Source of the DNA: Candidatus Blautia excrementipullorum
GTDB lineage: Bacteria > Bacillota > Clostridia > Lachnospirales > Lachnospiraceae
Reading direction: 5' to 3'
Assembly (NCBI GenBank): GCA_019118645.1
Contig: DWYN01000110.1
Location: forward strand, 1-64,000
Length of the DNA stretch: 64,000 nucleotides
Shown here: positions 1 through 64,000 of the stretch, in pieces
How the letters are laid out: each line of letters begins with the position of its first letter
Position numbering within the stretch: the stretch's first letter is position 1
Translations under genes and position numbers: made by a program
Notes under the pieces: generated by a model
Seen by the model: the letters and a program-made list of their open reading frames with translations, nothing else
Databases searched by the model: none
Told to the model about the DNA's origin: nothing

Positions 1-258
1 AGTCATACGATCTCCACAATGACGGCGGACGGAAGAGGATTTACCGCCATTATCGTGGCGTGGCTTTCCAAGTTTAATACTTTTATCATGCTGGCGGTAT
101 CCTTCGGTATCGTATTCATGCAGCAGGGAGCGGTGCAGATCGCTTCCCAGTACGGACTGAACGAGAACGCTTCCGACGTTATCCTGGGAATCATCCTGTT
201 TTTCCTTATCGGAGCGGAATTCTTTATCAACTACAGACTTGGGCGTACAAAGAAATAG
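1..258 (+). CDS. ABC transporter permease, C-terminal fragment (nucleoside/simple sugar type, truncated by window start)
   Basis: Open frame from base 1; hydrophobic C-terminus ending in NYRLGRTKK; immediately followed by a second permease. Confidence 0.75.
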   Translation, partial: SHTISTMTADGRGFTAIIVAWLSKFNTFIMLAVSFGIVFMQQGAVQIASQYGLNENASDVILGIILFFLIGAEFFINYRLGRTKK

Positions 259-270
259 GAGGAAGATGCG

Positions 271-1251
271 ATGAGTGTACTTATTATCTTTATTCAGAAG
301 GCCATTGTGCAGGGCATCTGTATCCTGTATGGTGCGCTTGGCGAGATCATGACGGAAAAGTCCGGAAATCTGAATCTTGGAATTCCGGGAATTATGTATA
401 TGGGCGGCATTGCCGGCCTGATGGGCGCTTTTCTTTATGAAAAAGACAATCCGGACCCCAATGCCTTTGTGGGCGTCTTGATTTCGTTTTTGTGCGCGTT
501 TGCCTGTGCGGCTCTGGGAGGTCTGATCTACAGTGTTCTGACGATTACGCTGCGGGTAAACCAGAATGTGACAGGTCTGGCGCTGACGATTTTCGGAACC
601 GGTTTCGGGAATTTCTTCGGCGGTTCCATTTCCAAGCTGGCGGGAGGCGTAGGACAGATTTCGGTTAAGGTTACAGGCGGCGCCTATACAGCAAAAATTC
701 CGGTGCTTTCGGAGATTCCGATATTGGGCGACCTGCTTTTCAGTTACGGTTTTATGACTTACCTCTGTATTATTGCAGCGGTTGTTCTTTCCATTTTCCT
801 GTTCCGCACAAGGTACGGACTGAATCTCAGAGCCATCGGAGAAAGCCCGGCCACAGCAGATGCTGCGGGAATTAATGTGACGAAGTATAAATACCTTGCA
901 ACCTGTATCGGCGCAGGCCTTGCAGGTCTTGGCGGACTGTATTTCGTTATGGAGTATTCAGGCGGAACATGGACCGACAACGGTTTTGGCGACCGCGGAT
1001 GGCTGGCGGTAGCTCTTGTTATCTTTGCCCTCTGGAAACCTTTGAACGCGGTTTGGGGCGCTTTCCTTTTCGGAGCTCTGTACATTCTCTACCTGTATAT
1101 TCCGGGCCTGGGAAGAAGCATGCAGGAAGTATTTAAGGCTCTGCCCTATGTGGTAACGATTATTGTTCTGGTGTTCACCAGCTTCCGGAAGAAGAAGGAG
1201 CATCAGCCGCCTGCGGGACTGGGGCTTCCGTATTTCCGTGAAGAAAGATAA
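271..1251 (+). CDS. ABC transporter permease (nucleoside/simple sugar uptake family)
   Basis: 326 aa polytopic protein; GEIMTEKSGNLNLGIPG, RAIGESPATADAAGINVTKYK motifs typical of BPD_transp_2 permeases; RBS aggagg upstream. Confidence 0.88.
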   Translation: MSVLIIFIQKAIVQGICILYGALGEIMTEKSGNLNLGIPGIMYMGGIAGLMGAFLYEKDNPDPNAFVGVLISFLCAFACAALGGLIYSVLTITLRVNQNVTGLALTIFGTGFGNFFGGSISKLAGGVGQISVKVTGGAYTAKIPVLSEIPILGDLLFSYGFMTYLCIIAAVVLSIFLFRTRYGLNLRAIGESPATADAAGINVTKYKYLATCIGAGLAGLGGLYFVMEYSGGTWTDNGFGDRGWLAVALVIFALWKPLNAVWGAFLFGALYILYLYIPGLGRSMQEVFKALPYVVTIIVLVFTSFRKKKEHQPPAGLGLPYFREER

Positions 1252-1268
1252 AAGGAAATAAAAAGCTC

Positions 1269-1297
1269 TTGAAATTGTTTATATACAGGATTATAAT
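1269..1297 (+). promoter_or_regulatory. Sigma-A type promoter for ribU leader
   Basis: TTGAAA - 17 bp - TATAAT. Confidence 0.7.
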
Positions 1298-1315
1298 ACA
1301 CTATGTAAAAGAAAA

Positions 1316-1486
1316 TTCTTCGGGGCAGGGTGACTGTGAGCTGTAATCGTACAGCAGACGGAATTCCCTACCGGCGGTAAAGTCCGCGACCCGCGCAAGG
1401 CGGCTGATCTGGTGACCGGAAGTGCTGACAGCATAGAGATTTCGGAATTCCAGAACCGACAGTATAGTCTGGATGAGAGAAGAACA
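1316..1486 (+). ncRNA. FMN riboswitch (RFN element)
   Basis: Conserved blocks TTCGGGGCAGGGTG, AATTCCCTACCGGCGGTAAAGTCCGCGAC, GATCTGGTG, CCAGAACCGACAGTATAGTCTGGATGAGAGAAGA. Confidence 0.95.
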
Positions 1487-1505
1487 CCATCATTAGTGCT
1501 CAATT

Positions 1506-1536
1506 CCCCGGGAATATTCCCGGGGATTATCTTTTT
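1506..1536 (+). terminator. Intrinsic terminator of FMN riboswitch expression platform
   Basis: CCCCGGGAATATTCCCGGGG followed by ATTATCTTTTTT. Confidence 0.85.
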
Positions 1537-1586
1537 TGCAGGAATTTTCTTTTATTCGGAAATTTTTCAAAAAGGAGAGGACAATT

Positions 1587-2222
1587 ATGAGTGAACAGGT
1601 ATTAAGAAGTGGAAACGCAATGGACAGAAGCCGGACGAGGACGATCACCCAAGTGGCCATGCTGGGGGCGGTGGCCGGCGTGCTGATGAATTTTGAATTT
1701 CCCATTCCATTCCTGGCGCCGTCCTTTTATCAGCTTGACTTCTCGGAAATTCCGGTGCTGGTGGGAAGTTTTGCCATGGGGCCGGTGGCAGGAGTGATCA
1801 TCGAGCTGGTAAAGATTCTGGTGCATCTGGTGACAAAGGGAACATTAACTGCTGGCGTGGGCGATCTGGCGAACTTTATCTTCGGCTGTACCTTCGTGAT
1901 TCCGGCAGGGCTTCTGTACCGCCTGCATCATGTTAAAAGCAGAAAGCACGCGGTAGAGGGAATGGCTGTAGGCACAGTACTTACAACGGCGGCAGCCTGC
2001 CTGATGAATGCTTTTGTACTGCTTCCTGCATATGGAAAAGCGTTCGGAATGCCGATCGAGGCTTTTATCGAGATGGGTGCGGCGGTGAATTCGTCTGTTG
2101 ACAGCCTGCTTGGCTTTGTGGCGCTGATCATCGTACCATTTAATTTGTTTAAGTACACTCTGACTTCCGTGATCGTGTTCTTTATTTATAAAAGGATTCG
2201 CGTAGTCCTGAAGGGAGACTGA
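1587..2222 (+). CDS. ribU: Riboflavin ECF transporter substrate-binding component RibU
   Basis: ORF 1536..2222; RBS aaggagagg before ATG 1587; FEFPIPFLAPSFYQLDFSEIPVLVGSFAMGP is RibU-like; downstream of FMN riboswitch. Confidence 0.93.
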   Translation: MSEQVLRSGNAMDRSRTRTITQVAMLGAVAGVLMNFEFPIPFLAPSFYQLDFSEIPVLVGSFAMGPVAGVIIELVKILVHLVTKGTLTAGVGDLANFIFGCTFVIPAGLLYRLHHVKSRKHAVEGMAVGTVLTTAAACLMNAFVLLPAYGKAFGMPIEAFIEMGAAVNSSVDSLLGFVALIIVPFNLFKYTLTSVIVFFIYKRIRVVLKGD

Positions 2223-2262
2223 GAAGGACGGATCGTCAGAACAGATTTCATATGAAAAGACA

Positions 2263-2303
2263 AAAGGCACTGTGGAGACAGATCTTCTCCATAGTGCCTT
2301 TTT
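2263..2303 (+). terminator. Intrinsic terminator after ribU
   Basis: AAAGGCACTGTGGAGA ... TCTCCATAGTGCCTTTTT hairpin. Confidence 0.85.
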
Positions 2304-2404
2304 AACATGTGCGGTGACAAAAAAAGTGGATTTCAGGGAACCTGTCGGTTTTCAGTAATATCTAATAGATAGAAACAGAAAAAATGCACGAAAGGAGAAA
2401 ACGT

Positions 2405-2890
2405 ATGGACAAGGAGAAATTCGGGAAGCTTGTTCTGGATAATGAAAGGCAGCTTTACCGAATAGCGAAATCCATCCTGAAAAGCGATTCAGACTGTGCA
2501 GATGCGGCTCAGGAAGCTGTGACAAGAGCCTTTGAAAAGCTGCATACCCTGAGAAACGATCAGTACGCAAAGACCTGGCTGATCAGGATTCTGATACATG
2601 AATGTTTTGGATTGGCGAAAAAACAGAGAAGGGAGCAGGAGACAATAGAAAAGATAAAACAGCAAAAAGCTCCGGCGGACGGACAGAAGGATAAGTACAG
2701 CGAACTTTATGAAGCTCTGATAGAATTGGACTTTTCGTTCCGCATTGTTCTTGAACTTTACTATCTGGAAGGATTTTCTGTGAGGGAAATATCTGAATTG
2801 CTGGAAATTCCGGAGGGTACAGTGAAAAGCCGTCTTGGAAGAGGACGGGGAAAATTGAAAAAATGCTTATGTCAGAAGGGGAGAAAATGA
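2405..2890 (+). CDS. RNA polymerase sigma factor, ECF/sigma-70 family
   Basis: Region 2 (DAAQEAVTRAFEKLHTLRNDQYAKTWLIRILIHEC) and region 4 (LYYLEGFSVREISELLEIPEGTVKSRLGRGRGKLK); RBS aaaggag before ATG 2405. Confidence 0.9.
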   Translation: MDKEKFGKLVLDNERQLYRIAKSILKSDSDCADAAQEAVTRAFEKLHTLRNDQYAKTWLIRILIHECFGLAKKQRREQETIEKIKQQKAPADGQKDKYSELYEALIELDFSFRIVLELYYLEGFSVREISELLEIPEGTVKSRLGRGRGKLKKCLCQKGRK

Positions 2891-4014
2891 TGGATAAAAA
2901 AATGTGGGAAAAACAGTATCCGGAGATGCCGGAAATCTTTCATCTGGCACTTGAACAGGCGGTGAAAAAAAATGTGGAGGCAAACGAAAAAGCCGGCAGC
3001 AGGGAGGAGAAATATCTGAATCTGGATATGAAAAAGTCCGTGTATAAATCAAAGAAGAAAAAATGGCGTTTGCTTGTTCTGGCCGCAGTTTTATGCGGAG
3101 GAATTTCAGCGGTAATTGCTGTTTCCGGACAGAAAACAATAAAGCTTCAGAAGATTGATTTTCAAGACAAAGTGGGACTGGGAGAAAGAACAGATACGGC
3201 TTCTGTCTGGCAGGAAGACATTATAGTTCGAGTGTCGGACGAGCCGGAGTATATAAATGAGCTTCCGCAGGAAATTTTGGGCAAAATGCAGAAACTGGAA
3301 ACAGATCTGCCGTTGATCTCTATAGACAAGGTAATGTATGATGGACTGCAGCTTGCAGTGTGCGCATATCCTACGAAGGAGACGGAAGGATATGAAATTG
3401 AATCCTGGACAATGACCGTCAACGGAAAAAAGACAGGCCCCAATGAAATGGACGACAATATGGGAAAACAGGATTACTTCATATTTACGGCACAGCTTTA
3501 TGATACAGATCAGACAGAACATCTGGATATTACTCTTCCTCTTAATGTATACGGAAATAATAAAAGATATGAGAACCAGGAGCTTCAATTTTCTGTAGAT
3601 ACAAAACCGATTATAAAAAAGATACCGGATCAGATATTCCATTTTGATAATTACACGGTAAAACTTACGGAAATGAAAAGATCGCTTACTGCCTTTTTCG
3701 GAAAGATCTATATTGAGAGAACTTCGGAGCAGGAAGCCATATATAAGGAAGAGGACAGGGAGATCACAGATATGTTTCTTGAGGGAATGGACGGGAACCG
3801 CTGGGAAGAAATTCCTTTGCGGGAGGACAGGAAAACACTGGCGCAGGACAGGAAACATGAGGAAGGATATTTCTATTATGAGATCCCGGAGGACGGGCAG
3901 ACACAGGTAAAGCTTCAGCTGATGAGCCGGGACAAAGAGAAACAAGGAGAAAAATGGGACTTTTTTGATGCGGATAATCAATACGGAGACGCGGTTGTGA
4001 TCGACATGAAGTGA
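2887..4014 (+). CDS. Putative anti-sigma factor / membrane protein (DUF4179-like)
   Basis: Overlaps end of the sigma gene; single TM segment WRLLVLAAVLCGGISAVIAV; large extracytoplasmic region. Confidence 0.7.
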   Translation: MMDKKMWEKQYPEMPEIFHLALEQAVKKNVEANEKAGSREEKYLNLDMKKSVYKSKKKKWRLLVLAAVLCGGISAVIAVSGQKTIKLQKIDFQDKVGLGERTDTASVWQEDIIVRVSDEPEYINELPQEILGKMQKLETDLPLISIDKVMYDGLQLAVCAYPTKETEGYEIESWTMTVNGKKTGPNEMDDNMGKQDYFIFTAQLYDTDQTEHLDITLPLNVYGNNKRYENQELQFSVDTKPIIKKIPDQIFHFDNYTVKLTEMKRSLTAFFGKIYIERTSEQEAIYKEEDREITDMFLEGMDGNRWEEIPLREDRKTLAQDRKHEEGYFYYEIPEDGQTQVKLQLMSRDKEKQGEKWDFFDADNQYGDAVVIDMK

Positions 4015-4142
4015 CAGGAAAAGATCCGCCATATACAAATCCTGTAAGATAGGATATAATAGGAGCCATACAGACAGAGCAGACTGAGAAAAAGCGTGAG
4101 CTGTCCCGCGGAAAACAAAATTGAAAAAGTGAGGAAAAATCA

Positions 4143-4757
4143 ATGGGGAAAATACACCATGTGGAAAAGATGACGGACAATCGTTTTGTAAATCTGTATC
4201 ATGTAGACGCAACCAGCGTTCATAATACGCCGGTTTCCTATTATGTGGCTTCCCGGGCGAAAAGTGTGGATGAGCTGAAACTGAAAACAGGAAAGAATAC
4301 GCCGGACGGTGTGATAATTTACAGTATTTACGGAGAAAAAAGGGACAAAGTGGTTCTGATTCGCCAGTATAGATACACGCTTGGCGGATATATCTATGAA
4401 TTTCCGGCCGGCCTGGTGGAGGCGGGGGAAAACTTTCACGAGGGGGCTGTCCGGGAGATGTATGAAGAGACCGGACTGAAACTGAAACCGCTTAAAGTCG
4501 ATCCGGCATTTGAGAGACCTTATTTTACCACAGTGGGGATGACGGACGAGTCCTGCGCTACTGTTTACGGCTTTGCCAGCGGAGAAATCAGCAAAGCGGC
4601 CCAGGAAGCTTCCGAGGAGATTGAGGTTGTTCTTGCGGATCGTGATGAAGTCCGCCGCATTCTGAAAGAAGAGAGAGTGGCGATTATGTGCGCTTATATG
4701 CTGATGCATTTTCTTAATGATGAGGAGCCTTTTGCATTTCTGAATGGCGGATTGTAG
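4143..4757 (+). CDS. NUDIX hydrolase (ADP-ribose pyrophosphatase-like)
   Basis: NUDIX box GLVEAGENFHEGAVREMYEETGL. Confidence 0.9.
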   Translation: MGKIHHVEKMTDNRFVNLYHVDATSVHNTPVSYYVASRAKSVDELKLKTGKNTPDGVIIYSIYGEKRDKVVLIRQYRYTLGGYIYEFPAGLVEAGENFHEGAVREMYEETGLKLKPLKVDPAFERPYFTTVGMTDESCATVYGFASGEISKAAQEASEEIEVVLADRDEVRRILKEERVAIMCAYMLMHFLNDEEPFAFLNGGL

Positions 4758-4833
4758 AGAAAATACGGAAGGCAGGTACGTTTTCGCCCTCTGTTTTCAA
4801 GGGCTTTCTGCTCTCTTTTCTTTAAATCGAAGC

Positions 4834-4863
4834 TTGACAAATTCCCTGCTTTCATGGTATATT
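4834..4863 (+). promoter_or_regulatory. Promoter upstream of ptsG leader
   Basis: TTGACA - 18 bp - TATATT. Confidence 0.65.
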
Positions 4864-4872
4864 CAAAATAGT

Positions 4873-4948
4873 TGTAGTGTGTAACTCATAAGGAGGCATT
4901 AACTATACATAACAAGAAGTGTTTATGTGTATTAGTGCCTCCTTTTTT
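4873..4948 (+). promoter_or_regulatory. Ribonucleic antiterminator (RAT)-like element overlapping an intrinsic terminator in the ptsG leader
   Basis: RAT-like TGTAACTCATAAGGAGGCATTAAC overlaps terminator AAGGAGGCA...TGCCTCCTTTTTT; a BglG/GlcT antiterminator is encoded just downstream of ptsG. Confidence 0.75.
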
Positions 4949-5027
4949 GTACAGAAACCGGTTGAAACGGGGCCTGATCACATACTCGCTTCTCAGAATG
5001 TTCAGGAAAGAGAAGGAGTGAAGTTAC

Positions 5028-7199
5028 ATGAAAGACAAGATTTTCAGTGTCCTGCAGAGAGTAGGACGAAGCTTTATGCTTCCAATCGCGATTCTTCCGG
5101 TGGCAGGCCTTCTGCTGGGAATCGGAAGTTCTTTTACCAACGCCACAACGATTGAAACTTACGGACTTACGGCAATCCTCGGGGAAGGTACCATTCTTCA
5201 CGCACTGCTGGTGATTATGAATAAGGTGGGCAGTGCCGTATTCGATAACCTGCCGCTGATTTTTGCCGTGGGAGTTGCCATCGGTATGGCGAAGAAGGAG
5301 AAAGAAGTGTCGGCGCTGTCGGCGGTGATCTCTTATTTTGTAATGAATACCGCCATTAATGCGATGCTCACGATTAACGGACAGATTCTGGACAATGGAG
5401 AGATTGCGGAATCTGTTCTGGATGGAACGATTACGTCTGTATGCGGAATTCAGTCCCTGCAGATGGGTGTTTTCGGAGGTATTATTGTAGGTCTGGGAGT
5501 GGCTGCTCTCCACAACCGGTTTTACAGGATTCAGCTTCCAAATGCACTGTCTTTTTTCGGGGGAACGAGATTTGTGCCGATTATTTCCACAATTGTGTAC
5601 ATGTTTGTGGGAATTTTAATGTTTTTTGTATGGCCGGTAGTCCAGAACGGCATTTACGCTCTGGGCGGACTTGTCACAGGCTCCGGCTATGTGGGAACTT
5701 TGATTTTTGGTCTGATTAAGAGAGCGCTGATTCCCTTCGGACTTCATCATGTGTTCTATATGCCTTTCTGGCAGACTGCAGTGGGCGGAACCATGGAAGT
5801 AGCGGGACAGATGGTTCAGGGAGGCCAGAATATCTTTTTTGCGCAGCTTGCGGATTCTGCAAATATCGCCCACTTCAGCGCGGACGCCACAAGATATTTT
5901 TCCGGTGAATTTATTTTTATGATCTTCGGACTTCCGGGAGCGGCTTTGGCCATGTATCAGTGTGCAAAGCCGGAGAAGAAAAAAGCGGCAGGCGGTCTGC
6001 TTCTGTCTGCGGCTCTGGCATGTATGGCAACAGGAATCACCGAGCCTCTGGAATTTTCCTTCCTTTTTGTTGCGCCGGCCCTGTTTGTGGTACAGGTGGT
6101 TCTGGCGGGAAGCGCCTATATGATTGCCCATATGCTGAACATTGCGGTGGGGCTGACATTTTCCGGCGGTCTTCTGGACTTTTTCCTGTTTGGTATTCTC
6201 CAGGGAAATGAGAAGACAAGCTGGATGCGGGTAATTCCTGTGGGAATTATTTATTTCCTTTTGTATTACTTTATTTTCAAGTTTATGATAAAAAAATTCA
6301 ACTTCAAGACGCCGGGCCGTGAGGACGACGATGTGGAGACAAAACTTTATACAAAAGCAGATGTAAACGCAAGAAAAGAAGCACAGAAAAGCGGAACGGC
6401 AGCTGCCGGCGGAGAAGATCTTGTCAGCGAGGCTATTACCAGGGGTCTTGGAGGAAAGAAGAATATCAGTGATGTGGACTGCTGCGCCACAAGACTCCGC
6501 TGCACTGTGAAGGATGCTTCACTGGTAAACGACGGAGTTCTGAAAGCAACAGGCGCATCCGGAGTGGTTCATAAAGGAAACGGCGTACAGGTGATTTACG
6601 GACCAAATGTAACGGTGATCAAATCAAATCTGGAAGATTATCTGGAGACAGCGCCGGATACGCTGGCAGAAGCGGAAGAAACTCCGGAAGCTCCGGCGGA
6701 AGAGAAAAAACCAGAAGATACAGAGAAAAAAGTGGTCAGCACAACCATAATTTCCAGTCCAATCACCGGTATGGCGGCGGATCTCTCAACGGCTCCGGAT
6801 GAAGCCTTCGCTCAGAGGATGATGGGAGACGGCGCGGTGGTTACGCCGGAGGATCCTTTCGTGAGAGCGCCGGAAGACGGGGAAGTGGCCTTTGTATTTG
6901 ACACGAAACATGCGATTGGCTTTGTCACAGATTCCGGGATCAGTCTGCTGATCCATGTGGGAATTGATACGGTAAAACTGAATGGAGAAGGATTTGAGGC
7001 TCTGGTGGAAAGCGGACAGACAGTCAGAAAAGGGGATCCTATGTTAAAGCTGGATCTGGATTATCTGAAAGAACATGCGCCGTCGGTAACATCTCCGGTT
7101 CTCTGCACGGAGCTGGAAGACAATCAAAGAATCCGCCTGCTGAAAGAGGGACCGGTAAAAGCAGGGGAACCCCTTTTTGAAGTGGAGACTCTTCAGTAA
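5028..7199 (+). CDS. ptsG: PTS glucose-type transporter EIICBA
   Basis: EIIC TM domain, EIIB motif SDVDCCATRLRCTVKD, EIIA motif FVTDSGISLLIHVGIDTVKLNGEGF. Confidence 0.9.
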   Translation: MKDKIFSVLQRVGRSFMLPIAILPVAGLLLGIGSSFTNATTIETYGLTAILGEGTILHALLVIMNKVGSAVFDNLPLIFAVGVAIGMAKKEKEVSALSAVISYFVMNTAINAMLTINGQILDNGEIAESVLDGTITSVCGIQSLQMGVFGGIIVGLGVAALHNRFYRIQLPNALSFFGGTRFVPIISTIVYMFVGILMFFVWPVVQNGIYALGGLVTGSGYVGTLIFGLIKRALIPFGLHHVFYMPFWQTAVGGTMEVAGQMVQGGQNIFFAQLADSANIAHFSADATRYFSGEFIFMIFGLPGAALAMYQCAKPEKKKAAGGLLLSAALACMATGITEPLEFSFLFVAPALFVVQVVLAGSAYMIAHMLNIAVGLTFSGGLLDFFLFGILQGNEKTSWMRVIPVGIIYFLLYYFIFKFMIKKFNFKTPGREDDDVETKLYTKADVNARKEAQKSGTAAAGGEDLVSEAITRGLGGKKNISDVDCCATRLRCTVKDASLVNDGVLKATGASGVVHKGNGVQVIYGPNVTVIKSNLEDYLETAPDTLAEAEETPEAPAEEKKPEDTEKKVVSTTIISSPITGMAADLSTAPDEAFAQRMMGDGAVVTPEDPFVRAPEDGEVAFVFDTKHAIGFVTDSGISLLIHVGIDTVKLNGEGFEALVESGQTVRKGDPMLKLDLDYLKEHAPSVTSPVLCTELEDNQRIRLLKEGPVKAGEPLFEVETLQ

Positions 7200-7230
7200 A
7201 ATACGGTCCAGGACGGGGGAAGGGATACGG

Positions 7231-8079
7231 ATGATTTTCAGGATAGCAAAAGTATTGAATCATAATTCTTTTATTGGAATTGAAGATGGAAAAACAAAAG
7301 AATGCCTGGTAATGGGAAAGGGAATTGCTTTTGGCAAAAAGGTAAGCCAGACGGTGGAAACAGGACCGGAGGCCAGGGTGTATTCTCTGAATGAGCTGAC
7401 AGAACGGGGGGACGCCAGGGATATTATACAGTCTGTTCCTCCGGAATGTCTGGAGCTTGCGGGAGAAGTGCTGGATCGTGCGGAAAAAGAGTTCGGAGAG
7501 CTGGACCGCTCCATTCTTTTCCCGATGGCAGACCATATTGCTTTTGCTGTCCGCCGTATCCGGAACAGGGAACAGATCAGCAATCCTCTGACGGAGGATA
7601 TCCGCGTTCTGTTCCATAAGGAATATCAGGTTGCACAGTGTATGGAAGAGCTCCTCAGGGAGCGCTTCCAGCTGGAAATTGATGAACATGAGGTGGGATA
7701 CATTGCTCTGCATATCCATTCTGCCATTGTGGATGAGAAGGTTTCCCAGGCCATGCAGATGGCCCGGTCCGTCAGAGAATGTATTTCCCTTGTGGAAAGA
7801 GAAACAGGGAAGAAGATCGATGTCGTGTCTCTGTCCTATAATCGTCTGATGAACCATGTGCGTTATATGGTGGCGAGAGCGGTCAGCGGTGAAAAGCTGA
7901 AAGTCAATATGAATGACTATATGGAAATCAAATTTCCGGAGGCATATAAAGCTGCCCGGCAGATCTGCGCAGAGATGGAAAAAAATCTGAAACTTCCTCT
8001 GTATGATGTGGAAATCGGTTATCTGGCTATGCATTTGGAGCGGGTGATGGATACAGAACTTCAGGAAAAAAATGCATAG
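7231..8079 (+). CDS. glcT: BglG/LicT/GlcT family transcription antiterminator
   Basis: N-terminal CAT RNA-binding domain MIFRIAKVLNHNSFIGIEDGKTKECLVMGKGIAFGKK; two PRD domains. Confidence 0.88.
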   Translation: MIFRIAKVLNHNSFIGIEDGKTKECLVMGKGIAFGKKVSQTVETGPEARVYSLNELTERGDARDIIQSVPPECLELAGEVLDRAEKEFGELDRSILFPMADHIAFAVRRIRNREQISNPLTEDIRVLFHKEYQVAQCMEELLRERFQLEIDEHEVGYIALHIHSAIVDEKVSQAMQMARSVRECISLVERETGKKIDVVSLSYNRLMNHVRYMVARAVSGEKLKVNMNDYMEIKFPEAYKAARQICAEMEKNLKLPLYDVEIGYLAMHLERVMDTELQEKNA

Positions 8080-8145
8080 AAGAATTTACATATAGGGAAA
8101 AATGTATTATTATTTATATAATAAAGAGTAAAGGAGAGTACTATT

Positions 8146-8403
8146 ATGAAAACATTTGACTATACGATCAAAGATGAGCTGGGAATCCATGCAAGACCGG
8201 CAGGCCTTCTGGTAAAAGAAGCAAAAAAATTCTCATCCGAGTGTACAATTACAAAAGACGGCAAGACAAAGAAGCTGACCCAGTTAATGATGCTGATGTC
8301 TCTGGGAGTAAAACAGGGCGATACAGTGACGATTTCAGCGGAAGGCGACGATGAAGATACAGCAATCGAGGCGCTGAAGGACTTCTTTGAAAAGAATCTG
8401 TAA
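8146..8403 (+). CDS. ptsH: Phosphocarrier protein HPr
   Basis: GIHARPAGLLVKEA His site; 85 aa. Confidence 0.93.
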   Translation: MKTFDYTIKDELGIHARPAGLLVKEAKKFSSECTITKDGKTKKLTQLMMLMSLGVKQGDTVTISAEGDDEDTAIEALKDFFEKNL

Positions 8404-8421
8404 TTACAGGGGGGATAAAGT

Positions 8422-10053
8422 ATGCAGTGTTTCCAGGGTAAATCCGTATATAAAGGAATTGTTCTGGGATCGGTAGTTGTTCTGCGCAAGAACGATTATC
8501 AGGTAAAAAGGACAAAAACAGAGGATCCGGAAGCAGAGATCGGGCGTGTGCAGAAAGCTATTGATAATTCAAAGGAGCAGCTGCAGAAACTGTACGACAA
8601 AGCTCTGAAGGAAGTGGGAGAGGCAAGTGCGGCGATCTTCGAGGTGCATCAGATGATGCTGGAAGACGACGATTATCTGGACGCAATCCAGAATATGATC
8701 CGTACAGAAATGATCAATGCGGAATACGCAGTTGCTGTAACCGGAGACAATTTTTCTGAAATGTTCGCATCTATGGATGACGATTATATGAAGGCCCGGG
8801 CAGCAGACATTAAGGATATTTCCGAGCGTATTGTCCGCAATCTGAGCGGACAGGGAGATACGGACTTAAGCTCTATTGAACCGTCTGTGATTGTGGCAGA
8901 TGATCTGACCCCCAGTGAGACTGTACAGATGGATAAAAACAAAATTCTTGCGTTTGTGACGGTTCATGGCTCTACCAATTCCCATACGGCGATTCTTGCC
9001 CGTATGATGAATATTCCGGCGCTGATCGGCGTACCTCTTGATCTGGATAAAGTGGAAAATGGAATGAAGGCAGTGGTGGACGGTTTCCAGGGGAAAGTGA
9101 TTTTTGAGCCGGATGAAGAGACACAGGAAAATACTCTGAAGAGAATGCATGAGGAAGAGGAAAAGCTGAAACTTCTTCAGGAGCTGAAGGGAAAAGAAAA
9201 CGTTACTCTTGACGGACGCAAGATTAACATTTATGCCAACATCGGAAGCGTCAGCGATATCGGCTATGTTCTGGAAAATGATGCCGGAGGAATCGGTCTT
9301 TTCCGCAGTGAGTTTTTGTATCTGGGCAGAGATGACTTCCCGACAGAGGAGGAACAGTTCCAGGCATACCGCCAGGCGGTTCAGATGATGGCGGGCAAGA
9401 AAGTTATCATTCGTACACTGGATATTGGCGCGGATAAGCAGGTGGATTATTTTAATCTCGGAAAAGAGGACAACCCTGCTCTTGGCTACAGGGCGATCCG
9501 TATTTGCCTGAAGCAGCCGGATATCTTTAAGACACAGCTTCGCGCTCTTCTGCGGGCTGCTGTTTATGGAAATCTCTCCATCATGTATCCGATGATCACC
9601 TCTGTGGAAGAAGTGAAACAGATTTACGCCATTGTAGATGAAGTGGAAGCAGAGCTGAAAGAACAGGAGATTCAGTACAGAATTCCGGAACAGGGAATCA
9701 TGATCGAAACTCCGGCTTCGGTTATGATCAGTGACCGCCTTGCGGAAGTTGTGGATTTCTTCAGTATCGGAACAAATGATCTGACACAGTATACGCTGGC
9801 AATTGACAGGCAGAATGAGAAACTGGATGATTTCTATAATCCGCACCATGAGGCGATTCTGCGAATGATCCAGATGGTAACGGACAATGCGCATAAACAC
9901 GGCAAATGGGCTGGTATCTGTGGCGAGCTTGGCGCGGACACAGAGCTCACAGAACAGTTTGTCCGCATGGGACTTGACGAGCTTTCCGTAGCGCCTTCTA
10001 TGATTTTGAAGCTGCGCAAGATTGTACGTGAAATGAAGGCGGAAGAGGAGTAA
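8422..10053 (+). CDS. ptsI: Phosphoenolpyruvate-protein phosphotransferase EI
   Basis: GSTNSHTAILARMMNIPALIG active-site region; FFSIGTNDLTQYTLAIDR. Confidence 0.96.
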   Translation: MQCFQGKSVYKGIVLGSVVVLRKNDYQVKRTKTEDPEAEIGRVQKAIDNSKEQLQKLYDKALKEVGEASAAIFEVHQMMLEDDDYLDAIQNMIRTEMINAEYAVAVTGDNFSEMFASMDDDYMKARAADIKDISERIVRNLSGQGDTDLSSIEPSVIVADDLTPSETVQMDKNKILAFVTVHGSTNSHTAILARMMNIPALIGVPLDLDKVENGMKAVVDGFQGKVIFEPDEETQENTLKRMHEEEEKLKLLQELKGKENVTLDGRKINIYANIGSVSDIGYVLENDAGGIGLFRSEFLYLGRDDFPTEEEQFQAYRQAVQMMAGKKVIIRTLDIGADKQVDYFNLGKEDNPALGYRAIRICLKQPDIFKTQLRALLRAAVYGNLSIMYPMITSVEEVKQIYAIVDEVEAELKEQEIQYRIPEQGIMIETPASVMISDRLAEVVDFFSIGTNDLTQYTLAIDRQNEKLDDFYNPHHEAILRMIQMVTDNAHKHGKWAGICGELGADTELTEQFVRMGLDELSVAPSMILKLRKIVREMKAEEE

Positions 10054-10120
10054 AGCAAAAGAATCGGGGCATTGTTCTGCGGAAAGAGCAGATATAGAAC
10101 TAAAAGAATCGGAAACAGAA

Positions 10121-10184
10121 AAAGAATCCTGCAGGGAAGAAAGATTGTTGCGAAATACTTTCTTTCCCTGCAGGATTCTTTTTT
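10121..10184 (+). terminator. Intrinsic terminator after ptsI, possibly bidirectional
   Basis: AAAGAATCCTGCAGGGAAGAAAG ... CTTTCTTTCCCTGCAGGATTCTTTTTT. Confidence 0.85.
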
Positions 10185-10266
10185 ATGGTCTCACCGGAGA
10201 CTGCGGCAGCCCGCCCGCGATTTAGGAGCTGAGGAAAACGATCCCTGCTGCCGGAAAAGGATGGGC

Positions 10267-11694
10267 TTAATTTTCATCTACATAAGCAGACGGCGCCGGC
10301 TTTACGCCGCGTCCCCATTCAATAAAGTTCACAATAAAGAACACAACAACGCTGACCGCGCAGCCGAATACTACCGGCAGAATTCCGAATTTGAATCCTC
10401 CGCCGCTTATGAACTGCCAGAAGCAGAAGCCGATGGTGCCTCCGATCAGGGAAATGATTCCGGAATTTCGGGTGGCCCTGGGAACGATCAGTCCCAGACC
10501 ATAGGCTGCGAACGGACCGGCACAGCGGATGCCGAAAGCGAAAGTGTTCATGGTTACGATAGGAACACCTGCCATGGAAATCAGCATCGCGATAACCGCA
10601 GATACAACATTGCAGGCTCTGGTATATGTGATTATCTGCTTGTCGCCGAGCTTCTTTCCGCCGTACTTCAGATACAGGTCATTCATTATCATTGTGGACA
10701 TGCACAGAAGGTTGGAATCAGCAGAGGACATTGTCGCGCAGATAATTGCCGCGGAAATAATTCCTACTACAAACCCCGGGGCATGAGCGGAGGTAACTGC
10801 CATCATAGCGTTGGCACCGCCGTTTTCCAGATCCGGCATGGTTGCCAGTGCGGCAAGACCAAGCAGAGTAGGGAAGATGGACATTGCAGCCATAAGAACT
10901 GCAGAAAGCCATGCTGCCTGTTTAGCGGTTTTTTCATCTTTTGCAGTCTCAAAACGGGATACCATCTCAGGACCGGCAAGGAAGGTACAGAAATAATTGA
11001 ATATGTAGCCGATAATCGTTACCCAGCCGATTTTTGTAAAGCTGAGCTGTACCGGCGGAAGGGCTGCTGAAATTGCGTCCCATCCTCCGCAGCCGTTGAT
11101 GACAATAGGAGTTGCAACGGCCAGACCTACCAGAATAATAGCAAACTGAACCAAATCGGAAATCTGATCCGCGATCATACCGCCGAAGGTGGTATAAATA
11201 ATAACTACGGCTCCTGCAATCACAAGCGCCACGTTTGTCGGGATTCCGGTCAGACTTGCCACTACGGTGCCGGATGCAGCGATCTGAGAGGAAGTCAGAC
11301 AGAAAAGAGACAGAACGCTTAAAACAGCGGTCAGTGTACTAGATACATGACCGAACCGGCGTCCGACAACTTCCGGGATTGTTACCGCCATGGTCTTCCG
11401 GATCTTTGGTGCAAAGTAGGCAAGGGGGATCATTGCGATGGAAGCCGCAAGGACATACCAGATTGCACTCATTCCCCATTCGCTGAAAGCCTTCTGGGCA
11501 AGTCCGGTAGTGGAACCGCCTCCGATATTATTGGCGGAGAGAGAAAATGCAACCATGAAAAGCCCCATACGGCGGCCTGCAAGCATATAGTCGCTGCTGT
11601 CTTTGATCTGAAGCTTGCCTACAATGAAGCCTACCAGCAGCATACATACCAGGTATGCGACTACGATGATTAGAGCTTGGGTTTGTAATACCAT
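10267..11694 (-). CDS. Sodium:solute symporter family protein
   Basis: 475 aa polytopic; SSF features ADQISDLVQFAIILVG, SSADSNLLCMSTMIMNDLY. Confidence 0.88.
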   Translation of the reverse strand: MVLQTQALIIVVAYLVCMLLVGFIVGKLQIKDSSDYMLAGRRMGLFMVAFSLSANNIGGGSTTGLAQKAFSEWGMSAIWYVLAASIAMIPLAYFAPKIRKTMAVTIPEVVGRRFGHVSSTLTAVLSVLSLFCLTSSQIAASGTVVASLTGIPTNVALVIAGAVVIIYTTFGGMIADQISDLVQFAIILVGLAVATPIVINGCGGWDAISAALPPVQLSFTKIGWVTIIGYIFNYFCTFLAGPEMVSRFETAKDEKTAKQAAWLSAVLMAAMSIFPTLLGLAALATMPDLENGGANAMMAVTSAHAPGFVVGIISAAIICATMSSADSNLLCMSTMIMNDLYLKYGGKKLGDKQIITYTRACNVVSAVIAMLISMAGVPIVTMNTFAFGIRCAGPFAAYGLGLIVPRATRNSGIISLIGGTIGFCFWQFISGGGFKFGILPVVFGCAVSVVVFFIVNFIEWGRGVKPAPSAYVDEN

Positions 11695-12023
11695 AAACCA
11701 GTCCTCCTTTAATTATAAAAATATTGTAAAAAATATAAAGAAATTATAACCTATTTCTCGATAAATGTAAATTATTTTTTGGTATAAAAAATAATTTTTT
11801 GAATTAAGAAAATATAATATTTGAACAAAATGAATTCAGTGTAATAATCAGATAATTTTGGCTGAATATATAGGAGAGAAAGAAGGAGGACGATTCCATA
11901 CCGGGAGAGAAAGATTCGATGGGGCAGCGCTGATTTTTCCCCGGCTTCAGGCATAATTTAGAAAGACCGCAGATTTTCGCCGCAATGGGCAAAAGAACCG
12001 CGGCGAAACATAGGAGAGAGAAT

Positions 12024-13775
12024 ATGGAAGATCAGAAAATGGATAATCTTTTAAATCTGGCGCTGGACTCCACGGAGCAGGAGCGGCGGAAATCCGGAAA
12101 TCTGAATGTGGGTTATACGGAAGAGACCGGAATGTGGGATGTAGTAGTGAAATACAGTGGGAATACCGATGAACTGAGCGGGCCGGGAATCCGGATCGTC
12201 CCTCTGCTGGGCGGATATGCAGTTGTGACACTGCCGGAAGAACAGCTGGAGAGTTTTTCTTCCAGACCGCAGATAGAATTTATGGAGATGCCCAAGAGGC
12301 TTTACTTCCAGGTGAATCAGGGAGCGGAAGCCAGCTGTATCCGGTCTGTGCAGAGAGAACCAGGTGGGGAGCAGGGACTCAGCGGCAGAGGCGTGCTGAT
12401 TGGAATTGTAGATTCCGGGGCGGATTACCGGCATCCGGATTTCTGCAGGGAAGACGGAACAAGCCGGATTCTGAAGCTGTGGGATCAAAGTGCCTCCGGG
12501 GATACGGGAAAGCCTCCGGAAGGATATTTTCTGGGGACAGAATATGGAAAAGAGGAGATAGACAGGGCGCTGGCCCTGCCGGAGAATGAGGGGAGACTGC
12601 TTGTTCCCCAGCAGGATCTCAGCGGACATGGGACGTCTGTTCTGGGAATTGCCGCCGGAAATGGAAGAGCATCCGGCGGAATTTACCGGGGAGCGGCTTA
12701 TGACAGTGACATTATTGCGGTAAAGCTGGGGATGCCAAGGGAAAATTCTTTCCCGAGGACAACGGAGCTGATGCAGGGGATTGACTATCTGGTACGGCAG
12801 GCACTTGCACTTCGAATGCCTATGGCGATTAATCTTAGCTTCGGGAATAATTATGGCTCTCACAGAGGCGATTCTCTTCTGGAAACCTATATGAGCAATG
12901 CGGCAAATGTGGGGAGAACGGTGATCTGTGTGGGAACCGGAAATAACGGAAATGATAATCTTCACACTTCCGGTCAGGTGAGAGCTGCTGAGGTTAAGGA
13001 AATTGAATTTGGGGTAAGCGCTTATGAACCGGTTTTGAATGTACAGCTCTGGAAAGCTTATTCAGATGAGATGGAAATTTATATAGAAGCGCCTTCCGGA
13101 CAGACGGCGGGCCCGCTTTCAGAGCAGCTGGGGACACAGAGATATCTCATGGGGAATACCGAGGTTTTGATTTATTATGGAAAGCCGGCCCCGTTTCAGG
13201 TAACACAGGAAATTTACTTTGATTTTATTCCCCGCGGGATGTACATTGACAGCGGAGTATGGAAAATACGCCTCAGAGGAAGACGGGTGAAGACAGGAGG
13301 ATTCTATCTGTGGCTGCCGGGAGGGATGACGCTGAATCCGGGAACAGGCTTCTATTACCCGAAAGCAGAAGAAACCCTGACCATTCCTTCCGCCGCTGAA
13401 AAGGTTATCACAGTAGGCGCATATGATTCCCGGCTGAACGCCTTTGCGGATTTCTCAGGAAGAGGAGGCGGAGACCTGTTTTACCCCAAACCGGATTTTG
13501 CCGCGCCGGGAGTAAACATTACTGCTCCTGTTCCCGGGGGCGGATATGGAAGTGTCACAGGGACTTCCTTTGCTGTGCCCTTTGCTGCGGGCGCTGCAGC
13601 GCTTCTTATGGAGTGGGGAATTGTCAGAGGGAATGATCCGTTCCTCTGGGGGGAGAAAGTGAAGGCGTATTTAAGACGGGGCGCTCAGCCTTTGCGTGGA
13701 TTTGAGGTTTATCCCAATCCGGAGATTGGGTATGGAGTGCTGTGCCTGAGAAATAGTATACCGGAATCAAGATGA
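12024..13775 (+). CDS. S8 family (subtilisin-like) serine peptidase, Csp-like
   Basis: Catalytic motifs GIVDSGADYRHPDF (Asp), GHGTSVLGIAAGNG (His), GTSFAVPFAAGAAALL (Ser); RBS aggagag before ATG 12024. Confidence 0.9.
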   Translation: MEDQKMDNLLNLALDSTEQERRKSGNLNVGYTEETGMWDVVVKYSGNTDELSGPGIRIVPLLGGYAVVTLPEEQLESFSSRPQIEFMEMPKRLYFQVNQGAEASCIRSVQREPGGEQGLSGRGVLIGIVDSGADYRHPDFCREDGTSRILKLWDQSASGDTGKPPEGYFLGTEYGKEEIDRALALPENEGRLLVPQQDLSGHGTSVLGIAAGNGRASGGIYRGAAYDSDIIAVKLGMPRENSFPRTTELMQGIDYLVRQALALRMPMAINLSFGNNYGSHRGDSLLETYMSNAANVGRTVICVGTGNNGNDNLHTSGQVRAAEVKEIEFGVSAYEPVLNVQLWKAYSDEMEIYIEAPSGQTAGPLSEQLGTQRYLMGNTEVLIYYGKPAPFQVTQEIYFDFIPRGMYIDSGVWKIRLRGRRVKTGGFYLWLPGGMTLNPGTGFYYPKAEETLTIPSAAEKVITVGAYDSRLNAFADFSGRGGGDLFYPKPDFAAPGVNITAPVPGGGYGSVTGTSFAVPFAAGAAALLMEWGIVRGNDPFLWGEKVKAYLRRGAQPLRGFEVYPNPEIGYGVLCLRNSIPESR

Positions 13776-13920
13776 ATATTTCGGCGCCGGAGCGTGTATG
13801 CGGATATATTTGTGAAAAAAGAACGAACTTTCGTCTCCCATTCTTGTTTTTCGAAAGAGAGCGTGATACTCTTTTTTAAGAGAATATTAACAAATTTATA
13901 AAATATTATTACAAAAGAGA

Positions 13921-14952
13921 ATGGGGGAAAGCAACTGGATGATTATAAAGGATTCAGATAATAATGTACATCGATACAGCAGCAAGGCAAACTGGAAATC
14001 AAAACGCAGAAATGAAATTCTGAGACAGATTTTTCCTGTGGCGGCAGTGGTGCTGGTGGCTGTGATTATGATATTCCTTTCGCTTTTGCAGAGGGAAGCT
14101 GAGAAAGAGGCTGCCGCAGAAATTTCTGAAACAGCGGAGGATTCCGCTGCCGTGCAGGAAGAAGAGACTGTGGTGGAGGAGCCTTTTATCAATATTCTTG
14201 ATAAAAATAATTATGAACTGACAGTTACATGGGACGGTGCTGTAAAAAAAGATACGATGGAAGGAATCCAGACCGGACTGAAACAGGAAATTGACTCCCT
14301 GAAAGGGGAGGGATATTCGGCGGCCTTTCTTCTGTATGACCTGAATTCAGGAGGAGGAATCAGTTACCATCCTGACACAGAATATTACAGCGCCAGCGCC
14401 ATCAAGGCTCCTTATGTGGCGTGGATGGTACAGACGTATCCGGAGACGGCGGAAGAATTTTATCCGGAAATAGAGAGCGCTATTATGTGGTCCAGCAATG
14501 AGGACTATTTTGTGCTGATTAACAATTTCGGGAAATCCGGTTTTAATGAATGGGCGTCCCAGACGGTAAATACGGAGGTTGAGCTGTCCGACGGATCCTT
14601 CGGTCCGGTTACCTGCAGAGATTTTGCCCGTCTGTGGATAAATATTTATGATTATTTCACATCGGGAAGTGAAACGGCTGAAAAGATTCGGAATCTGTAC
14701 TGTGGAACAGATGAATCCGCTATTTATGAGACATTAGGCGAAAAATATATGGTGTATTCCAAAGCCGGATGGTCATTTGAGGGAGAGGATTCTTATTATA
14801 CGGTGCAGAATGACGCTGGAATTGTGATGAAAGGAACTGATCCGTACATTCTGGTTATCCTGACGGATGCATATGAACGCCTTGACCTTCTGGATTCTGT
14901 AGTGGAGGAGATGGATCTGGCACATACCGAACTGCTCGCTCAGGAAAGCTGA
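13921..14952 (+). CDS. Membrane-anchored serine hydrolase, class A beta-lactamase-like fold
   Basis: TM anchor near N-terminus; SxxK-type SASAIKAPY motif; start may be 13939. Confidence 0.75.
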   Translation: MGESNWMIIKDSDNNVHRYSSKANWKSKRRNEILRQIFPVAAVVLVAVIMIFLSLLQREAEKEAAAEISETAEDSAAVQEEETVVEEPFINILDKNNYELTVTWDGAVKKDTMEGIQTGLKQEIDSLKGEGYSAAFLLYDLNSGGGISYHPDTEYYSASAIKAPYVAWMVQTYPETAEEFYPEIESAIMWSSNEDYFVLINNFGKSGFNEWASQTVNTEVELSDGSFGPVTCRDFARLWINIYDYFTSGSETAEKIRNLYCGTDESAIYETLGEKYMVYSKAGWSFEGEDSYYTVQNDAGIVMKGTDPYILVILTDAYERLDLLDSVVEEMDLAHTELLAQES

Positions 14953-15148
14953 AATAAAGAAAGCCATGGAAAGATTTCCCGGCAAACTGTCGCTTTTTTG
15001 CGGAAAAAAAGCCTACAGTTTTCGGATTAAAAAGAAACGGAGTTTGGACTAAAATAAAATCACAGCAGAAAACTTTTGCATGAGTTGGCTTTCAGAGGGG
15101 ATAGAAAGCGAAAACTACAGAAAAATATTTATTTAGGGAGGTTATATC

Positions 15149-15364
15149 ATGGCATTATCACTGGACAGCAAAATCAAAGACATTTTACGGTCGCCGGAAG
15201 GAAAGGCAGTTATGGAGAAATATGCGCCGGGCTCTACAAGCAATCCTTCAATGAAACTGGTAGGAGCAATGACATACAGAAAACTTCTGTCATATCCGGA
15301 ATCTGCGGAGGTGGCAAAATTTGCAGATCAGATAGATGAAGATCTGAAAAAGTGTTCCAGGTAG
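15149..15364 (+). CDS. Small conserved protein (71 aa) with a PEGKAVMEKYAPG-type motif
   Basis: RBS gggaggttatatc; terminator follows immediately. Confidence 0.65.
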   Translation: MALSLDSKIKDILRSPEGKAVMEKYAPGSTSNPSMKLVGAMTYRKLLSYPESAEVAKFADQIDEDLKKCSR

Positions 15365-15374
15365 ATGAAAAAAG

Positions 15375-15424
15375 AAACTGCGGCAGACTGCGGATATCAG
15401 CATCCGCGGTCTGCCGCAGTTTTC
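15375..15424 (+). terminator. Intrinsic terminator
   Basis: AAACTGCGGCAGACTGCGG ... CCGCGGTCTGCCGCAGTTTTC; may serve both convergent genes. Confidence 0.85.
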
Positions 15425-15444
15425 TGAATCAGGGAAAATACTTT

Positions 15445-16986
15445 TTATTTTCCGGACCCCTTCAAAATTTCTCTGAGTTCCAGAGCTTTTATGATGATCT
15501 GCAGATGAAGCCGTTCATTATAATCCTTCAGGTCGATCCCAAGTTCCCGCTCAATTCTGTTGATTCTGTCTACCAGCGTGCTTCTGTGAATGTACAGAAT
15601 TTCTGCCGTGCTGGTATAATTCATATTTTCTTCCAAAAATACTTTTAAAGTTTCAAAGTAACTTACCGGAGAGTGTTTATCGTGCCGGAACAGATTTTTC
15701 AGACCAGTGGAATAAAACATTTCCACAGGCATTCCTCCGGTAGAATTTGTAATCATTTCCATTAATACAAAGCTTGAAAAATAGAACCGGGAAGCGGAAT
15801 CTGTGGTAAGCTGGCCGTTTTCCAGGGCAATTTCCGCCTGGAGATAATGCATTCTGGCGTCATACAGATTGGAAAAGTCATTGCTGATTCCGGCGTAAAG
15901 CTTCAGGGATTTCAGCATGGGATCCAGCCGTGCATTCAGGTTTCCCTGATATTTTCCGTCTTTGTCATAAAGGGGCTTCAGGTCGATGAAAGCGGCTACG
16001 GACTGGTTGTGGGGAAATGCGGCGCATCCTGGGAAATTCTTTTCAAATAGGCTGCAGATATAGCTAACGGGAATTTGAGAATATCTGCTGATAATATGGG
16101 CGCTGACGCAGACATACCGCGTCTTCATCTGCACAGCCTGAAGCACTGATTTGTGAATAGGACGTATAGGTCGTTCTTCAATAATCTCTCTCAGAATCTG
16201 CCGGATTGTGTTCCGCTCATTGGAGAGAAGGGACGGATTGCGCTCCAGGGATTTTTCCAGAATAGAGCCAAGATAGCCGGCAAGAGCAGCGTCGCCGTCG
16301 TGAAAAGGCCGCCCCTCTTCGGACATAAAAAAACAGCCTGCATACTGTCCGGCTTTGTCAAAAAGATTTACAGCCAGGGAAAACTCTTTTCCGACGTCAA
16401 GAAGCATGGGCTCGTGAATATCCATGGACATCTCTCCATAGGTGAGAAATTCCGCCAGATCTGACTGAGCCAGAGAGTCGCCGGTATTTCCGGATTTCCG
16501 GGTTTGTCCGGAAGGATTCCTGTGTCCTTCCGCCAGGATATGAAAACTGGAATCCAGCACGCAAATGGAATGATCCATATATGGAGCGCTGAGCTCGGCA
16601 ATTTTCTGAATATTAGCGTCCTGCTGGAATATCCCCAAAAGTTCTTCGTTCCATTGATCATAGAAATCAAAAATTTTCTGTACGCTGTGATAGACAGAGA
16701 AAAAATCTTTCCTTGCCAGTATAAGGATCAGGGTGATCCGGTCTGCATAATATTTCATCCGGACCGGTTCTCCGATACAGATCAGGACAGCTCCCTGCTC
16801 GAGCTGAGGCCTGGACGGGAGATGCTCTGCCGTGGCAAGATACAGATGGCCGGCCAGAAAACGGGAGTCGTCATCCATATGGAATTCAGGTCTGCCCAGA
16901 GTCAGCGAGGTTTCCCTTGTTCCGTGTATTTCAGCAGGATACTGCTTTTTTAGTTTCTCAAAAATGATATCTGCATTTAATTTCAT
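15445..16986 (-). CDS. PucR/CdaR family transcriptional regulator
   Basis: C-terminal HTH FLEENMNYTSTAEILYIHRSTLVDRINRIERELGIDLKDYNERLHL; divergent from the SDR operon. Confidence 0.85.
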   Translation of the reverse strand: MKLNADIIFEKLKKQYPAEIHGTRETSLTLGRPEFHMDDDSRFLAGHLYLATAEHLPSRPQLEQGAVLICIGEPVRMKYYADRITLILILARKDFFSVYHSVQKIFDFYDQWNEELLGIFQQDANIQKIAELSAPYMDHSICVLDSSFHILAEGHRNPSGQTRKSGNTGDSLAQSDLAEFLTYGEMSMDIHEPMLLDVGKEFSLAVNLFDKAGQYAGCFFMSEEGRPFHDGDAALAGYLGSILEKSLERNPSLLSNERNTIRQILREIIEERPIRPIHKSVLQAVQMKTRYVCVSAHIISRYSQIPVSYICSLFEKNFPGCAAFPHNQSVAAFIDLKPLYDKDGKYQGNLNARLDPMLKSLKLYAGISNDFSNLYDARMHYLQAEIALENGQLTTDSASRFYFSSFVLMEMITNSTGGMPVEMFYSTGLKNLFRHDKHSPVSYFETLKVFLEENMNYTSTAEILYIHRSTLVDRINRIERELGIDLKDYNERLHLQIIIKALELREILKGSGK

Positions 16987-17130
16987 AAACAGCAGCTCTC
17001 CTCTCTGCAGACAAGAACCGATATTTCATCGGTTTTTTTTAATTATAGTTTGAATTTTGATAGATTTCAATGGAAAAAACCACCCGTTATTTTGTAGGGA
17101 AAAAATAAAATATACCCTTTCTTCTGATTA

Positions 17131-17159
17131 TTTCGAAGTTAAAATACTTCTTCTATAAT
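17131..17159 (+). promoter_or_regulatory. Putative promoter of SDR/V4R-like/GcvT-like operon with internal dyad
   Basis: TTTCGA - 17 bp - TATAAT; dyad GAAGT-taaaat-ACTTC at 17135-17150. Confidence 0.5.
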
Positions 17160-17225
17160 GACAATATACAGTCCCCTCTGTAAGCAGCCGTACAAAAAAA
17201 GGATTGATGGAAAGGGGTTTTTACT

Positions 17226-18140
17226 ATGGCTTATGATGCGAACGAGGCAATGCGCCAGATGATGGCGGGATATATGAAACAGGCACGTCCTCTTCACGAC
17301 ATGCTTTTTGTGGAGGGCAAAACAGCCATTGTTACAGGAGGAACGTCCGGGCTGGGATTTAACATTGCGCTCAGACTTCTCCAGGGAGGCGCCAATGTGG
17401 TCGTTGCCTCCGGGTCCGAGAAGAAGGGGGAGACGGCAATCTCTCTGCTTCGCACGGAAGGTTACGGAGAGGACCGGGTAAGATACTGCAAAACAGATGT
17501 TTCTCGGGAAGAAGAGGTGATTCATCTGGTTGAGTTTACCGACAGAACCTTCGGATCTTTGGATATTCTGGTGAATTCTGTGGGAATTTGGAATTATGCG
17601 CATATTTATCATATGTCGAAGGAAGATTTTGATCACATTATGGAGGTGAACGTCACCGGACTGTTTCTGTGCATTAAGCATGTTTCCAGATACATGATCG
17701 ATCATAAGATCGCCGGAAAGATTACAGCTGTTTCTTCCAACTGTCCGTGGATGCCTTATCCGGTATTTGGAGGATATCCTCATTACGCAGCGTCCAAGGG
17801 AGCGGTGAACGCTCTGGTCGTGGAGGCGGCCAAGGAATTAAAACGGTACAATATTATGGTGAACGCCGTGGCGCCGGGCGGCATGGCCACCCCGGGAGCA
17901 ACCAGCAACCTGACTGCAAAGAATCTTACAGAAGAGCAGGCAGATGAGTTTTACGATGAACTGATGGTATGGTCCATCGACAGTACCCAGACGGTAGATT
18001 CCGTTGCAATTGTAGCCTATATGCTGTCCACCGCAGTGTCTGACGGAATAACAGGAGAAGTGGTAGTGGCTGATGCGGGAGCTTCCCACAATATCGTACA
18101 TCATCAGGTTGCAATCGAAGCCTATCCGCCGGAAGAATAA
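17226..18140 (+). CDS. SDR family NAD(P)-dependent oxidoreductase
   Basis: TGGTSGLGFNIALRLLQGG nucleotide-binding motif; YAASKGAV active site. Confidence 0.92.
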   Translation: MAYDANEAMRQMMAGYMKQARPLHDMLFVEGKTAIVTGGTSGLGFNIALRLLQGGANVVVASGSEKKGETAISLLRTEGYGEDRVRYCKTDVSREEEVIHLVEFTDRTFGSLDILVNSVGIWNYAHIYHMSKEDFDHIMEVNVTGLFLCIKHVSRYMIDHKIAGKITAVSSNCPWMPYPVFGGYPHYAASKGAVNALVVEAAKELKRYNIMVNAVAPGGMATPGATSNLTAKNLTEEQADEFYDELMVWSIDSTQTVDSVAIVAYMLSTAVSDGITGEVVVADAGASHNIVHHQVAIEAYPPEE

Positions 18141-18209
18141 ACAGAATCCGCTCAGGCAGAAGGAAATAAGACATTTCTGTCCGGGCAAATCGAAAGGAAT
18201 GAAAAAAGA

Positions 18210-19448
18210 ATGAGCAAAAAAATAGATGAAAGACTTCCGCAGAACAGCGGAAAAGGATCTGGACTGAAAGAATATTATGCAATCAAATCCCCCTGGGAAA
18301 AAATGTACGGTTATCGTGACGCAATGCATTATGCCAACCGTTTTGAACAGGTGATCGGCGCTGCTTGTATGCAGGCTTACCGGATTATGATTCCGGATTA
18401 CCGGGAGAGAGCGCAGCTGATGTGCGAGGACGCGCTTGCCCGTCTGGTTGCCACTAACCGGATGTATGGGATGAACGGGGACGATATGAATAATATGCAT
18501 CCGTTTATGTGCGGGCAGTTCGTAGGCGCGCTGATCGGAGATCAGGGAGACGATGCCCTTCTTATGTGCGGCCGCTGCCAGGACTTCGGTACATACCGGG
18601 CAGAAAAAGAACTGGATGTCTGCGACTGGGACATTGTAGGATCTGAACTTTGCCGGGCGACTACCATGTCTCTTCAGGGCTCTGCCATCGGATCAGCAGA
18701 GAGACGCCGCCCGGGGCCAACCATGGAGTACTGTATGGTGGAGGCAAAAGGCTGCGGTGACAGACACTGCCGGATTGTTGCGGAAAACCGCGATAAATAT
18801 CCAATGCCGGAACATGAACTCTGGGAGAGCTTCGGCCCTGTTGCCACAGCGGATCAGATCAAATATACAGAAGAAGAGGACTGTGTAAAAGAATCCATGG
18901 TATTCCGGGAAGAATGCAACTATACTTTTACAAACGGAACCCATCTGGAGCAGGATTCTTCCAGCGCGAATATGGTGACACTGTCTACGTCCGCCTCTCT
19001 GTATGTGCTGCCGGCGATTAACGAGGCGGTGAAAAGAGGAATTGTCACGCGGAAAATGGCGGATCACATTCTTCACTGTGTTTGTGAAGCCGCCGGAAAG
19101 GCCATGTTTGGAGAGCGCTATGCCATTAAGGCGGCCAGAGACTGGCTGGGAGTTCCGCTGGAAATCGGAGAGGACGGCCGTGTCATGGGCGGGCTTCTGG
19201 AAATGCAGCTTCAGTCTATCCTGTGCAGCTACGAAGTGGAAGCTTTTAATGAGAAGGAGTGTATCTATGTGATCGACCGCGCGGGACTGGAGATTACCGG
19301 ATGCAAGGAACTTCCCCAGGTGCATGTGGACTTCTGGTACGGAATAGTAAAGACGCTGGTCAATGCACAGTGGTCCCTGTGGGAAGAGGACTCTCCTGCC
19401 GGCAAGCTTCGCATTAAAATCGCAAAGAAAATCGATAAATTCTGTTGA
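18210..19448 (+). CDS. Hypothetical protein with V4R-like Cys motif, associated with GcvT-like gene
   Basis: 412 aa; EAKGCGDRHCRIVAENR resembles V4R-type Cys motifs; lies between SDR and GcvT-like genes. Confidence 0.7.
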   Translation: MSKKIDERLPQNSGKGSGLKEYYAIKSPWEKMYGYRDAMHYANRFEQVIGAACMQAYRIMIPDYRERAQLMCEDALARLVATNRMYGMNGDDMNNMHPFMCGQFVGALIGDQGDDALLMCGRCQDFGTYRAEKELDVCDWDIVGSELCRATTMSLQGSAIGSAERRRPGPTMEYCMVEAKGCGDRHCRIVAENRDKYPMPEHELWESFGPVATADQIKYTEEEDCVKESMVFREECNYTFTNGTHLEQDSSSANMVTLSTSASLYVLPAINEAVKRGIVTRKMADHILHCVCEAAGKAMFGERYAIKAARDWLGVPLEIGEDGRVMGGLLEMQLQSILCSYEVEAFNEKECIYVIDRAGLEITGCKELPQVHVDFWYGIVKTLVNAQWSLWEEDSPAGKLRIKIAKKIDKFC

Positions 19449-19463
19449 CAGGAGGGGAAGCAG

Positions 19464-20486
19464 ATGTATAAAAATATCTTTAAATATGATGAAATGAAAC
19501 GATCGGAACATATGGCCGTCCGCCGGACAGTGGGCTGGTACTACTGGACTCACCAGCTGATCGAGATCAGCGGTCCGGACGTGGTAAAGCTGCTGGATTA
19601 TCTGTATCCCAATGATATCGGAAACCTCAGAGTGGGACGGGACCGTTACACCACAATGCTGGATGAAAACGGGGAAATCATTGACGATGTGGTTATTATG
19701 AGAATGGCGGAAGACAGATTCTGGATTTCCACATTGTTTCTGACTTATACAGATGACTGGATTTATTATCATTCCGAGGGATATGATGTAGACTGGAACG
19801 ATATTACCGATGAGTGGGACATGTTTGCGGTGCAGGGACCAAGATCGAAAGAGATGGTGGATTCCATCGTGGAAAAACCGGTGGATGATCTGAAATTTTT
19901 CAGTCATGAACCGAATAAAATCGGCGATATGGAAGTGCTGATTAATCGGGGAGGGTTCACCGGAGAGAAGTTCGGCTATGAAATATACTGCCGCAGAGAG
20001 GATACGGACGCCCTGGAAAGAATTCTGAAAGATACGGCGCCGAAATTTGACGGAAAACAGGTTACAGAATTTCAGGTAATGGCCTGGACACTTCCTACAG
20101 AAAGCGGATTCTACTATATGAGGGATCTGGCTCATACCAATCCCATAGAAGTGGGTCTGGATGCAAATATTGACTGGGAAAAAGACTTTATCGGAAAAGA
20201 GGCTCTTCTGAAAGTCAAAGAAAACGGACCGGAAAAGGAGATGGTAGGATTCGAGGTTCCGGAGACCGACATTTATATCCGGGCAAAACAGTATGGAGGT
20301 CCGGGAGAGGCTGTGTATATTGACAGCGAGGAGGAAGAGGTAGGACGTGTGTCAAAGATGGTCTACTCATATGTGAAAGAGGTAAACAACGGATACATTC
20401 TTGCGAAAAAAGGAAAACTCCGGGTGGGCGACCATATAAAAATACATGGGTATGATGCGGTGATAACGGAAAAGAAATGGCTTTGA
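19464..20486 (+). CDS. Stand-alone GcvT-like folate-binding aminomethyltransferase/demethylase family protein
   Basis: GcvT-type layout (IDDVVIMRMAEDRFWIS, FAVQGPRSKEMVD, GGFTGEKFGYEIYC, IGKEALLK); no gcvH/gcvP nearby. Confidence 0.85.
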   Translation: MYKNIFKYDEMKRSEHMAVRRTVGWYYWTHQLIEISGPDVVKLLDYLYPNDIGNLRVGRDRYTTMLDENGEIIDDVVIMRMAEDRFWISTLFLTYTDDWIYYHSEGYDVDWNDITDEWDMFAVQGPRSKEMVDSIVEKPVDDLKFFSHEPNKIGDMEVLINRGGFTGEKFGYEIYCRREDTDALERILKDTAPKFDGKQVTEFQVMAWTLPTESGFYYMRDLAHTNPIEVGLDANIDWEKDFIGKEALLKVKENGPEKEMVGFEVPETDIYIRAKQYGGPGEAVYIDSEEEEVGRVSKMVYSYVKEVNNGYILAKKGKLRVGDHIKIHGYDAVITEKKWL

Positions 20487-20508
20487 TGAAGAATATCTGA
20501 CGGTTTTG

Positions 20509-20538
20509 CCAGCGGGACTGCTTCCCGCTGGTTTTTTT
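20509..20538 (+). terminator. Intrinsic terminator after GcvT-like gene
   Basis: CCAGCGGGA CTGCT TCCCGCTGG TTTTTTT. Confidence 0.88.
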
Positions 20539-20580
20539 GATATGACGGGAAAAACAGGGGCAGAGGACAGCCGCGCCTGC

Positions 20581-20609
20581 TTGCATCCCGCCGGCAAATA
20601 TAGTATGAT
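20581..20609 (+). promoter_or_regulatory. Promoter of FadR-type regulator gene
   Basis: TTGCAT - 17 bp - TATGAT. Confidence 0.55.
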
Positions 20610-20664
20610 GGTAACGATAAGAAGAAAAAGATATCTATATATAGAAAGAAAAGTCATAAAAATT

Positions 20665-21462
20665 ATGAGAGGAAACAGCTTGAAAAGAATTGAGCTGTTA
20701 TGGAGAGAAATGTTTAAAGAAATTGGGGACGAAAGAGCGTTTAATGGAATACTGGAACAGATTATTGATAACATACAGAAGGGGAATCTGAAGGCGGGAG
20801 ACGCGCTGCCGGCGGAACGGACAATGGCGGAAACAATGAAGGTGTCCCGCTCTGCAGTCAGAGAGGCCCTGAGAGCCCTTGAACTTTTAGGAATTATAGA
20901 GGCGGTTCCGGGAGGAGGCAATTATGTAACCAGCGATCTGGACACCTGGCTGATCGGGCCGCTGACGATCCTTTTCCGTCTGAATAACGGATATGTGCGT
21001 CAGAATCAGCAGCTTCGCGCTGCCCTTGAAAGAGAAAATGCCATTCTGGCGGCTAAGAAATGTACTCCTCTTGACGCCGCGGAACTCTGGATGATCCTTG
21101 CCAGACTTGACGCTGCAGAAAATGAAAAAGACAGAGGCAGTCTTGATAAGGAGCTTCATACGAAAATAGGAAAAATCGCAGATAATCCTATGATATACAG
21201 CGTGCTTGCCGCTGCGGATCAGCTGACAGACAATATAATTTCGGGAACAAGGGACTATATTATGCGGAAAAATCAGTCAGCTTCCGTGGTGGACGAACAG
21301 CATCACCGCCTTGTGGAAGCTATTATTAATGGCAACGCGGAGGAAGCGGGAAACCGCATGTCGGAACATATGGATACGGTAGAAGAGTATATGGAACAGA
21401 TGCTGGAAGAAAATACGGACAGCGGACAGAGCATAGAGGAAATGACGCAGGAGAAGAACTGA
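20665..21462 (+). CDS. GntR family transcriptional regulator, FadR subfamily
   Basis: wHTH LKAGDALPAERTMAETMKVSRSAVREALRALELLGIIEAVPGGGNYV; FCD C-terminal domain; start may be TTG 20680. Confidence 0.88.
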   Translation: MRGNSLKRIELLWREMFKEIGDERAFNGILEQIIDNIQKGNLKAGDALPAERTMAETMKVSRSAVREALRALELLGIIEAVPGGGNYVTSDLDTWLIGPLTILFRLNNGYVRQNQQLRAALERENAILAAKKCTPLDAAELWMILARLDAAENEKDRGSLDKELHTKIGKIADNPMIYSVLAAADQLTDNIISGTRDYIMRKNQSASVVDEQHHRLVEAIINGNAEEAGNRMSEHMDTVEEYMEQMLEENTDSGQSIEEMTQEKN

Positions 21463-21491
21463 AAATAAAGAAAGAAAATCGATACAGGCTC

Positions 21492-21520
21492 TTGTGTTCT
21501 GGTCTGACCAGTGGTACAAT
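21492..21520 (+). promoter_or_regulatory. Promoter of Ldh_2/malic enzyme operon with embedded FadR-type operator
   Basis: TTGTGT - 17 bp - TACAAT; perfect palindrome CTGGTC-T-GACCAG at 21499-21511. Confidence 0.6.
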
Positions 21521-21581
21521 CAATTTATAAAATTGGTTGCACCGAAAAAACGATTGGTCAACCGGAAAGAAGGGCGAAATT

Positions 21582-22712
21582 ATGGGATATGTAACATGGT
21601 CATATGAGACTCTGAACCGGTTCTGCGGAGATGTGTTCAGAGCTTTTGGATTCAGTGAAGAGGAAAGCAATGAGATTAAGGATGTTCTTCTGACAGCAGA
21701 CCTTTACGGTATTGAGAGTCACGGCATGCAGAGAATGGTTCGTTATCACAAAGGAATTGAGAAGGGAACCATTCATCCGGAAGCAAGACCGGAAGTTGTG
21801 TTTGAGACTCCTGTTTCCGCAGTGATTGACGGACATAATGGAATGGGACAGCTTATCAGCGTTTTTGCTATGAAAAAGGCTATCGAAAAAGCAAAAAAGA
21901 CAGGAGTAGGCATTGTCAGCGTCCGCGAATCAAATCATTTCGGAATCGCAGGGTATTATGCGAAAATGGCCTGTGATCAGGGGCTCCTTGGAATGGCATG
22001 CACCAACTCAGAGGCCATCATGGTACCGACCTTCGGGAAAAAAGCGATGCTTGGCTCCAATCCTATTGCTGTAGCGATGCCGGCAGAACCCTATCCGTTT
22101 TTCTTCGACTGTTCCACTACGGTGGTGACGAGAGGAAAGCTGGAGATGTACAATAAAATGGGAAAACCTCTTCCTGACGGCTGGGCTCTCGACAAAAACG
22201 GACATCCTACCACGGACGCGCCGGATGTTCTGGCGAATATTGTGGCCAAGAAAGGCGGCGGGATCATGCCTCTGGGTGGCAGCGAGGAAGTCAGCGGCAG
22301 CCACAAGGGATACGGCTACGGTATGGTGTGCGAACTGTTCAGCTCCATTCTCTCTATGGGCGTTACTTCTGATAAATGCTGTACATTCCCGGACAAGACC
22401 GGAATCTGTCACGGATTCATGGCTGTGGATCCGGCTGTCTTCGGCGATCCGGAGGCGATTAAGAGGCATTTTTCCCAGTATCTGGAAGAATTGAGAGAGA
22501 GTCCGAAAGCAGACGGCAAAGACCGTATTTATACCCATGGTGAGAAGGAAGTCTTTGCGGAAAAGGAAAGAAGAGAGAAGGGTATTCCGGTAAATGACAA
22601 TACAATGGTAGAGCTGGCCAATCTGTGCGGATATCTGAAACTTGATTTCCATAAATATTTTGAAGGCTATGAACTTCCGAAAGACAGCAAGTTCTTTACA
22701 GGAAATTATTAA
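21582..22712 (+). CDS. Ldh family oxidoreductase (malate/lactate/ureidoglycolate dehydrogenase family, Ldh_2)
   Basis: ADLYGIESHGMQRMVRYHKGI, SNHFGIAGYYAKMA, GSNPIAVAMPA family motifs. Confidence 0.92.
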   Translation: MGYVTWSYETLNRFCGDVFRAFGFSEEESNEIKDVLLTADLYGIESHGMQRMVRYHKGIEKGTIHPEARPEVVFETPVSAVIDGHNGMGQLISVFAMKKAIEKAKKTGVGIVSVRESNHFGIAGYYAKMACDQGLLGMACTNSEAIMVPTFGKKAMLGSNPIAVAMPAEPYPFFFDCSTTVVTRGKLEMYNKMGKPLPDGWALDKNGHPTTDAPDVLANIVAKKGGGIMPLGGSEEVSGSHKGYGYGMVCELFSSILSMGVTSDKCCTFPDKTGICHGFMAVDPAVFGDPEAIKRHFSQYLEELRESPKADGKDRIYTHGEKEVFAEKERREKGIPVNDNTMVELANLCGYLKLDFHKYFEGYELPKDSKFFTGNY

Positions 22713-22735
22713 AAAATCCCAAGGAGGATATACAA

Positions 22736-23911
22736 ATGGATTATGCAAAAGAATCATTAAGGTTACATGGTGAGTGGAAGGGAAAAATTGAGGTGGTGAC
22801 AAGAGTTCCGGTAGAAAACAAGGACGATCTGTCTCTGGCCTACACTCCGGGAGTTGCCCAGCCCTGTCTGGAAATTCAGAAGGATGTTGACAAATCCTAT
22901 GAGCTCACAAGAAGATGGAACATGTGTCTGGTAGTAACAGACGGATCTGCCGTTCTGGGCCTTGGCGACATCGGACCGGAGGCGGGCATGCCGGTTATGG
23001 AGGGAAAATGCGTTCTGTTTAAGGCATTTGGAGATGTGGACGCTTTTCCGCTCTGTATTAAGAGTCATGATGTTGATGAGATCGTCAATACTATTTATAT
23101 GATCTCCGGATCGTTCGGCGGAGTAAACCTGGAGGATATTTCCGCCCCCAGATGCTTTGAAATTGAAAAGAAGCTGAAAGAAAAATGTGATATTCCGATC
23201 TTCCACGATGATCAGCACGGTACGGCAATCATCACTCTGGCCGGCATTACCAATGCGCTTCGGGTGGTAGGAAAGAAAAAGGAAGATGTCAGGATTGTTA
23301 TGAACGGCGCCGGCGCAGCTGCTATTTCCATCGCGCGGCTGCTCCTGAAAGCCGGATACCAGAATATTACTCTCTGCGACAGAAAGGGCGCCATTTATGA
23401 GGGCCGCCAGGAGGGTATGAATCCTGTGAAGGAAGAGATGAGCAAGGTGACAAACCGTGAGAAAAAGGCGGGCTCTCTTGCGGATATGCTTGTGGGGGCA
23501 GATGTGTTTATCGGTGTTTCCGCTCCGGGCGCTGTGACTACGGAAATGGTAAAGACTATGGCTAAGGACGCGGTGATTTTTGCCTGCGCAAATCCTACAC
23601 CGGAGATTTTCCCGGAGGATGCCAAAGCAGGGGGAGCAAAAGTAATTGCTACCGGAAGAAGCGATTTTCCGAATCAGATTAATAATGTACTGGCCTTCCC
23701 GGGAGTATTCCGCGGCGCTTTCGACGTAAGAGCGAAAGACATTAACGATGAGATGAAGATTGCTGCGTCAGAAGCTCTTGCAGGGCTGATTACGGATGAA
23801 GAGCTTTGTGCAGATTATATTATACCGAAGGCTTTTGATAAGAGAGTAGGACCGGCAGTGGCGAAAGCTGTCGCCGAGGCCGCCAGAAAAACAGGGGTTG
23901 CAAGATTATAA
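22736..23911 (+). CDS. NAD(P)-dependent malic enzyme
   Basis: [50 protein letters not shown]. Confidence 0.95.
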
Positions 23912-23925
23912 GAAAAGAAACAGGA

Positions 23926-23976
23926 AAATCCTCGCTGCTGCGGAAAATTTCTGCGGCAGCGGGGATTTATTTTTTT
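23926..23976 (+). terminator. Intrinsic terminator
   Basis: AAATCCTCGCTGCTGC ... GCGGCAGCGGGGATTTATTTTTTT. Confidence 0.8.
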
Positions 23977-24023
23977 CGGGCCTTTAGGATGCCCGGGAAA
24001 ATCAGGACGGCCGACGGAAATCT

Positions 24024-24052
24024 TTGACAAATCCGGCTTTGATTAGTAAAAT
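24024..24052 (+). promoter_or_regulatory. Promoter upstream of hisC
   Basis: TTGACA - 17 bp - TAAAAT. Confidence 0.65.
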
Positions 24053-24124
24053 ATCACATATGTAAAGAAAAGCAGCTGCGGCAGAAAGGAGAAGTATGCG
24101 CGGAAGGCGTTACACAGGAAAAAT

Positions 24125-25204
24125 ATGAAGAACTGGGAAGCAAATGTCCGCCAGGTTGTTCCCTATACACCGGGAGAGCAGCCGAATCAGGAGGACATGA
24201 TCAAATTGAATACAAATGAAAATCCGTATCCTCCGGCTCCGGGGGTGAAAGAGGTTCTGGAGCGGCTGGATACCGGCACCCTTCGTCTGTATCCGGATCC
24301 GACAGCAGGGGAACTGGTATCTGCCATTGCAGAAAACTACGGACTGGAAAAGGATCAGGTGTTTGTCGGTGTGGGGTCTGATGATGTGCTTGCGATGAGT
24401 TTTCTGACCTTTTTTAACAGCGGCAGGCCAATCCTGTTTCCGGATATTACTTATTCCTTTTATGATGTGTGGGCGGAGCTGTTCCGTATCCCATATGAGC
24501 GTCCGGCGCTGGATGAACAATTTCATATCAGGAAGGAAGACTATTTCCGGGAAAACGGAGGCATTATTTTTCCGAATCCCAATGCGCCTACAGGCGTGGA
24601 GCTGCCCCTGGAGGATATCGAGGAGATTGTTGCCCGCAACCAGGATGTTATAGTTATCGTAGATGAGGCCTATGTGGACTTTGGAGCGAGGTCCGCCCTT
24701 CCGCTTCTGAAAAAGTATGAGAATCTTCTGGTGGTTCAGACATTCAGCAAGTCCCGTTCACTGGCAGGAATGAGAATCGGGTTTGCCTGCGGAAACGCCA
24801 GACTGATCCGGTATCTGAATGACGTCAAATATTCTTTCAATTCCTACACAATGGACAGAACCGCTCTGGCGGCAGGCACTGCGGCGGTGAAGGATCAGGA
24901 ATATTTCCGGGAAACCTGCCGTAAAATTATAGAAACAAGGGAATGGACGAAAAAGGAACTCAGAAGCCTGGGCTTTTCTTTCCAGGATTCCAAGGCGAAT
25001 TTTATTTTTGCGTCCCATAATGTCTGCCCGGCGGAAGAATTGTTCCAGGCGCTTCGTAAAAGGCATATCTACGTGAGATATTTCCCTGGAGGAAGGACGG
25101 AAAATTTCCTCCGCATCACAGTGGGAACCCGAAAGGAAATGGAAATTTTTATTGATTTTCTGAAAAAATATTTTAAAGACAGAGAAAAAAAACGCCCTGA
25201 ATAA
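24125..25204 (+). CDS. hisC: Histidinol-phosphate aminotransferase
   Basis: Class I/II aminotransferase; LNTNENPYPPAPGV, PNAPTG, FSKSRSLAGMRIGFA PLP Lys. Confidence 0.88.
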   Translation: MKNWEANVRQVVPYTPGEQPNQEDMIKLNTNENPYPPAPGVKEVLERLDTGTLRLYPDPTAGELVSAIAENYGLEKDQVFVGVGSDDVLAMSFLTFFNSGRPILFPDITYSFYDVWAELFRIPYERPALDEQFHIRKEDYFRENGGIIFPNPNAPTGVELPLEDIEEIVARNQDVIVIVDEAYVDFGARSALPLLKKYENLLVVQTFSKSRSLAGMRIGFACGNARLIRYLNDVKYSFNSYTMDRTALAAGTAAVKDQEYFRETCRKIIETREWTKKELRSLGFSFQDSKANFIFASHNVCPAEELFQALRKRHIYVRYFPGGRTENFLRITVGTRKEMEIFIDFLKKYFKDREKKRPE

Positions 25205-25232
25205 TCCATTTGCTGCTGTCCTTTATCCCTTA

Positions 25233-25261
25233 TGGACAGACCAGGATAAATGTGGTAAGAT
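25233..25261 (+). promoter_or_regulatory. Putative promoter of rho leader
   Basis: TGGACA - 17 bp - TAAGAT. Confidence 0.5.
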
Positions 25262-25267
25262 AACTTT

Positions 25268-25469
25268 CAGGAGAAAAGCGCAGCCCTGAAAAGCAGAAAA
25301 GGGCTGCCAATCTTAAAAATACAGGGCTCCAGTGCCCAGGAGAAAGACGGTATGTCCGGCAGGCGTAACGACACATATCAGCCGGTATTCTGATGTTCAT
25401 GTCGATTCAGACAGAGTATCCCGTAAATAACAAACACAAAATAATAAAAAGAAAAGACTGAGGTTTTTT
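25268..25469 (+). promoter_or_regulatory. Long structured 5' leader of rho (candidate)
   Basis: Hairpin GCAGCCC...GGGCTGC (25280-25307); competing CAGGGCT near 25323; second hairpin CCGGC...GCCGG. Confidence 0.4.
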
Positions 25470-27089
25470 ATGAGAGAGAAATACGAGTCGTTGTCATTGG
25501 CAACATTAAAGGATCTGGCAAAAGCGAGAGGCCTGAAAGGGATATCCGCTCTCCGAAAGCCGGAATTAATTGAACGAATGCTTCTGGAAGACGAAAAAGA
25601 AGCGCAGGAAAAAGGCGGAGCTCAGCGGGAGTCCGGGACGGACGAGGAGGCCCGTGTGGAAGAAAACAGGCCTGCCTATGACGGAAGAAGAGGATACTCC
25701 GAAGAAAACAGGAGAACTGCCGGACGAAACGATATCAAACGGGGACGAGCCGGCCAGGAGGAAAACAGAAGAACGCACGGCAGTCCGGAGGAAGGACGGC
25801 GGAATTTTTCCAGCCAGGATAACCGCAGAGCTCACGGCGCCCAGGAAGACGCTAGAAAAAATCACGGCGGCCAGGAAGAAAACAGAAGAGTCTATGGAAC
25901 ACAGGGAACATATCCCTCACAGCAGGACGATGGAAAAATGCCGGCGGAAACAGCACAGCTTGACAGCGGCGAGAGGGCAAACGGAATTCTTGAAGTGCTT
26001 CCGGACGGATATGGTTTTATCCGCTGCGAAAATTATCTTCCGGGGGAAAACGACATTTATGTATCGCCGTCCCAAATCAGAAGATTTAATCTGAAAACAG
26101 GGGATATTCTTCAGGGAAGCATTCGGATTAAAACCCAGGGGGAAAAATTCAGCGCGCTCCTTTATGTAACTTCCATCAATGGATTTCCGCCAGGCGAGGG
26201 GCAGAGACGATACAATTTTGAAGATATGACGCCGGTGTTCCCAAATGAGCGAATCAGGCTGGAGCGTCCGGGAGGAACTGTGGCAATGAGAATTGTGGAT
26301 CTGATCAGCCCTATCGGAAAGGGACAGAGGGGAATGATCGTATCTCCTCCGAAAGCGGGCAAGACGACTCTTTTAAAGGACGCGGCAAAATCCATATTGA
26401 AAAACTGTCCGGACATGCACCTGATTATCTTACTGATCGATGAGCGCCCGGAGGAAGTGACAGATATAAAAGAGGCTATCCAGGGATCTAATGTTGAAGT
26501 TATTTATTCTACTTTTGATGAGCTTCCGGAGCACCATAAGCGGGTATCTGAGATGGTAATTGAGAGGGCGCGGCGTCTGGTGGAACATAAAAAAGATGTC
26601 ACCATTCTTCTGGATTCCATCACAAGACTGGCAAGAGCCTACAATCTCTGCGTTCCGCCAAGCGGAAGAACGCTTTCCGGGGGTCTTGACCCGGCTGCTC
26701 TCCATATGCCGAAAAGATTTTTTGGCGCAGCCAGGAATATGAGAGAAGGCGGAAGCCTTACAATTCTTGCCACGGCTCTTGTGGATACCGGAAGCAAGAT
26801 GGACGATGTCATTTACGAGGAATTTAAAGGGACTGGAAACATGGAGCTTGTTCTTGACCGCAAACTTCAGGAGAAGAGAGTATTTCCGGCGATTGACATT
26901 CAGAAGTCAGGCACACGCCGGGAAGATCTGCTGCTGAGCGGGGAGGAGCAGGAGGCGGTATACAGCATGCGCAGAGCCCTCAACAGCCTGAAAGCCGATG
27001 AGGCGGTGGAGCAGATCCTGAATATGTTTTCCAGAACCCGCACCAATGCAGAATTTGTGCAGATGGCAAAAAAGCAGAAATTTTCATAA
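25470..27089 (+). CDS. rho: Transcription termination factor Rho with N-terminal repeat insertion
   Basis: Rho_N, cold-shock-like RNA-binding domain ([33 protein letters not shown]), Walker [12 protein letters not shown]; Asn/Arg-rich repeat insertion. Confidence 0.96.
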
Positions 27090-27094
27090 ACAGC

Positions 27095-27123
27095 TTGCAT
27101 TTCAGCAGATGATGTGCTATAAT
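27095..27123 (+). promoter_or_regulatory. Promoter of rpmE
   Basis: TTGCAT - 17 bp - TATAAT. Confidence 0.65.
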
Positions 27124-27200
27124 CAGAAAGCTGTAAAATAGTAAATTCGTCTAATCAAATACGAATAGAAAATAGAAGAACTATAGAGAGGTGAAAAATC

Positions 27201-27404
27201 ATGCGTGAAGGAATCCATCCGAACTATCAGCAGGCAACCGTAACCTGCAACTGTGGAAACACATTTGTAACAGGTTCTGTAAAGAAAGATATCCATGTGG
27301 AAATCTGTTCCAAATGCCATCCGTTCTATACAGGACAGCAGAAAGCAGCTCAGGCTCGCGGACGTATTGATAAGTTCAATAAGAAATACGGCTTAAACAA
27401 ATAA
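27201..27404 (+). CDS. rpmE: 50S ribosomal protein L31
   Basis: [26 protein letters not shown]...[10 protein letters not shown]. Confidence 0.97.
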
Positions 27405-27431
27405 TCAGACAGAATATAGGAAAGAGAGAAC

Positions 27432-27463
27432 AGGTTGAGGTTGGGAAATCTCAACCTTTCTTT
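27432..27463 (+). terminator. Intrinsic terminator after rpmE
   Basis: AGGTTGAG GTTGGGAAAT CTCAACCT TTCTTT. Confidence 0.7.
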
Positions 27464-27487
27464 GCTTATAGGCAAGTGGAGAAGAGA

Positions 27488-28474
27488 ATGAAATCATCAA
27501 ATATCGGTGGTCAGGCGGTAATGGAAGGCATCATGATGAGGCATAAGGATAAATATTCGGTAGGTGTCCGCCGGCCTGACGGAGAAATTGAATTAAAGAT
27601 AGAAGATTATAAATGTACTTTCGGAAATGCGAAATTTCTGAGATGGCCGCTTATCAGGGGAGTCGTCAGCTTTGTGGACGGCCTTGTGATAGGAACAAAA
27701 TGCCTGATGTATTCCGCGGAAATAGCGGGAGATGAGGAAGACGAGGAGGAGGCCAGAAAAAACGCCGCCCTGTCAGAAACGGAGAGAGCCGCCAAAAAAG
27801 AAAAAGAAGATAAACAGTTCAAGTGGCTTTTGTATGTGACAGTGGCAGTTTCCATCGTTGTCTCTGTCGCGGCATTTATGCTGCTTCCCTATGCGCTGGC
27901 CAGCCTGATCCGAAAGGCGGGAGCATCTGAATTTCTGGTTACCGTTGTGGAAGCTTTTGTGAAAATGGCGCTGTTCTTAGGATACATGTTTCTGATTTCC
28001 AGGATGAAAGACATTCAGCGAACCTTCATGTATCATGGCGCTGAGCATAAATGCATCAACTGTGTAGAGCACGGTCTTCCCCTGACTGTGGAAAATGTTA
28101 TGAAAAGCTCCAGACAGCATAAGCGCTGCGGAACCAGCTTCCTGTTTCTGGTGATGCTGGTCAGTATCTGCCTGCATTTCATTTTTGTGCTGGTACCTTT
28201 TTACTGGCTGCGTCTTCTGGGACGTCTGCTGATGGTTCCGGTGGTGGCAGGGATTTCTTTTGAGATGATTCAGTGGGCTGGCCGGACGGACAGCAAACTG
28301 GCGTCTGTATTAAGCAAACCGGGACTTGCCATGCAGAAGCTGACGACAAAAGAGCCTACCGCCGATATGGCAGAGGTAGCGATCAAAGCGGTGGAAGCTG
28401 TTTTTGACTGGAGAGCTTACTTAAAGGAAGAATTCAACTGGAAGCCGGGAGAAGAAGCTGATGAAAACGCTTGA
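27488..28474 (+). CDS. DUF1385 domain-containing membrane protein (YqhQ-like)
   Basis: NIGGQAVMEGIMMRHKDKYSVGVRRPDGEI; YHGAEHKCINCVEHG. Confidence 0.9.
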   Translation: MKSSNIGGQAVMEGIMMRHKDKYSVGVRRPDGEIELKIEDYKCTFGNAKFLRWPLIRGVVSFVDGLVIGTKCLMYSAEIAGDEEDEEEARKNAALSETERAAKKEKEDKQFKWLLYVTVAVSIVVSVAAFMLLPYALASLIRKAGASEFLVTVVEAFVKMALFLGYMFLISRMKDIQRTFMYHGAEHKCINCVEHGLPLTVENVMKSSRQHKRCGTSFLFLVMLVSICLHFIFVLVPFYWLRLLGRLLMVPVVAGISFEMIQWAGRTDSKLASVLSKPGLAMQKLTTKEPTADMAEVAIKAVEAVFDWRAYLKEEFNWKPGEEADENA

Positions 28475-29372
28475 AAACCTGCTGAGAGAAGGGACGGCTC
28501 TCCTGCATACAGCAGAAATAGAGGAGGCCAGGCTTGATGCCTGGCTCCTTCTGGAATATGTCACAGGGAGAAACAGGGCATATTATTACGCCCATTCTGA
28601 TGAACCGGCAGACTGCGGAGCAGAAGAAAAATACCTTGAGCTCTGCAGGCGGCGGGCGGCGCATGTGCCGCTGCAGCATCTGACCCACAGCGCCTGGTTT
28701 ATGGGCCATGAATTCTATGTTGACCGCAGAGTGCTGGTTCCCAGACAGGATACAGAGACGCTGGCGGAGAAGGCTGTGGAGATACTGAAAGAGAAGACGG
28801 AGCCGGAAATCCTGGATATGTGTACAGGTTCCGGATGCATTCTTCTCAGCATTCTGGCGGAATATCCTGACGCCCGGGGAGTGGGAGCGGATATTTCACG
28901 GGAAGCTCTGGAGGTTGCCAGAGAGAACGCGGAGAGAATGTCTCTGAAAAACAGGGCGGTTTTTACAGAGAGCGATCTTTTTTCAGGAGACTATTTTCAG
29001 AAAAACAGTGGAAAAAAAAGGCAGGAATATGATATGCTTATCTCGAATCCTCCTTATATCCCTACTGCGGAAATTCAGAATCTGATGGACGAAGTGCGCC
29101 TTTACGATCCTGTTTCCGCATTGGACGGAAAAGAGGACGGGCTGTATTTTTACCGCCGGATTACAGAGGAGGCTTCCGGATTTCTGAAAAACGGAGGCTG
29201 GCTTCTGTATGAGATCGGCTGTGACCAGGGAGAGGCAGTATCGAAGCTTCTGCAAAAAGCAGGATTCCGCGGCGTGAGAGTATGTCAGGATCTGGCCGGC
29301 CTGGACAGAGTGGTTCTGGGGCAGAAGAAGGAAACAGAAAATACAGGAGGAACGACATGTTTGATAAATTAG
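28461..29372 (+). CDS. prmC: Peptide chain release factor N5-glutamine methyltransferase
   Basis: [28 protein letters not shown] (NPPY motif). Confidence 0.95.
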
Positions 29373-30433
29373 AAGATCTGCTTATTCGCTTTGAGGAGCT
29401 CCTGAATGAGCTTGGCGAGCCGGGTGTGGCGGACAACCAGGAGCGCTTCCAGAAGCTTATGAAGGAACAGAGCGAGCTGCAGCCTATTGTAGATACTTAT
29501 AAAGAATATAAAAAGAACAAGGAAACCATCCAGGACAGTCTTTCGATGCTGGAGGAGGAAAAAGACGAGGAGATGCGGGAAATGCTCAAAGAGGAGCTTT
29601 CGGACGCTAAGAAGCGGGTGGAGGAACTGGAGCATGAGCTGAAGATCCTTCTGCTGCCAAAGGATCCAAACGACAGCAAAAATGTTATTGTGGAAATCCG
29701 CGCCGGCGCAGGAGGCGACGAGGCGGCCCTTTTCGCGTCAGAAATTTACCGTATGTATGTAAAGTATGCGGAAAGTCTCGGATGGAAGACAGAGATGCTT
29801 AGCCTGAATGAAAACGGGATAGGGGGATTCAAGGAAGTTACCTTTATGATTCACGGAAACGGAGCATACTCCAGACTGAAATATGAAAGCGGCGTACATC
29901 GTGTGCAGCGTGTTCCTGAAACTGAGTCGGGGGGAAGAATTCATACCTCTACCTGTACGGTTGCCATTATGCCGGAGGCGGAGGAAATTGATTTTCATCT
30001 GGATATGAACGACTGTAAATTCGATGTGTTCCGCGCATCCGGAAACGGCGGACAGTGTGTCAACACCACAGATTCTGCGGTCCGTCTTACTCATATTCCG
30101 ACAGGAATTGTTATTTCCTGCCAGGATGAGAAGTCACAGCTGAAAAACAAAGAAAAAGCGCTGAAGGTTCTTCGCTCCCGCCTGTATGAGATGGAGCTTG
30201 CAAAACAGCATGATGCGGAAGCTGAGGCGAGAAGGAGCCAGATTGGAACCGGGGACCGGTCTGAGAAAATCAGAACCTATAATTTCCCTCAGGGCCGTGT
30301 GACAGATCACAGGATCAAACTTACGCTGCACCGTCTGGACAGTATTCTGAGCGGAGATCTGGATGAAATTATTGACAGTCTGATCGCTGCGGATCAGGCG
30401 GCGAAACTCAGCAGCCTGAATTCCGAGGAATAA
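29357..30433 (+). CDS. prfA: Peptide chain release factor 1
   Basis: GGQ motif [26 protein letters not shown] aggagg before ATG 29357. Confidence 0.96.
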
Positions 30434-30518
30434 AAAAACAGAGCCAAAAAGAGGACGCATTTTCCCCTTTGTGAAAATGCGAATTCTGGAAGGAATAAAA
30501 AATGTGGAGGATATTTGA

Positions 30519-31436
30519 ATGAAAAAAACAGCACTGGTAATTATGGCGGCAGGAATCGGAAGCCGTTTCGGAAAAGGGATTAAGCAGCTTGCGCCGGTAG
30601 GGCCCAACGGAGAGATTATTATGGACTATTCCATTCACGATGCACTGGAGGCCGGGTTCAACAAAGTTGTTTTCATTATCCGGAAGGATATTGAGGACGA
30701 ATTCCGCAAAGTGATCGGAAACAGAATTGAAAAGATTACAGAAGTGGAATATGCTTTTCAGGCTCTGGAGGATCTTCCGGAAGGATTTGAGAAGCCGGCG
30801 GACAGGACTAAGCCATGGGGTACCGGACAGGCGGTGCTGGCGGCAAAGAAGGTACTGGCAGAGCCTTTTGTTGTAATCAATGCAGACGACTATTACGGAA
30901 AAGAGGCTTATGTAAAGGTGCACGAGTATCTTGTGCAGGATCATCCAAAAGACGGACAGATGCATATCTGCATGGCCGGCTTCCGTCTGGGAAATACCTT
31001 AAGTGACAACGGAAGTGTAACGAGAGGTATCTGCGATATAGACAACGGAGCTCTTGTGGGTGTGAATGAGACGCATAATATTTATAAAACAGAGAACGGA
31101 GCGGAGGAAAGAAGCGAGGACGGAAAGGCTGCGCCTCTGGATGTAAAGAGCCTGGTCTCCATGAACATGTGGGGACTGACTCCGGAATTTCTGGAAATTC
31201 TGGAAAAAGGATTTGCGGAGTTCCTTGGAGAGCTTGGCCCGGACGATATTAAGAAAGAATATCTTCTTCCTGAGATCATTGACCGGATGATTAAGGAGGA
31301 GACGGCAAAAGTGGACGTTCTGGAGACGAAGGATACCTGGTTCGGAGTAACTTATCAGGAAGATAAGGCTTCTGTGGCAGAAGCTTTTGCGAATCTTGTA
31401 AAAGAGGGAGTATATCCGGAAAATCTTTATAAATAA
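30519..31436 (+). CDS. Sugar-phosphate nucleotidyltransferase family protein
   Basis: VIMAAGIGSRFGKGIKQLAPVGPNGE; GTGQAVLAAKKV; INADDYYG. Confidence 0.85.
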   Translation: MKKTALVIMAAGIGSRFGKGIKQLAPVGPNGEIIMDYSIHDALEAGFNKVVFIIRKDIEDEFRKVIGNRIEKITEVEYAFQALEDLPEGFEKPADRTKPWGTGQAVLAAKKVLAEPFVVINADDYYGKEAYVKVHEYLVQDHPKDGQMHICMAGFRLGNTLSDNGSVTRGICDIDNGALVGVNETHNIYKTENGAEERSEDGKAAPLDVKSLVSMNMWGLTPEFLEILEKGFAEFLGELGPDDIKKEYLLPEIIDRMIKEETAKVDVLETKDTWFGVTYQEDKASVAEAFANLVKEGVYPENLYK

Positions 31437-31450
31437 GGAGGACTGGCACT

Positions 31451-32797
31451 ATGGGAAAATATTTTGGAACGGACGGCTTTCGTGGGGAGGCAAATGTTCA
31501 GCTGACAGTAAATCACGCGTTTATGGTGGGCCGGTATGTAGGCTGGTATTACGGGAGAGACCATAAGGCGAAAATCGTAATCGGAAAAGATACAAGAAGA
31601 AGCAGCTACATGTTTGAGTATGCGCTGGTAGCGGGAATTACAGCGTCAGGGGCGGACGCCTATCTTCTCCATGTGACTACCACACCAAGCGTTTCCTATG
31701 CAGTGCGGACGGAAGACTTTGACTGCGGCATTATGATTTCCGCCAGCCACAATCCTTTTTATGACAATGGCATCAAGCTTCTGAACGGAAACGGGCAGAA
31801 AATCGAGGCTGAGATCGAGGCGAGAATTGAGGCATACCTGGACGGAAAGCTGGAAGAGCTGCCGCTGGCCACGGGAGAGGACATTGGACGGACCGTGGAC
31901 TTCGCATCCGGAAGAAACCGTTACATCGGATATCTGATTTCCATTCCCTGCCGTGATTTTAAAAATATTAAAGTAGGGCTTGACTGTGCCAACGGAAGTT
32001 CATCCGCCATTGCCAAAAGTGTGTTTGATGCCCTGCAGGCAAAAACCTATGTGATTAATAACAGTCCGGATGGAACGAATATTAATACCAACTGCGGCTC
32101 CACCCATATTGAGGTGCTTCAGAGATTTGTTGTGGACAAGGGCCTGGATATAGGCTTTGCCTATGACGGAGATGCGGACAGATGCATTGCCGTAGATCAT
32201 AAAGGCAACATAATTGACGGAGACAAAATCATGTATGTCTGCGGAAAGTATCTCAAAGAACAGGGAAAACTGAACGGAAATACCGTAGTGACCACGGTAA
32301 TGTCAAATATGGGTCTTTACAAAGCCCTGGAGAGAGAAGGGATCAGCTATGAGCAGACGGCAGTGGGAGATAAATATGTAGCTGAGAATATGATGGAAAA
32401 TAATTACAGCATTGGAGGAGAACAGTCCGGGCATATTATTTTCAGCCGGTATGCGGCTACAGGGGACGGAATTCTGACTTCGCTGATGGTCATGGAGGCC
32501 TGTGTGGAAAAGAAGGCAACGCTCTGTGACCTGGCAAAAGAGATGAAGGTGTATCCTCAGATTCTACGCAATGTGCGCGTAGCAGACAAAAAGACGGCCA
32601 GAGAAAACGCAAAAGTAAAGGAAGCGGTAGAGGCAGCTGCCCGCGCCCTCGGCACAGAGGGCCGGATCCTGGTCAGGGAGAGCGGTACAGAACCTCTGAT
32701 CCGTGTTATGGTGGAAGCAGACACGGAAGATATCTGCGCAGAGCATGTGAATAATGTTGTAAAGGTCATCGAAGCCGAAGGGCTGGTTGCAGAATAA
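31451..32797 (+). CDS. Phosphoglucosamine mutase/phosphohexomutase family protein
   Basis: GTDGFRGEANV, MISASHNPFYDNGIKLL, YDGDADRC, RESGTEPLIRVMVE. Confidence 0.92.
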   Translation: MGKYFGTDGFRGEANVQLTVNHAFMVGRYVGWYYGRDHKAKIVIGKDTRRSSYMFEYALVAGITASGADAYLLHVTTTPSVSYAVRTEDFDCGIMISASHNPFYDNGIKLLNGNGQKIEAEIEARIEAYLDGKLEELPLATGEDIGRTVDFASGRNRYIGYLISIPCRDFKNIKVGLDCANGSSSAIAKSVFDALQAKTYVINNSPDGTNINTNCGSTHIEVLQRFVVDKGLDIGFAYDGDADRCIAVDHKGNIIDGDKIMYVCGKYLKEQGKLNGNTVVTTVMSNMGLYKALEREGISYEQTAVGDKYVAENMMENNYSIGGEQSGHIIFSRYAATGDGILTSLMVMEACVEKKATLCDLAKEMKVYPQILRNVRVADKKTARENAKVKEAVEAAARALGTEGRILVRESGTEPLIRVMVEADTEDICAEHVNNVVKVIEAEGLVAE

Positions 32798-32806
32798 AGG
32801 ATATAC

Positions 32807-33868
32807 ATGAAGAAAAGAAGAATCGGATGGCTTCTGGCAGCCTGTCTGGGGATTTCTCTTATGACAGGCTGCGCAGGACAGGAAAGGGAAACATACAGAC
32901 AGGCGGAAGAGGATCTTGAGCAGGGCAGTTATGAAACGGCTCTTCAGGGGTTTGCAGCGTCTGCGGAAGCTGGATATAAGCTGCCGGAATCCTACAGAGG
33001 CGCAGGGATTTCAGCCCTGCATCTGGGAAATTATGAGGAGGCGGTCAATTATCTGACTGCTGCTCTGGAGAGCGAGGGAGCGGGGAAATCCCTGAGACAG
33101 GATATCCTCTCCTACCGGGCCACTGCCGAGCTGAAAAACGGGCTGCTGGATGATGCCATGGCTGACTGTCAGACCCTGGCATCGGATTATTCCATGACTG
33201 CCGACAATTATTATCTGACGGGATGTGTTGCTCTTGCCATGGATGCCTATGATGAGGCCGCGTCCAATTTTGAACAGGCTTATGCAGAGGACGGCGGATA
33301 TGATATGGCAGTACAGATCTATGAAGCATATCTGAACCGGGATATGGGTGCGGACGGCGCCAGATATCTGGAGGCAGTGCTGCAGACAGAAGCCAGGGAC
33401 GCCGAGGATTACTGCAGCCGCGGCCAGGTGTATTATTATATGCAGGATTATGAAAACGCCAAAACAGAGCTGACCAAAGCTGTGGAGCAGGGAAGCACGG
33501 AGGCGAAGCTGATTCTTGGCATGGTTTCGCTGGCGCAGGGGGACACCGCCGGAGCCCGCTCTATGTATCAGGAATACATTGACGCGGAGGACAGCGTTCC
33601 TGCAAAAGGATATAACGGTCTGGCCCTCTGTGATATTGCAGATGGCGCCTATGACAGCGGGCTGACGAATATTTCCAGCGGAATTGCCGAGGCGGACACA
33701 GAAGATATGCGTGATCTGCTGTTTAATGAGATTGTTGTCTATGAAAAACAGCTTGATTTTTCCACAGCGCTGACAAAGGTGCAGGAGTATGTGGAAATGT
33801 TCCCTGATGACGCGGATGCGGCAAAGGAGCTGACATTCCTTCAGTCACGGGCGGGGAATGCTTCTTAG
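32807..33868 (+). CDS. TPR repeat lipoprotein
   Basis: Lipobox LMTGCAGQ; multiple TPR-like helices. Confidence 0.85.
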   Translation: MKKRRIGWLLAACLGISLMTGCAGQERETYRQAEEDLEQGSYETALQGFAASAEAGYKLPESYRGAGISALHLGNYEEAVNYLTAALESEGAGKSLRQDILSYRATAELKNGLLDDAMADCQTLASDYSMTADNYYLTGCVALAMDAYDEAASNFEQAYAEDGGYDMAVQIYEAYLNRDMGADGARYLEAVLQTEARDAEDYCSRGQVYYYMQDYENAKTELTKAVEQGSTEAKLILGMVSLAQGDTAGARSMYQEYIDAEDSVPAKGYNGLALCDIADGAYDSGLTNISSGIAEADTEDMRDLLFNEIVVYEKQLDFSTALTKVQEYVEMFPDDADAAKELTFLQSRAGNAS

Positions 33869-33877
33869 GAGAAAAAT

Positions 33878-35137
33878 ATGCAGTTTTATGATTTTGAAGA
33901 AGTGCAGGAGCGTGTGATTCTGGTTGGCGTGCAGACGGAACAGGCAGAGGATGTGGAAGCCTCTCTGGAAGAACTGGAAGAGCTCGCGAAAACTGCCGGC
34001 GCGGAAACCGCCGCCAAGGTGATTCAGAACCGGGAAGCAGTGCATCCGGGAACTTATATTGGAAAAGGAAAAATTCAGGAGGTAAAAAATCTTCTGTCAG
34101 CGCTGGACGCTAACGGAATTATCTGTGATGACGAGCTCTCTCCGGCTCAGATGAATAATCTGGAGAGAGAACTGGAGTGTAAGGTGATGGACCGTACACT
34201 TCTGATTCTGGATATTTTTGCGGGGCGGGCAGTAACAAGTGAAGGAAAGATTCAGGTGGAGCTGGCTCAGCTCCGCTACCGGTCTGCCCGCCTGGTAGGC
34301 CTGCGAGAGTCTCTGTCCAGACTGGGCGGCGGCATTGGAACAAGAGGACCGGGAGAGAAGAAGCTGGAGACGGACAGGAGACTGATCCGAACAAGAATTT
34401 CCGCTCTGAAATCAGAACTGGCCCAGGTAGAGAAACATCGGAAGCTTATCAGAAGCGGAAGGGCGAAAGGGAATCTGAAAACAGCTGCCATTGTGGGTTA
34501 CACAAACGCAGGAAAATCCACTCTTCTGAATACGCTGACAGGCGCCGGAGTTCAGGCGGAAGATAAACTTTTTGCGACATTGGATCCTACAACACGCCTT
34601 CTGGAGCTTAAGGACGGACAGCAGATCCTTCTGACAGATACAGTTGGATTCATCCGCAAACTTCCCCATCATCTTGTGGAAGCATTTAAGAGCACCTTGG
34701 AGGAAGCAAAGTATGCGGACTATATCATCCATGTGGTGGACGTATCGAATCCTCAGGCGGAGATGCAGATGCATGTGGTTTACGAGACGCTCCAGGAACT
34801 GGGCGCTTCCGGAAAGAAAGTGATTACGCTTCTGAACAAGCAGGATCTGGCAGAAAATTCCGGGCTGAGAGATTTTCGTGCTGACTATACGGTAAAATGT
34901 TCTGCAAGAACCGGACAGGGGCTGGATGAGCTGAAGGAAATTCTGGCAAGACTGCTGGCGGAGGATCAGATTTATCTGGAAGAACTGTTTTCCTACCGGG
35001 AAGCAGGAAAGCTGCAGCGGATACGGGAGTACGGGCAGCTGCTTTCGGAGGACTACTTAAACGACGGCATCTACGTAAAAGCAAGGGTTCCGGCAGAAAT
35101 TTTTGTGTCGGTAATGCCCGAGGGCAGAGAAAAATAA
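33878..35137 (+). CDS. hflX: Ribosome-associated GTPase HflX
   Basis: RLGGGIGTRGPGEKKLETDRR, GYTNAGKSTLLNTLTGA, DTVGFIRKLPHHLVEAFKSTLEE. Confidence 0.95.
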   Translation: MQFYDFEEVQERVILVGVQTEQAEDVEASLEELEELAKTAGAETAAKVIQNREAVHPGTYIGKGKIQEVKNLLSALDANGIICDDELSPAQMNNLERELECKVMDRTLLILDIFAGRAVTSEGKIQVELAQLRYRSARLVGLRESLSRLGGGIGTRGPGEKKLETDRRLIRTRISALKSELAQVEKHRKLIRSGRAKGNLKTAAIVGYTNAGKSTLLNTLTGAGVQAEDKLFATLDPTTRLLELKDGQQILLTDTVGFIRKLPHHLVEAFKSTLEEAKYADYIIHVVDVSNPQAEMQMHVVYETLQELGASGKKVITLLNKQDLAENSGLRDFRADYTVKCSARTGQGLDELKEILARLLAEDQIYLEELFSYREAGKLQRIREYGQLLSEDYLNDGIYVKARVPAEIFVSVMPEGREK

Positions 35138-35147
35138 AGAGAAATAA

Positions 35148-35200
35148 GACACCATATATTGTGCATTGGATGTATTGGATGTACTATATGGTGTCTTTTT
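35148..35200 (+). terminator. Intrinsic terminator after hflX
   Basis: GACACCATATA ... TATATGGTGTCTTTTT; 9-bp tandem TTGGATGTA in loop. Confidence 0.82.
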
Positions 35201-35203
35201 GTA

Positions 35204-35232
35204 TTGACGTATCTGCTGCGGTCTGATACAAT
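35204..35232 (+). promoter_or_regulatory. Promoter of nrdD
   Basis: TTGACG - 17 bp - TACAAT. Confidence 0.6.
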
Positions 35233-35282
35233 GGATCCACATGAAATTTGGGTTTTTGCATCAAAGGGAGGTATCAGACAGA

Positions 35283-37652
35283 ATGTTTCAGGTAGTAAAG
35301 CGTGACGGAGAGATTGCGGATTTTCAGATGCCGAAGATCACGGCGGCAATTCATAAAGCGTTTGACGCAAAAGAAAAAAATTACAGCGATGATATGATTG
35401 ATCTTCTGGGGCTGCGGGTAACCGCCGATTTTCAGGATAAAATAAAAGAAAATCAGATTACTGTGGAGGATATTCAGGACAGTGTGGAAAATGTGCTGAT
35501 TCAGGCAGGTTACGGGGATGTGGCAAAGGCATATATTCTCTATAGAAAGCAGAGAGAAAAAATCCGTAATATGAAGTCTACAATTCTGGACTATAAAGAG
35601 ATTGTCAACAGCTATGTAAAGGTAGAGGACTGGAGGGTAAAAGAAAATTCTACGGTTACTTATTCTGTAGGAGGTCTGATTCTCAGCAACTCCGGAGCAG
35701 TTACCGCCAATTACTGGCTGTCTGAGATTTATGACAATGAGATTGCGGAGGCTCACAGAAACGCAGACATTCATATACATGATCTGTCCATGCTTACGGG
35801 ATACTGCGCGGGATGGTCTCTCAAACAGCTGATTCAGGAGGGGCTGGGCGGCATCCCCGGCAAGATTACGTCAGCTCCGGCAAAGCACCTCAGCGTACTC
35901 TGCAACCAGATGGTAAATTTTCTTGGAATTATGCAGAATGAGTGGGCAGGCGCTCAGGCGTTTTCTTCGTTTGACACTTATCTGGCACCTTTTGTAAAGG
36001 CAGACAATCTCAGCTACCATGAGGTGAAAAAATGCATTGAGTCTTTTATTTACGGAGTAAATACCCCCAGCCGCTGGGGTACGCAGGCGCCGTTTTCCAA
36101 TATTACCCTTGACTGGACTGTGCCGGAGGATCTGGCTGAGCTGCCGGCGATTGTAGGCGGAAAAGAGATGGATTTCAAGTATAAGGACTGCAAAAAAGAG
36201 ATGGATATGGTTAACCGGGCTTTCATTGAGACAATGATCGAGGGAGACGCCAATGGCCGTGGTTTCCAGTACCCGATTCCTACCTATTCCATAACAAAGG
36301 ATTTTGACTGGTCGGATACACAGAACAACCGTCTTCTGTTTGAAATGACTGCGAAATACGGAACCCCCTATTTTTCCAATTATATCAACAGCGATATGAA
36401 ACCCAGCGATATCCGCAGCATGTGCTGCCGGCTCCGCCTGGATCTTCGCGAGCTCCGCAAAAAGAGCGGCGGATTCTTCGGTTCCGGGGAGAGCACCGGA
36501 TCGGTGGGCGTGGTTACCATCAATATGCCGAGAATTGCCTATCTTTCAAAAACGCCGGAGGAATTTTACCGCAGGCTGGATCACATGATGGATATTTCCG
36601 CAAGATCTCTGCACATTAAGAGAGAGGTGATTACGAAGCTGTTAAATGAGGGCCTTTATCCATATACAAAACGATATCTGGGAAGTTTCGACAATCATTT
36701 TTCCACCATTGGCCTTGTGGGAATGAATGAGGTGGGCTTAAATGCCCCCTGGCTCGGCTGTGATATGAGTGATCCGCGTACCCAGCAGTTTACCAAAGAG
36801 GTTCTGCTGCATATGCGAGAACGGCTGTCTGACTATCAGGAGGAATACGAGGGAGAATTGTTTAATTTGGAGGCAACTCCCGCAGAGTCTACCGCATACC
36901 GTCTGGCGAAACATGACAGAAAACGCTGGCCGGATATCCGCACTGCAGGAAGCAAGGGCGATACTCCGTATTATACCAACAGCTCCCATCTGCCTGTGGA
37001 ATACAGCTCGGACATTTTCGACGCTCTGGATATTCAGGATGAACTTCAGACACTGTATACTTCAGGAACCGTTTTCCACGGCTTTCTGGGAGAAAAGCTT
37101 CCGGACTGGAAAGCGGCGGCATCTCTTGTGCGGAAAATTGCAGAGAATTATAAGCTGCCGTATTATACGATTTCCCCTACCTATTCGGTCTGCAGCGAGC
37201 ACGGATATCTCAGCGGAGAACACTTTACCTGTCCGAAATGCGGCAGGAAGGCAGAGGTATACAGCCGTATTACGGGATACTACCGTCCGGTACAGAACTG
37301 GAATGACGGAAAAGCGCAGGAATACAAAAACCGTACGCTTTATGACATTACGCATTCCGCTTTGAAAAAAGTTCATACCAGTATGGTCACCATGACAGAG
37401 GACGATGTGAAAGTGGAGCCTGTGGAGATTCACAGATATCTGTTTACTACCAGCACCTGCCCGAACTGTAAGATGGCAAAGAAAATGTTGGAAGGAGAAG
37501 ACCTGGAAATCATCGACGCTGAAAAAAATCCGGATATGGCGCGGCAGTTCGGAATCCGTCAGGCGCCTACTCTGGTTATCACGGACGGAGAACATCTGAA
37601 AAAATATGTGAATGCATCCAATATTCAGAAATATGTGGATGAGGAACTTTAA
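35283..37652 (+). CDS. nrdD: Anaerobic ribonucleoside-triphosphate reductase with C-terminal glutaredoxin-like domain
   Basis: N-terminal ATP-cone; C-terminal CPKCGRKAEVYSRITGYYRPVQNWNDGKAQEYKNR glycyl-radical region; then CPNC redoxin-like domain. Confidence 0.93.
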   Translation: MFQVVKRDGEIADFQMPKITAAIHKAFDAKEKNYSDDMIDLLGLRVTADFQDKIKENQITVEDIQDSVENVLIQAGYGDVAKAYILYRKQREKIRNMKSTILDYKEIVNSYVKVEDWRVKENSTVTYSVGGLILSNSGAVTANYWLSEIYDNEIAEAHRNADIHIHDLSMLTGYCAGWSLKQLIQEGLGGIPGKITSAPAKHLSVLCNQMVNFLGIMQNEWAGAQAFSSFDTYLAPFVKADNLSYHEVKKCIESFIYGVNTPSRWGTQAPFSNITLDWTVPEDLAELPAIVGGKEMDFKYKDCKKEMDMVNRAFIETMIEGDANGRGFQYPIPTYSITKDFDWSDTQNNRLLFEMTAKYGTPYFSNYINSDMKPSDIRSMCCRLRLDLRELRKKSGGFFGSGESTGSVGVVTINMPRIAYLSKTPEEFYRRLDHMMDISARSLHIKREVITKLLNEGLYPYTKRYLGSFDNHFSTIGLVGMNEVGLNAPWLGCDMSDPRTQQFTKEVLLHMRERLSDYQEEYEGELFNLEATPAESTAYRLAKHDRKRWPDIRTAGSKGDTPYYTNSSHLPVEYSSDIFDALDIQDELQTLYTSGTVFHGFLGEKLPDWKAAASLVRKIAENYKLPYYTISPTYSVCSEHGYLSGEHFTCPKCGRKAEVYSRITGYYRPVQNWNDGKAQEYKNRTLYDITHSALKKVHTSMVTMTEDDVKVEPVEIHRYLFTTSTCPNCKMAKKMLEGEDLEIIDAEKNPDMARQFGIRQAPTLVITDGEHLKKYVNASNIQKYVDEEL

Positions 37653-37715
37653 AAGGCAAAGGAAATATTACAAAGAGAGCAGGCCGGAAGGTCTGCTCCG
37701 TTTTTAGGAGGCCAT

Positions 37716-38387
37716 ATGTACAGAATTTTTCTGGTGGAGGACGATGAGATGCTCTGTTCTCTTGTGAAAAAGCACCTGGAATCCTGGGGGTATGAAGTGA
37801 CCGCTGCAGAGGATTTTTCGGATGTGATGGGAGAGTTTGTGAAGACGGAGCCGCAGCTGGTTCTTCTGGATCTGAAACTGCCGTTTTTCAACGGATTTCA
37901 CTGGTGTGATGAGATACGGCGGGTTTCACAGGTTCCGGTGATTTTTCTGTCATCGGCAGCGGATAACATGAATATGGTGATGGCTATGAGCAGAGGCGCG
38001 GATGATTTTATCGCAAAACCCTTTCATCTGGAAGTGCTTTCCGCCAAGGTGCAGGCGATTCTGAGGAGAGCCTACTCTTTTGGAACAGGAGCAAATCTTA
38101 TGGAGCATGGCGGAGCGGTTTTGAATCTTGGCAGCGGTACGCTGAATTATCAGGGAAAGACGCTGGATCTGACGAAAAATGAACTGCGTATCCTGCATCT
38201 TCTGTTTTCTCATGCCGGACAGGTGGTTGCCAGAGATACAATTATGCAGATGCTGTGGGAGAATGATGACTTTGTGGATGACAATACTCTTACGGTAAAT
38301 ATCAACCGGCTCAGACGAAAACTGGAAAGTGCGGGACTGGAAGGGATGATAGTCACGAAAAAAAGGCAGGGTTACATGGTTCTGTAA
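37716..38387 (+). CDS. Response regulator, OmpR family (BceR-like)
   Basis: Receiver DLKLPFFNG and winged helix TVNINRLRRKLE. Confidence 0.9.
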   Translation: MYRIFLVEDDEMLCSLVKKHLESWGYEVTAAEDFSDVMGEFVKTEPQLVLLDLKLPFFNGFHWCDEIRRVSQVPVIFLSSAADNMNMVMAMSRGADDFIAKPFHLEVLSAKVQAILRRAYSFGTGANLMEHGGAVLNLGSGTLNYQGKTLDLTKNELRILHLLFSHAGQVVARDTIMQMLWENDDFVDDNTLTVNINRLRRKLESAGLEGMIVTKKRQGYMVL

Positions 38388-38401
38388 CAGCTGGGGAGAG
38401 T

Positions 38402-39388
38402 GTGATGAGGGAATATTTTAAAACAATATGGAAATGGGCAGTTTTGTTCACGGCATGCTGTATGATTATGGGAACTGTGTTCTGGCTTTATGGATGTCCG
38501 GCGGAGCCGGTTCTCTATGGAGCGATGCTCTGTCTGCTTCCGTCGGCTGCGATTCTGCTGTACAGATACTCTGTTTTCCGCCGGCGTTCAGAAACACTGG
38601 AACATATCCGGAGTGCGCTTCCTCTGGAACTGGAGCAGCTTCCTGAGCCGGAGAATATTCATGAAGCGTATATGGAAGACATGATCCGGAAGCTGAACAA
38701 AGTAAGAATGGAAACAGAAGAGAACCGGAAACGTTCCTACAGAGAAATGACAGACTACTATACCATGTGGGTACATCAGATTAAAACGCCTATTGCGGCA
38801 CTGCGGCTGCTGTTGTCAGAAGAGGCGGAAAAAAATAAAGCTGCTCTGGGCGAGGTGTTCCGTGTGGAAGAATATGTGGATATGGTGCTGGGATATTTAA
38901 GAACAGAGGATATGTCGGCAGATATGAAATTTTCAGAATGCAGCCTTGACGCTATCATTCGGGAGCAGATTCATAAATACGCAGCTGTTTTTATCGGGAA
39001 GAAGCTTACACTTTCCTATGACGGAACAGAGAAACGTGTTCTCACAGATCCGAAATGGCTCGGGTTTGTAATCGGGCAGTGTCTGTCCAATGCCCTGAAA
39101 TATACAAAAACAGGCGGAATATGCATTTACATGTCCGAATCGAGACCGAGTACTCTTGTCATGGAGGACACCGGGATAGGCATCCGGCAGGAAGACCTGC
39201 CCAGGGTGTTCGAACGCGGATTTACCGGAAGCAATGGGCGTGAGGAAAGCCGCTCCACAGGAATTGGTCTGTATCTGGCAGGGAAAATAATGAAAAAACT
39301 GAAACATAATATTTCCATAGAATCGCAGCAGGGCAGAGGGACACGCGTCTTTTTCAGCCTTGGACGGGGAGACATGGAGATTTTCTGA
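38402..39388 (+). CDS. Intramembrane-sensing-type sensor histidine kinase (BceS-like)
   Basis: Two N-terminal TMs, short loop; MWVHQIKTPIAALRLLL H-box; HATPase motifs DTGIGI, STGIGLYLA. Confidence 0.9.
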   Translation: MMREYFKTIWKWAVLFTACCMIMGTVFWLYGCPAEPVLYGAMLCLLPSAAILLYRYSVFRRRSETLEHIRSALPLELEQLPEPENIHEAYMEDMIRKLNKVRMETEENRKRSYREMTDYYTMWVHQIKTPIAALRLLLSEEAEKNKAALGEVFRVEEYVDMVLGYLRTEDMSADMKFSECSLDAIIREQIHKYAAVFIGKKLTLSYDGTEKRVLTDPKWLGFVIGQCLSNALKYTKTGGICIYMSESRPSTLVMEDTGIGIRQEDLPRVFERGFTGSNGREESRSTGIGLYLAGKIMKKLKHNISIESQQGRGTRVFFSLGRGDMEIF

Positions 39389-39412
39389 TCACTTCCAGAA
39401 AAGCTGCCTGTC

Positions 39413-39426
39413 TTACAAAAATGTCA
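39413..39426 (+). promoter_or_regulatory. Candidate response-regulator binding site upstream of BceAB-like genes
   Basis: TTACA-AAAA-TGTCA dyad of form TnACA-N4-TGTnA in the HK/ABC intergenic region. Confidence 0.4.
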
Positions 39427-39430
39427 CATA

Positions 39431-39478
39431 AAACAGGAAACTGTAAGCCAAAACTATGGCAGACAGTTTCCTGTTTTT
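39431..39478 (+). terminator. Possible intrinsic terminator between HK and ABC genes
   Basis: AAACAGGAAACTGT ... ACAGTTTCCTGTTTTTG. Confidence 0.65.
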
Positions 39479-39567
39479 GTATACTGAGAACATAAGAAAG
39501 AAAATAAGGTTCCATTTTCGCGGCCATGAAAGTGAAGAATACCCGGCATCATAAGGAGGAAACCATT

Positions 39568-40335
39568 ATGCCACTATTGGAAGTTACGAATGTGAAGAAA
39601 ATATATACCACCCGTTTCGGGGGAAATCAGGTGCAGGCTCTGGCAAACGTGACATTTTCCGTAGACAGGGGAGAGTTTGTGGCCATTATGGGAGAAAGCG
39701 GCTCCGGAAAGACGACGCTTCTGAACATTCTGGCCTCTCTGGACCGCCCTACAGAGGGCGAGGTTCTTCTGGAAGGAAAAAGTATTGTCCGTTTAACAGA
39801 GAAGGAGATCTCTGCTTTTCGAAGAAAAAATCTGGGATTTGTGTTTCAGGACTTTAACCTCCTGGATACTTTCAGCCTGAGGGACAATATTTATCTGCCG
39901 CTGGTTCTGGCAGGAGAGGATTATCGCGAAATGGAGCAGAAAATCCGGCCTGTGGCGAGAGCTCTCCGCATTACGGACATTCTTGATAAGTACCCTTATG
40001 AAGTGTCCGGCGGCCAGAAACAAAGGGCGGCAGTGGCCAGGGCGCTGATTACAGATCCGCAGCTGATCCTGGCGGATGAGCCTACAGGGGCTCTTGACTC
40101 CCGTGCGGCGTCCACCCTTCTTTCTATTTTTCAGGAGATCAATGAAGAGGGCCAGACTATATTGATGGTGACTCACAGTGCTCAGGCAGCCAGCCATGCT
40201 TCCCGCGTGATGTTTATTAAAGACGGGGAAGTATTTCACCAGATTTACCGGGGAGGAAAAACCCAGAGAGAAATGTACCAGATGATCTCTGATACGCTTA
40301 CGATTCTGATGACAGGCGGTGAGACCTATGCGTAG
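39568..40335 (+). CDS. ABC transporter ATP-binding protein (BceA-like)
   Basis: Walker A GESGSGKTTLLN, signature VSGGQKQRAAVARAL, Walker B LILADEPTGALDS. Confidence 0.93.
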   Translation: MPLLEVTNVKKIYTTRFGGNQVQALANVTFSVDRGEFVAIMGESGSGKTTLLNILASLDRPTEGEVLLEGKSIVRLTEKEISAFRRKNLGFVFQDFNLLDTFSLRDNIYLPLVLAGEDYREMEQKIRPVARALRITDILDKYPYEVSGGQKQRAAVARALITDPQLILADEPTGALDSRAASTLLSIFQEINEEGQTILMVTHSAQAASHASRVMFIKDGEVFHQIYRGGKTQREMYQMISDTLTILMTGGETYA

Positions 40336-42328
40336 AGGGCTGTTTTTGAAACTCGCTGTGATGAACATAAAAAAGCACAGGGAAACCTACCTGCCCTATA
40401 TTATTTCGAATATCGGATGTATAGCTTTTTTCTATATTATGCTGTTTCTGTTGGCAAGCCCGGATACGCCCAATATAAGAGGAGGAAGCACAGTGCGCTC
40501 TCTGCTGTCAATCGGCCTGGTGGTGCTGGCGGTGTTCTCCCTGATTTTTCTTTTGTACAGCAACAGCTTTGTTATGAAAAGAAGGCAGAAGGAATTCGGT
40601 TTATATAATATTCTGGGAATGGAAAAAATTCATATCAGCCAGATGCTTTTGACAGAAACCGTGATTACCGGAGCGGTATCTTTGGCAGCAGGTATTTCTG
40701 CAGGGATAGCGGTAAGCAAACTGGCGCTGCTTCTTCTTTTAAAATTGATTCATATTCCGGCAAAGTTCGGATTTTATGTGACTGTAGACGGAATCCTGAT
40801 GTGTGCCGTGATGTATGGCATTGTCCAGGCGCTTACATTGATCCGGAACCTGGGAAGAATTCATCTGAGCCGCCCGGCGGAGCTTCTGATGGGAAGCAGT
40901 GCAGGAGAGAAAGAGCCGAAAAGTAAGTGGTTTATGGCGATCCTCGGATTCGTATGTCTGGGTGCGGGATATTACCTTGCTGTGACAACGGACTCTGTTT
41001 TATCTGCTTTTGGAATCTTTCTGATTGCTGTGCTGCTGGTAATGGCCGGAACTTATCTTACTTTTACGGCGGGAAGCATCATTCTATTAAAACTGATGCG
41101 GCGCAGAAAAAGTTTTTATTATAAAGTACAGAATTTCACCAGTGTTTCGGGAATGCTTTACCGGATGAAACAGAATGCGGTGGGCCTTGCCAGTATCTGT
41201 ATTCTCAGCACAGGAGTTCTTCTGATGCTGTCGTCAACAGTATGCCTGAACGCGGGAATTGACCAGACGGTAAAAGCTTCCTGGCCCTTTGACCTGAATG
41301 TAAATTTGTACGGTTATTCTCTGGAGAAAGCATATCGCGCCGGGGAATATGTGATTCAAAAAACAAGTGAGGAAAAATTCCCTGTCCAGGATATGGAGGA
41401 AAGCATCAGTCTGCCTATGATTGCCGTACAGAACGGAGAAAGTCTTGAAATAATTTCTTCAGATTCCGTTATTTCAACGTCGGAGTTTCTGGGACTGACC
41501 CTTGTTCCGGAAAAAGCTTATGAGAAAAAGTTCAGTGAGGCTGTAGAGCTGAAGGATGGGGAAGTGCTGATATATGGAAAGGAATTTAAGAAGATAAGTC
41601 TTATAGGGGAAGAATTTTCCGTCTGCGGCAGGCTGGATGAAGAACCCCTGGGAGGAAACTTTGTGCTGAATGAGCTGGGAGACACCCTCTACCTGGTTAT
41701 GACAGACGGCGATTTTGAGAGGATAAATCAGCGCCAGAAAGAGTATACAGATTTTCCGTATACTGTTCGGACAGAAATCGGAATTAATATCGAAGGCTCT
41801 GATGCCCTCAAGACTTCCTGCAGCGATGCGCTGGACAAAGTTTTGAAGGAGTATGTGGAAAGCAGGCAGATTTCAGAAGGAGGGTATTATACGAACAAAT
41901 CGCAGATTCAGGCTAAAAACGGACTTTATGATACCAACGGCGGCCTTCTGTTTCTGGGAGTGCTTCTGGGAGGCGCCTTCCTTATGGGTACTGCTCTCAT
42001 TATTTACTATAAACAGATATCGGAAGGATATGAAGACAGAAGCCGTTTTGAAATTATGAGAAAAGTGGGAATGAGCCGGAGAGAGGTTAAGTCCTCTATA
42101 AGCCGCCAGATTCTTATGGTATTTTTTCTCCCGCTTTTGATGGCGGTTCTTCACATCAGTATGGCCTTTCCGCTGATTCAGAAACTTCTTCAGGCTCTGG
42201 GAATGCCCCCGGGAAGACTGTTTCTGATCTGTACGGCGGCAACTGTTCTGATTTTTGCTCTGGTTTATGGCGTCATCTATATTTTTACGGCCCGTTCTTA
42301 TTACAAAATTCTGGAAAAGGCAGAATGA
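40328..42328 (+). CDS. ABC transporter permease (BceB-like, FtsX family)
   Basis: 10-TM-type FtsX permease with large extracytoplasmic domain; FGLYNILGMEKIHI motif. Confidence 0.9.
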   Translation: MRRGLFLKLAVMNIKKHRETYLPYIISNIGCIAFFYIMLFLLASPDTPNIRGGSTVRSLLSIGLVVLAVFSLIFLLYSNSFVMKRRQKEFGLYNILGMEKIHISQMLLTETVITGAVSLAAGISAGIAVSKLALLLLLKLIHIPAKFGFYVTVDGILMCAVMYGIVQALTLIRNLGRIHLSRPAELLMGSSAGEKEPKSKWFMAILGFVCLGAGYYLAVTTDSVLSAFGIFLIAVLLVMAGTYLTFTAGSIILLKLMRRRKSFYYKVQNFTSVSGMLYRMKQNAVGLASICILSTGVLLMLSSTVCLNAGIDQTVKASWPFDLNVNLYGYSLEKAYRAGEYVIQKTSEEKFPVQDMEESISLPMIAVQNGESLEIISSDSVISTSEFLGLTLVPEKAYEKKFSEAVELKDGEVLIYGKEFKKISLIGEEFSVCGRLDEEPLGGNFVLNELGDTLYLVMTDGDFERINQRQKEYTDFPYTVRTEIGINIEGSDALKTSCSDALDKVLKEYVESRQISEGGYYTNKSQIQAKNGLYDTNGGLLFLGVLLGGAFLMGTALIIYYKQISEGYEDRSRFEIMRKVGMSRREVKSSISRQILMVFFLPLLMAVLHISMAFPLIQKLLQALGMPPGRLFLICTAATVLIFALVYGVIYIFTARSYYKILEKAE

Positions 42329-42335
42329 GATTCTG

Positions 42336-42376
42336 GCCGCCGCCTGCAAATGCTGCAGGAGGCGGCTGTTTTTTTG
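42336..42376 (+). terminator. Intrinsic terminator
   Basis: GCCGCCGCCTGCA AATGC TGCAGGAGGCGGC TGTTTTTTT. Confidence 0.83.
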
Positions 42377-42520
42377 TGCGGCATGTAGAAAAGATACAAT
42401 TTGGAAAGCCCGGGACAGTTGTTTACTTTTTCAGAATTTGAAAGTATAATAATACAGAAAACGACAGCAGTCTCAGCGGCTGTCTGATAATACAATACAG
42501 AAAAAAGAGGAGAGATAAGA

Positions 42521-42943
42521 ATGGTTAAGCAGAATATAATCTTTGTGGCAAATAAGGCGGGAAGTCTTCAGGAGGTGACGGAGCTTCTGGCGGAAAAGGG
42601 AATCAATATCTATGGATTCGCCTGTTTTGATGCGCCGGAGTTCGCTCTTTTCCGTATGGTTTCCGACAACGCGGACAAAGCAGCGCAGATTCTGACAGAA
42701 GCAGGATACATGAACCGCCTTACAGAAGTGATCGCTGTGGATCTTAAGGATGAAGTAGGCGGACTGAATGCGGTTCTGAAGGTTCTGAGAGACTGTAATG
42801 TGAATCTGGACTATATTTATACCTCTTATCACAGAAAAAGCAGTCAGCCGATTATGATTCTTCAGGGGGAAGACCTTCTGGTGACAGAAACTGTGCTGAA
42901 AAATAATGGCTTTTGTGTGCTGGACAGTCTGGAGGATTTATAA
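42521..42943 (+). CDS. ACT domain-containing protein (amino acid-binding)
   Basis: Two ACT-like units; FVANKAGSLQEVTELLAEKGINIYGF. Confidence 0.82.
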   Translation: MVKQNIIFVANKAGSLQEVTELLAEKGINIYGFACFDAPEFALFRMVSDNADKAAQILTEAGYMNRLTEVIAVDLKDEVGGLNAVLKVLRDCNVNLDYIYTSYHRKSSQPIMILQGEDLLVTETVLKNNGFCVLDSLEDL

Positions 42944-42947
42944 AAAG

Positions 42948-43667
42948 ATGGACAGAGCACAATTTAAACAGGGGCTTCATGACGGAGTCCCCATTGCCCT
43001 TGGATATTTTGCGGTATCGTTTACCTTTGGGATGATGGCGGTTTCCGGAGGGCTTACTGCAGGCCAGGCTGTGCTGATTTCCCTGACGAATCTTACTTCG
43101 GCGGGCCAGTTCGCAGGTCTGGATATTATTCTGGCATATGGGTCTCTGTGGGAAATGGCGCTGACACAGCTGATTATCAACCTGAGATACTGTCTGATGT
43201 CTTTTTCCCTGTCGCAGAAACTTGAGAGAGGGATAAGTCTGCCGCACCGTTTTCTCGTGGCTTTCGGAATAACGGACGAAATTTTCGGAGTCAGCGCCGC
43301 ACGGCAGGGAAGACTCAGTCCCTGGTATAATTACGGGGCTATGTGTGTGGCGATTCCCGGATGGACGCTGGGGACTCTTGTAGGGGGGATTTCCGGCGGC
43401 CTTCTTCCGGATTTCCTGGTAAGCGCTCTCAGTGTTGCCATTTATGGAATGTTTCTTGCTGTGATTGTTCCCCCTGCCAAGAAAAACAGACCGGTTCTTT
43501 TTGTGGTTTTGGGGTCTATGGCTGTCAGCAGTCTGTTTGCCGCCGTTCCTCCTCTGCAGAAGGTCTCATCCGGATTTGTAATTATCATTACAACTCTTGC
43601 GGCGGCAGGAACAGCGGCATATTTCTGTCCGATAAAGGAAGAAGAGGGGGAGACTCATGGAGCATAA
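42948..43667 (+). CDS. azlC: Branched-chain amino acid exporter large subunit AzlC
   Basis: GVPIALGYFAVSFTFGMMAVSGGLT; RNLRYCLMS-like region; adjacent azlD. Confidence 0.9.
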   Translation: MDRAQFKQGLHDGVPIALGYFAVSFTFGMMAVSGGLTAGQAVLISLTNLTSAGQFAGLDIILAYGSLWEMALTQLIINLRYCLMSFSLSQKLERGISLPHRFLVAFGITDEIFGVSAARQGRLSPWYNYGAMCVAIPGWTLGTLVGGISGGLLPDFLVSALSVAIYGMFLAVIVPPAKKNRPVLFVVLGSMAVSSLFAAVPPLQKVSSGFVIIITTLAAAGTAAYFCPIKEEEGETHGA

Positions 43668-43983
43668 TATTTATATCTATATCTTAGTAATGGCGGGCGT
43701 TACTTATCTGATCAGAATGCTTCCGCTGGTGCTTTTTAAAAAAGAGATTACCAGCCCCTTTGTCAGATCTTTTCTGTTTTACGTACCGTATGCCTGCCTG
43801 GCGGCTATGACATTTCCGGCTATTCTGACAGCTCCGTCAGGGGGAGTGATTGCCGGCATTGTCGGTTTGGCGGCAGCTCTTGCAGCTGCTTACTATGAAA
43901 AAAGCCTTCTTACGGTGGCTGCCTTTGCGTGCGCGGCGGTATTTGTGGCAGAGCGGCTACTGGAAATTGCTGGATTATACTAA
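43657..43983 (+). CDS. azlD: Branched-chain amino acid exporter small subunit AzlD
   Basis: 108 aa, TYLIRMLPLVLFKKEI; overlaps azlC. Confidence 0.9.
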   Translation: MEHNIYIYILVMAGVTYLIRMLPLVLFKKEITSPFVRSFLFYVPYACLAAMTFPAILTAPSGGVIAGIVGLAAALAAAYYEKSLLTVAAFACAAVFVAERLLEIAGLY

Positions 43984-44136
43984 TAATGCAGCCATATTCA
44001 TACAAAGATTTCACATTTTTGCACCTTTTCACATAAATGTAATTATGTTATAATAGTTACGTTTTAGAATGGAGCGGCATTGCAGCTGCCTGCCGATACG
44101 TCAAACGATATGAGATAGGAAAGGAAAACCTGATAT

Positions 44137-44910
44137 ATGTTGGATAAATGGAAGATGGATGTTGATGATACTATCGACAGCGCGATTGAAAATAAAAGAA
44201 ATAATGAGGATGATGAGATCGATCTGCTGGAGATTTTTTATGCATTGAAAAAAAAGCTGCTCCTTATCATAGCAGCTGGATTGCTGGCAGGCTGTATCAG
44301 CGGTGTGTTTACCCAGGTGGCGATTACGCCGGTTTATACGTCTATGTCGAGTCTGCTTGTTCTTTCCAAAGAGACGACTCTTACTTCTCTTGCGGATATC
44401 CAGCTGGGAACAAGTCTTACCAATGACTACCGGGTTCTGATTGAGAGTACGCCGGTATTGGAACAGGTAATTGAGAATCTGGACCTGGATATGACGGCAG
44501 ATGCGCTGAGAGGCAGCATAACCATTGATAATCCTACGGACAGCCGTATTCTGGAGATTTCAGTTGTAAATACGGATCCTGAAATGGCAAAAGAGATTGT
44601 GGATGAGATAGCAAATGTCTCTTCTGTTTTTATCGGAGATAAGATGGAGGTAATTCCTCCTAAAATCATTGAAGTCGGAAAGATTCCCACTGTCAGGTCT
44701 GCGCCAAGTGTGAAGAAAAATGCTGTTCTCGGACTTATGTTCGGAGCTGTGGTATGTGCGGCGATTATTACTGTCTTCACAATAATGGATGACACACTGA
44801 AAACAGAAGAGGATGTTACCAAATATCTGGGAATCTCTGTTCTGGCGTCTGTTCCTGACAGAAAAGATTATGTACATGTGAAAGGCAAGAGAGGAAAGAA
44901 GCGCCGTTAG
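44137..44910 (+). CDS. Wzz/YveK-type polysaccharide chain-length/BY-kinase modulator
   Basis: Two TMs flanking Wzz domain; PTVRSAPSVKKNAVLG. Confidence 0.88.
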   Translation: MLDKWKMDVDDTIDSAIENKRNNEDDEIDLLEIFYALKKKLLLIIAAGLLAGCISGVFTQVAITPVYTSMSSLLVLSKETTLTSLADIQLGTSLTNDYRVLIESTPVLEQVIENLDLDMTADALRGSITIDNPTDSRILEISVVNTDPEMAKEIVDEIANVSSVFIGDKMEVIPPKIIEVGKIPTVRSAPSVKKNAVLGLMFGAVVCAAIITVFTIMDDTLKTEEDVTKYLGISVLASVPDRKDYVHVKGKRGKKRR

Positions 44911-44932
44911 AGCGAGCGGAGGAACCTTATTT

Positions 44933-45634
44933 ATGAAGAACATAGAACTGAAAGACATCAGAAAGCAGGATTATTTTTACAGTGAGGCGATCAAGACTCT
45001 GCGTACGAATATTCAGCTTTCCGGAAAGAGTATAAAAACGATTCTTGTTACAAGCTGCTATCCCAATGAGGGCAAGAGTGATATTGCGATCAGTCTGGCC
45101 CAGGAACTGGGAAGCATTGGAAAAAAGGTGCTGCTGGTGGATGCGGATATTCGCAAATCTTCTTACATCAGCCACTTTCAGGTAGAGCAGGAAGTTCACG
45201 GTTTGTCAGAATTTCTGAGCGGACAGATTGAAGTAAAGGATCTTATCTATAATACAAATTATCCGAACATGAACATTATATTTGGAGGTCCGGTTGCACC
45301 GGATCCTTCCGGACTGTTCAGCGATAATCTTTTCAGAACTTTTCTGAAAGAAATAAGAAATTATTACGATTATATACTGATCGACACTCCTCCTGTGGGT
45401 ACAATTATTGATGCCGCGGTAATCGCCAGATACAGTGATGGAGCTGTATTTGTGATAGAACAGGGAAGCGTCAGCTATAAAGTTGCACAGAAGGCTATCC
45501 GGCAGTTGGAGAAAAGCAGCTGCCGCATACTGGGGGCTGTGCTGAATAAGGCGGACACAGAACATGACAAATATTACAGAAAATACGGAGATTATTATCA
45601 GAAACTCAACAAGGAACAGCAGACGCAGGATTAG
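44933..45634 (+). CDS. CpsD/CapB-type tyrosine autokinase
   Basis: SCYPNEGKSDIAISLAQ Walker A, VLLVDADIRKS, DYILIDTPPVGTIIDA, Tyr-rich tail YYRKYGDYYQK. Confidence 0.92.
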   Translation: MKNIELKDIRKQDYFYSEAIKTLRTNIQLSGKSIKTILVTSCYPNEGKSDIAISLAQELGSIGKKVLLVDADIRKSSYISHFQVEQEVHGLSEFLSGQIEVKDLIYNTNYPNMNIIFGGPVAPDPSGLFSDNLFRTFLKEIRNYYDYILIDTPPVGTIIDAAVIARYSDGAVFVIEQGSVSYKVAQKAIRQLEKSSCRILGAVLNKADTEHDKYYRKYGDYYQKLNKEQQTQD

Positions 45635-45657
45635 AATAAAAAGAAAGCAGGACAAAC

Positions 45658-46632
45658 GTGTTTGGAAATAAAAGAGGCAAACAGCCGGGCAACATATTTT
45701 TTGCAGTCTTATGTGTGTTGCTGCTGATTGCGTTTGGCGCTATCCTGGCATCAAATGCGAAGAAAGAGCAGACAGAGACGGAACAGCTGTCAGAGATTGC
45801 GGAAAATGAAGAAACCGGTATCGAGGATTACGAAGGCGTTCAGGAGAGGGCGGCCGAAATAGAAGAGCAGGCAAGAGAAGAAGAGGAAAATGCAGAACAG
45901 GATTCCTCCCAGCAGGAAGGAACATCTGAGGATGAAAAAACAGCTGATACTTCTGATTCGGAAGAGACACAGAGCGGCAGCACTGAAGAGACTGCCGCAG
46001 CTGAAACGGAGGATGAGGAAGCTTCAGGGATTGTCTGCTGGGGAGACGATCTGATCAATGGAGAGGCATCGGCAACATCTTCTTATGTAGCTGTTCTGTC
46101 CTCTCTTCTGACAAAAAACGGTTATGATCTGCCGGTTATTAACAAAACAATCCAGGGCGGCGGCACTCTTTCCATGATGAAGATGGCCGGTGTCAGTGAT
46201 GAAATCCTTCAGGGATATATTACAAAGCATCAGCAGGCTGCCGGAGGGGGAGAGCTTTACGTTACAGAGACAGGCATTCGAGATCTGACCGCAGAACAGA
46301 CAGAGAGAAATGATCTGGATTGCATTCCGGTGATTTTTATGGGATATTACGGCGGATGGAATCATGATCCGGCGGAACTGGCGGAACAGCAGGAGCATAT
46401 TCTGAATACATTTCCCGACAGAGAACGCTTCATAATAGCAGGTACACGTCCTGTAGACGGAAGTGTGACATCAGAAGCCCTGGACCAGGTTATGAGCCAG
46501 AAATGGGGAGAACATTACATAAGCCTAGCTTCTGTTACGTCCGAAGCAGCGTCAACTGACCGCGGACAGCAGGCACTTGCTCAGGCCGTACTTCAAAAGC
46601 TGGAAGAACTGGGTTATATCAGCAAAAGCTGA
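45658..46632 (+). CDS. Membrane-anchored protein with acidic linker and SGNH/GDSL-like domain
   Basis: GTG start; N-terminal TM; Glu/Ser/Thr linker; VCWGDDLINGEASATSSYVAVL resembles SGNH block I. Confidence 0.6.
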   Translation: MFGNKRGKQPGNIFFAVLCVLLLIAFGAILASNAKKEQTETEQLSEIAENEETGIEDYEGVQERAAEIEEQAREEEENAEQDSSQQEGTSEDEKTADTSDSEETQSGSTEETAAAETEDEEASGIVCWGDDLINGEASATSSYVAVLSSLLTKNGYDLPVINKTIQGGGTLSMMKMAGVSDEILQGYITKHQQAAGGGELYVTETGIRDLTAEQTERNDLDCIPVIFMGYYGGWNHDPAELAEQQEHILNTFPDRERFIIAGTRPVDGSVTSEALDQVMSQKWGEHYISLASVTSEAASTDRGQQALAQAVLQKLEELGYISKS

Positions 46633-46646
46633 GCAGGAAACAAAAA

Positions 46647-47672
46647 ATGAGAAATTCAGGCAGAAAGAGAAGAAAACAGAAGAATCTGCGGACAGCTGCA
46701 GTGATTCTTATACTGACAGCCGCAGCTATCCTTGCAGGCGGATATTATCTCTGGAATCAGGTCAGGGAAACGAACAGGATGAATTCCGGAGGAGAAACAA
46801 GAAATACTTCCGGAGAACCGGACGAAAACACGGTTGAAGTGGACGGAACTGTTTACAGATACAACGATCATCTCAGCAATTATTTGTTCATGGGAATAGA
46901 TACTACAGATGAAGTCGCTAATTATGAATCTCAAAGGGATGCCGGTCAGGCGGACGCGATTTTTCTGGTGTCCATGGACCGGGTGACAGAGGAACTGAAG
47001 GTACTGGTGATTCCAAGGGATACGATGACAGAGATTGAAGTCTTTAATCCCAGCGGAAAAAGCCTTGGAACTACAGAAGACCATATTAATATCCAGTATG
47101 CTTATGGAGATGGAAAAGATAAAAGCTGTGAACTTATGGAGACCGCTGTTTCCGGCCTTCTGGGCGATATTCCGATACAGGGATACTGTGCAATGAATAT
47201 GGAAGGCATTCCGATTATTACTGACTTTGTAGGAGGAGTAGAAGTTACGGTTCCGGACAGCAGCCTGGAGGAGGTCAATCCTGATTTTACAGAGGGAGCT
47301 GTTGTGACGCTTACCGGGGACAACGCGGAACAGTTTGTACGATACAGGGATACGGAGATCAGCCAGAGCGCGCTTACCAGACAGGAACGGCAGAAGGTAT
47401 ATCTTCAGGCACTTTTGCAGAAGGCTCAGGAAAGAGCTGAGCTGGATTCCTCTTTTATCGTTGACTTTTATAACGAGATACAGCCCTACACAGTTACGAA
47501 TCTTGGAAATGATATATTTGCAAAGCTTCTTACTGCCTCGGGAGTGGGAGAGACAGAAACGGCTACCGTTCCCGGAGAAGGCACAGAGGGAGAGAATTTT
47601 GATGAATATCATGTAAATCAGCAGGAGCTTGACAGTCTGCTGCTGAAGATGTTTTATCAAGAACAATCATGA
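46647..47672 (+). CDS. LytR-CpsA-Psr (LCP) family protein
   Basis: YLFMGIDTTDE, FLVSMDRVTEELKVLVIPRDTM, RYRDTEISQSALTRQERQKVYLQAL. Confidence 0.93.
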   Translation: MRNSGRKRRKQKNLRTAAVILILTAAAILAGGYYLWNQVRETNRMNSGGETRNTSGEPDENTVEVDGTVYRYNDHLSNYLFMGIDTTDEVANYESQRDAGQADAIFLVSMDRVTEELKVLVIPRDTMTEIEVFNPSGKSLGTTEDHINIQYAYGDGKDKSCELMETAVSGLLGDIPIQGYCAMNMEGIPIITDFVGGVEVTVPDSSLEEVNPDFTEGAVVTLTGDNAEQFVRYRDTEISQSALTRQERQKVYLQALLQKAQERAELDSSFIVDFYNEIQPYTVTNLGNDIFAKLLTASGVGETETATVPGEGTEGENFDEYHVNQQELDSLLLKMFYQEQS

Positions 47673-47727
47673 GATATTTAGTACACATGCACTATTATCT
47701 AAATAAAAAGAAAAGGAGAAATGTATT

Positions 47728-48324
47728 ATGAAATTAGGGAAAAAAATTGTGGCGTGTACATTGGCGGCAGCTATGCTGATTGGTTCTGCAGTGGGCGTCT
47801 ATGCAGAAGGCAGCCGTACAAAGGATGTAACAGTATCTGGAGCAAGTGCACAGGAATACCAGATCACAGGAAAGATTGAAGATTCTGATTCCTATAAAGA
47901 GCTCCAGGAATCTGATCCGGAGATCGTTGAGCTGATCGATCAGGTAAACGACGGAACGATGGAAATGGCAGACTTTATTACGGCTCTTACAGAGCAGGCG
48001 GAAGCGCTTACAGACGAGGATGCAAAAGCCGCTTTGGATGAAGTGATTGAGACTCTTCGTACAAAAGACTTTGTAACCGGATTTGTAGATCTGATCGCGT
48101 TGGAAGCTGCAGAAAAGAATGCGGATGATAAATATGAAGTAACAATTTCCGTTCCAAGTCTTACAGATCAGCTGAGAAATGTGCAGGTTCTGCATTACAG
48201 TACTGTGCGCAGCCAGTGGGAGATTATTGATCCTTCCGAGGCTGACATGGAAGAAAAGACGATAACTGCAGAATTTGAGGATCTTTCTCCGATTGCAGTG
48301 ATCGCTGACTCTACAGAAAAATAG
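47728..48324 (+). CDS. Secreted hypothetical protein
   Basis: Signal peptide MKLGKKIVACTLAAAMLIGSAVGVYAEG; good RBS. Confidence 0.75.
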   Translation: MKLGKKIVACTLAAAMLIGSAVGVYAEGSRTKDVTVSGASAQEYQITGKIEDSDSYKELQESDPEIVELIDQVNDGTMEMADFITALTEQAEALTDEDAKAALDEVIETLRTKDFVTGFVDLIALEAAEKNADDKYEVTISVPSLTDQLRNVQVLHYSTVRSQWEIIDPSEADMEEKTITAEFEDLSPIAVIADSTEK

Positions 48325-48371
48325 AATATTGCAGAAACGTGTCTGACATTTAGGTGGTCAGGCGCTGAATA

Positions 48372-48418
48372 AAAGGTTTCCGGGCAATACCACAGTATGC
48401 TGTCGGGAGCCTTTTTTC
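48372..48418 (+). terminator. Probable intrinsic terminator
   Basis: AAGGTTTCCGGGCA ... TGTCGGGAGCCTTTTTT imperfect hairpin. Confidence 0.55.
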
Positions 48419-48430
48419 ATTTGCCTGTTC

Positions 48431-48459
48431 TTGTCAAGAAGGCAGAGAATTGCTATAAT
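48431..48459 (+). promoter_or_regulatory. Promoter of aroK-aroE
   Basis: TTGTCA - 17 bp - TATAAT. Confidence 0.65.
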
Positions 48460-48489
48460 ATCAGAAAATACAGAAGAAAGGCGAGAAAA

Positions 48490-49032
48490 ATGGGGGAATT
48501 ATTTGACTACAATATTTTGCTGATCGGGTTCATGGGCGCAGGGAAGAGTACTGTGGCGGATTATATGAAAAAGGCTTATTCCATGGATGTGGTGGAAATG
48601 GATCAGATTATTGCAGAAAGACAGGGACTGAGCATTTCCGAAATATTTGAAAAATATGGAGAAGAATTTTTCCGTGATCTGGAAACAGCCCTTCTGGTGG
48701 AAATGCAGTCCAGAAAAAATGTGGTGATTTCCTGCGGCGGGGGAGTACCTATGCGTGAGCGCAATGTAAAAGAAATGAAAAAAAACGGCCGGGTCGTTCT
48801 CCTTACAGCGAAGCCGGAGACGATTCTGGAGCGAGTGAAAGACGACCACAACCGTCCCCTTCTGGAGGGAAAGAAAAACGTAGAATATATTGCGGAGCTG
48901 ATGGAAAAGCGCAGAGAAAAATATCAGGCAGCAGCGGACCTCATTGTTGAGACGGACGGCAGAACTGCAGAAGAAATCTGCGGAGAGATCATTCGCAAAC
49001 TTCAGGGAAACAAAGAGGAAATGGAAAAGTAA
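48490..49032 (+). CDS. aroK: Shikimate kinase
   Basis: LIGFMGAGKSTVADYM, GEEFFRDLE, ISCGGGVPMRERN; start 48490. Confidence 0.93.
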   Translation: MGELFDYNILLIGFMGAGKSTVADYMKKAYSMDVVEMDQIIAERQGLSISEIFEKYGEEFFRDLETALLVEMQSRKNVVISCGGGVPMRERNVKEMKKNGRVVLLTAKPETILERVKDDHNRPLLEGKKNVEYIAELMEKRREKYQAAADLIVETDGRTAEEICGEIIRKLQGNKEEMEK

Positions 49033-49046
49033 GGAGGAAAGCAGAA

Positions 49047-49928
49047 ATGGAACAGAGAATTAAAGGAACTACAGGTTTGATGGGGCTGATCGGAAGCCCG
49101 GTAGGCCATTCCGGATCACCGGAAATGTATAATTTCAGTTTTCGGTATCACCATCTGGATTACGCATACCTGGCATTTGATATAAAAGAAGACCAGGTAA
49201 AAGAGGCACTGGATGCAGTCCGTTTGTTTCATATGAGAGGCTGCAACGTAACAATGCCGTGTAAAAATGAAGCGGCCAGATATATGGATGAACTGTCTCC
49301 GGCAGCCAGGATTGTTGGCGCGGTCAATACGATTGTAAATGAAAACGGCCGGTTGATCGGGCATATCACTGACGGGACAGGCTTTGTAAGGAATCTGAAG
49401 GAGCATGGAGTGGAAGTAAAAGACAAAAAAATGGTTGTGCTTGGTGCCGGAGGGGCGGCAACGGCAATTCAGGTGCAGTGCGCACTGGACGGAGCCCGGG
49501 CGATTTCTATTTTTAATCCGAATGATCCATTTCTGGACCGGGCAAAATCTACAGCGGAAAAATTAGGAAAAGAAAGACCGGAATGCAGGGTTCAGGTATT
49601 TTGTCTGGAGGATCAGGAAAAGTTCAAGGCAGAAATTGCAGAGGCAGATATCCTGGTGAATGGTACTCTGGCTGGAATGAAGCCCCACGATGATGTTTCT
49701 CCGGTGCCGGATACCTCTGTATTCCGGCCGGGGCTTGTGGTGGCTGATGTGGTGTATAATCCAGAGGAGACGAAACTGCTTCGGGAGGCAAAGGAAGCTG
49801 GCTGCAAAACAGTAGGAGGCAAGGGAATGCTTCTGTGGCAGGGAGCCGCGGCATATAAGCTCTATACCGGGCTGGAGATGCCGACCGAAGAATATCAGAA
49901 ATTTCAGGAAGAGAATGCGGAAAAATAA
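49047..49928 (+). CDS. aroE: Shikimate dehydrogenase
   Basis: GLIGSPVGHSGSPEMYN, NVTMPCK, GAVNTIVNENGRLIGHITDGTGF, LGAGGAATA. Confidence 0.95.
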   Translation: MEQRIKGTTGLMGLIGSPVGHSGSPEMYNFSFRYHHLDYAYLAFDIKEDQVKEALDAVRLFHMRGCNVTMPCKNEAARYMDELSPAARIVGAVNTIVNENGRLIGHITDGTGFVRNLKEHGVEVKDKKMVVLGAGGAATAIQVQCALDGARAISIFNPNDPFLDRAKSTAEKLGKERPECRVQVFCLEDQEKFKAEIAEADILVNGTLAGMKPHDDVSPVPDTSVFRPGLVVADVVYNPEETKLLREAKEAGCKTVGGKGMLLWQGAAAYKLYTGLEMPTEEYQKFQEENAEK

Positions 49929-49975
49929 AGGAAAGCTTTGGCAGATAAAAGGACAGAATTTAGGATTCATAAAAA

Positions 49976-50020
49976 TAACGGGGAATACAGAAACAAAAGC
50001 TGTATTCCCCGCCTTTATGT
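49976..50020 (+). terminator. Terminator between convergent aroE and dapF
   Basis: CGGGGAATACAG ... CTGTATTCCCCG followed by CCTTT. Confidence 0.65.
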
Positions 50021-50029
50021 ATCTAGCTG

Positions 50030-50884
50030 TCACCTGCCAAGAAAAGAAAGGTCAATCTCTCCCTCAAAAACAGTAACAGCAGGGCCTGTCATGTAAACCA
50101 GATCTTCCTGGCGATTCCACAGAATCTGAAGTTCCCCACCCAGAAGTTTGACTGTTACCGGCGTATCTTCCTCTACCAGACCGTTCAGCGTGGAGGCCAC
50201 AGCCACAGCGCAGGCGCCGGTGCCGCAGGCGAGTGTTTCTCCTGCTCCGCGCTCCCATACACGCATTTGAAGGGTGTGACGGTCGATTACCTTTACAAAC
50301 TCTGTATTAATCCGGTCCGGAAAGGCAATATGGTTTTCAAACCGGGGCCCAAGGGTTCCGATATCCAGAGAATCAAGATCGTCCATATATACAATCGCAT
50401 GAGGATTCCCCATGGAAACGGCGGTAATAAGGTAAGTCTGTCCGTTTACCTCCAGGGGCTGATTGATCACCTGCTCCGTATCAGCGACAACAGGAATCTG
50501 ATTCGCCATGAGAATAGGTGATCCCATATTCACTTCCACTTTGTTTACCTTTCCGTTTTTGACTGTCAGGGAAAGATACTTGATTCCGCTTTTGGTGTCT
50601 ACACTGATATTTTTCTTTTTTACAATTCCATGATCATAGACATATTTGGCCACACAGCGGATTCCGTTGCCGCACATGGCGCCCTGAGAGCCGTCCAGAT
50701 TGTACATTTCCATCTCGCAGTCCGCCACATCCGAAGGCTTAATCAAAATCAGCCCGTCAGATCCTATTCCAAAGTGACGGTCGCTGACAAACTTGGCTAC
50801 AGCAGAAGGATCGTGAACGGTTTCCTCAAAACAGTTCACATATACGTAATCGTTTCCGATACCCTGCATTTTTGTAAATTTCAT
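50030..50884 (-). CDS. dapF: Diaminopimelate epimerase
   Basis: MKFTKMQGIGNDYVYVNCF, CGNGIRCVAKYVYDHG, ERGAGETLACGTGACA; likely start 50884. Confidence 0.95.
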   Translation of the reverse strand: MKFTKMQGIGNDYVYVNCFEETVHDPSAVAKFVSDRHFGIGSDGLILIKPSDVADCEMEMYNLDGSQGAMCGNGIRCVAKYVYDHGIVKKKNISVDTKSGIKYLSLTVKNGKVNKVEVNMGSPILMANQIPVVADTEQVINQPLEVNGQTYLITAVSMGNPHAIVYMDDLDSLDIGTLGPRFENHIAFPDRINTEFVKVIDRHTLQMRVWERGAGETLACGTGACAVAVASTLNGLVEEDTPVTVKLLGGELQILWNRQEDLVYMTGPAVTVFEGEIDLSFLGR

Positions 50885-51026
50885 AGATAGTTCAAGTCCT
50901 CCTCGTTTATTTATACTCCTTACAGCCAAAAGTATATAAGCAAAATGTTATGGTTCTGTGAAATCCATATAAAAATTATAGGAATATTTTTATACAGAAG
51001 CCGGAAAGCTGCGGCGCGGCCCTGGC

Positions 51027-52295
51027 TCAGGGGAGAAGACGGTATATTTCCGGAAATGGTTCCAGACTTCTTTTAAGAATTCCGGTTACCTGGGCTATGA
51101 GGATGCCATAGTTGGTTATTGGAACATGCTGGTCCTGACAGCAGGCGATCCGGTATTTCATTTCCCTTTCGTTGAGCATGCAGCCTCCGCAGTGTACCAC
51201 CAGTTTAAATTCACTGACATCGTCAGGGAATTCTGTTCCGGAGGTAAAGACAAATTCCGGCTGCTTTCCTGTATACTGGCGGATCCAGTTGGGTATCTTG
51301 AAGGTACCGATATCATCGCACTGACGGTGATGGGTGCATCCTTCCGCAATCAGAATCTTGTCGCCGTCCTGGATGTGCTGAAGAGCTGCGGCTCCTTCTG
51401 CCGCTGTTTTCAGATCGCCTTTATAACGGGCAAACAGAATGGAGAAAGAAGTCAGAGGAATATCCTTCGGCGTATCCCGGGACACCCGGGCAAAAGCCTG
51501 GCTGTCTGTAACAACGAGACGGGGACGGATGCCTTTGCTTAAAAGATTCGATAAAGCGTCCTTCAGTTCCGTATCCCGGACTGCCAGAGAAAGCCCTCCG
51601 TGCTCCAGAATATCCCGGATCGTCTGCTGCTGAGGAAGAATCAGTCTTCCTTTGGGCGCAGCCTTATCAATGGGAACCACCAGTATGATAAGATCAAGAG
51701 GGGACATCAGATCGCCGATGAGAGGATATTGGTGGGTATCCTCCGGCTTCAGCGAAGCGATCAGTTTCTTCAGTTCGTAAATATTGGTTTTTTCTGCTGC
51801 ACTGACACAGATGGTATGAGAAGCTGATCCTTTGCCGTCTCCCTGTTTTGAGAGACAGTCCGGTGTCTGGCCCGCAATGGCATCCATCTGTTCTTTTGAA
51901 ATCAAATCACATTTATTATAAACCACGACATAGGGAATTCCTTTTGCCTGGAATTTTTTAATCAAAGCTTCTTCCGGCTCGCCTTTTCCTGTGGTACTGT
52001 CCACGATAAGAACGGCAATATCCGTTTTGTTCAGTACCTGATAGCTTTTTTTTACTCTCAGAGCGCCTAGCTCGCCTTCATCGTCAATGCCGGGAGTATC
52101 GATGACCATTACCGGCCCCAGAGGAAGCAGTTCCATTGTTTTGTACACAGGATCTGTAGTTGTGCCTTTTACATCTGAGACAATTGCCAGATTTTGTCCT
52201 GTTACGGCATTGATAATACTGGACTTACCTGCGTTGCGCCGGCCGAAAAAACTGATATGTACCCGCTCGGAAGCGGGAGTCTGATTCATTCCCAT
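51027..52295 (-). CDS. hydF: [FeFe]-hydrogenase H-cluster maturation GTPase HydF
   Basis: FGRRNAGKSSIINAVTGQ, DTPGIDDEGELG; C-terminal VHCGGCMLNEREMKYRI cluster motif. Confidence 0.94.
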   Translation of the reverse strand: MGMNQTPASERVHISFFGRRNAGKSSIINAVTGQNLAIVSDVKGTTTDPVYKTMELLPLGPVMVIDTPGIDDEGELGALRVKKSYQVLNKTDIAVLIVDSTTGKGEPEEALIKKFQAKGIPYVVVYNKCDLISKEQMDAIAGQTPDCLSKQGDGKGSASHTICVSAAEKTNIYELKKLIASLKPEDTHQYPLIGDLMSPLDLIILVVPIDKAAPKGRLILPQQQTIRDILEHGGLSLAVRDTELKDALSNLLSKGIRPRLVVTDSQAFARVSRDTPKDIPLTSFSILFARYKGDLKTAAEGAAALQHIQDGDKILIAEGCTHHRQCDDIGTFKIPNWIRQYTGKQPEFVFTSGTEFPDDVSEFKLVVHCGGCMLNEREMKYRIACCQDQHVPITNYGILIAQVTGILKRSLEPFPEIYRLLP

Positions 52296-52418
52296 ATATT
52301 TCACTCCTGACTGCAGCATAAACACGAAAGCTGTTTTGCTGATATAGATATTCTGAAAACAGTAAGTAACTATTTATATTATAAAAAAATATTCGGTGTT
52401 CTTCAAGTGGATAAAGCT

Positions 52419-52447
52419 TTGACAGGGAACTGTATTTTCTGTATTAT
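52419..52447 (+). promoter_or_regulatory. Strong consensus promoter upstream of kinase-associated ORF
   Basis: TTGACA - 17 bp - TATTAT. Confidence 0.75.
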
Positions 52448-52470
52448 GAAATAAATAAGGCGTTGCCGGC

Positions 52471-53589
52471 GTGGAGGATCCTATGGAAGAGAAAGCAGAA
52501 TTTGACAGAATAGAAGAGCTTCTGGAAAGCAAAATGGAATACTGGAGTTTTTCCGGGCTGCTGCAGAAAGTTTATAATGGGACGGAACCTGTTCAGAAAA
52601 GACTTTCCGATAAACTTTCAGAATATGACGGAGAAAAAAACAGGACGGCAGTGGAACGGAAAGTAAGGAACTGGCTTCACGACAGGAATATCCCTCAGAA
52701 AAGAGAAGAGCTTTTTAAGATCTGTTTCGCACTGGATCTGGATGAGGAGAAAACCAATTCCGTGCTGGGCGTTACGGCAGAAAACGGAATCCATTACCGC
52801 AATCCCAGAGAAGTTATTTATGCCTACTGCCTGCGCAGCGGCAGAGATTATCCAGAGGCGCAGAGGCTTGAGGAAAAACTCTGGAAAAAGAAATACGGGG
52901 ATCTTCCGGACCGGCGAAATATGACGGAATCGAAAAAGGAGGAGCTGCCGATGACGTTTTCTGTCAGGAATGATTTCAAACGTGTGCAGACCGAAAAAGA
53001 ACTGGAGGCATTTCTGGAGAAACGCAGAGAGAGCTTTGGGTATTTCCGCAATACCGCGTACAGAAAATTTGCCAAAATGCTTTCCCGTCTTTCTGTTCCG
53101 GGAGAATCCTGGCAGTATGGAATGCCAAGGGAACAGGATTACAGCGTGGATCAGATTGTAAATTACTATCTGCGCATGGGAGTTCCCTACGATAAAAAAT
53201 CTGAGAAGTACAGCAGAGCGGCGAAGCAGATTAAAAAGAAATGGCCGTCGCCTAAAAGCGTCAGGGAAATTCTTTCCGGAAGGCAGGATGTGGACAGGAA
53301 ATCCTTAATCCTTCTGTATCTTGTAACAGAAACAATAAGCGGTGAAAAAACGGAATCAAAAGACCAGGTGCGGGAGCATATAAACAGGATGAATCTGATG
53401 ATGACGGAATCCGGGATGCCTGTTCTGAATCCCCACAGTCCGTTTGATTATCTGATTCTGCAGGCTGTGAATGTCACAGACGACAATGAATATCCGGAAT
53501 TCAGGCTGGAGAGGATGCTTCACCGCATTTTTCATAAAAAGACGAACGTCGCTTATATCGCAGAGACAGAACGAAGAGACCCGGTGTGA
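52471..53589 (+). CDS. Hypothetical protein preceding Ser/Thr kinase genes; possible HTH-like regulator
   Basis: 372 aa; NWLHDRNIPQKREELFKICFALDLDEEKTNSVLG segment is HTH-like; no firm family seen. Confidence 0.6.
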   Translation: MEDPMEEKAEFDRIEELLESKMEYWSFSGLLQKVYNGTEPVQKRLSDKLSEYDGEKNRTAVERKVRNWLHDRNIPQKREELFKICFALDLDEEKTNSVLGVTAENGIHYRNPREVIYAYCLRSGRDYPEAQRLEEKLWKKKYGDLPDRRNMTESKKEELPMTFSVRNDFKRVQTEKELEAFLEKRRESFGYFRNTAYRKFAKMLSRLSVPGESWQYGMPREQDYSVDQIVNYYLRMGVPYDKKSEKYSRAAKQIKKKWPSPKSVREILSGRQDVDRKSLILLYLVTETISGEKTESKDQVREHINRMNLMMTESGMPVLNPHSPFDYLILQAVNVTDDNEYPEFRLERMLHRIFHKKTNVAYIAETERRDPV

Positions 53590-53714
53590 GGAAAAATTTC
53601 CCGTACCGGGATTTTTTTAGATGCGGAAAAAAGTTGCCGTACAAAAAGCAGGGGCCGGGTATAATAAAACTATTATTCTTTTGCCGGAAAAACGGTAAGC
53701 AGGAGGAAACGCAT

Positions 53715-55607
53715 ATGGATGAGAGAAAATATCTGCCTGAGAATTACGCTCTGAAGAGCCGGAACAGGATTTATTATATTGACCATTATATCGGCGGAGG
53801 TTCCAATTCCGTTGTTTATCAGGCGTGGTACAGAGATACACTGATGCCTGAGCATATACATACGGTTCTGGTAAAAGAACTTTATCCTTTTGACGGATAC
53901 CATGAGATAACCAGGGACGAGACTATGGCTCTGGCAGTACCGGAAGGGTCAAGGCAGTTTTTTGAAGAACATAAAGCCAGTTTCCTTCTGGGAAACCAGG
54001 CGCATCTGATGCTTTCTTCGGAAGCGAGGGGACATATTGCGGAAAATCTTGATTCCTTCGAGATGAATCATACGCTTTATACGGTGCTGACGGCGCGCGG
54101 AGGAGATGTGTTGTCCAGAATGAAGGAACTGAGTCATTTTCCGACGCTGACAGACGCGGCGGACTGCTTTCGGAGTTTATTGCAGGCTCTGAGACCTTTT
54201 CACAATCACAGACTGCTTCATCTGGATATCAGCCCGGACAATATATTTCTGCTTTCTCCGGACGAAGAAGGGGGCTTTCCCACAGAGGTTCTTCTGTTGG
54301 ATTTCAACAGCGTATATTCCATGGACAAAAAACTGCTGAACGAGTGTCAGTATTATCTGGGAAAGAGTCCTTATATGGCGCCGGAAGTGATCCTTCATCA
54401 GGAGGAAGCTCTGGGCCCCTGGACGGATATCTATTCGGCCTGTGCAGTCTTTTATGAGATCCTTTCAGGGGAAAAACTGCCGGAAGACAGGGAGCTTCTG
54501 GATACGGAGGAGCTTCTCTCCCCATATTCCGGGATCCTGCTCCATGAGAAGGAAAGCGCGGCAAAAAGGGTGAACAGTATCCTGAAGAAAGGTCTGGAGG
54601 TTCTTCCTGCTTTGAGATATCAGAATGTGCCGGAAATCCTGGAGGATCTTCAGGAACTGCAGGATATTCTCCGGGGAGCCTTAAGGATACGGATGAGCGA
54701 GGAAGGAGGCCGGCAGCCGGAAGAAGAGAGACGGCCTCCCCGTCCCGCCAGATGGAAAAGAACGGCTGCGGCGGTTGTATTCATGGGAATCGGAGCGGCC
54801 ATCGCAGTTCCGGCGACTATGCAGTATCTGAATCAGCCCTTGGAGAATACCGAGCTGGATCTGACACATTTCCCTCTGGAAACAGATGATTCCGTTGTTC
54901 TGACAGAGCATGACGTCAGGTATCCCCTGAAAGACGGAATCCTGACTTTACAGGTCAAAGCAGAATCTGCGGTGCGGGCCATGCTGAAAGACTATCGTCA
55001 CGAAAGGGACGAGAGTGAAATATTTGAGACATACTCTATTTTTACGTTCTACAGTGGGAAAGGGGATAAAAGAGGATGGCAGTACGCGGGACTGACATAT
55101 GACTTTTTTGATACGGAAGATAACCGGATGCATATGGTGCTGCCTTTTCAGGATACCAACGATTTTGATCTGGATTATATCGGCGTTGTTTTTCAGAATT
55201 TTAACTATACGGAAACCGCAGCGATCCTGGATATCGAAACCTGCCGCCTCACAGACGGCGATGGGAACAGTTATGAGATTACAGATCTGATCGGAAGCCA
55301 TCTTCTGTTTTTTGACGAGGAACATTTCCAGCAGAACCTGATCACCATGCAGAGTCAGGATTTTGTGACTACTTTTGAGGATATAAAGGGAGGAGAGCTG
55401 GTGGTGGACGCGGCGGTCTGCTTTCTGGAGCCTGTTATGGATGTAAAATGGGAAAGCGAGGATCCGAAGATCGCCTCCGTGGATAACCGGGGACGGATTA
55501 AAGGAGTGAGCCAGGGATGGACAAGGCTCACCGGAACGTTTACAGATAAGAATACAGGAGAGACAAGAACGACACAGATGATGGTGAATGTTACGGCGCA
55601 GCCGTGA
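53715..55607 (+). CDS. Membrane-anchored Ser/Thr protein kinase-like protein with Big_2-like C-terminal domain
   Basis: Gly loop IGGGSNSVVY, VLVKE Lys, HLDISPDNIFL catalytic loop, LLDFNSV (DFN for DFG), SPYMAPE; TM AAAVVFMGIGAAIAVPA; VKWESEDPKIASVDNRGRIKGVSQGWT. Confidence 0.85.
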   Translation: MDERKYLPENYALKSRNRIYYIDHYIGGGSNSVVYQAWYRDTLMPEHIHTVLVKELYPFDGYHEITRDETMALAVPEGSRQFFEEHKASFLLGNQAHLMLSSEARGHIAENLDSFEMNHTLYTVLTARGGDVLSRMKELSHFPTLTDAADCFRSLLQALRPFHNHRLLHLDISPDNIFLLSPDEEGGFPTEVLLLDFNSVYSMDKKLLNECQYYLGKSPYMAPEVILHQEEALGPWTDIYSACAVFYEILSGEKLPEDRELLDTEELLSPYSGILLHEKESAAKRVNSILKKGLEVLPALRYQNVPEILEDLQELQDILRGALRIRMSEEGGRQPEEERRPPRPARWKRTAAAVVFMGIGAAIAVPATMQYLNQPLENTELDLTHFPLETDDSVVLTEHDVRYPLKDGILTLQVKAESAVRAMLKDYRHERDESEIFETYSIFTFYSGKGDKRGWQYAGLTYDFFDTEDNRMHMVLPFQDTNDFDLDYIGVVFQNFNYTETAAILDIETCRLTDGDGNSYEITDLIGSHLLFFDEEHFQQNLITMQSQDFVTTFEDIKGGELVVDAAVCFLEPVMDVKWESEDPKIASVDNRGRIKGVSQGWTRLTGTFTDKNTGETRTTQMMVNVTAQP

Positions 55608-55618
55608 GTTTTGCCGCA

Positions 55619-55656
55619 GATACAGCCGGAACAGGGAATGCTGTTCCGGCTGTATC
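55619..55656 (+). terminator. Perfect 16-bp stem inverted repeat after kinase 1, likely terminator
   Basis: GATACAGCCGGAACAG GGAATG CTGTTCCGGCTGTATC TGTTTC. Confidence 0.65.
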
Positions 55657-55749
55657 TGTTTCACGGAAGATTCTTCGTATATATGAAGAACAGAAGTTGT
55701 CTGACTTATAAATAAACGGAAAAAAGATGCCGGATGTTAAAAATAAGAA

Positions 55750-55758
55750 TGATATAAT
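55750..55758 (+). promoter_or_regulatory. Extended -10 promoter for kinase 2 operon
   Basis: TGATATAAT (TGnTATAAT); no clear -35. Confidence 0.45.
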
Positions 55759-55824
55759 AATGCAACATTAAAGAGATATTGCAATTTTTTCTGCCTGTCC
55801 GGAAAAAGAAAGAAAGGAGACAGA

Positions 55825-57861
55825 ATGAGCGAAAAGAGATGTATTAATTGCATGAAAATAATTCCTCCGGGAACGGAAAAATGTCCTTATTGCGGATTCG
55901 AAGAGGAGTATTATCAGGCGGAGGTATATCAGCTTCCCATCGGTTCCGTACTGGAGGAACGCTATCAGATCGGCAGGGTGATCGGCGAGGGCGGCTTTGG
56001 CGTTACCTATATCGGATGGGATAATAAATTTAACCAGACGGTCGCCGTAAAAGAATTTTACATAAAAGGGATCGTGAGTCGCTTTAACACAGTTTCCTAT
56101 TCGCTTACCTTACATAAAAAGAGCGACGAGGAGCAGTATCAGAAATCGCTGTTTAAGGTGGAGCAGGAGGCGAAGATTCTGAAACAGTTTGCCTCCTGCC
56201 CGGGAATCGTCCGGGTGGAGGATTTTTTCCGGGCGAATAATACGGTATATATTGTAATGGAATATGTGGAAGGCCTGAGTCTCCGGGAATACTGCAAACA
56301 GAACAGAGGGAGACTGGACGGCGGCGCCTGTCTGGAAATGTTCCGTTCTCTTATCGAGGCTTTGTATGAGGTGCACAAGCGAAAGATCATCCACCGGGAT
56401 ATCAGTCCGGATAATATCATGGTGCAGAAGGATGGAACACTGAAACTGCTGGATTTCGGCTCCGCCCGTTCCACGGACTACTCTACAACGTCTGTTACCG
56501 TAAAATATGGATATGCTCCGCTGGAACAGTATCACGCGGATGAAAGGAATCAGGGCCCGTGGATAGACGTTTACGCTCTTTGCGCCAGCATATACTACTG
56601 TCTCACCGGAAACCAGATGCAGGATTCCCAGCTCCGCCGTCCGGAAGAAGATATCTGGACAGACGCCGGAGAGTTTAAGCTTTCAAGAACAGAGAGGGAG
56701 ACTCTGCGTAAGGGACTGCAGTTGGATTACCGGGAACGCCTCCAGTCTATGGACGAATTATATTTCGGCCTGTATGGAAAACATCTGGATAAAAGCCAGA
56801 CAGAACCCCGCAGGGAAAATCAGCGGAAGGGAGTTTCTGAAAAGAAAAAAATATCTCACGGGAAAGAAAAGATTTCCCCGAAGAATAAAATGAAAAAGAA
56901 GCCGGAAAAATCCGGTGGGAAATGGGTAAAGCGGATTGTTCCGGCAGCTCTGGTTCTTATCCTTTCAGGAACAGCCCTGTACCTGGTTCTCCACAGAAAT
57001 GATACGGAAGGCAGCGCCGTGAAAAATACAGAAGAGACGGAAGAACTGACTACATGGGCGCGCATGGATGAGACGGAAGAAACAGGAGATACCGACGGAA
57101 CGGAAGAGACAGAAGAGACAGGGGATACCGGCGGAACGGAAGAGACAGAAGGGACAGAGAATTCCGGAGTAATGGAAGAGACGAAAGGCGCGGAAGAACC
57201 GCCGGAAGAAGGGACTGACGGAGAGCCGGAGGCAGAGCAGATATTTGACTCTCAGGAGATAATACGAATAAGCCGGTTGAATGATAAACAATACAAAGAG
57301 ACACAGATAGCGTCCAGTAAACAAAATGATGCGGAAACAGACAGTATGTCCTGGACAGACGAAGAAGGCAACGTTTATACTGCCGAAAAGCAAAAAAACG
57401 GAAGGCCGGACGGTCAGGGAACCTGCAGTTATGCCAATGGAGATTATTTTGTAGGTCAATGGGTGAATGGTGAAAAATATGACGGCACGTTTCAAATGGC
57501 AGACGGCACCATATATGAGGGCGCCTGGGGAGAGAACGGTTATGCCGAGAGCGGTACGATCTACTATACCGATGGAAGTGTTTATCAAGGAAAATGTCTG
57601 TATACAGCGTCCGGTGAGTTAAAGCCGGATATGTCCGGCTTATGGTATTTCTCCCGGAATGACTCCCAGAGAAGAGAGAGCTTTCAAGGAGAAGATTTTC
57701 ATCTTTGGGGGCATCTGGGGTTAGAAAATGAGATTGCCGGTACCCTGTATTACACAGACGGGACTACAGAAACCGGGAAATGGAAGCTTGCGGAGCCGGG
57801 AAATCAGGAGAATCTGTCTGTGACTGAGCTTATGAGCGGTCCATGGACGAAAATATCTTAG
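55825..57861 (+). CDS. Ser/Thr protein kinase with N-terminal zinc ribbon, TM segment and C-terminal MORN repeats
   Basis: CINCMKIIPPGTEKCPYCGF; GEGGFGVTYIGWD, AVKEF, IHRDISPDNIMV, LLDFGSAR; TM IVPAALVLILSGTALYLVL; MORN-like YANGDYFVGQWVNGEKYDGTFQMADGTIYEGAW. Confidence 0.92.
   Translation: MSEKRCINCMKIIPPGTEKCPYCGFEEEYYQAEVYQLPIGSVLEERYQIGRVIGEGGFGVTYIGWDNKFNQTVAVKEFYIKGIVSRFNTVSYSLTLHKKSDEEQYQKSLFKVEQEAKILKQFASCPGIVRVEDFFRANNTVYIVMEYVEGLSLREYCKQNRGRLDGGACLEMFRSLIEALYEVHKRKIIHRDISPDNIMVQKDGTLKLLDFGSARSTDYSTTSVTVKYGYAPLEQYHADERNQGPWIDVYALCASIYYCLTGNQMQDSQLRRPEEDIWTDAGEFKLSRTERETLRKGLQLDYRERLQSMDELYFGLYGKHLDKSQTEPRRENQRKGVSEKKKISHGKEKISPKNKMKKKPEKSGGKWVKRIVPAALVLILSGTALYLVLHRNDTEGSAVKNTEETEELTTWARMDETEETGDTDGTEETEETGDTGGTEETEGTENSGVMEETKGAEEPPEEGTDGEPEAEQIFDSQEIIRISRLNDKQYKETQIASSKQNDAETDSMSWTDEEGNVYTAEKQKNGRPDGQGTCSYANGDYFVGQWVNGEKYDGTFQMADGTIYEGAWGENGYAESGTIYYTDGSVYQGKCLYTASGELKPDMSGLWYFSRNDSQRRESFQGEDFHLWGHLGLENEIAGTLYYTDGTTETGKWKLAEPGNQENLSVTELMSGPWTKIS
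57082..57152 (+). repeat. Two 36-bp period in-frame tandem copies in kinase 2 linker
   Basis: ACAGGAGATACCGACGGAACGGAAGAGACAGAAGA / ACAGGGGATACCGGCGGAACGGAAGAGACAGAAGG, encoding TGDTxGTEETE units. Confidence 0.85.
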
Positions 57862-57919
57862 GATTTCTGAATGAGGATCCATATACGGAAGAAATACAGA
57901 CACAAGGAGATCATACATA

Positions 57920-59395
57920 ATGAAAGCAGACAAAACACACTATCAGGATCTGAGAGAAAGGGCCGCGGAACGGTTCCGCCAGATTGAACGGCTCCAGGAA
58001 CAGGGACTGATCTGTAAACAAGGGGATTTTGTACCGTCCGTACACTATCCTCCCATTACCCGCTACCCGGATGTGACGGAGGATTTTATCCTGAAGGATT
58101 ATACCATGCCGGAGGACGGAATGATGGATATCTACGTCCACTTTCCTTTCTGCGCCCAGAGATGTCTTTTCTGCCATTATCCCGGCAAGGTCGGTCCCCA
58201 GGAGGAAGAAAAGGAGAAATATGTAACTTATCTGGAACGGGAAATGGATCTGTATCTGGAAAAACTGGGAGAACAGAAGCTGAAGCCCCGTTCCATACTC
58301 ATAGGAGGGGGAACGCCCACGTATCTTTCGCCAAAGCTTCTGGAACGTTTTTTGGGTTATTTTGCCAGACGGGTGGATTTTTCGAGATGCCGCCAGTTTA
58401 ATTATGATCTTGATCCCATGTCCCTGATCGGAGACGAGGGAAAAGAAAAAATGGAGATCATGAAAGCTTACGGCGTGGACAGACTTACCATAGGGTTCCA
58501 GTCCCTGGACGATCAGGTGCTTCATATTATGAATCGCGGCCACGGCGCCGCCCAGGCAGTGGAGTCTCTTTACGCCGCGTCAGAAATGGGATTTGATACA
58601 AATATAGAATTTATTTACGGGCATCCGGGCCAGACTTTTGAAAACTGGGTGGACGTTGTGGAGGAGGCGGTAAAGCTTCCGGCAGATGAGATCCAGCTTT
58701 ACCGTCTGAAGGTGCAGGCTTATGGGGATATGCAGGGAGCTGTGATCCAGAACAGAACGAAAGCGGGGAAGACTCCTATTCCGGATTTTCAGGAAACCAT
58801 GATGATGAAACAGGCCGCGCTGGACATTCTGACAGAAAACGGCTATCACGAAAATCTCCGCAGAGTTTTTTCCCGGCAGAGCAGGATATATTCCCACTAT
58901 GCCTACAACCAGTGCTGTAATCTTTACGATCAGATTGGTTTCGGGATCACGGCGTTCAGCAGTTTCCGCGACCGTTTCGCGCTGAACACGCAGCATTTTA
59001 AAGAGTATTATGAAAAGCTGGACCATGGTCTGCTGCCGGTAAACCGGGGATATGTGCGGGACAGGGAGCAGCAGGCGAGGTGGGCGCTGATCCTTCCGCT
59101 GAAAAACCGTGACGTGCGGAAAAAAGATTATAAAAAGATCACGGGCCTGGAACTGGATCAGGTATTTACCGAAAAGCAAAAATATCTTACAGAAGCGGGA
59201 CTTCTGGAGGATACGGAGAAAAAGCTGTCTCTGACGGAGCTTGGAAAATTTGTAGCAGATGAGGTGGCGGAACAGTTTAACAGTGTGGAATTCCTTCCGT
59301 TTCCGGAGAAGGATTATGCAGACGGGGTTCTGAATCCTTACAGAAACAACAGAAGAGAAGATGTGCTGGGAGGTGAGGCGGTTGAAACAGATTGA
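57920..59395 (+). CDS. HemN/HemW-like radical SAM protein
   Basis: CxxxCxxC motif HFPFCAQRCLFCHYPG; IGGGTPTYLS; TIGFQSLDDQVLHIMNRGH; HemN-like C-terminal region. Confidence 0.88.
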   Translation: MKADKTHYQDLRERAAERFRQIERLQEQGLICKQGDFVPSVHYPPITRYPDVTEDFILKDYTMPEDGMMDIYVHFPFCAQRCLFCHYPGKVGPQEEEKEKYVTYLEREMDLYLEKLGEQKLKPRSILIGGGTPTYLSPKLLERFLGYFARRVDFSRCRQFNYDLDPMSLIGDEGKEKMEIMKAYGVDRLTIGFQSLDDQVLHIMNRGHGAAQAVESLYAASEMGFDTNIEFIYGHPGQTFENWVDVVEEAVKLPADEIQLYRLKVQAYGDMQGAVIQNRTKAGKTPIPDFQETMMMKQAALDILTENGYHENLRRVFSRQSRIYSHYAYNQCCNLYDQIGFGITAFSSFRDRFALNTQHFKEYYEKLDHGLLPVNRGYVRDREQQARWALILPLKNRDVRKKDYKKITGLELDQVFTEKQKYLTEAGLLEDTEKKLSLTELGKFVADEVAEQFNSVEFLPFPEKDYADGVLNPYRNNRREDVLGGEAVETD

Positions 59396-61454
59396 ACTGG
59401 ATGTGAGTACAAAGCGTTCCCTGATCCATCTGGGAAGCCTGGACTCTTTTGATATTACTGAGGGAGGGAAAAAGGCGGGCAGATGTATTTTAGAATATCT
59501 GGAGGAGGGAAATCCGGAGCGGCTGAAAAGAGCTGTGCAGATCTATGAGGAGCTGATTCCAAACGAGAATTTCGGCGGGGAATATACAGCTCTGGAATGG
59601 CTGTGCAAGCTCTGGCTGGCGCCGGAGGAAGAACAGAAACGGATGCTTTCTTATCCGCCGGTCAGAGGATTTTACGAGCTTCTTGCGGAAAATGATTTTT
59701 TTCATCTGAAATGGTATATCCGCCGAAAGTATCATTTCGTAGAGATCCACCGGAAAGATCTTGAGGCGAAGGCCCAGCTCCGTTTTCTGGAGGATTTTAT
59801 TCTTTTCGGAAATCCGGACCGGGAACGCTGGGAAAAGGTGAGGGAAAATATCGCGCGTCTGCCTCTTCGCAGAGGAATGCGTATCGCCGACGTGGGAAGC
59901 GGGCCGGGATATTATTCCTTCAAATTCGCGGAGCTTATCGGGGACGATGGAATGGTCTATGCCATTGAGACAAATCCCAGGCATCTGGATTACCTCAGAA
60001 GCTATATCGCAAAAAACAGGATTCCCAATGTAACTGCGGTGACAAGCAGTTTCCAGGGCATCGGCCTTTCGCCGGATGTCAGAGTGGATATGGTGTTTAT
60101 CTGTTCTCTTTATCACAATGTTTACGCTGCGTTTACAGACGAGGAGAGGGATTCCTTTGTACAGAGCATACGGAGAGCTCTCCGTCCCGGAGGAACGCTG
60201 GCGGTGGTGGACAATGATCTGGTAGAGGACAGCGAGCTGCCGTATCATGGCCCCTATATTGCAAGAGAACTTCTTTTGAGCCAGCTTTATTACTATGGAT
60301 TTGAACTGAAGAAACAATATCAGTTTACTCCTCAGAGATATGTATTGATCCTGGAAAAAAAAGAGGAACTGCCGGCGCAGGATCCTCTGAATCACGCTTC
60401 TTTTCAGGATGAGAAAAAGGAGAAGATCAAAGTGACCAGTTCTTCCTCTCTGGTCCGGTACCGGATCATCGGTACATCCACTTCCGGTTTTACCTGGAAT
60501 GGGAAACGTCTTGCTCTGAAACTCTCCAGAGGACTGGAAGAAAACAATGCCCACCTGATCAGGGAGACGGCTGAAGAGTACGGGATCCTTATGAGAAAAG
60601 AGCGGATCGGAGACGAATATACGGCTCTTTTGTGGTTCTGCCAGATGTTTCTTATGAAAGACGAAGAAAGGCGGAAGATCCTGGAAGATCCGATGGTCAG
60701 AGATTACTGGCATTTTTTTGCGGATGAGGATTACTCTGTGATGAAAGCGTATCTGCGGAACAAATACAATTTCCGGGAGCCTCTGAGCGAAGAGGAGACG
60801 CCGGGAGTTCTGGAAACAGAGGAGCCGGATATTTCTTTCGGGGTTCTGAATGAGTGGAGTGAATATCTGACTTTTAACAATCCCAACAGGTATCTGTGGG
60901 AGGATACCGGCCGTATGCTGGAATATCTGGATATCCGGGAAGGAGAGACTGTGGCGGATATCGGATGCGGAAGCGGATATTTTTCCTGGCAGTTCTCCAA
61001 AGCGGTGGGAAAAAACGGAACGGTGTTCGCTACGGAGATCAATCCGGAGGCGCTGTCCTGGGTGGAGAAGCTGAACCGGGAGTGCGAGACCAGGATCGTT
61101 CCCCGGACTGGAGCTCTCAATGATGTATGTCTGGAAGAAAATTCTGTGGATACCATGTTCCTCTGTTCTATGTATCACGCGACGTATATTGCGTCGATTG
61201 AGTTTGTAAGGGAAGAATTTATCCGCAGCATGCAAAAAAGCATCCGTCCCGGCGGCCGTCTGTATGTTGTGGATAATGATATTACACCAAGAGGAGAACC
61301 GGCATATTTCGGGCCGGGCATCTGCCGGGAACTGGTAATCGCCCAGCTTGAGAGATATGGCTTTGTACTGGAGGATGTCCGGCAGTTTGTTCCCCAGAGA
61401 TATGTACTCAGATTCCGTAATAAAAAACAGGAGGGAACAGGCCTATGTATCTGA
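59382..61454 (+). CDS. Tandem (duplicated) SAM-dependent methyltransferase
   Basis: Two motif I copies: IADVGSGPGYYSFKF and VADIGCGSGYFSWQF; conserved VVDND and PQRYVL in both halves; likely TTG start after RBS gggaggtg, annotated ORF begins 59361. Confidence 0.85.
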   Translation: MKQIELDVSTKRSLIHLGSLDSFDITEGGKKAGRCILEYLEEGNPERLKRAVQIYEELIPNENFGGEYTALEWLCKLWLAPEEEQKRMLSYPPVRGFYELLAENDFFHLKWYIRRKYHFVEIHRKDLEAKAQLRFLEDFILFGNPDRERWEKVRENIARLPLRRGMRIADVGSGPGYYSFKFAELIGDDGMVYAIETNPRHLDYLRSYIAKNRIPNVTAVTSSFQGIGLSPDVRVDMVFICSLYHNVYAAFTDEERDSFVQSIRRALRPGGTLAVVDNDLVEDSELPYHGPYIARELLLSQLYYYGFELKKQYQFTPQRYVLILEKKEELPAQDPLNHASFQDEKKEKIKVTSSSSLVRYRIIGTSTSGFTWNGKRLALKLSRGLEENNAHLIRETAEEYGILMRKERIGDEYTALLWFCQMFLMKDEERRKILEDPMVRDYWHFFADEDYSVMKAYLRNKYNFREPLSEEETPGVLETEEPDISFGVLNEWSEYLTFNNPNRYLWEDTGRMLEYLDIREGETVADIGCGSGYFSWQFSKAVGKNGTVFATEINPEALSWVEKLNRECETRIVPRTGALNDVCLEENSVDTMFLCSMYHATYIASIEFVREEFIRSMQKSIRPGGRLYVVDNDITPRGEPAYFGPGICRELVIAQLERYGFVLEDVRQFVPQRYVLRFRNKKQEGTGLCI

Positions 61455-63721
61455 CGGTTTTTACGGGAAACGATCCTCCCTTTTCAGTGAATCTGGAAGA
61501 ATATAAAAAAAGAAAGATCACCTTCGGCCGTTCGTCGGGGAACGACCTTGTTCTCCGGTCTCAGATCGTATCTTCTTCTCATGGATTTTTTACGAAAGAA
61601 GGCGAGAGGTGGAAAATCGCCGACAATCACAGTACCAACGGACTCTATGTGAATGAAGAACCGGTTACCGAGAGACTTCTGTCAGACGGACTGAAAATCT
61701 ACATAGGGGATGAAAAACACAGCGAGAGAGTGGTGTTTCTCTGCACCGTGGCCAATAACAGCATAGGGTATCGGCATTTCAGCCTTGAGGGCCGGGAGAA
61801 GGTCCTGATCGGCCGGCAGGAGGACTGCGATATCCGGCTTGGATATGTTGGTGTGTCGCGGGTTCACGGGAGTGTTATACGAAAAAAGGAAGGCTTCTGT
61901 CTCAGCGCGGCAGGAAGCGGCCAGATCCGGTATAACGGAAGACCGCTGGGAAGAACAGAAAAAATTTTGTCGCCCATGGACCGGTTTATGATAGGGGATA
62001 CGCAGTTCCTTTACCGCGAAGGCGAGCTGATCTATTATCGCAGTCAGGACGGTCTGGGTATGGAGATCAGCGGACTGACAAAGACTGTTCCGGCAGGGCG
62101 TGGGAAAAAGACGATTCTCAGTCAGGTCAGCCTGCAGATACAGCCGGGAGAATTTACCGCTATTGTAGGAGGTTCCGGCGCGGGAAAATCTACTCTTTTG
62201 AAATGCATCAGCGGATGTACGGAATACACGGAAGGCTCTGTGCTGATCCAGGGCGAGGATATCCGATCCGGTTATGAAAGTATCCGCCGTCTGATGGGAT
62301 ATGTTCCCCAGCAGGATATCGTATATGATGATCTGACTCTTGAAAAGATGCTGTACTATTCAGCCGGACTGAGAATGCCCCGGGACGCTTCCCGGCAGGA
62401 AATACGGGAAAGGATAAGAGAAGTGATCCATAAGGTGGAACTGGACGGGCATGAAAAGACTATGATCCGGAAGCTCAGCGGAGGGCAGAAAAAAAGAGCA
62501 AGCATAGCGGTGGAGCTTCTGTCTGATCCGGGAATCTTTTTTCTGGACGAACCCACTTCAGGTTTGGATCCGGGAACAGAGCAGAATCTGATGAGGACTC
62601 TGAAAAAAATGACAGAGACGGGAAAAACCATCGTGCTGGTCACCCATACACCGCTGAACCTCTATTTATGCGACAAGATTATTTTTATGGGTCCGGGAGG
62701 AAGGCTTTGTTTCTGCGGAAGTCCCGGGGAGGCCGTATCTTTTTTCCAGGCGGCCAGGCTGGTGGATATCTATAATCTGGTCCAAGAAGCGCCGGAAGTA
62801 TGGGAAGCAAAATACCGGCGGACGCAGTATACTCTGCCGGTCCCGGCAAAGGGCAGAACGCAGAAAGAGAAAGAAAAAGCTTCCGTGTTCCGGCAGCTTT
62901 GGCTTCTGGCGGCGCGCTGTCTGGAGATCACCGTAAACGACAGAAAACGATTCCTTCTGCAGCTTTTGATGGCTCCGGGTCTGGGTATTCTTCTCTACCT
63001 TGCCTTCAGCGGTTCTCTGGAACCGTTCGTCCTTGCCCGGGATACAGAAACTTTTTCCATAGCCCTGGCCTGCTGCTGCTTCTGGATCGGTCTGTTTCAG
63101 GCGATACAGGAAATTTGTAAGGAACGTACGATCATGGAGAGGGAGAGGATGGCGGGAATGAAAATGCCGGCGTATTTTTTCTCAAAGGCGATTGTGCTTG
63201 GAGGATTTCTGATTTTGCAGTGTTTCCTTCTCCTGGGATGTGTGTGGATGTTGATCGGCAGTCCAAAACAGGGGGCTCTCCTGGGAAACGCCGCGTTTCT
63301 GGAATATCTGCTGCTCACCTGTCTTGCGGCGTTTTCCGCTGCCGCCATGGGTCTGCTCCTTTCGGCGGCCGTCAGCACTCCGGAACAGGCTGCGGCTGCC
63401 GCGCCCCTTCTTCTGATACCGCAGATTCTTTTCTCGGAGATTATCTGTACACTGTCGGGAGCGGCAAAATATCTGTCTTATATAGTGAGCTGTAAATGGA
63501 CGTGTCTGGGATACTGCGCTTCGGCAGGCATCAACGATCTGCCCAGTAAGCTGGTGCCGCAGGTGGAATATACCTTTTATAACAGCAGATACAGTGCTTT
63601 TAAGCTGCCTGTGCTGGGGGACGTAAATCCGGCGGCGGTAAGTATAGCCGCGCTGATTCTGCTGACTGCGCTTTTGTCCGCCGCCACACTGCTGGCGCTG
63701 AGAAAACGCAGAGAACTGTAA
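61445..63721 (+). CDS. FHA domain-containing ABC transporter, ATP-binding plus ABC-2 permease fusion
   Basis: Two FHA-like domains (GRSSGNDLVL...NHSTNGLYVNE and GRQEDCDIRL...SRVHGSV), Walker A GGSGAGKSTLLK, LSGGQKKRASIAVELL, C-terminal multi-TM ABC-2 region. Confidence 0.93.
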   Translation: MYLTVFTGNDPPFSVNLEEYKKRKITFGRSSGNDLVLRSQIVSSSHGFFTKEGERWKIADNHSTNGLYVNEEPVTERLLSDGLKIYIGDEKHSERVVFLCTVANNSIGYRHFSLEGREKVLIGRQEDCDIRLGYVGVSRVHGSVIRKKEGFCLSAAGSGQIRYNGRPLGRTEKILSPMDRFMIGDTQFLYREGELIYYRSQDGLGMEISGLTKTVPAGRGKKTILSQVSLQIQPGEFTAIVGGSGAGKSTLLKCISGCTEYTEGSVLIQGEDIRSGYESIRRLMGYVPQQDIVYDDLTLEKMLYYSAGLRMPRDASRQEIRERIREVIHKVELDGHEKTMIRKLSGGQKKRASIAVELLSDPGIFFLDEPTSGLDPGTEQNLMRTLKKMTETGKTIVLVTHTPLNLYLCDKIIFMGPGGRLCFCGSPGEAVSFFQAARLVDIYNLVQEAPEVWEAKYRRTQYTLPVPAKGRTQKEKEKASVFRQLWLLAARCLEITVNDRKRFLLQLLMAPGLGILLYLAFSGSLEPFVLARDTETFSIALACCCFWIGLFQAIQEICKERTIMERERMAGMKMPAYFFSKAIVLGGFLILQCFLLLGCVWMLIGSPKQGALLGNAAFLEYLLLTCLAAFSAAAMGLLLSAAVSTPEQAAAAAPLLLIPQILFSEIICTLSGAAKYLSYIVSCKWTCLGYCASAGINDLPSKLVPQVEYTFYNSRYSAFKLPVLGDVNPAAVSIAALILLTALLSAATLLALRKRREL

Positions 63722-63753
63722 ACAATACCGGAAAAGACAAGAAAGGGAAGATT

Positions 63754-64000
63754 ATGAAGAGAAAAATGATCACAGCGGCGCTGACAGCCTCGGTAATTAT
63801 GTTTGGCTGCGGCTTTGGATCGGGGAATACCTATGGAGATTATGAAGAAGCGTATATGGCTCTGATGGCCCCCGGATCGTTGAATACGGACATTACCCTT
63901 GTACTGAATATGGAAGAAGAGACTGTCCGTGCGGAAGGAAATATGAAAATGGATCAGAGCGGAGCCATGTACTTTGAACTGGAAATGGGAGACAAAAAAG
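63754..64000 (+). CDS. Putative lipoprotein, truncated by window end
   Basis: MKRKMITAALTASVIMFGCGFGSGN lipobox; RBS aaaggga; open to end of window. Confidence 0.75.
   Translation, partial: MKRKMITAALTASVIMFGCGFGSGNTYGDYEEAYMALMAPGSLNTDITLVLNMEEETVRAEGNMKMDQSGAMYFELEMGDKK

Follow-up and report, generated by a model that had tools for sequence, protein, structure and literature searches.

We found that a Ser/Thr kinase, a HemN-like radical SAM enzyme, a tandem methyltransferase (dMT), an FHA-ABC transporter, and a lipoprotein, encoded side by side in the window (the whole stretch analyzed, 64,000 nucleotides of contig DWYN01000110.1 from Candidatus Blautia excrementipullorum), belong to a real gene set that is conserved beyond chance. 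The recurrence of this set in distant bacteria, with its order shuffled, implies a real, undescribed system. A literature search found no paper describing this gene composition, in agreement with the initial annotation, which knew of no named system of this kind. The product is most likely a small molecule or lipid carrying a C1 modification, which a class-C-like (HemN-fold, two-SAM) enzyme and the methyltransferase would synthesize and the FHA-ABC transporter would export under kinase and phosphatase control. As a description of the whole locus, a kinase-gated operon for biosynthesis and export is a prediction in which we place about even confidence.

The five genes fill 55825-64000+ of the window sequence (Table 1). 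They were first described as same-strand and tightly spaced with two overlapping junctions, and the coordinates bear this out: the radical SAM/dMT and dMT/FHA-ABC junctions overlap, the latter by 10 bp, and the intergenic gaps across the operon are 58, 0, 0, and 32 bp. The dMT start originally given, 59382, is an alternative TTG start; the other start lies at 59361, and from either one the gene overlaps the radical SAM stop at 59395. Beyond the window, the contig contains the complete lipoprotein gene (L006:3755-4585), followed by genes for a PP2C phosphatase, a Gate-domain membrane protein, and an 8-MORN protein. Upstream, 217 bp containing a terminator-like hairpin with a weak T tail lie between the operon and a second kinase-like gene, which has HLD and DFN in place of HRD and DFG and is probably a separate unit. 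An Rfam scan showed no riboswitch at the operon; its sole match was an FMN riboswitch at 1312-1488.

Table 1. Features of the operon and its upstream flank (window coordinates).
Feature	Position	Strand	Evidence or remark
Second kinase-like gene with TM and Big_2	53586..55607	+	Pkinase 4.4e-18
Perfect 18-bp hairpin upstream of operon	55617..55658	+	dG -37 kcal/mol, z -7.7
Ser/Thr kinase, zinc ribbon, one TM, 678 aa	55825..57861	+	Pkinase 5e-35
HemN-like radical SAM enzyme, 491 aa	57920..59395	+	Radical_SAM 3.9e-25, HemN_C 6e-8
Tandem methyltransferase dMT, 697 aa	59361..61454	+	class I SAM methyltransferase x2, helical domain each
FHA-FHA-ABC-ABC2 half transporter, 758 aa	61445..63721	+	Rv1747-like layout
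Lipoprotein, 276 aa	63754..64000 (cut by window end; true end contig position 64584)	+	lipobox cysteine; matches no Pfam/NCBIfam family

The scan for dMT covered ~1,100 genomes. dMT, the radical SAM enzyme, and the lipoprotein have an identical phyletic profile, being present in the same 2 of 299 genomes of the family, and the genus-mate G263 has neither the dMT nor the radical SAM gene. Among clostridial genomes, dMT was found in five, and all five have the radical SAM gene as well; in three of them, from other genera (G079, L015, and L016/L029), these two genes cluster with those for FHA-ABC and the lipoprotein in a different order. The G354 contig that carries the radical SAM and dMT genes has neither the FHA-ABC nor the lipoprotein gene; a contig end is nearby, and the rest of the genome may carry both. 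Searches of three genomes in the family and order of G354 yielded nothing further. Based on the co-occurrence and the shuffled synteny, we rejected a chance neighborhood; the possibility, set out beforehand, that the genes are not conserved together was thus contradicted by the 2/299 profile, the 5/5 pairing, and the shuffled clusters. By these comparisons, the radical SAM enzyme and the methyltransferase are paired without exception in the genomes found, and the clostridial pair is tied to one FHA-ABC clade, one lipoprotein family, a TM zinc-ribbon kinase, and usually a PP2C phosphatase.

The radical SAM enzyme has the features of a class C methylase, namely a HemN-type radical SAM domain, the CxxxCxxC cluster motif (C78/C82/C85), and a HemN_C domain, and its PDB relatives are HemN (1olt) and NocN (9p2u). 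The five clostridial orthologues are 55-71% identical and share an invariant HYAYNQCCNLYDQ motif in the C-terminal region. HNxxYW is the heme-binding motif of the HemW heme chaperone; it is absent from this enzyme, which has HYAYNQCCNLYDQ in its C-terminal region instead. These features bear on a role in heme or tetrapyrrole metabolism, in which the enzyme would be a relative of HemN, HemW, or HutW and the transporter would move a porphyrin. Matches of 128-166 bits to HemN-family models and the HemN_C domain fit such a role, but every score is below its curated cut-off, including TIGR00538 (HemN; 165.6 against 325 bits), TIGR00539 (HemW; 147.6 against 205 bits), and the HemZ and HutW/ChuW models. 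Moreover, the cluster region CHKLCYFCGC of HemN reads CAQRCLFCHY here, so that the fourth cysteine of HemN (C71) is replaced by Tyr87, and no other heme gene was seen beside the loci. We therefore rejected identity with HemN, HemW, HutW, or HemZ on scores and motifs, and we regard a heme function as improbable. The top NCBIfam model is the STM4012-family NF006067, at 182 bits less than half of its 380-bit cut-off, a likeness judged by model score and not by neighborhood; a literature search found no paper on an STM4012-family radical SAM protein. Together, the comparisons point to a new, HemN-like subfamily.

Like the class C methylases NosN/NocN, TbtI, ChuW/HutW, and MenK, the enzyme has the HemN fold, HemN_C, and the SAM-II stacking tyrosine (PMC12871812), but it falls under every curated cut-off and has its own invariant HYAYNQCCNLYDQ. 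In an alignment to NocN that spans profile positions 73-272 only, Arg153 of NocN corresponds to R188, the SAM-II contact Asp196 is changed to Glu230, and Tyr96 and Ser225 are replaced; the SAM-II tyrosine, Y72, is invariant. With Asp196, Tyr96, and Ser225 changed, the site for the second SAM may be unlike that of NocN. Class C methylases place the C1 unit on an sp2 carbon; such a transfer by this enzyme is a prediction.

Each dMT unit consists of a helical domain and a class I SAM methyltransferase. The two halves are 33% identical (E 3e-66), and both retain DxGxGxG, the ribose-binding acid, and a conserved CS[LM]YH motif. The best fold match is to the tandem phosphoethanolamine N-methyltransferases 5wp4/5wp5 (~12% identity), where the TM-score of 0.2-0.3 means that the structure model supports class I methyltransferases only and that its domain arrangement is unreliable. 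5wp4/5wp5 likewise have two class I methyltransferase domains per chain, but the dMT units both have a helical domain at the N terminus and derive from a duplication seen in clostridial members only. A parallel for the enzyme pair is C10P/C10Q of CC-1065, a two-component cyclopropanase composed of a HemN-like radical SAM enzyme and a dedicated methyltransferase (PMC6050322). The HemN-like enzyme here also has an obligate methyltransferase partner in the genomes found. In contrast to C10Q, this partner consists of two units in tandem and has an additional helical domain; natural-product assembly genes are absent around the loci, and cyclopropanation is unsupported. C10P/C10Q yields a cyclopropane product, and C10Q has a catalytic His138; the CS[LM]YH motif of dMT is at most a candidate for its counterpart.

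In the mechanism that we propose, the radical SAM enzyme would act in class C-like fashion, with one SAM as the radical source and the second as the C1 donor, and would add a one-carbon unit at an unreactive carbon. The methyltransferase would then complete or follow this step, as C10Q does after C10P, or would methylate the product once or twice. The FHA-ABC transporter would carry the amphipathic product outward, and the lipoprotein would receive or sense it. Phosphorylation of a partner or of the transporter itself by the kinase would allow FHA docking that turns transport on, and PP2C would reset the system. The substrate could instead be a ribosomal precursor peptide, with the ABC transporter exporting a RiPP, and the HemN-like NosN/NocN do work in RiPP pathways (PMC12871812). 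We consider this improbable and rejected it on the absence of a precursor ORF from the operon: the window operon has no small ORF and no space for a precursor gene in its gaps, the other loci are also tightly spaced, and a domain scan found no peptidase domain on the transporter.

A Bradyrhizobium plasmid carries a radical SAM gene (54% identical) and a single-unit methyltransferase (43% identical) at a locus with DMT, ABC, FtsX, and HlyD genes in tandem. The exporter is MacB-type with HlyD, unrelated to FHA-ABC, and the locus contains no kinase and no FHA. About 10 kb separates the two genes, which belong to different units, and a signal peptide on the methyltransferase makes it a poor simple fit to a cytosolic partner. 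Because the Bradyrhizobium pair lacks kinase and FHA and sits beside a different ABC exporter, the core appears to be the radical SAM enzyme plus methyltransferase, with kinase/FHA control as a clostridial attachment. The same enzyme pair beside an unrelated exporter also lends weight to the best fit, in which a modified small molecule or lipid is made and exported; this part of the product first suggested was retained, and the tetrapyrrole was dropped on the cut-offs, the fourth cysteine, and HNxxYW. The rarity of the set, its shuffled order, and its spread across phyla suggest that gut and plant-associated bacteria export an accessory metabolite. More tentatively, a new radical SAM module that crosses phyla (HemN-like enzyme, single or tandem methyltransferase, and sometimes a HydE-family protein) may make an exported metabolite whose release in gut clostridia is under direct kinase/FHA/phosphatase control.

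The HydE-family protein could be a third core enzyme of a two-radical-SAM pathway, borrowed in the Lachnospiraceae-like members from the housekeeping hydrogenase maturase. This addition, compatible with the favored synthesis and export, is in our judgment unlikely. The radical SAM gene of G354 includes a fused HydE-like domain, a HydE-family gene is immediately upstream of the radical SAM gene in Bradyrhizobium, and these two sequences group in a clade of their own, outside true HydE (100/99). They are the only two instances; in the window, G079, and L015 the pair has no such neighbor, and the window genome matches most closely at a HydE-like frame that adjoins a HydG-like one on contig C14.

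The operon kinase has intact GEGGFG (GxGxxG), HRDISPDN (HRD), and LLDFG (DFG) motifs and a TM at 371-389. It had been annotated as a kinase-MORN protein; the kinase assignment holds, and the MORN likeness of the extracytoplasmic part is weak (PF02493 E 0.007, below cut-off). Kinases are encoded in the operon in the window, G079, and L015, and all three share an N-terminal C-x2-C...C-x2-C ribbon. The transporter comprises FHA (25-88), a second FHA, ABC_tran (225-372), and ABC2_membrane (483-680); FHA1 keeps GR/SxxH/NG, and in the window copy the NG turn is missing from FHA2. dMT-linked transporters form one clade (support 100/99), separate from kinase/FHA-ABC loci without radical SAM/dMT (8 of 150 genomes); no lipoprotein, radical SAM, or dMT gene lies nearby in these eight other FHA-ABC-bearing family genomes. 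The precedent cited at the outset, PknF/Rv1747, matches in layout, with a single chain that combines two FHA domains, an NBD, and a permease (FHA-FHA-ABC-ABC2) encoded beside a kinase (PMC3908365). PknF phosphorylates and positively regulates Rv1747 (PMC3908365); phosphorylation of the transporter here, mediated by its FHA domains, is predicted. The Rv1747 operon has two genes, whereas the present set adds the radical SAM enzyme, tandem methyltransferase, lipoprotein, and PP2C, and its kinase has an N-terminal zinc ribbon.

Loss of Rv1747 lowers PIMs, and Rv1747 has been suggested to be a PIM transporter (PMC5549992). By this precedent, the enzyme pair might tailor an envelope lipid, with the FHA-ABC as lipid flippase and the lipoprotein as carrier or sensor. 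The lipoprotein adjoins the transporter in all four loci having both, giving an ABC2 half transporter with a dedicated lipoprotein, and 3ccf (cyclopropane-fatty-acyl-phospholipid synthase) is among the weak methyltransferase relatives. Against lipid tailoring, no lipid-biosynthesis gene was seen at the loci, the poor model of the lipoprotein (pLDDT 54) gave no fold match, and the Bradyrhizobium pair adjoins the MacB-type exporter instead. We consider lipid tailoring possible but rather unlikely. The cargo of Rv1747-type kinase-FHA exporters is suggested but unproven (PMC5549992); here, the transporter gene has genes for candidate cargo-making enzymes as neighbors, making cargo, phosphorylation, and transport testable together. 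The set is compact and experimentally tractable, and it ties a radical SAM subfamily of no known product to a signaling-controlled exporter. On the more tentative view of a module that crosses phyla, a Ser/Thr kinase would gate the export of a dedicated secondary product, and the genes for making that product would lie next to the transporter gene.

PADLOC matches to mad2 (1.8e-44), mad6 (9.3e-52), and mad3 (8.4e-33) would make the methyltransferase, kinase, and ATPase parts of a MADS-like anti-phage defense. We rejected this very improbable assignment, because controls match the same models: an E. coli UbiE fragment matches mad2 (8e-23), LivG matches mad3 (1e-25), and an unrelated kinase matches mad6 (1e-53). 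Defense-gene context was not seen, and dMT was absent from phage records, on which basis phage cargo was also rejected. Separately, one 24% match to dMT was noted among viral contigs.

The assembly that contains the window amounts to 3.43 Mb in 184 contigs, and the window covers positions 1-64000 of contig C56 (68,817 bases). The operon in the window is tightly packed, with all genes on the plus strand, and the same strand of the contig beyond the window carries the rest of the lipoprotein gene and genes for a PP2C phosphatase, a Gate-domain membrane protein, and an eight-MORN protein. A kinase-like gene lies upstream (53586-55607), in which HRD is changed to HLD and DFG to DFN, and a 217-bp gap containing a perfect 18-bp hairpin separates it from the operon. 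Because of these motifs and this gap, we regard the kinase-like gene as a neighbor and not as part of the operon. This degenerate kinase, which has a TM segment and Big_2, is overlapped by a possible HTH-type regulator (weak MUG113 match; 52471-55607 together), and a related protein adjoins an FHA-ABC transporter in another locus (L048). Rfam searches found no element linked to the operon; an FMN riboswitch (1312-1488; 84 bits) precedes a riboflavin-transporter-like membrane protein gene (1536-2222).

Operon genes in the window
Feature	Position	Strand	Remark
Zinc-ribbon Ser/Thr kinase	55825-57861	+	every catalytic motif present
HemN-like radical SAM enzyme	57920-59395	+	
Tandem methyltransferase (dMT)	59361-61454	+	
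FHA-FHA-ABC-ABC2 transporter (FHA-ABC)	61445-63721	+	
Lipoprotein	from 63754	+	276 aa; remainder beyond the window on the same contig

The initial annotation proposed that these genes form a system, and we found the set kept together outside the window. Among 299 genomes drawn across the family, the dMT occurred in two (the window's own and G079), and the radical SAM (E < 1e-60) and lipoprotein (E < 1e-6) profiles matched exactly the same two genomes. A class-wide draw of 391 genomes added one dMT genome (G354), and a phylum-wide draw of 399 added none. The window's genome is included in every count by construction, so that independent evidence comes from the remaining carriers. The radical SAM gene was present in all five dMT genomes (the window's own, G079, G354, and those of the further clostridial loci L015 and L016), and neither gene was found in G263, a genome of the same genus as the window's. 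In G079, L015, and L016/L029, the genes are clustered in an order that differs from that of the window: FHA-ABC, lipoprotein, dMT, an extra gene, radical SAM, and then kinase and/or PP2C. The L016 contig stops within the dMT gene, and its terminal sequence reappears at the start of L029, where an extra ORF, the radical SAM gene, and PP2C come next. In G354, the genes for a MORN protein, radical SAM, and dMT follow the order of the window. This constant content in shuffled order argues for function over a single block recently inherited from a common ancestor. The extra gene encodes a DASS-family symporter in L015 and uncharacterized proteins without a Pfam match in G079 (L014:2374-3045; 224 aa) and L029 (282-1007; 241 aa), which by eye are possibly degenerate PP2C proteins.

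PADLOC reported strong mad2, mad3, and mad6 matches in the operon, as in the MADS anti-phage defense system. However, the same models matched housekeeping UbiE and LivG and unrelated kinases (E 1e-23 to 1e-53); thus, they over-call defense genes, and the defense reading was rejected. No dMT was found in phage records. A RiPP pathway was likewise rejected, as the operon contains no precursor ORF. No paper describing this gene composition was found in the open-access literature, a scope outside which most subscription journals fall.

The FHA-ABC platform is commoner than the enzyme set, with full-length copies in 10 of 150 family genomes. The copies of eight other genomes are surrounded by FHA proteins, usually with kinases or PP2C, and no lipoprotein, radical SAM, or dMT gene was found around them. 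In a tree, a branch with 100/99 support separates the dMT-linked transporters from the others. A second kinase and two-FHA ABC locus in the window's own genome (C33, L007:5029-9650) is without radical SAM, methyltransferase, and lipoprotein genes. In one dense locus of another genome (L049:2883-14974, G040:C16), several proteins with FHA domains are encoded alongside a kinase, PP2C, and FHA-ABC.

The radical SAM protein falls in the HemN superfamily, and its scores against the cut-offs assign it to no named member (STM4012, 182/380 bits; HemN, 166/325; HemW, 148/205; HutW, 128/400). It contains CxxxCxxC and lacks the fourth cysteine of HemN. In HemN and in NocN, a class C methylase, a tyrosine stacks on the second SAM; this residue is kept here, whereas Glu takes the place of NocN Asp196 (PMC12871812). 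HYAYNQCCNLYDQ is common to all five clostridial orthologues. In each dMT half, a helical N-domain is joined to a class I methyltransferase that carries a SAM motif. The structure model confirmed the class I methyltransferase and nothing beyond that class, its best tandem match being a phosphoethanolamine methyltransferase at ~12% identity. The family search assigned no family to the lipoprotein, whose model (pLDDT 54) was of no use for assigning a fold.

In plasmid tblastn searches, the dMT family was confined to four Bradyrhizobium plasmids of peanut origin, apart from one distant methyltransferase; these plasmids are near copies and count as one event. The same four carry a radical SAM orthologue at 54% identity, with a close variant of the shared clostridial motif, and the other plasmid HemN-like proteins among the matches listed are all near 25%. 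Judged by sequence, the radical SAM/methyltransferase core crosses phyla. NZ_CP094524, a conjugative plasmid from a symbiont of peanut, encodes a one-unit dMT-family methyltransferase that bears a signal peptide (L059:14842-16113), and genes for DMT, an ABC ATPase, an FtsX permease, and HlyD come next in tandem. No kinase or FHA gene is annotated in the stretch that runs from here to the radical SAM genes farther along the plasmid. This one-unit form clusters with the dMT N-terminal halves, so the tandem arrangement appears to have arisen by duplication in the clostridial lineage.

Reasoning by analogy, we infer that C1 chemistry, export, and a kinase/PP2C switch are most likely the functional steps. 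In the C10P/C10Q pair of CC-1065, an sp2 carbon receives a SAM-derived methylene from a HemN-like enzyme, and a methyltransferase resolves the adduct (PMC6050322). As in this pair and class C enzymes, the radical SAM enzyme and dMT may attach a C1 group to a molecule that is small or amphipathic, and the FHA-ABC would export the modified product. In M. tuberculosis, PknF phosphorylates and positively regulates the two-FHA exporter Rv1747 (PMC3908365), for which PIM glycolipids are the suggested cargo (PMC5549992). With this precedent of a kinase-regulated FHA exporter, the simplest reading would be a switch from kinase to FHA-ABC, to which the operon adds PP2C as the proposed eraser. The fact that Bradyrhizobium has a different type of exporter suggests export of the product irrespective of the control.

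A HydE-like partner was found at two loci. In G354 (L022:1303-4029, G354:C181), the HemN-like enzyme and a HydE-family radical SAM domain are encoded as one in-frame fusion with a long low-complexity linker between them; the HydE-family domain scores 231 bits, just below the HydE cut-off. On the Bradyrhizobium plasmid, ~10 kb past the methyltransferase, a HydE-family radical SAM gene and a HemN-like gene are adjacent (L059:24771-27502), beside glycosyltransferases. The two HydE-like sequences form a clade separate from true HydE in a tree of seven sequences from few taxa. In the window, an ORF ~3.5 kb from the operon (51027-52325, minus strand) looks, by eye, like HydF, the GTPase of hydrogenase maturation, and HydE- and HydG-like frames lie elsewhere in the same genome (C14:40814-42662).
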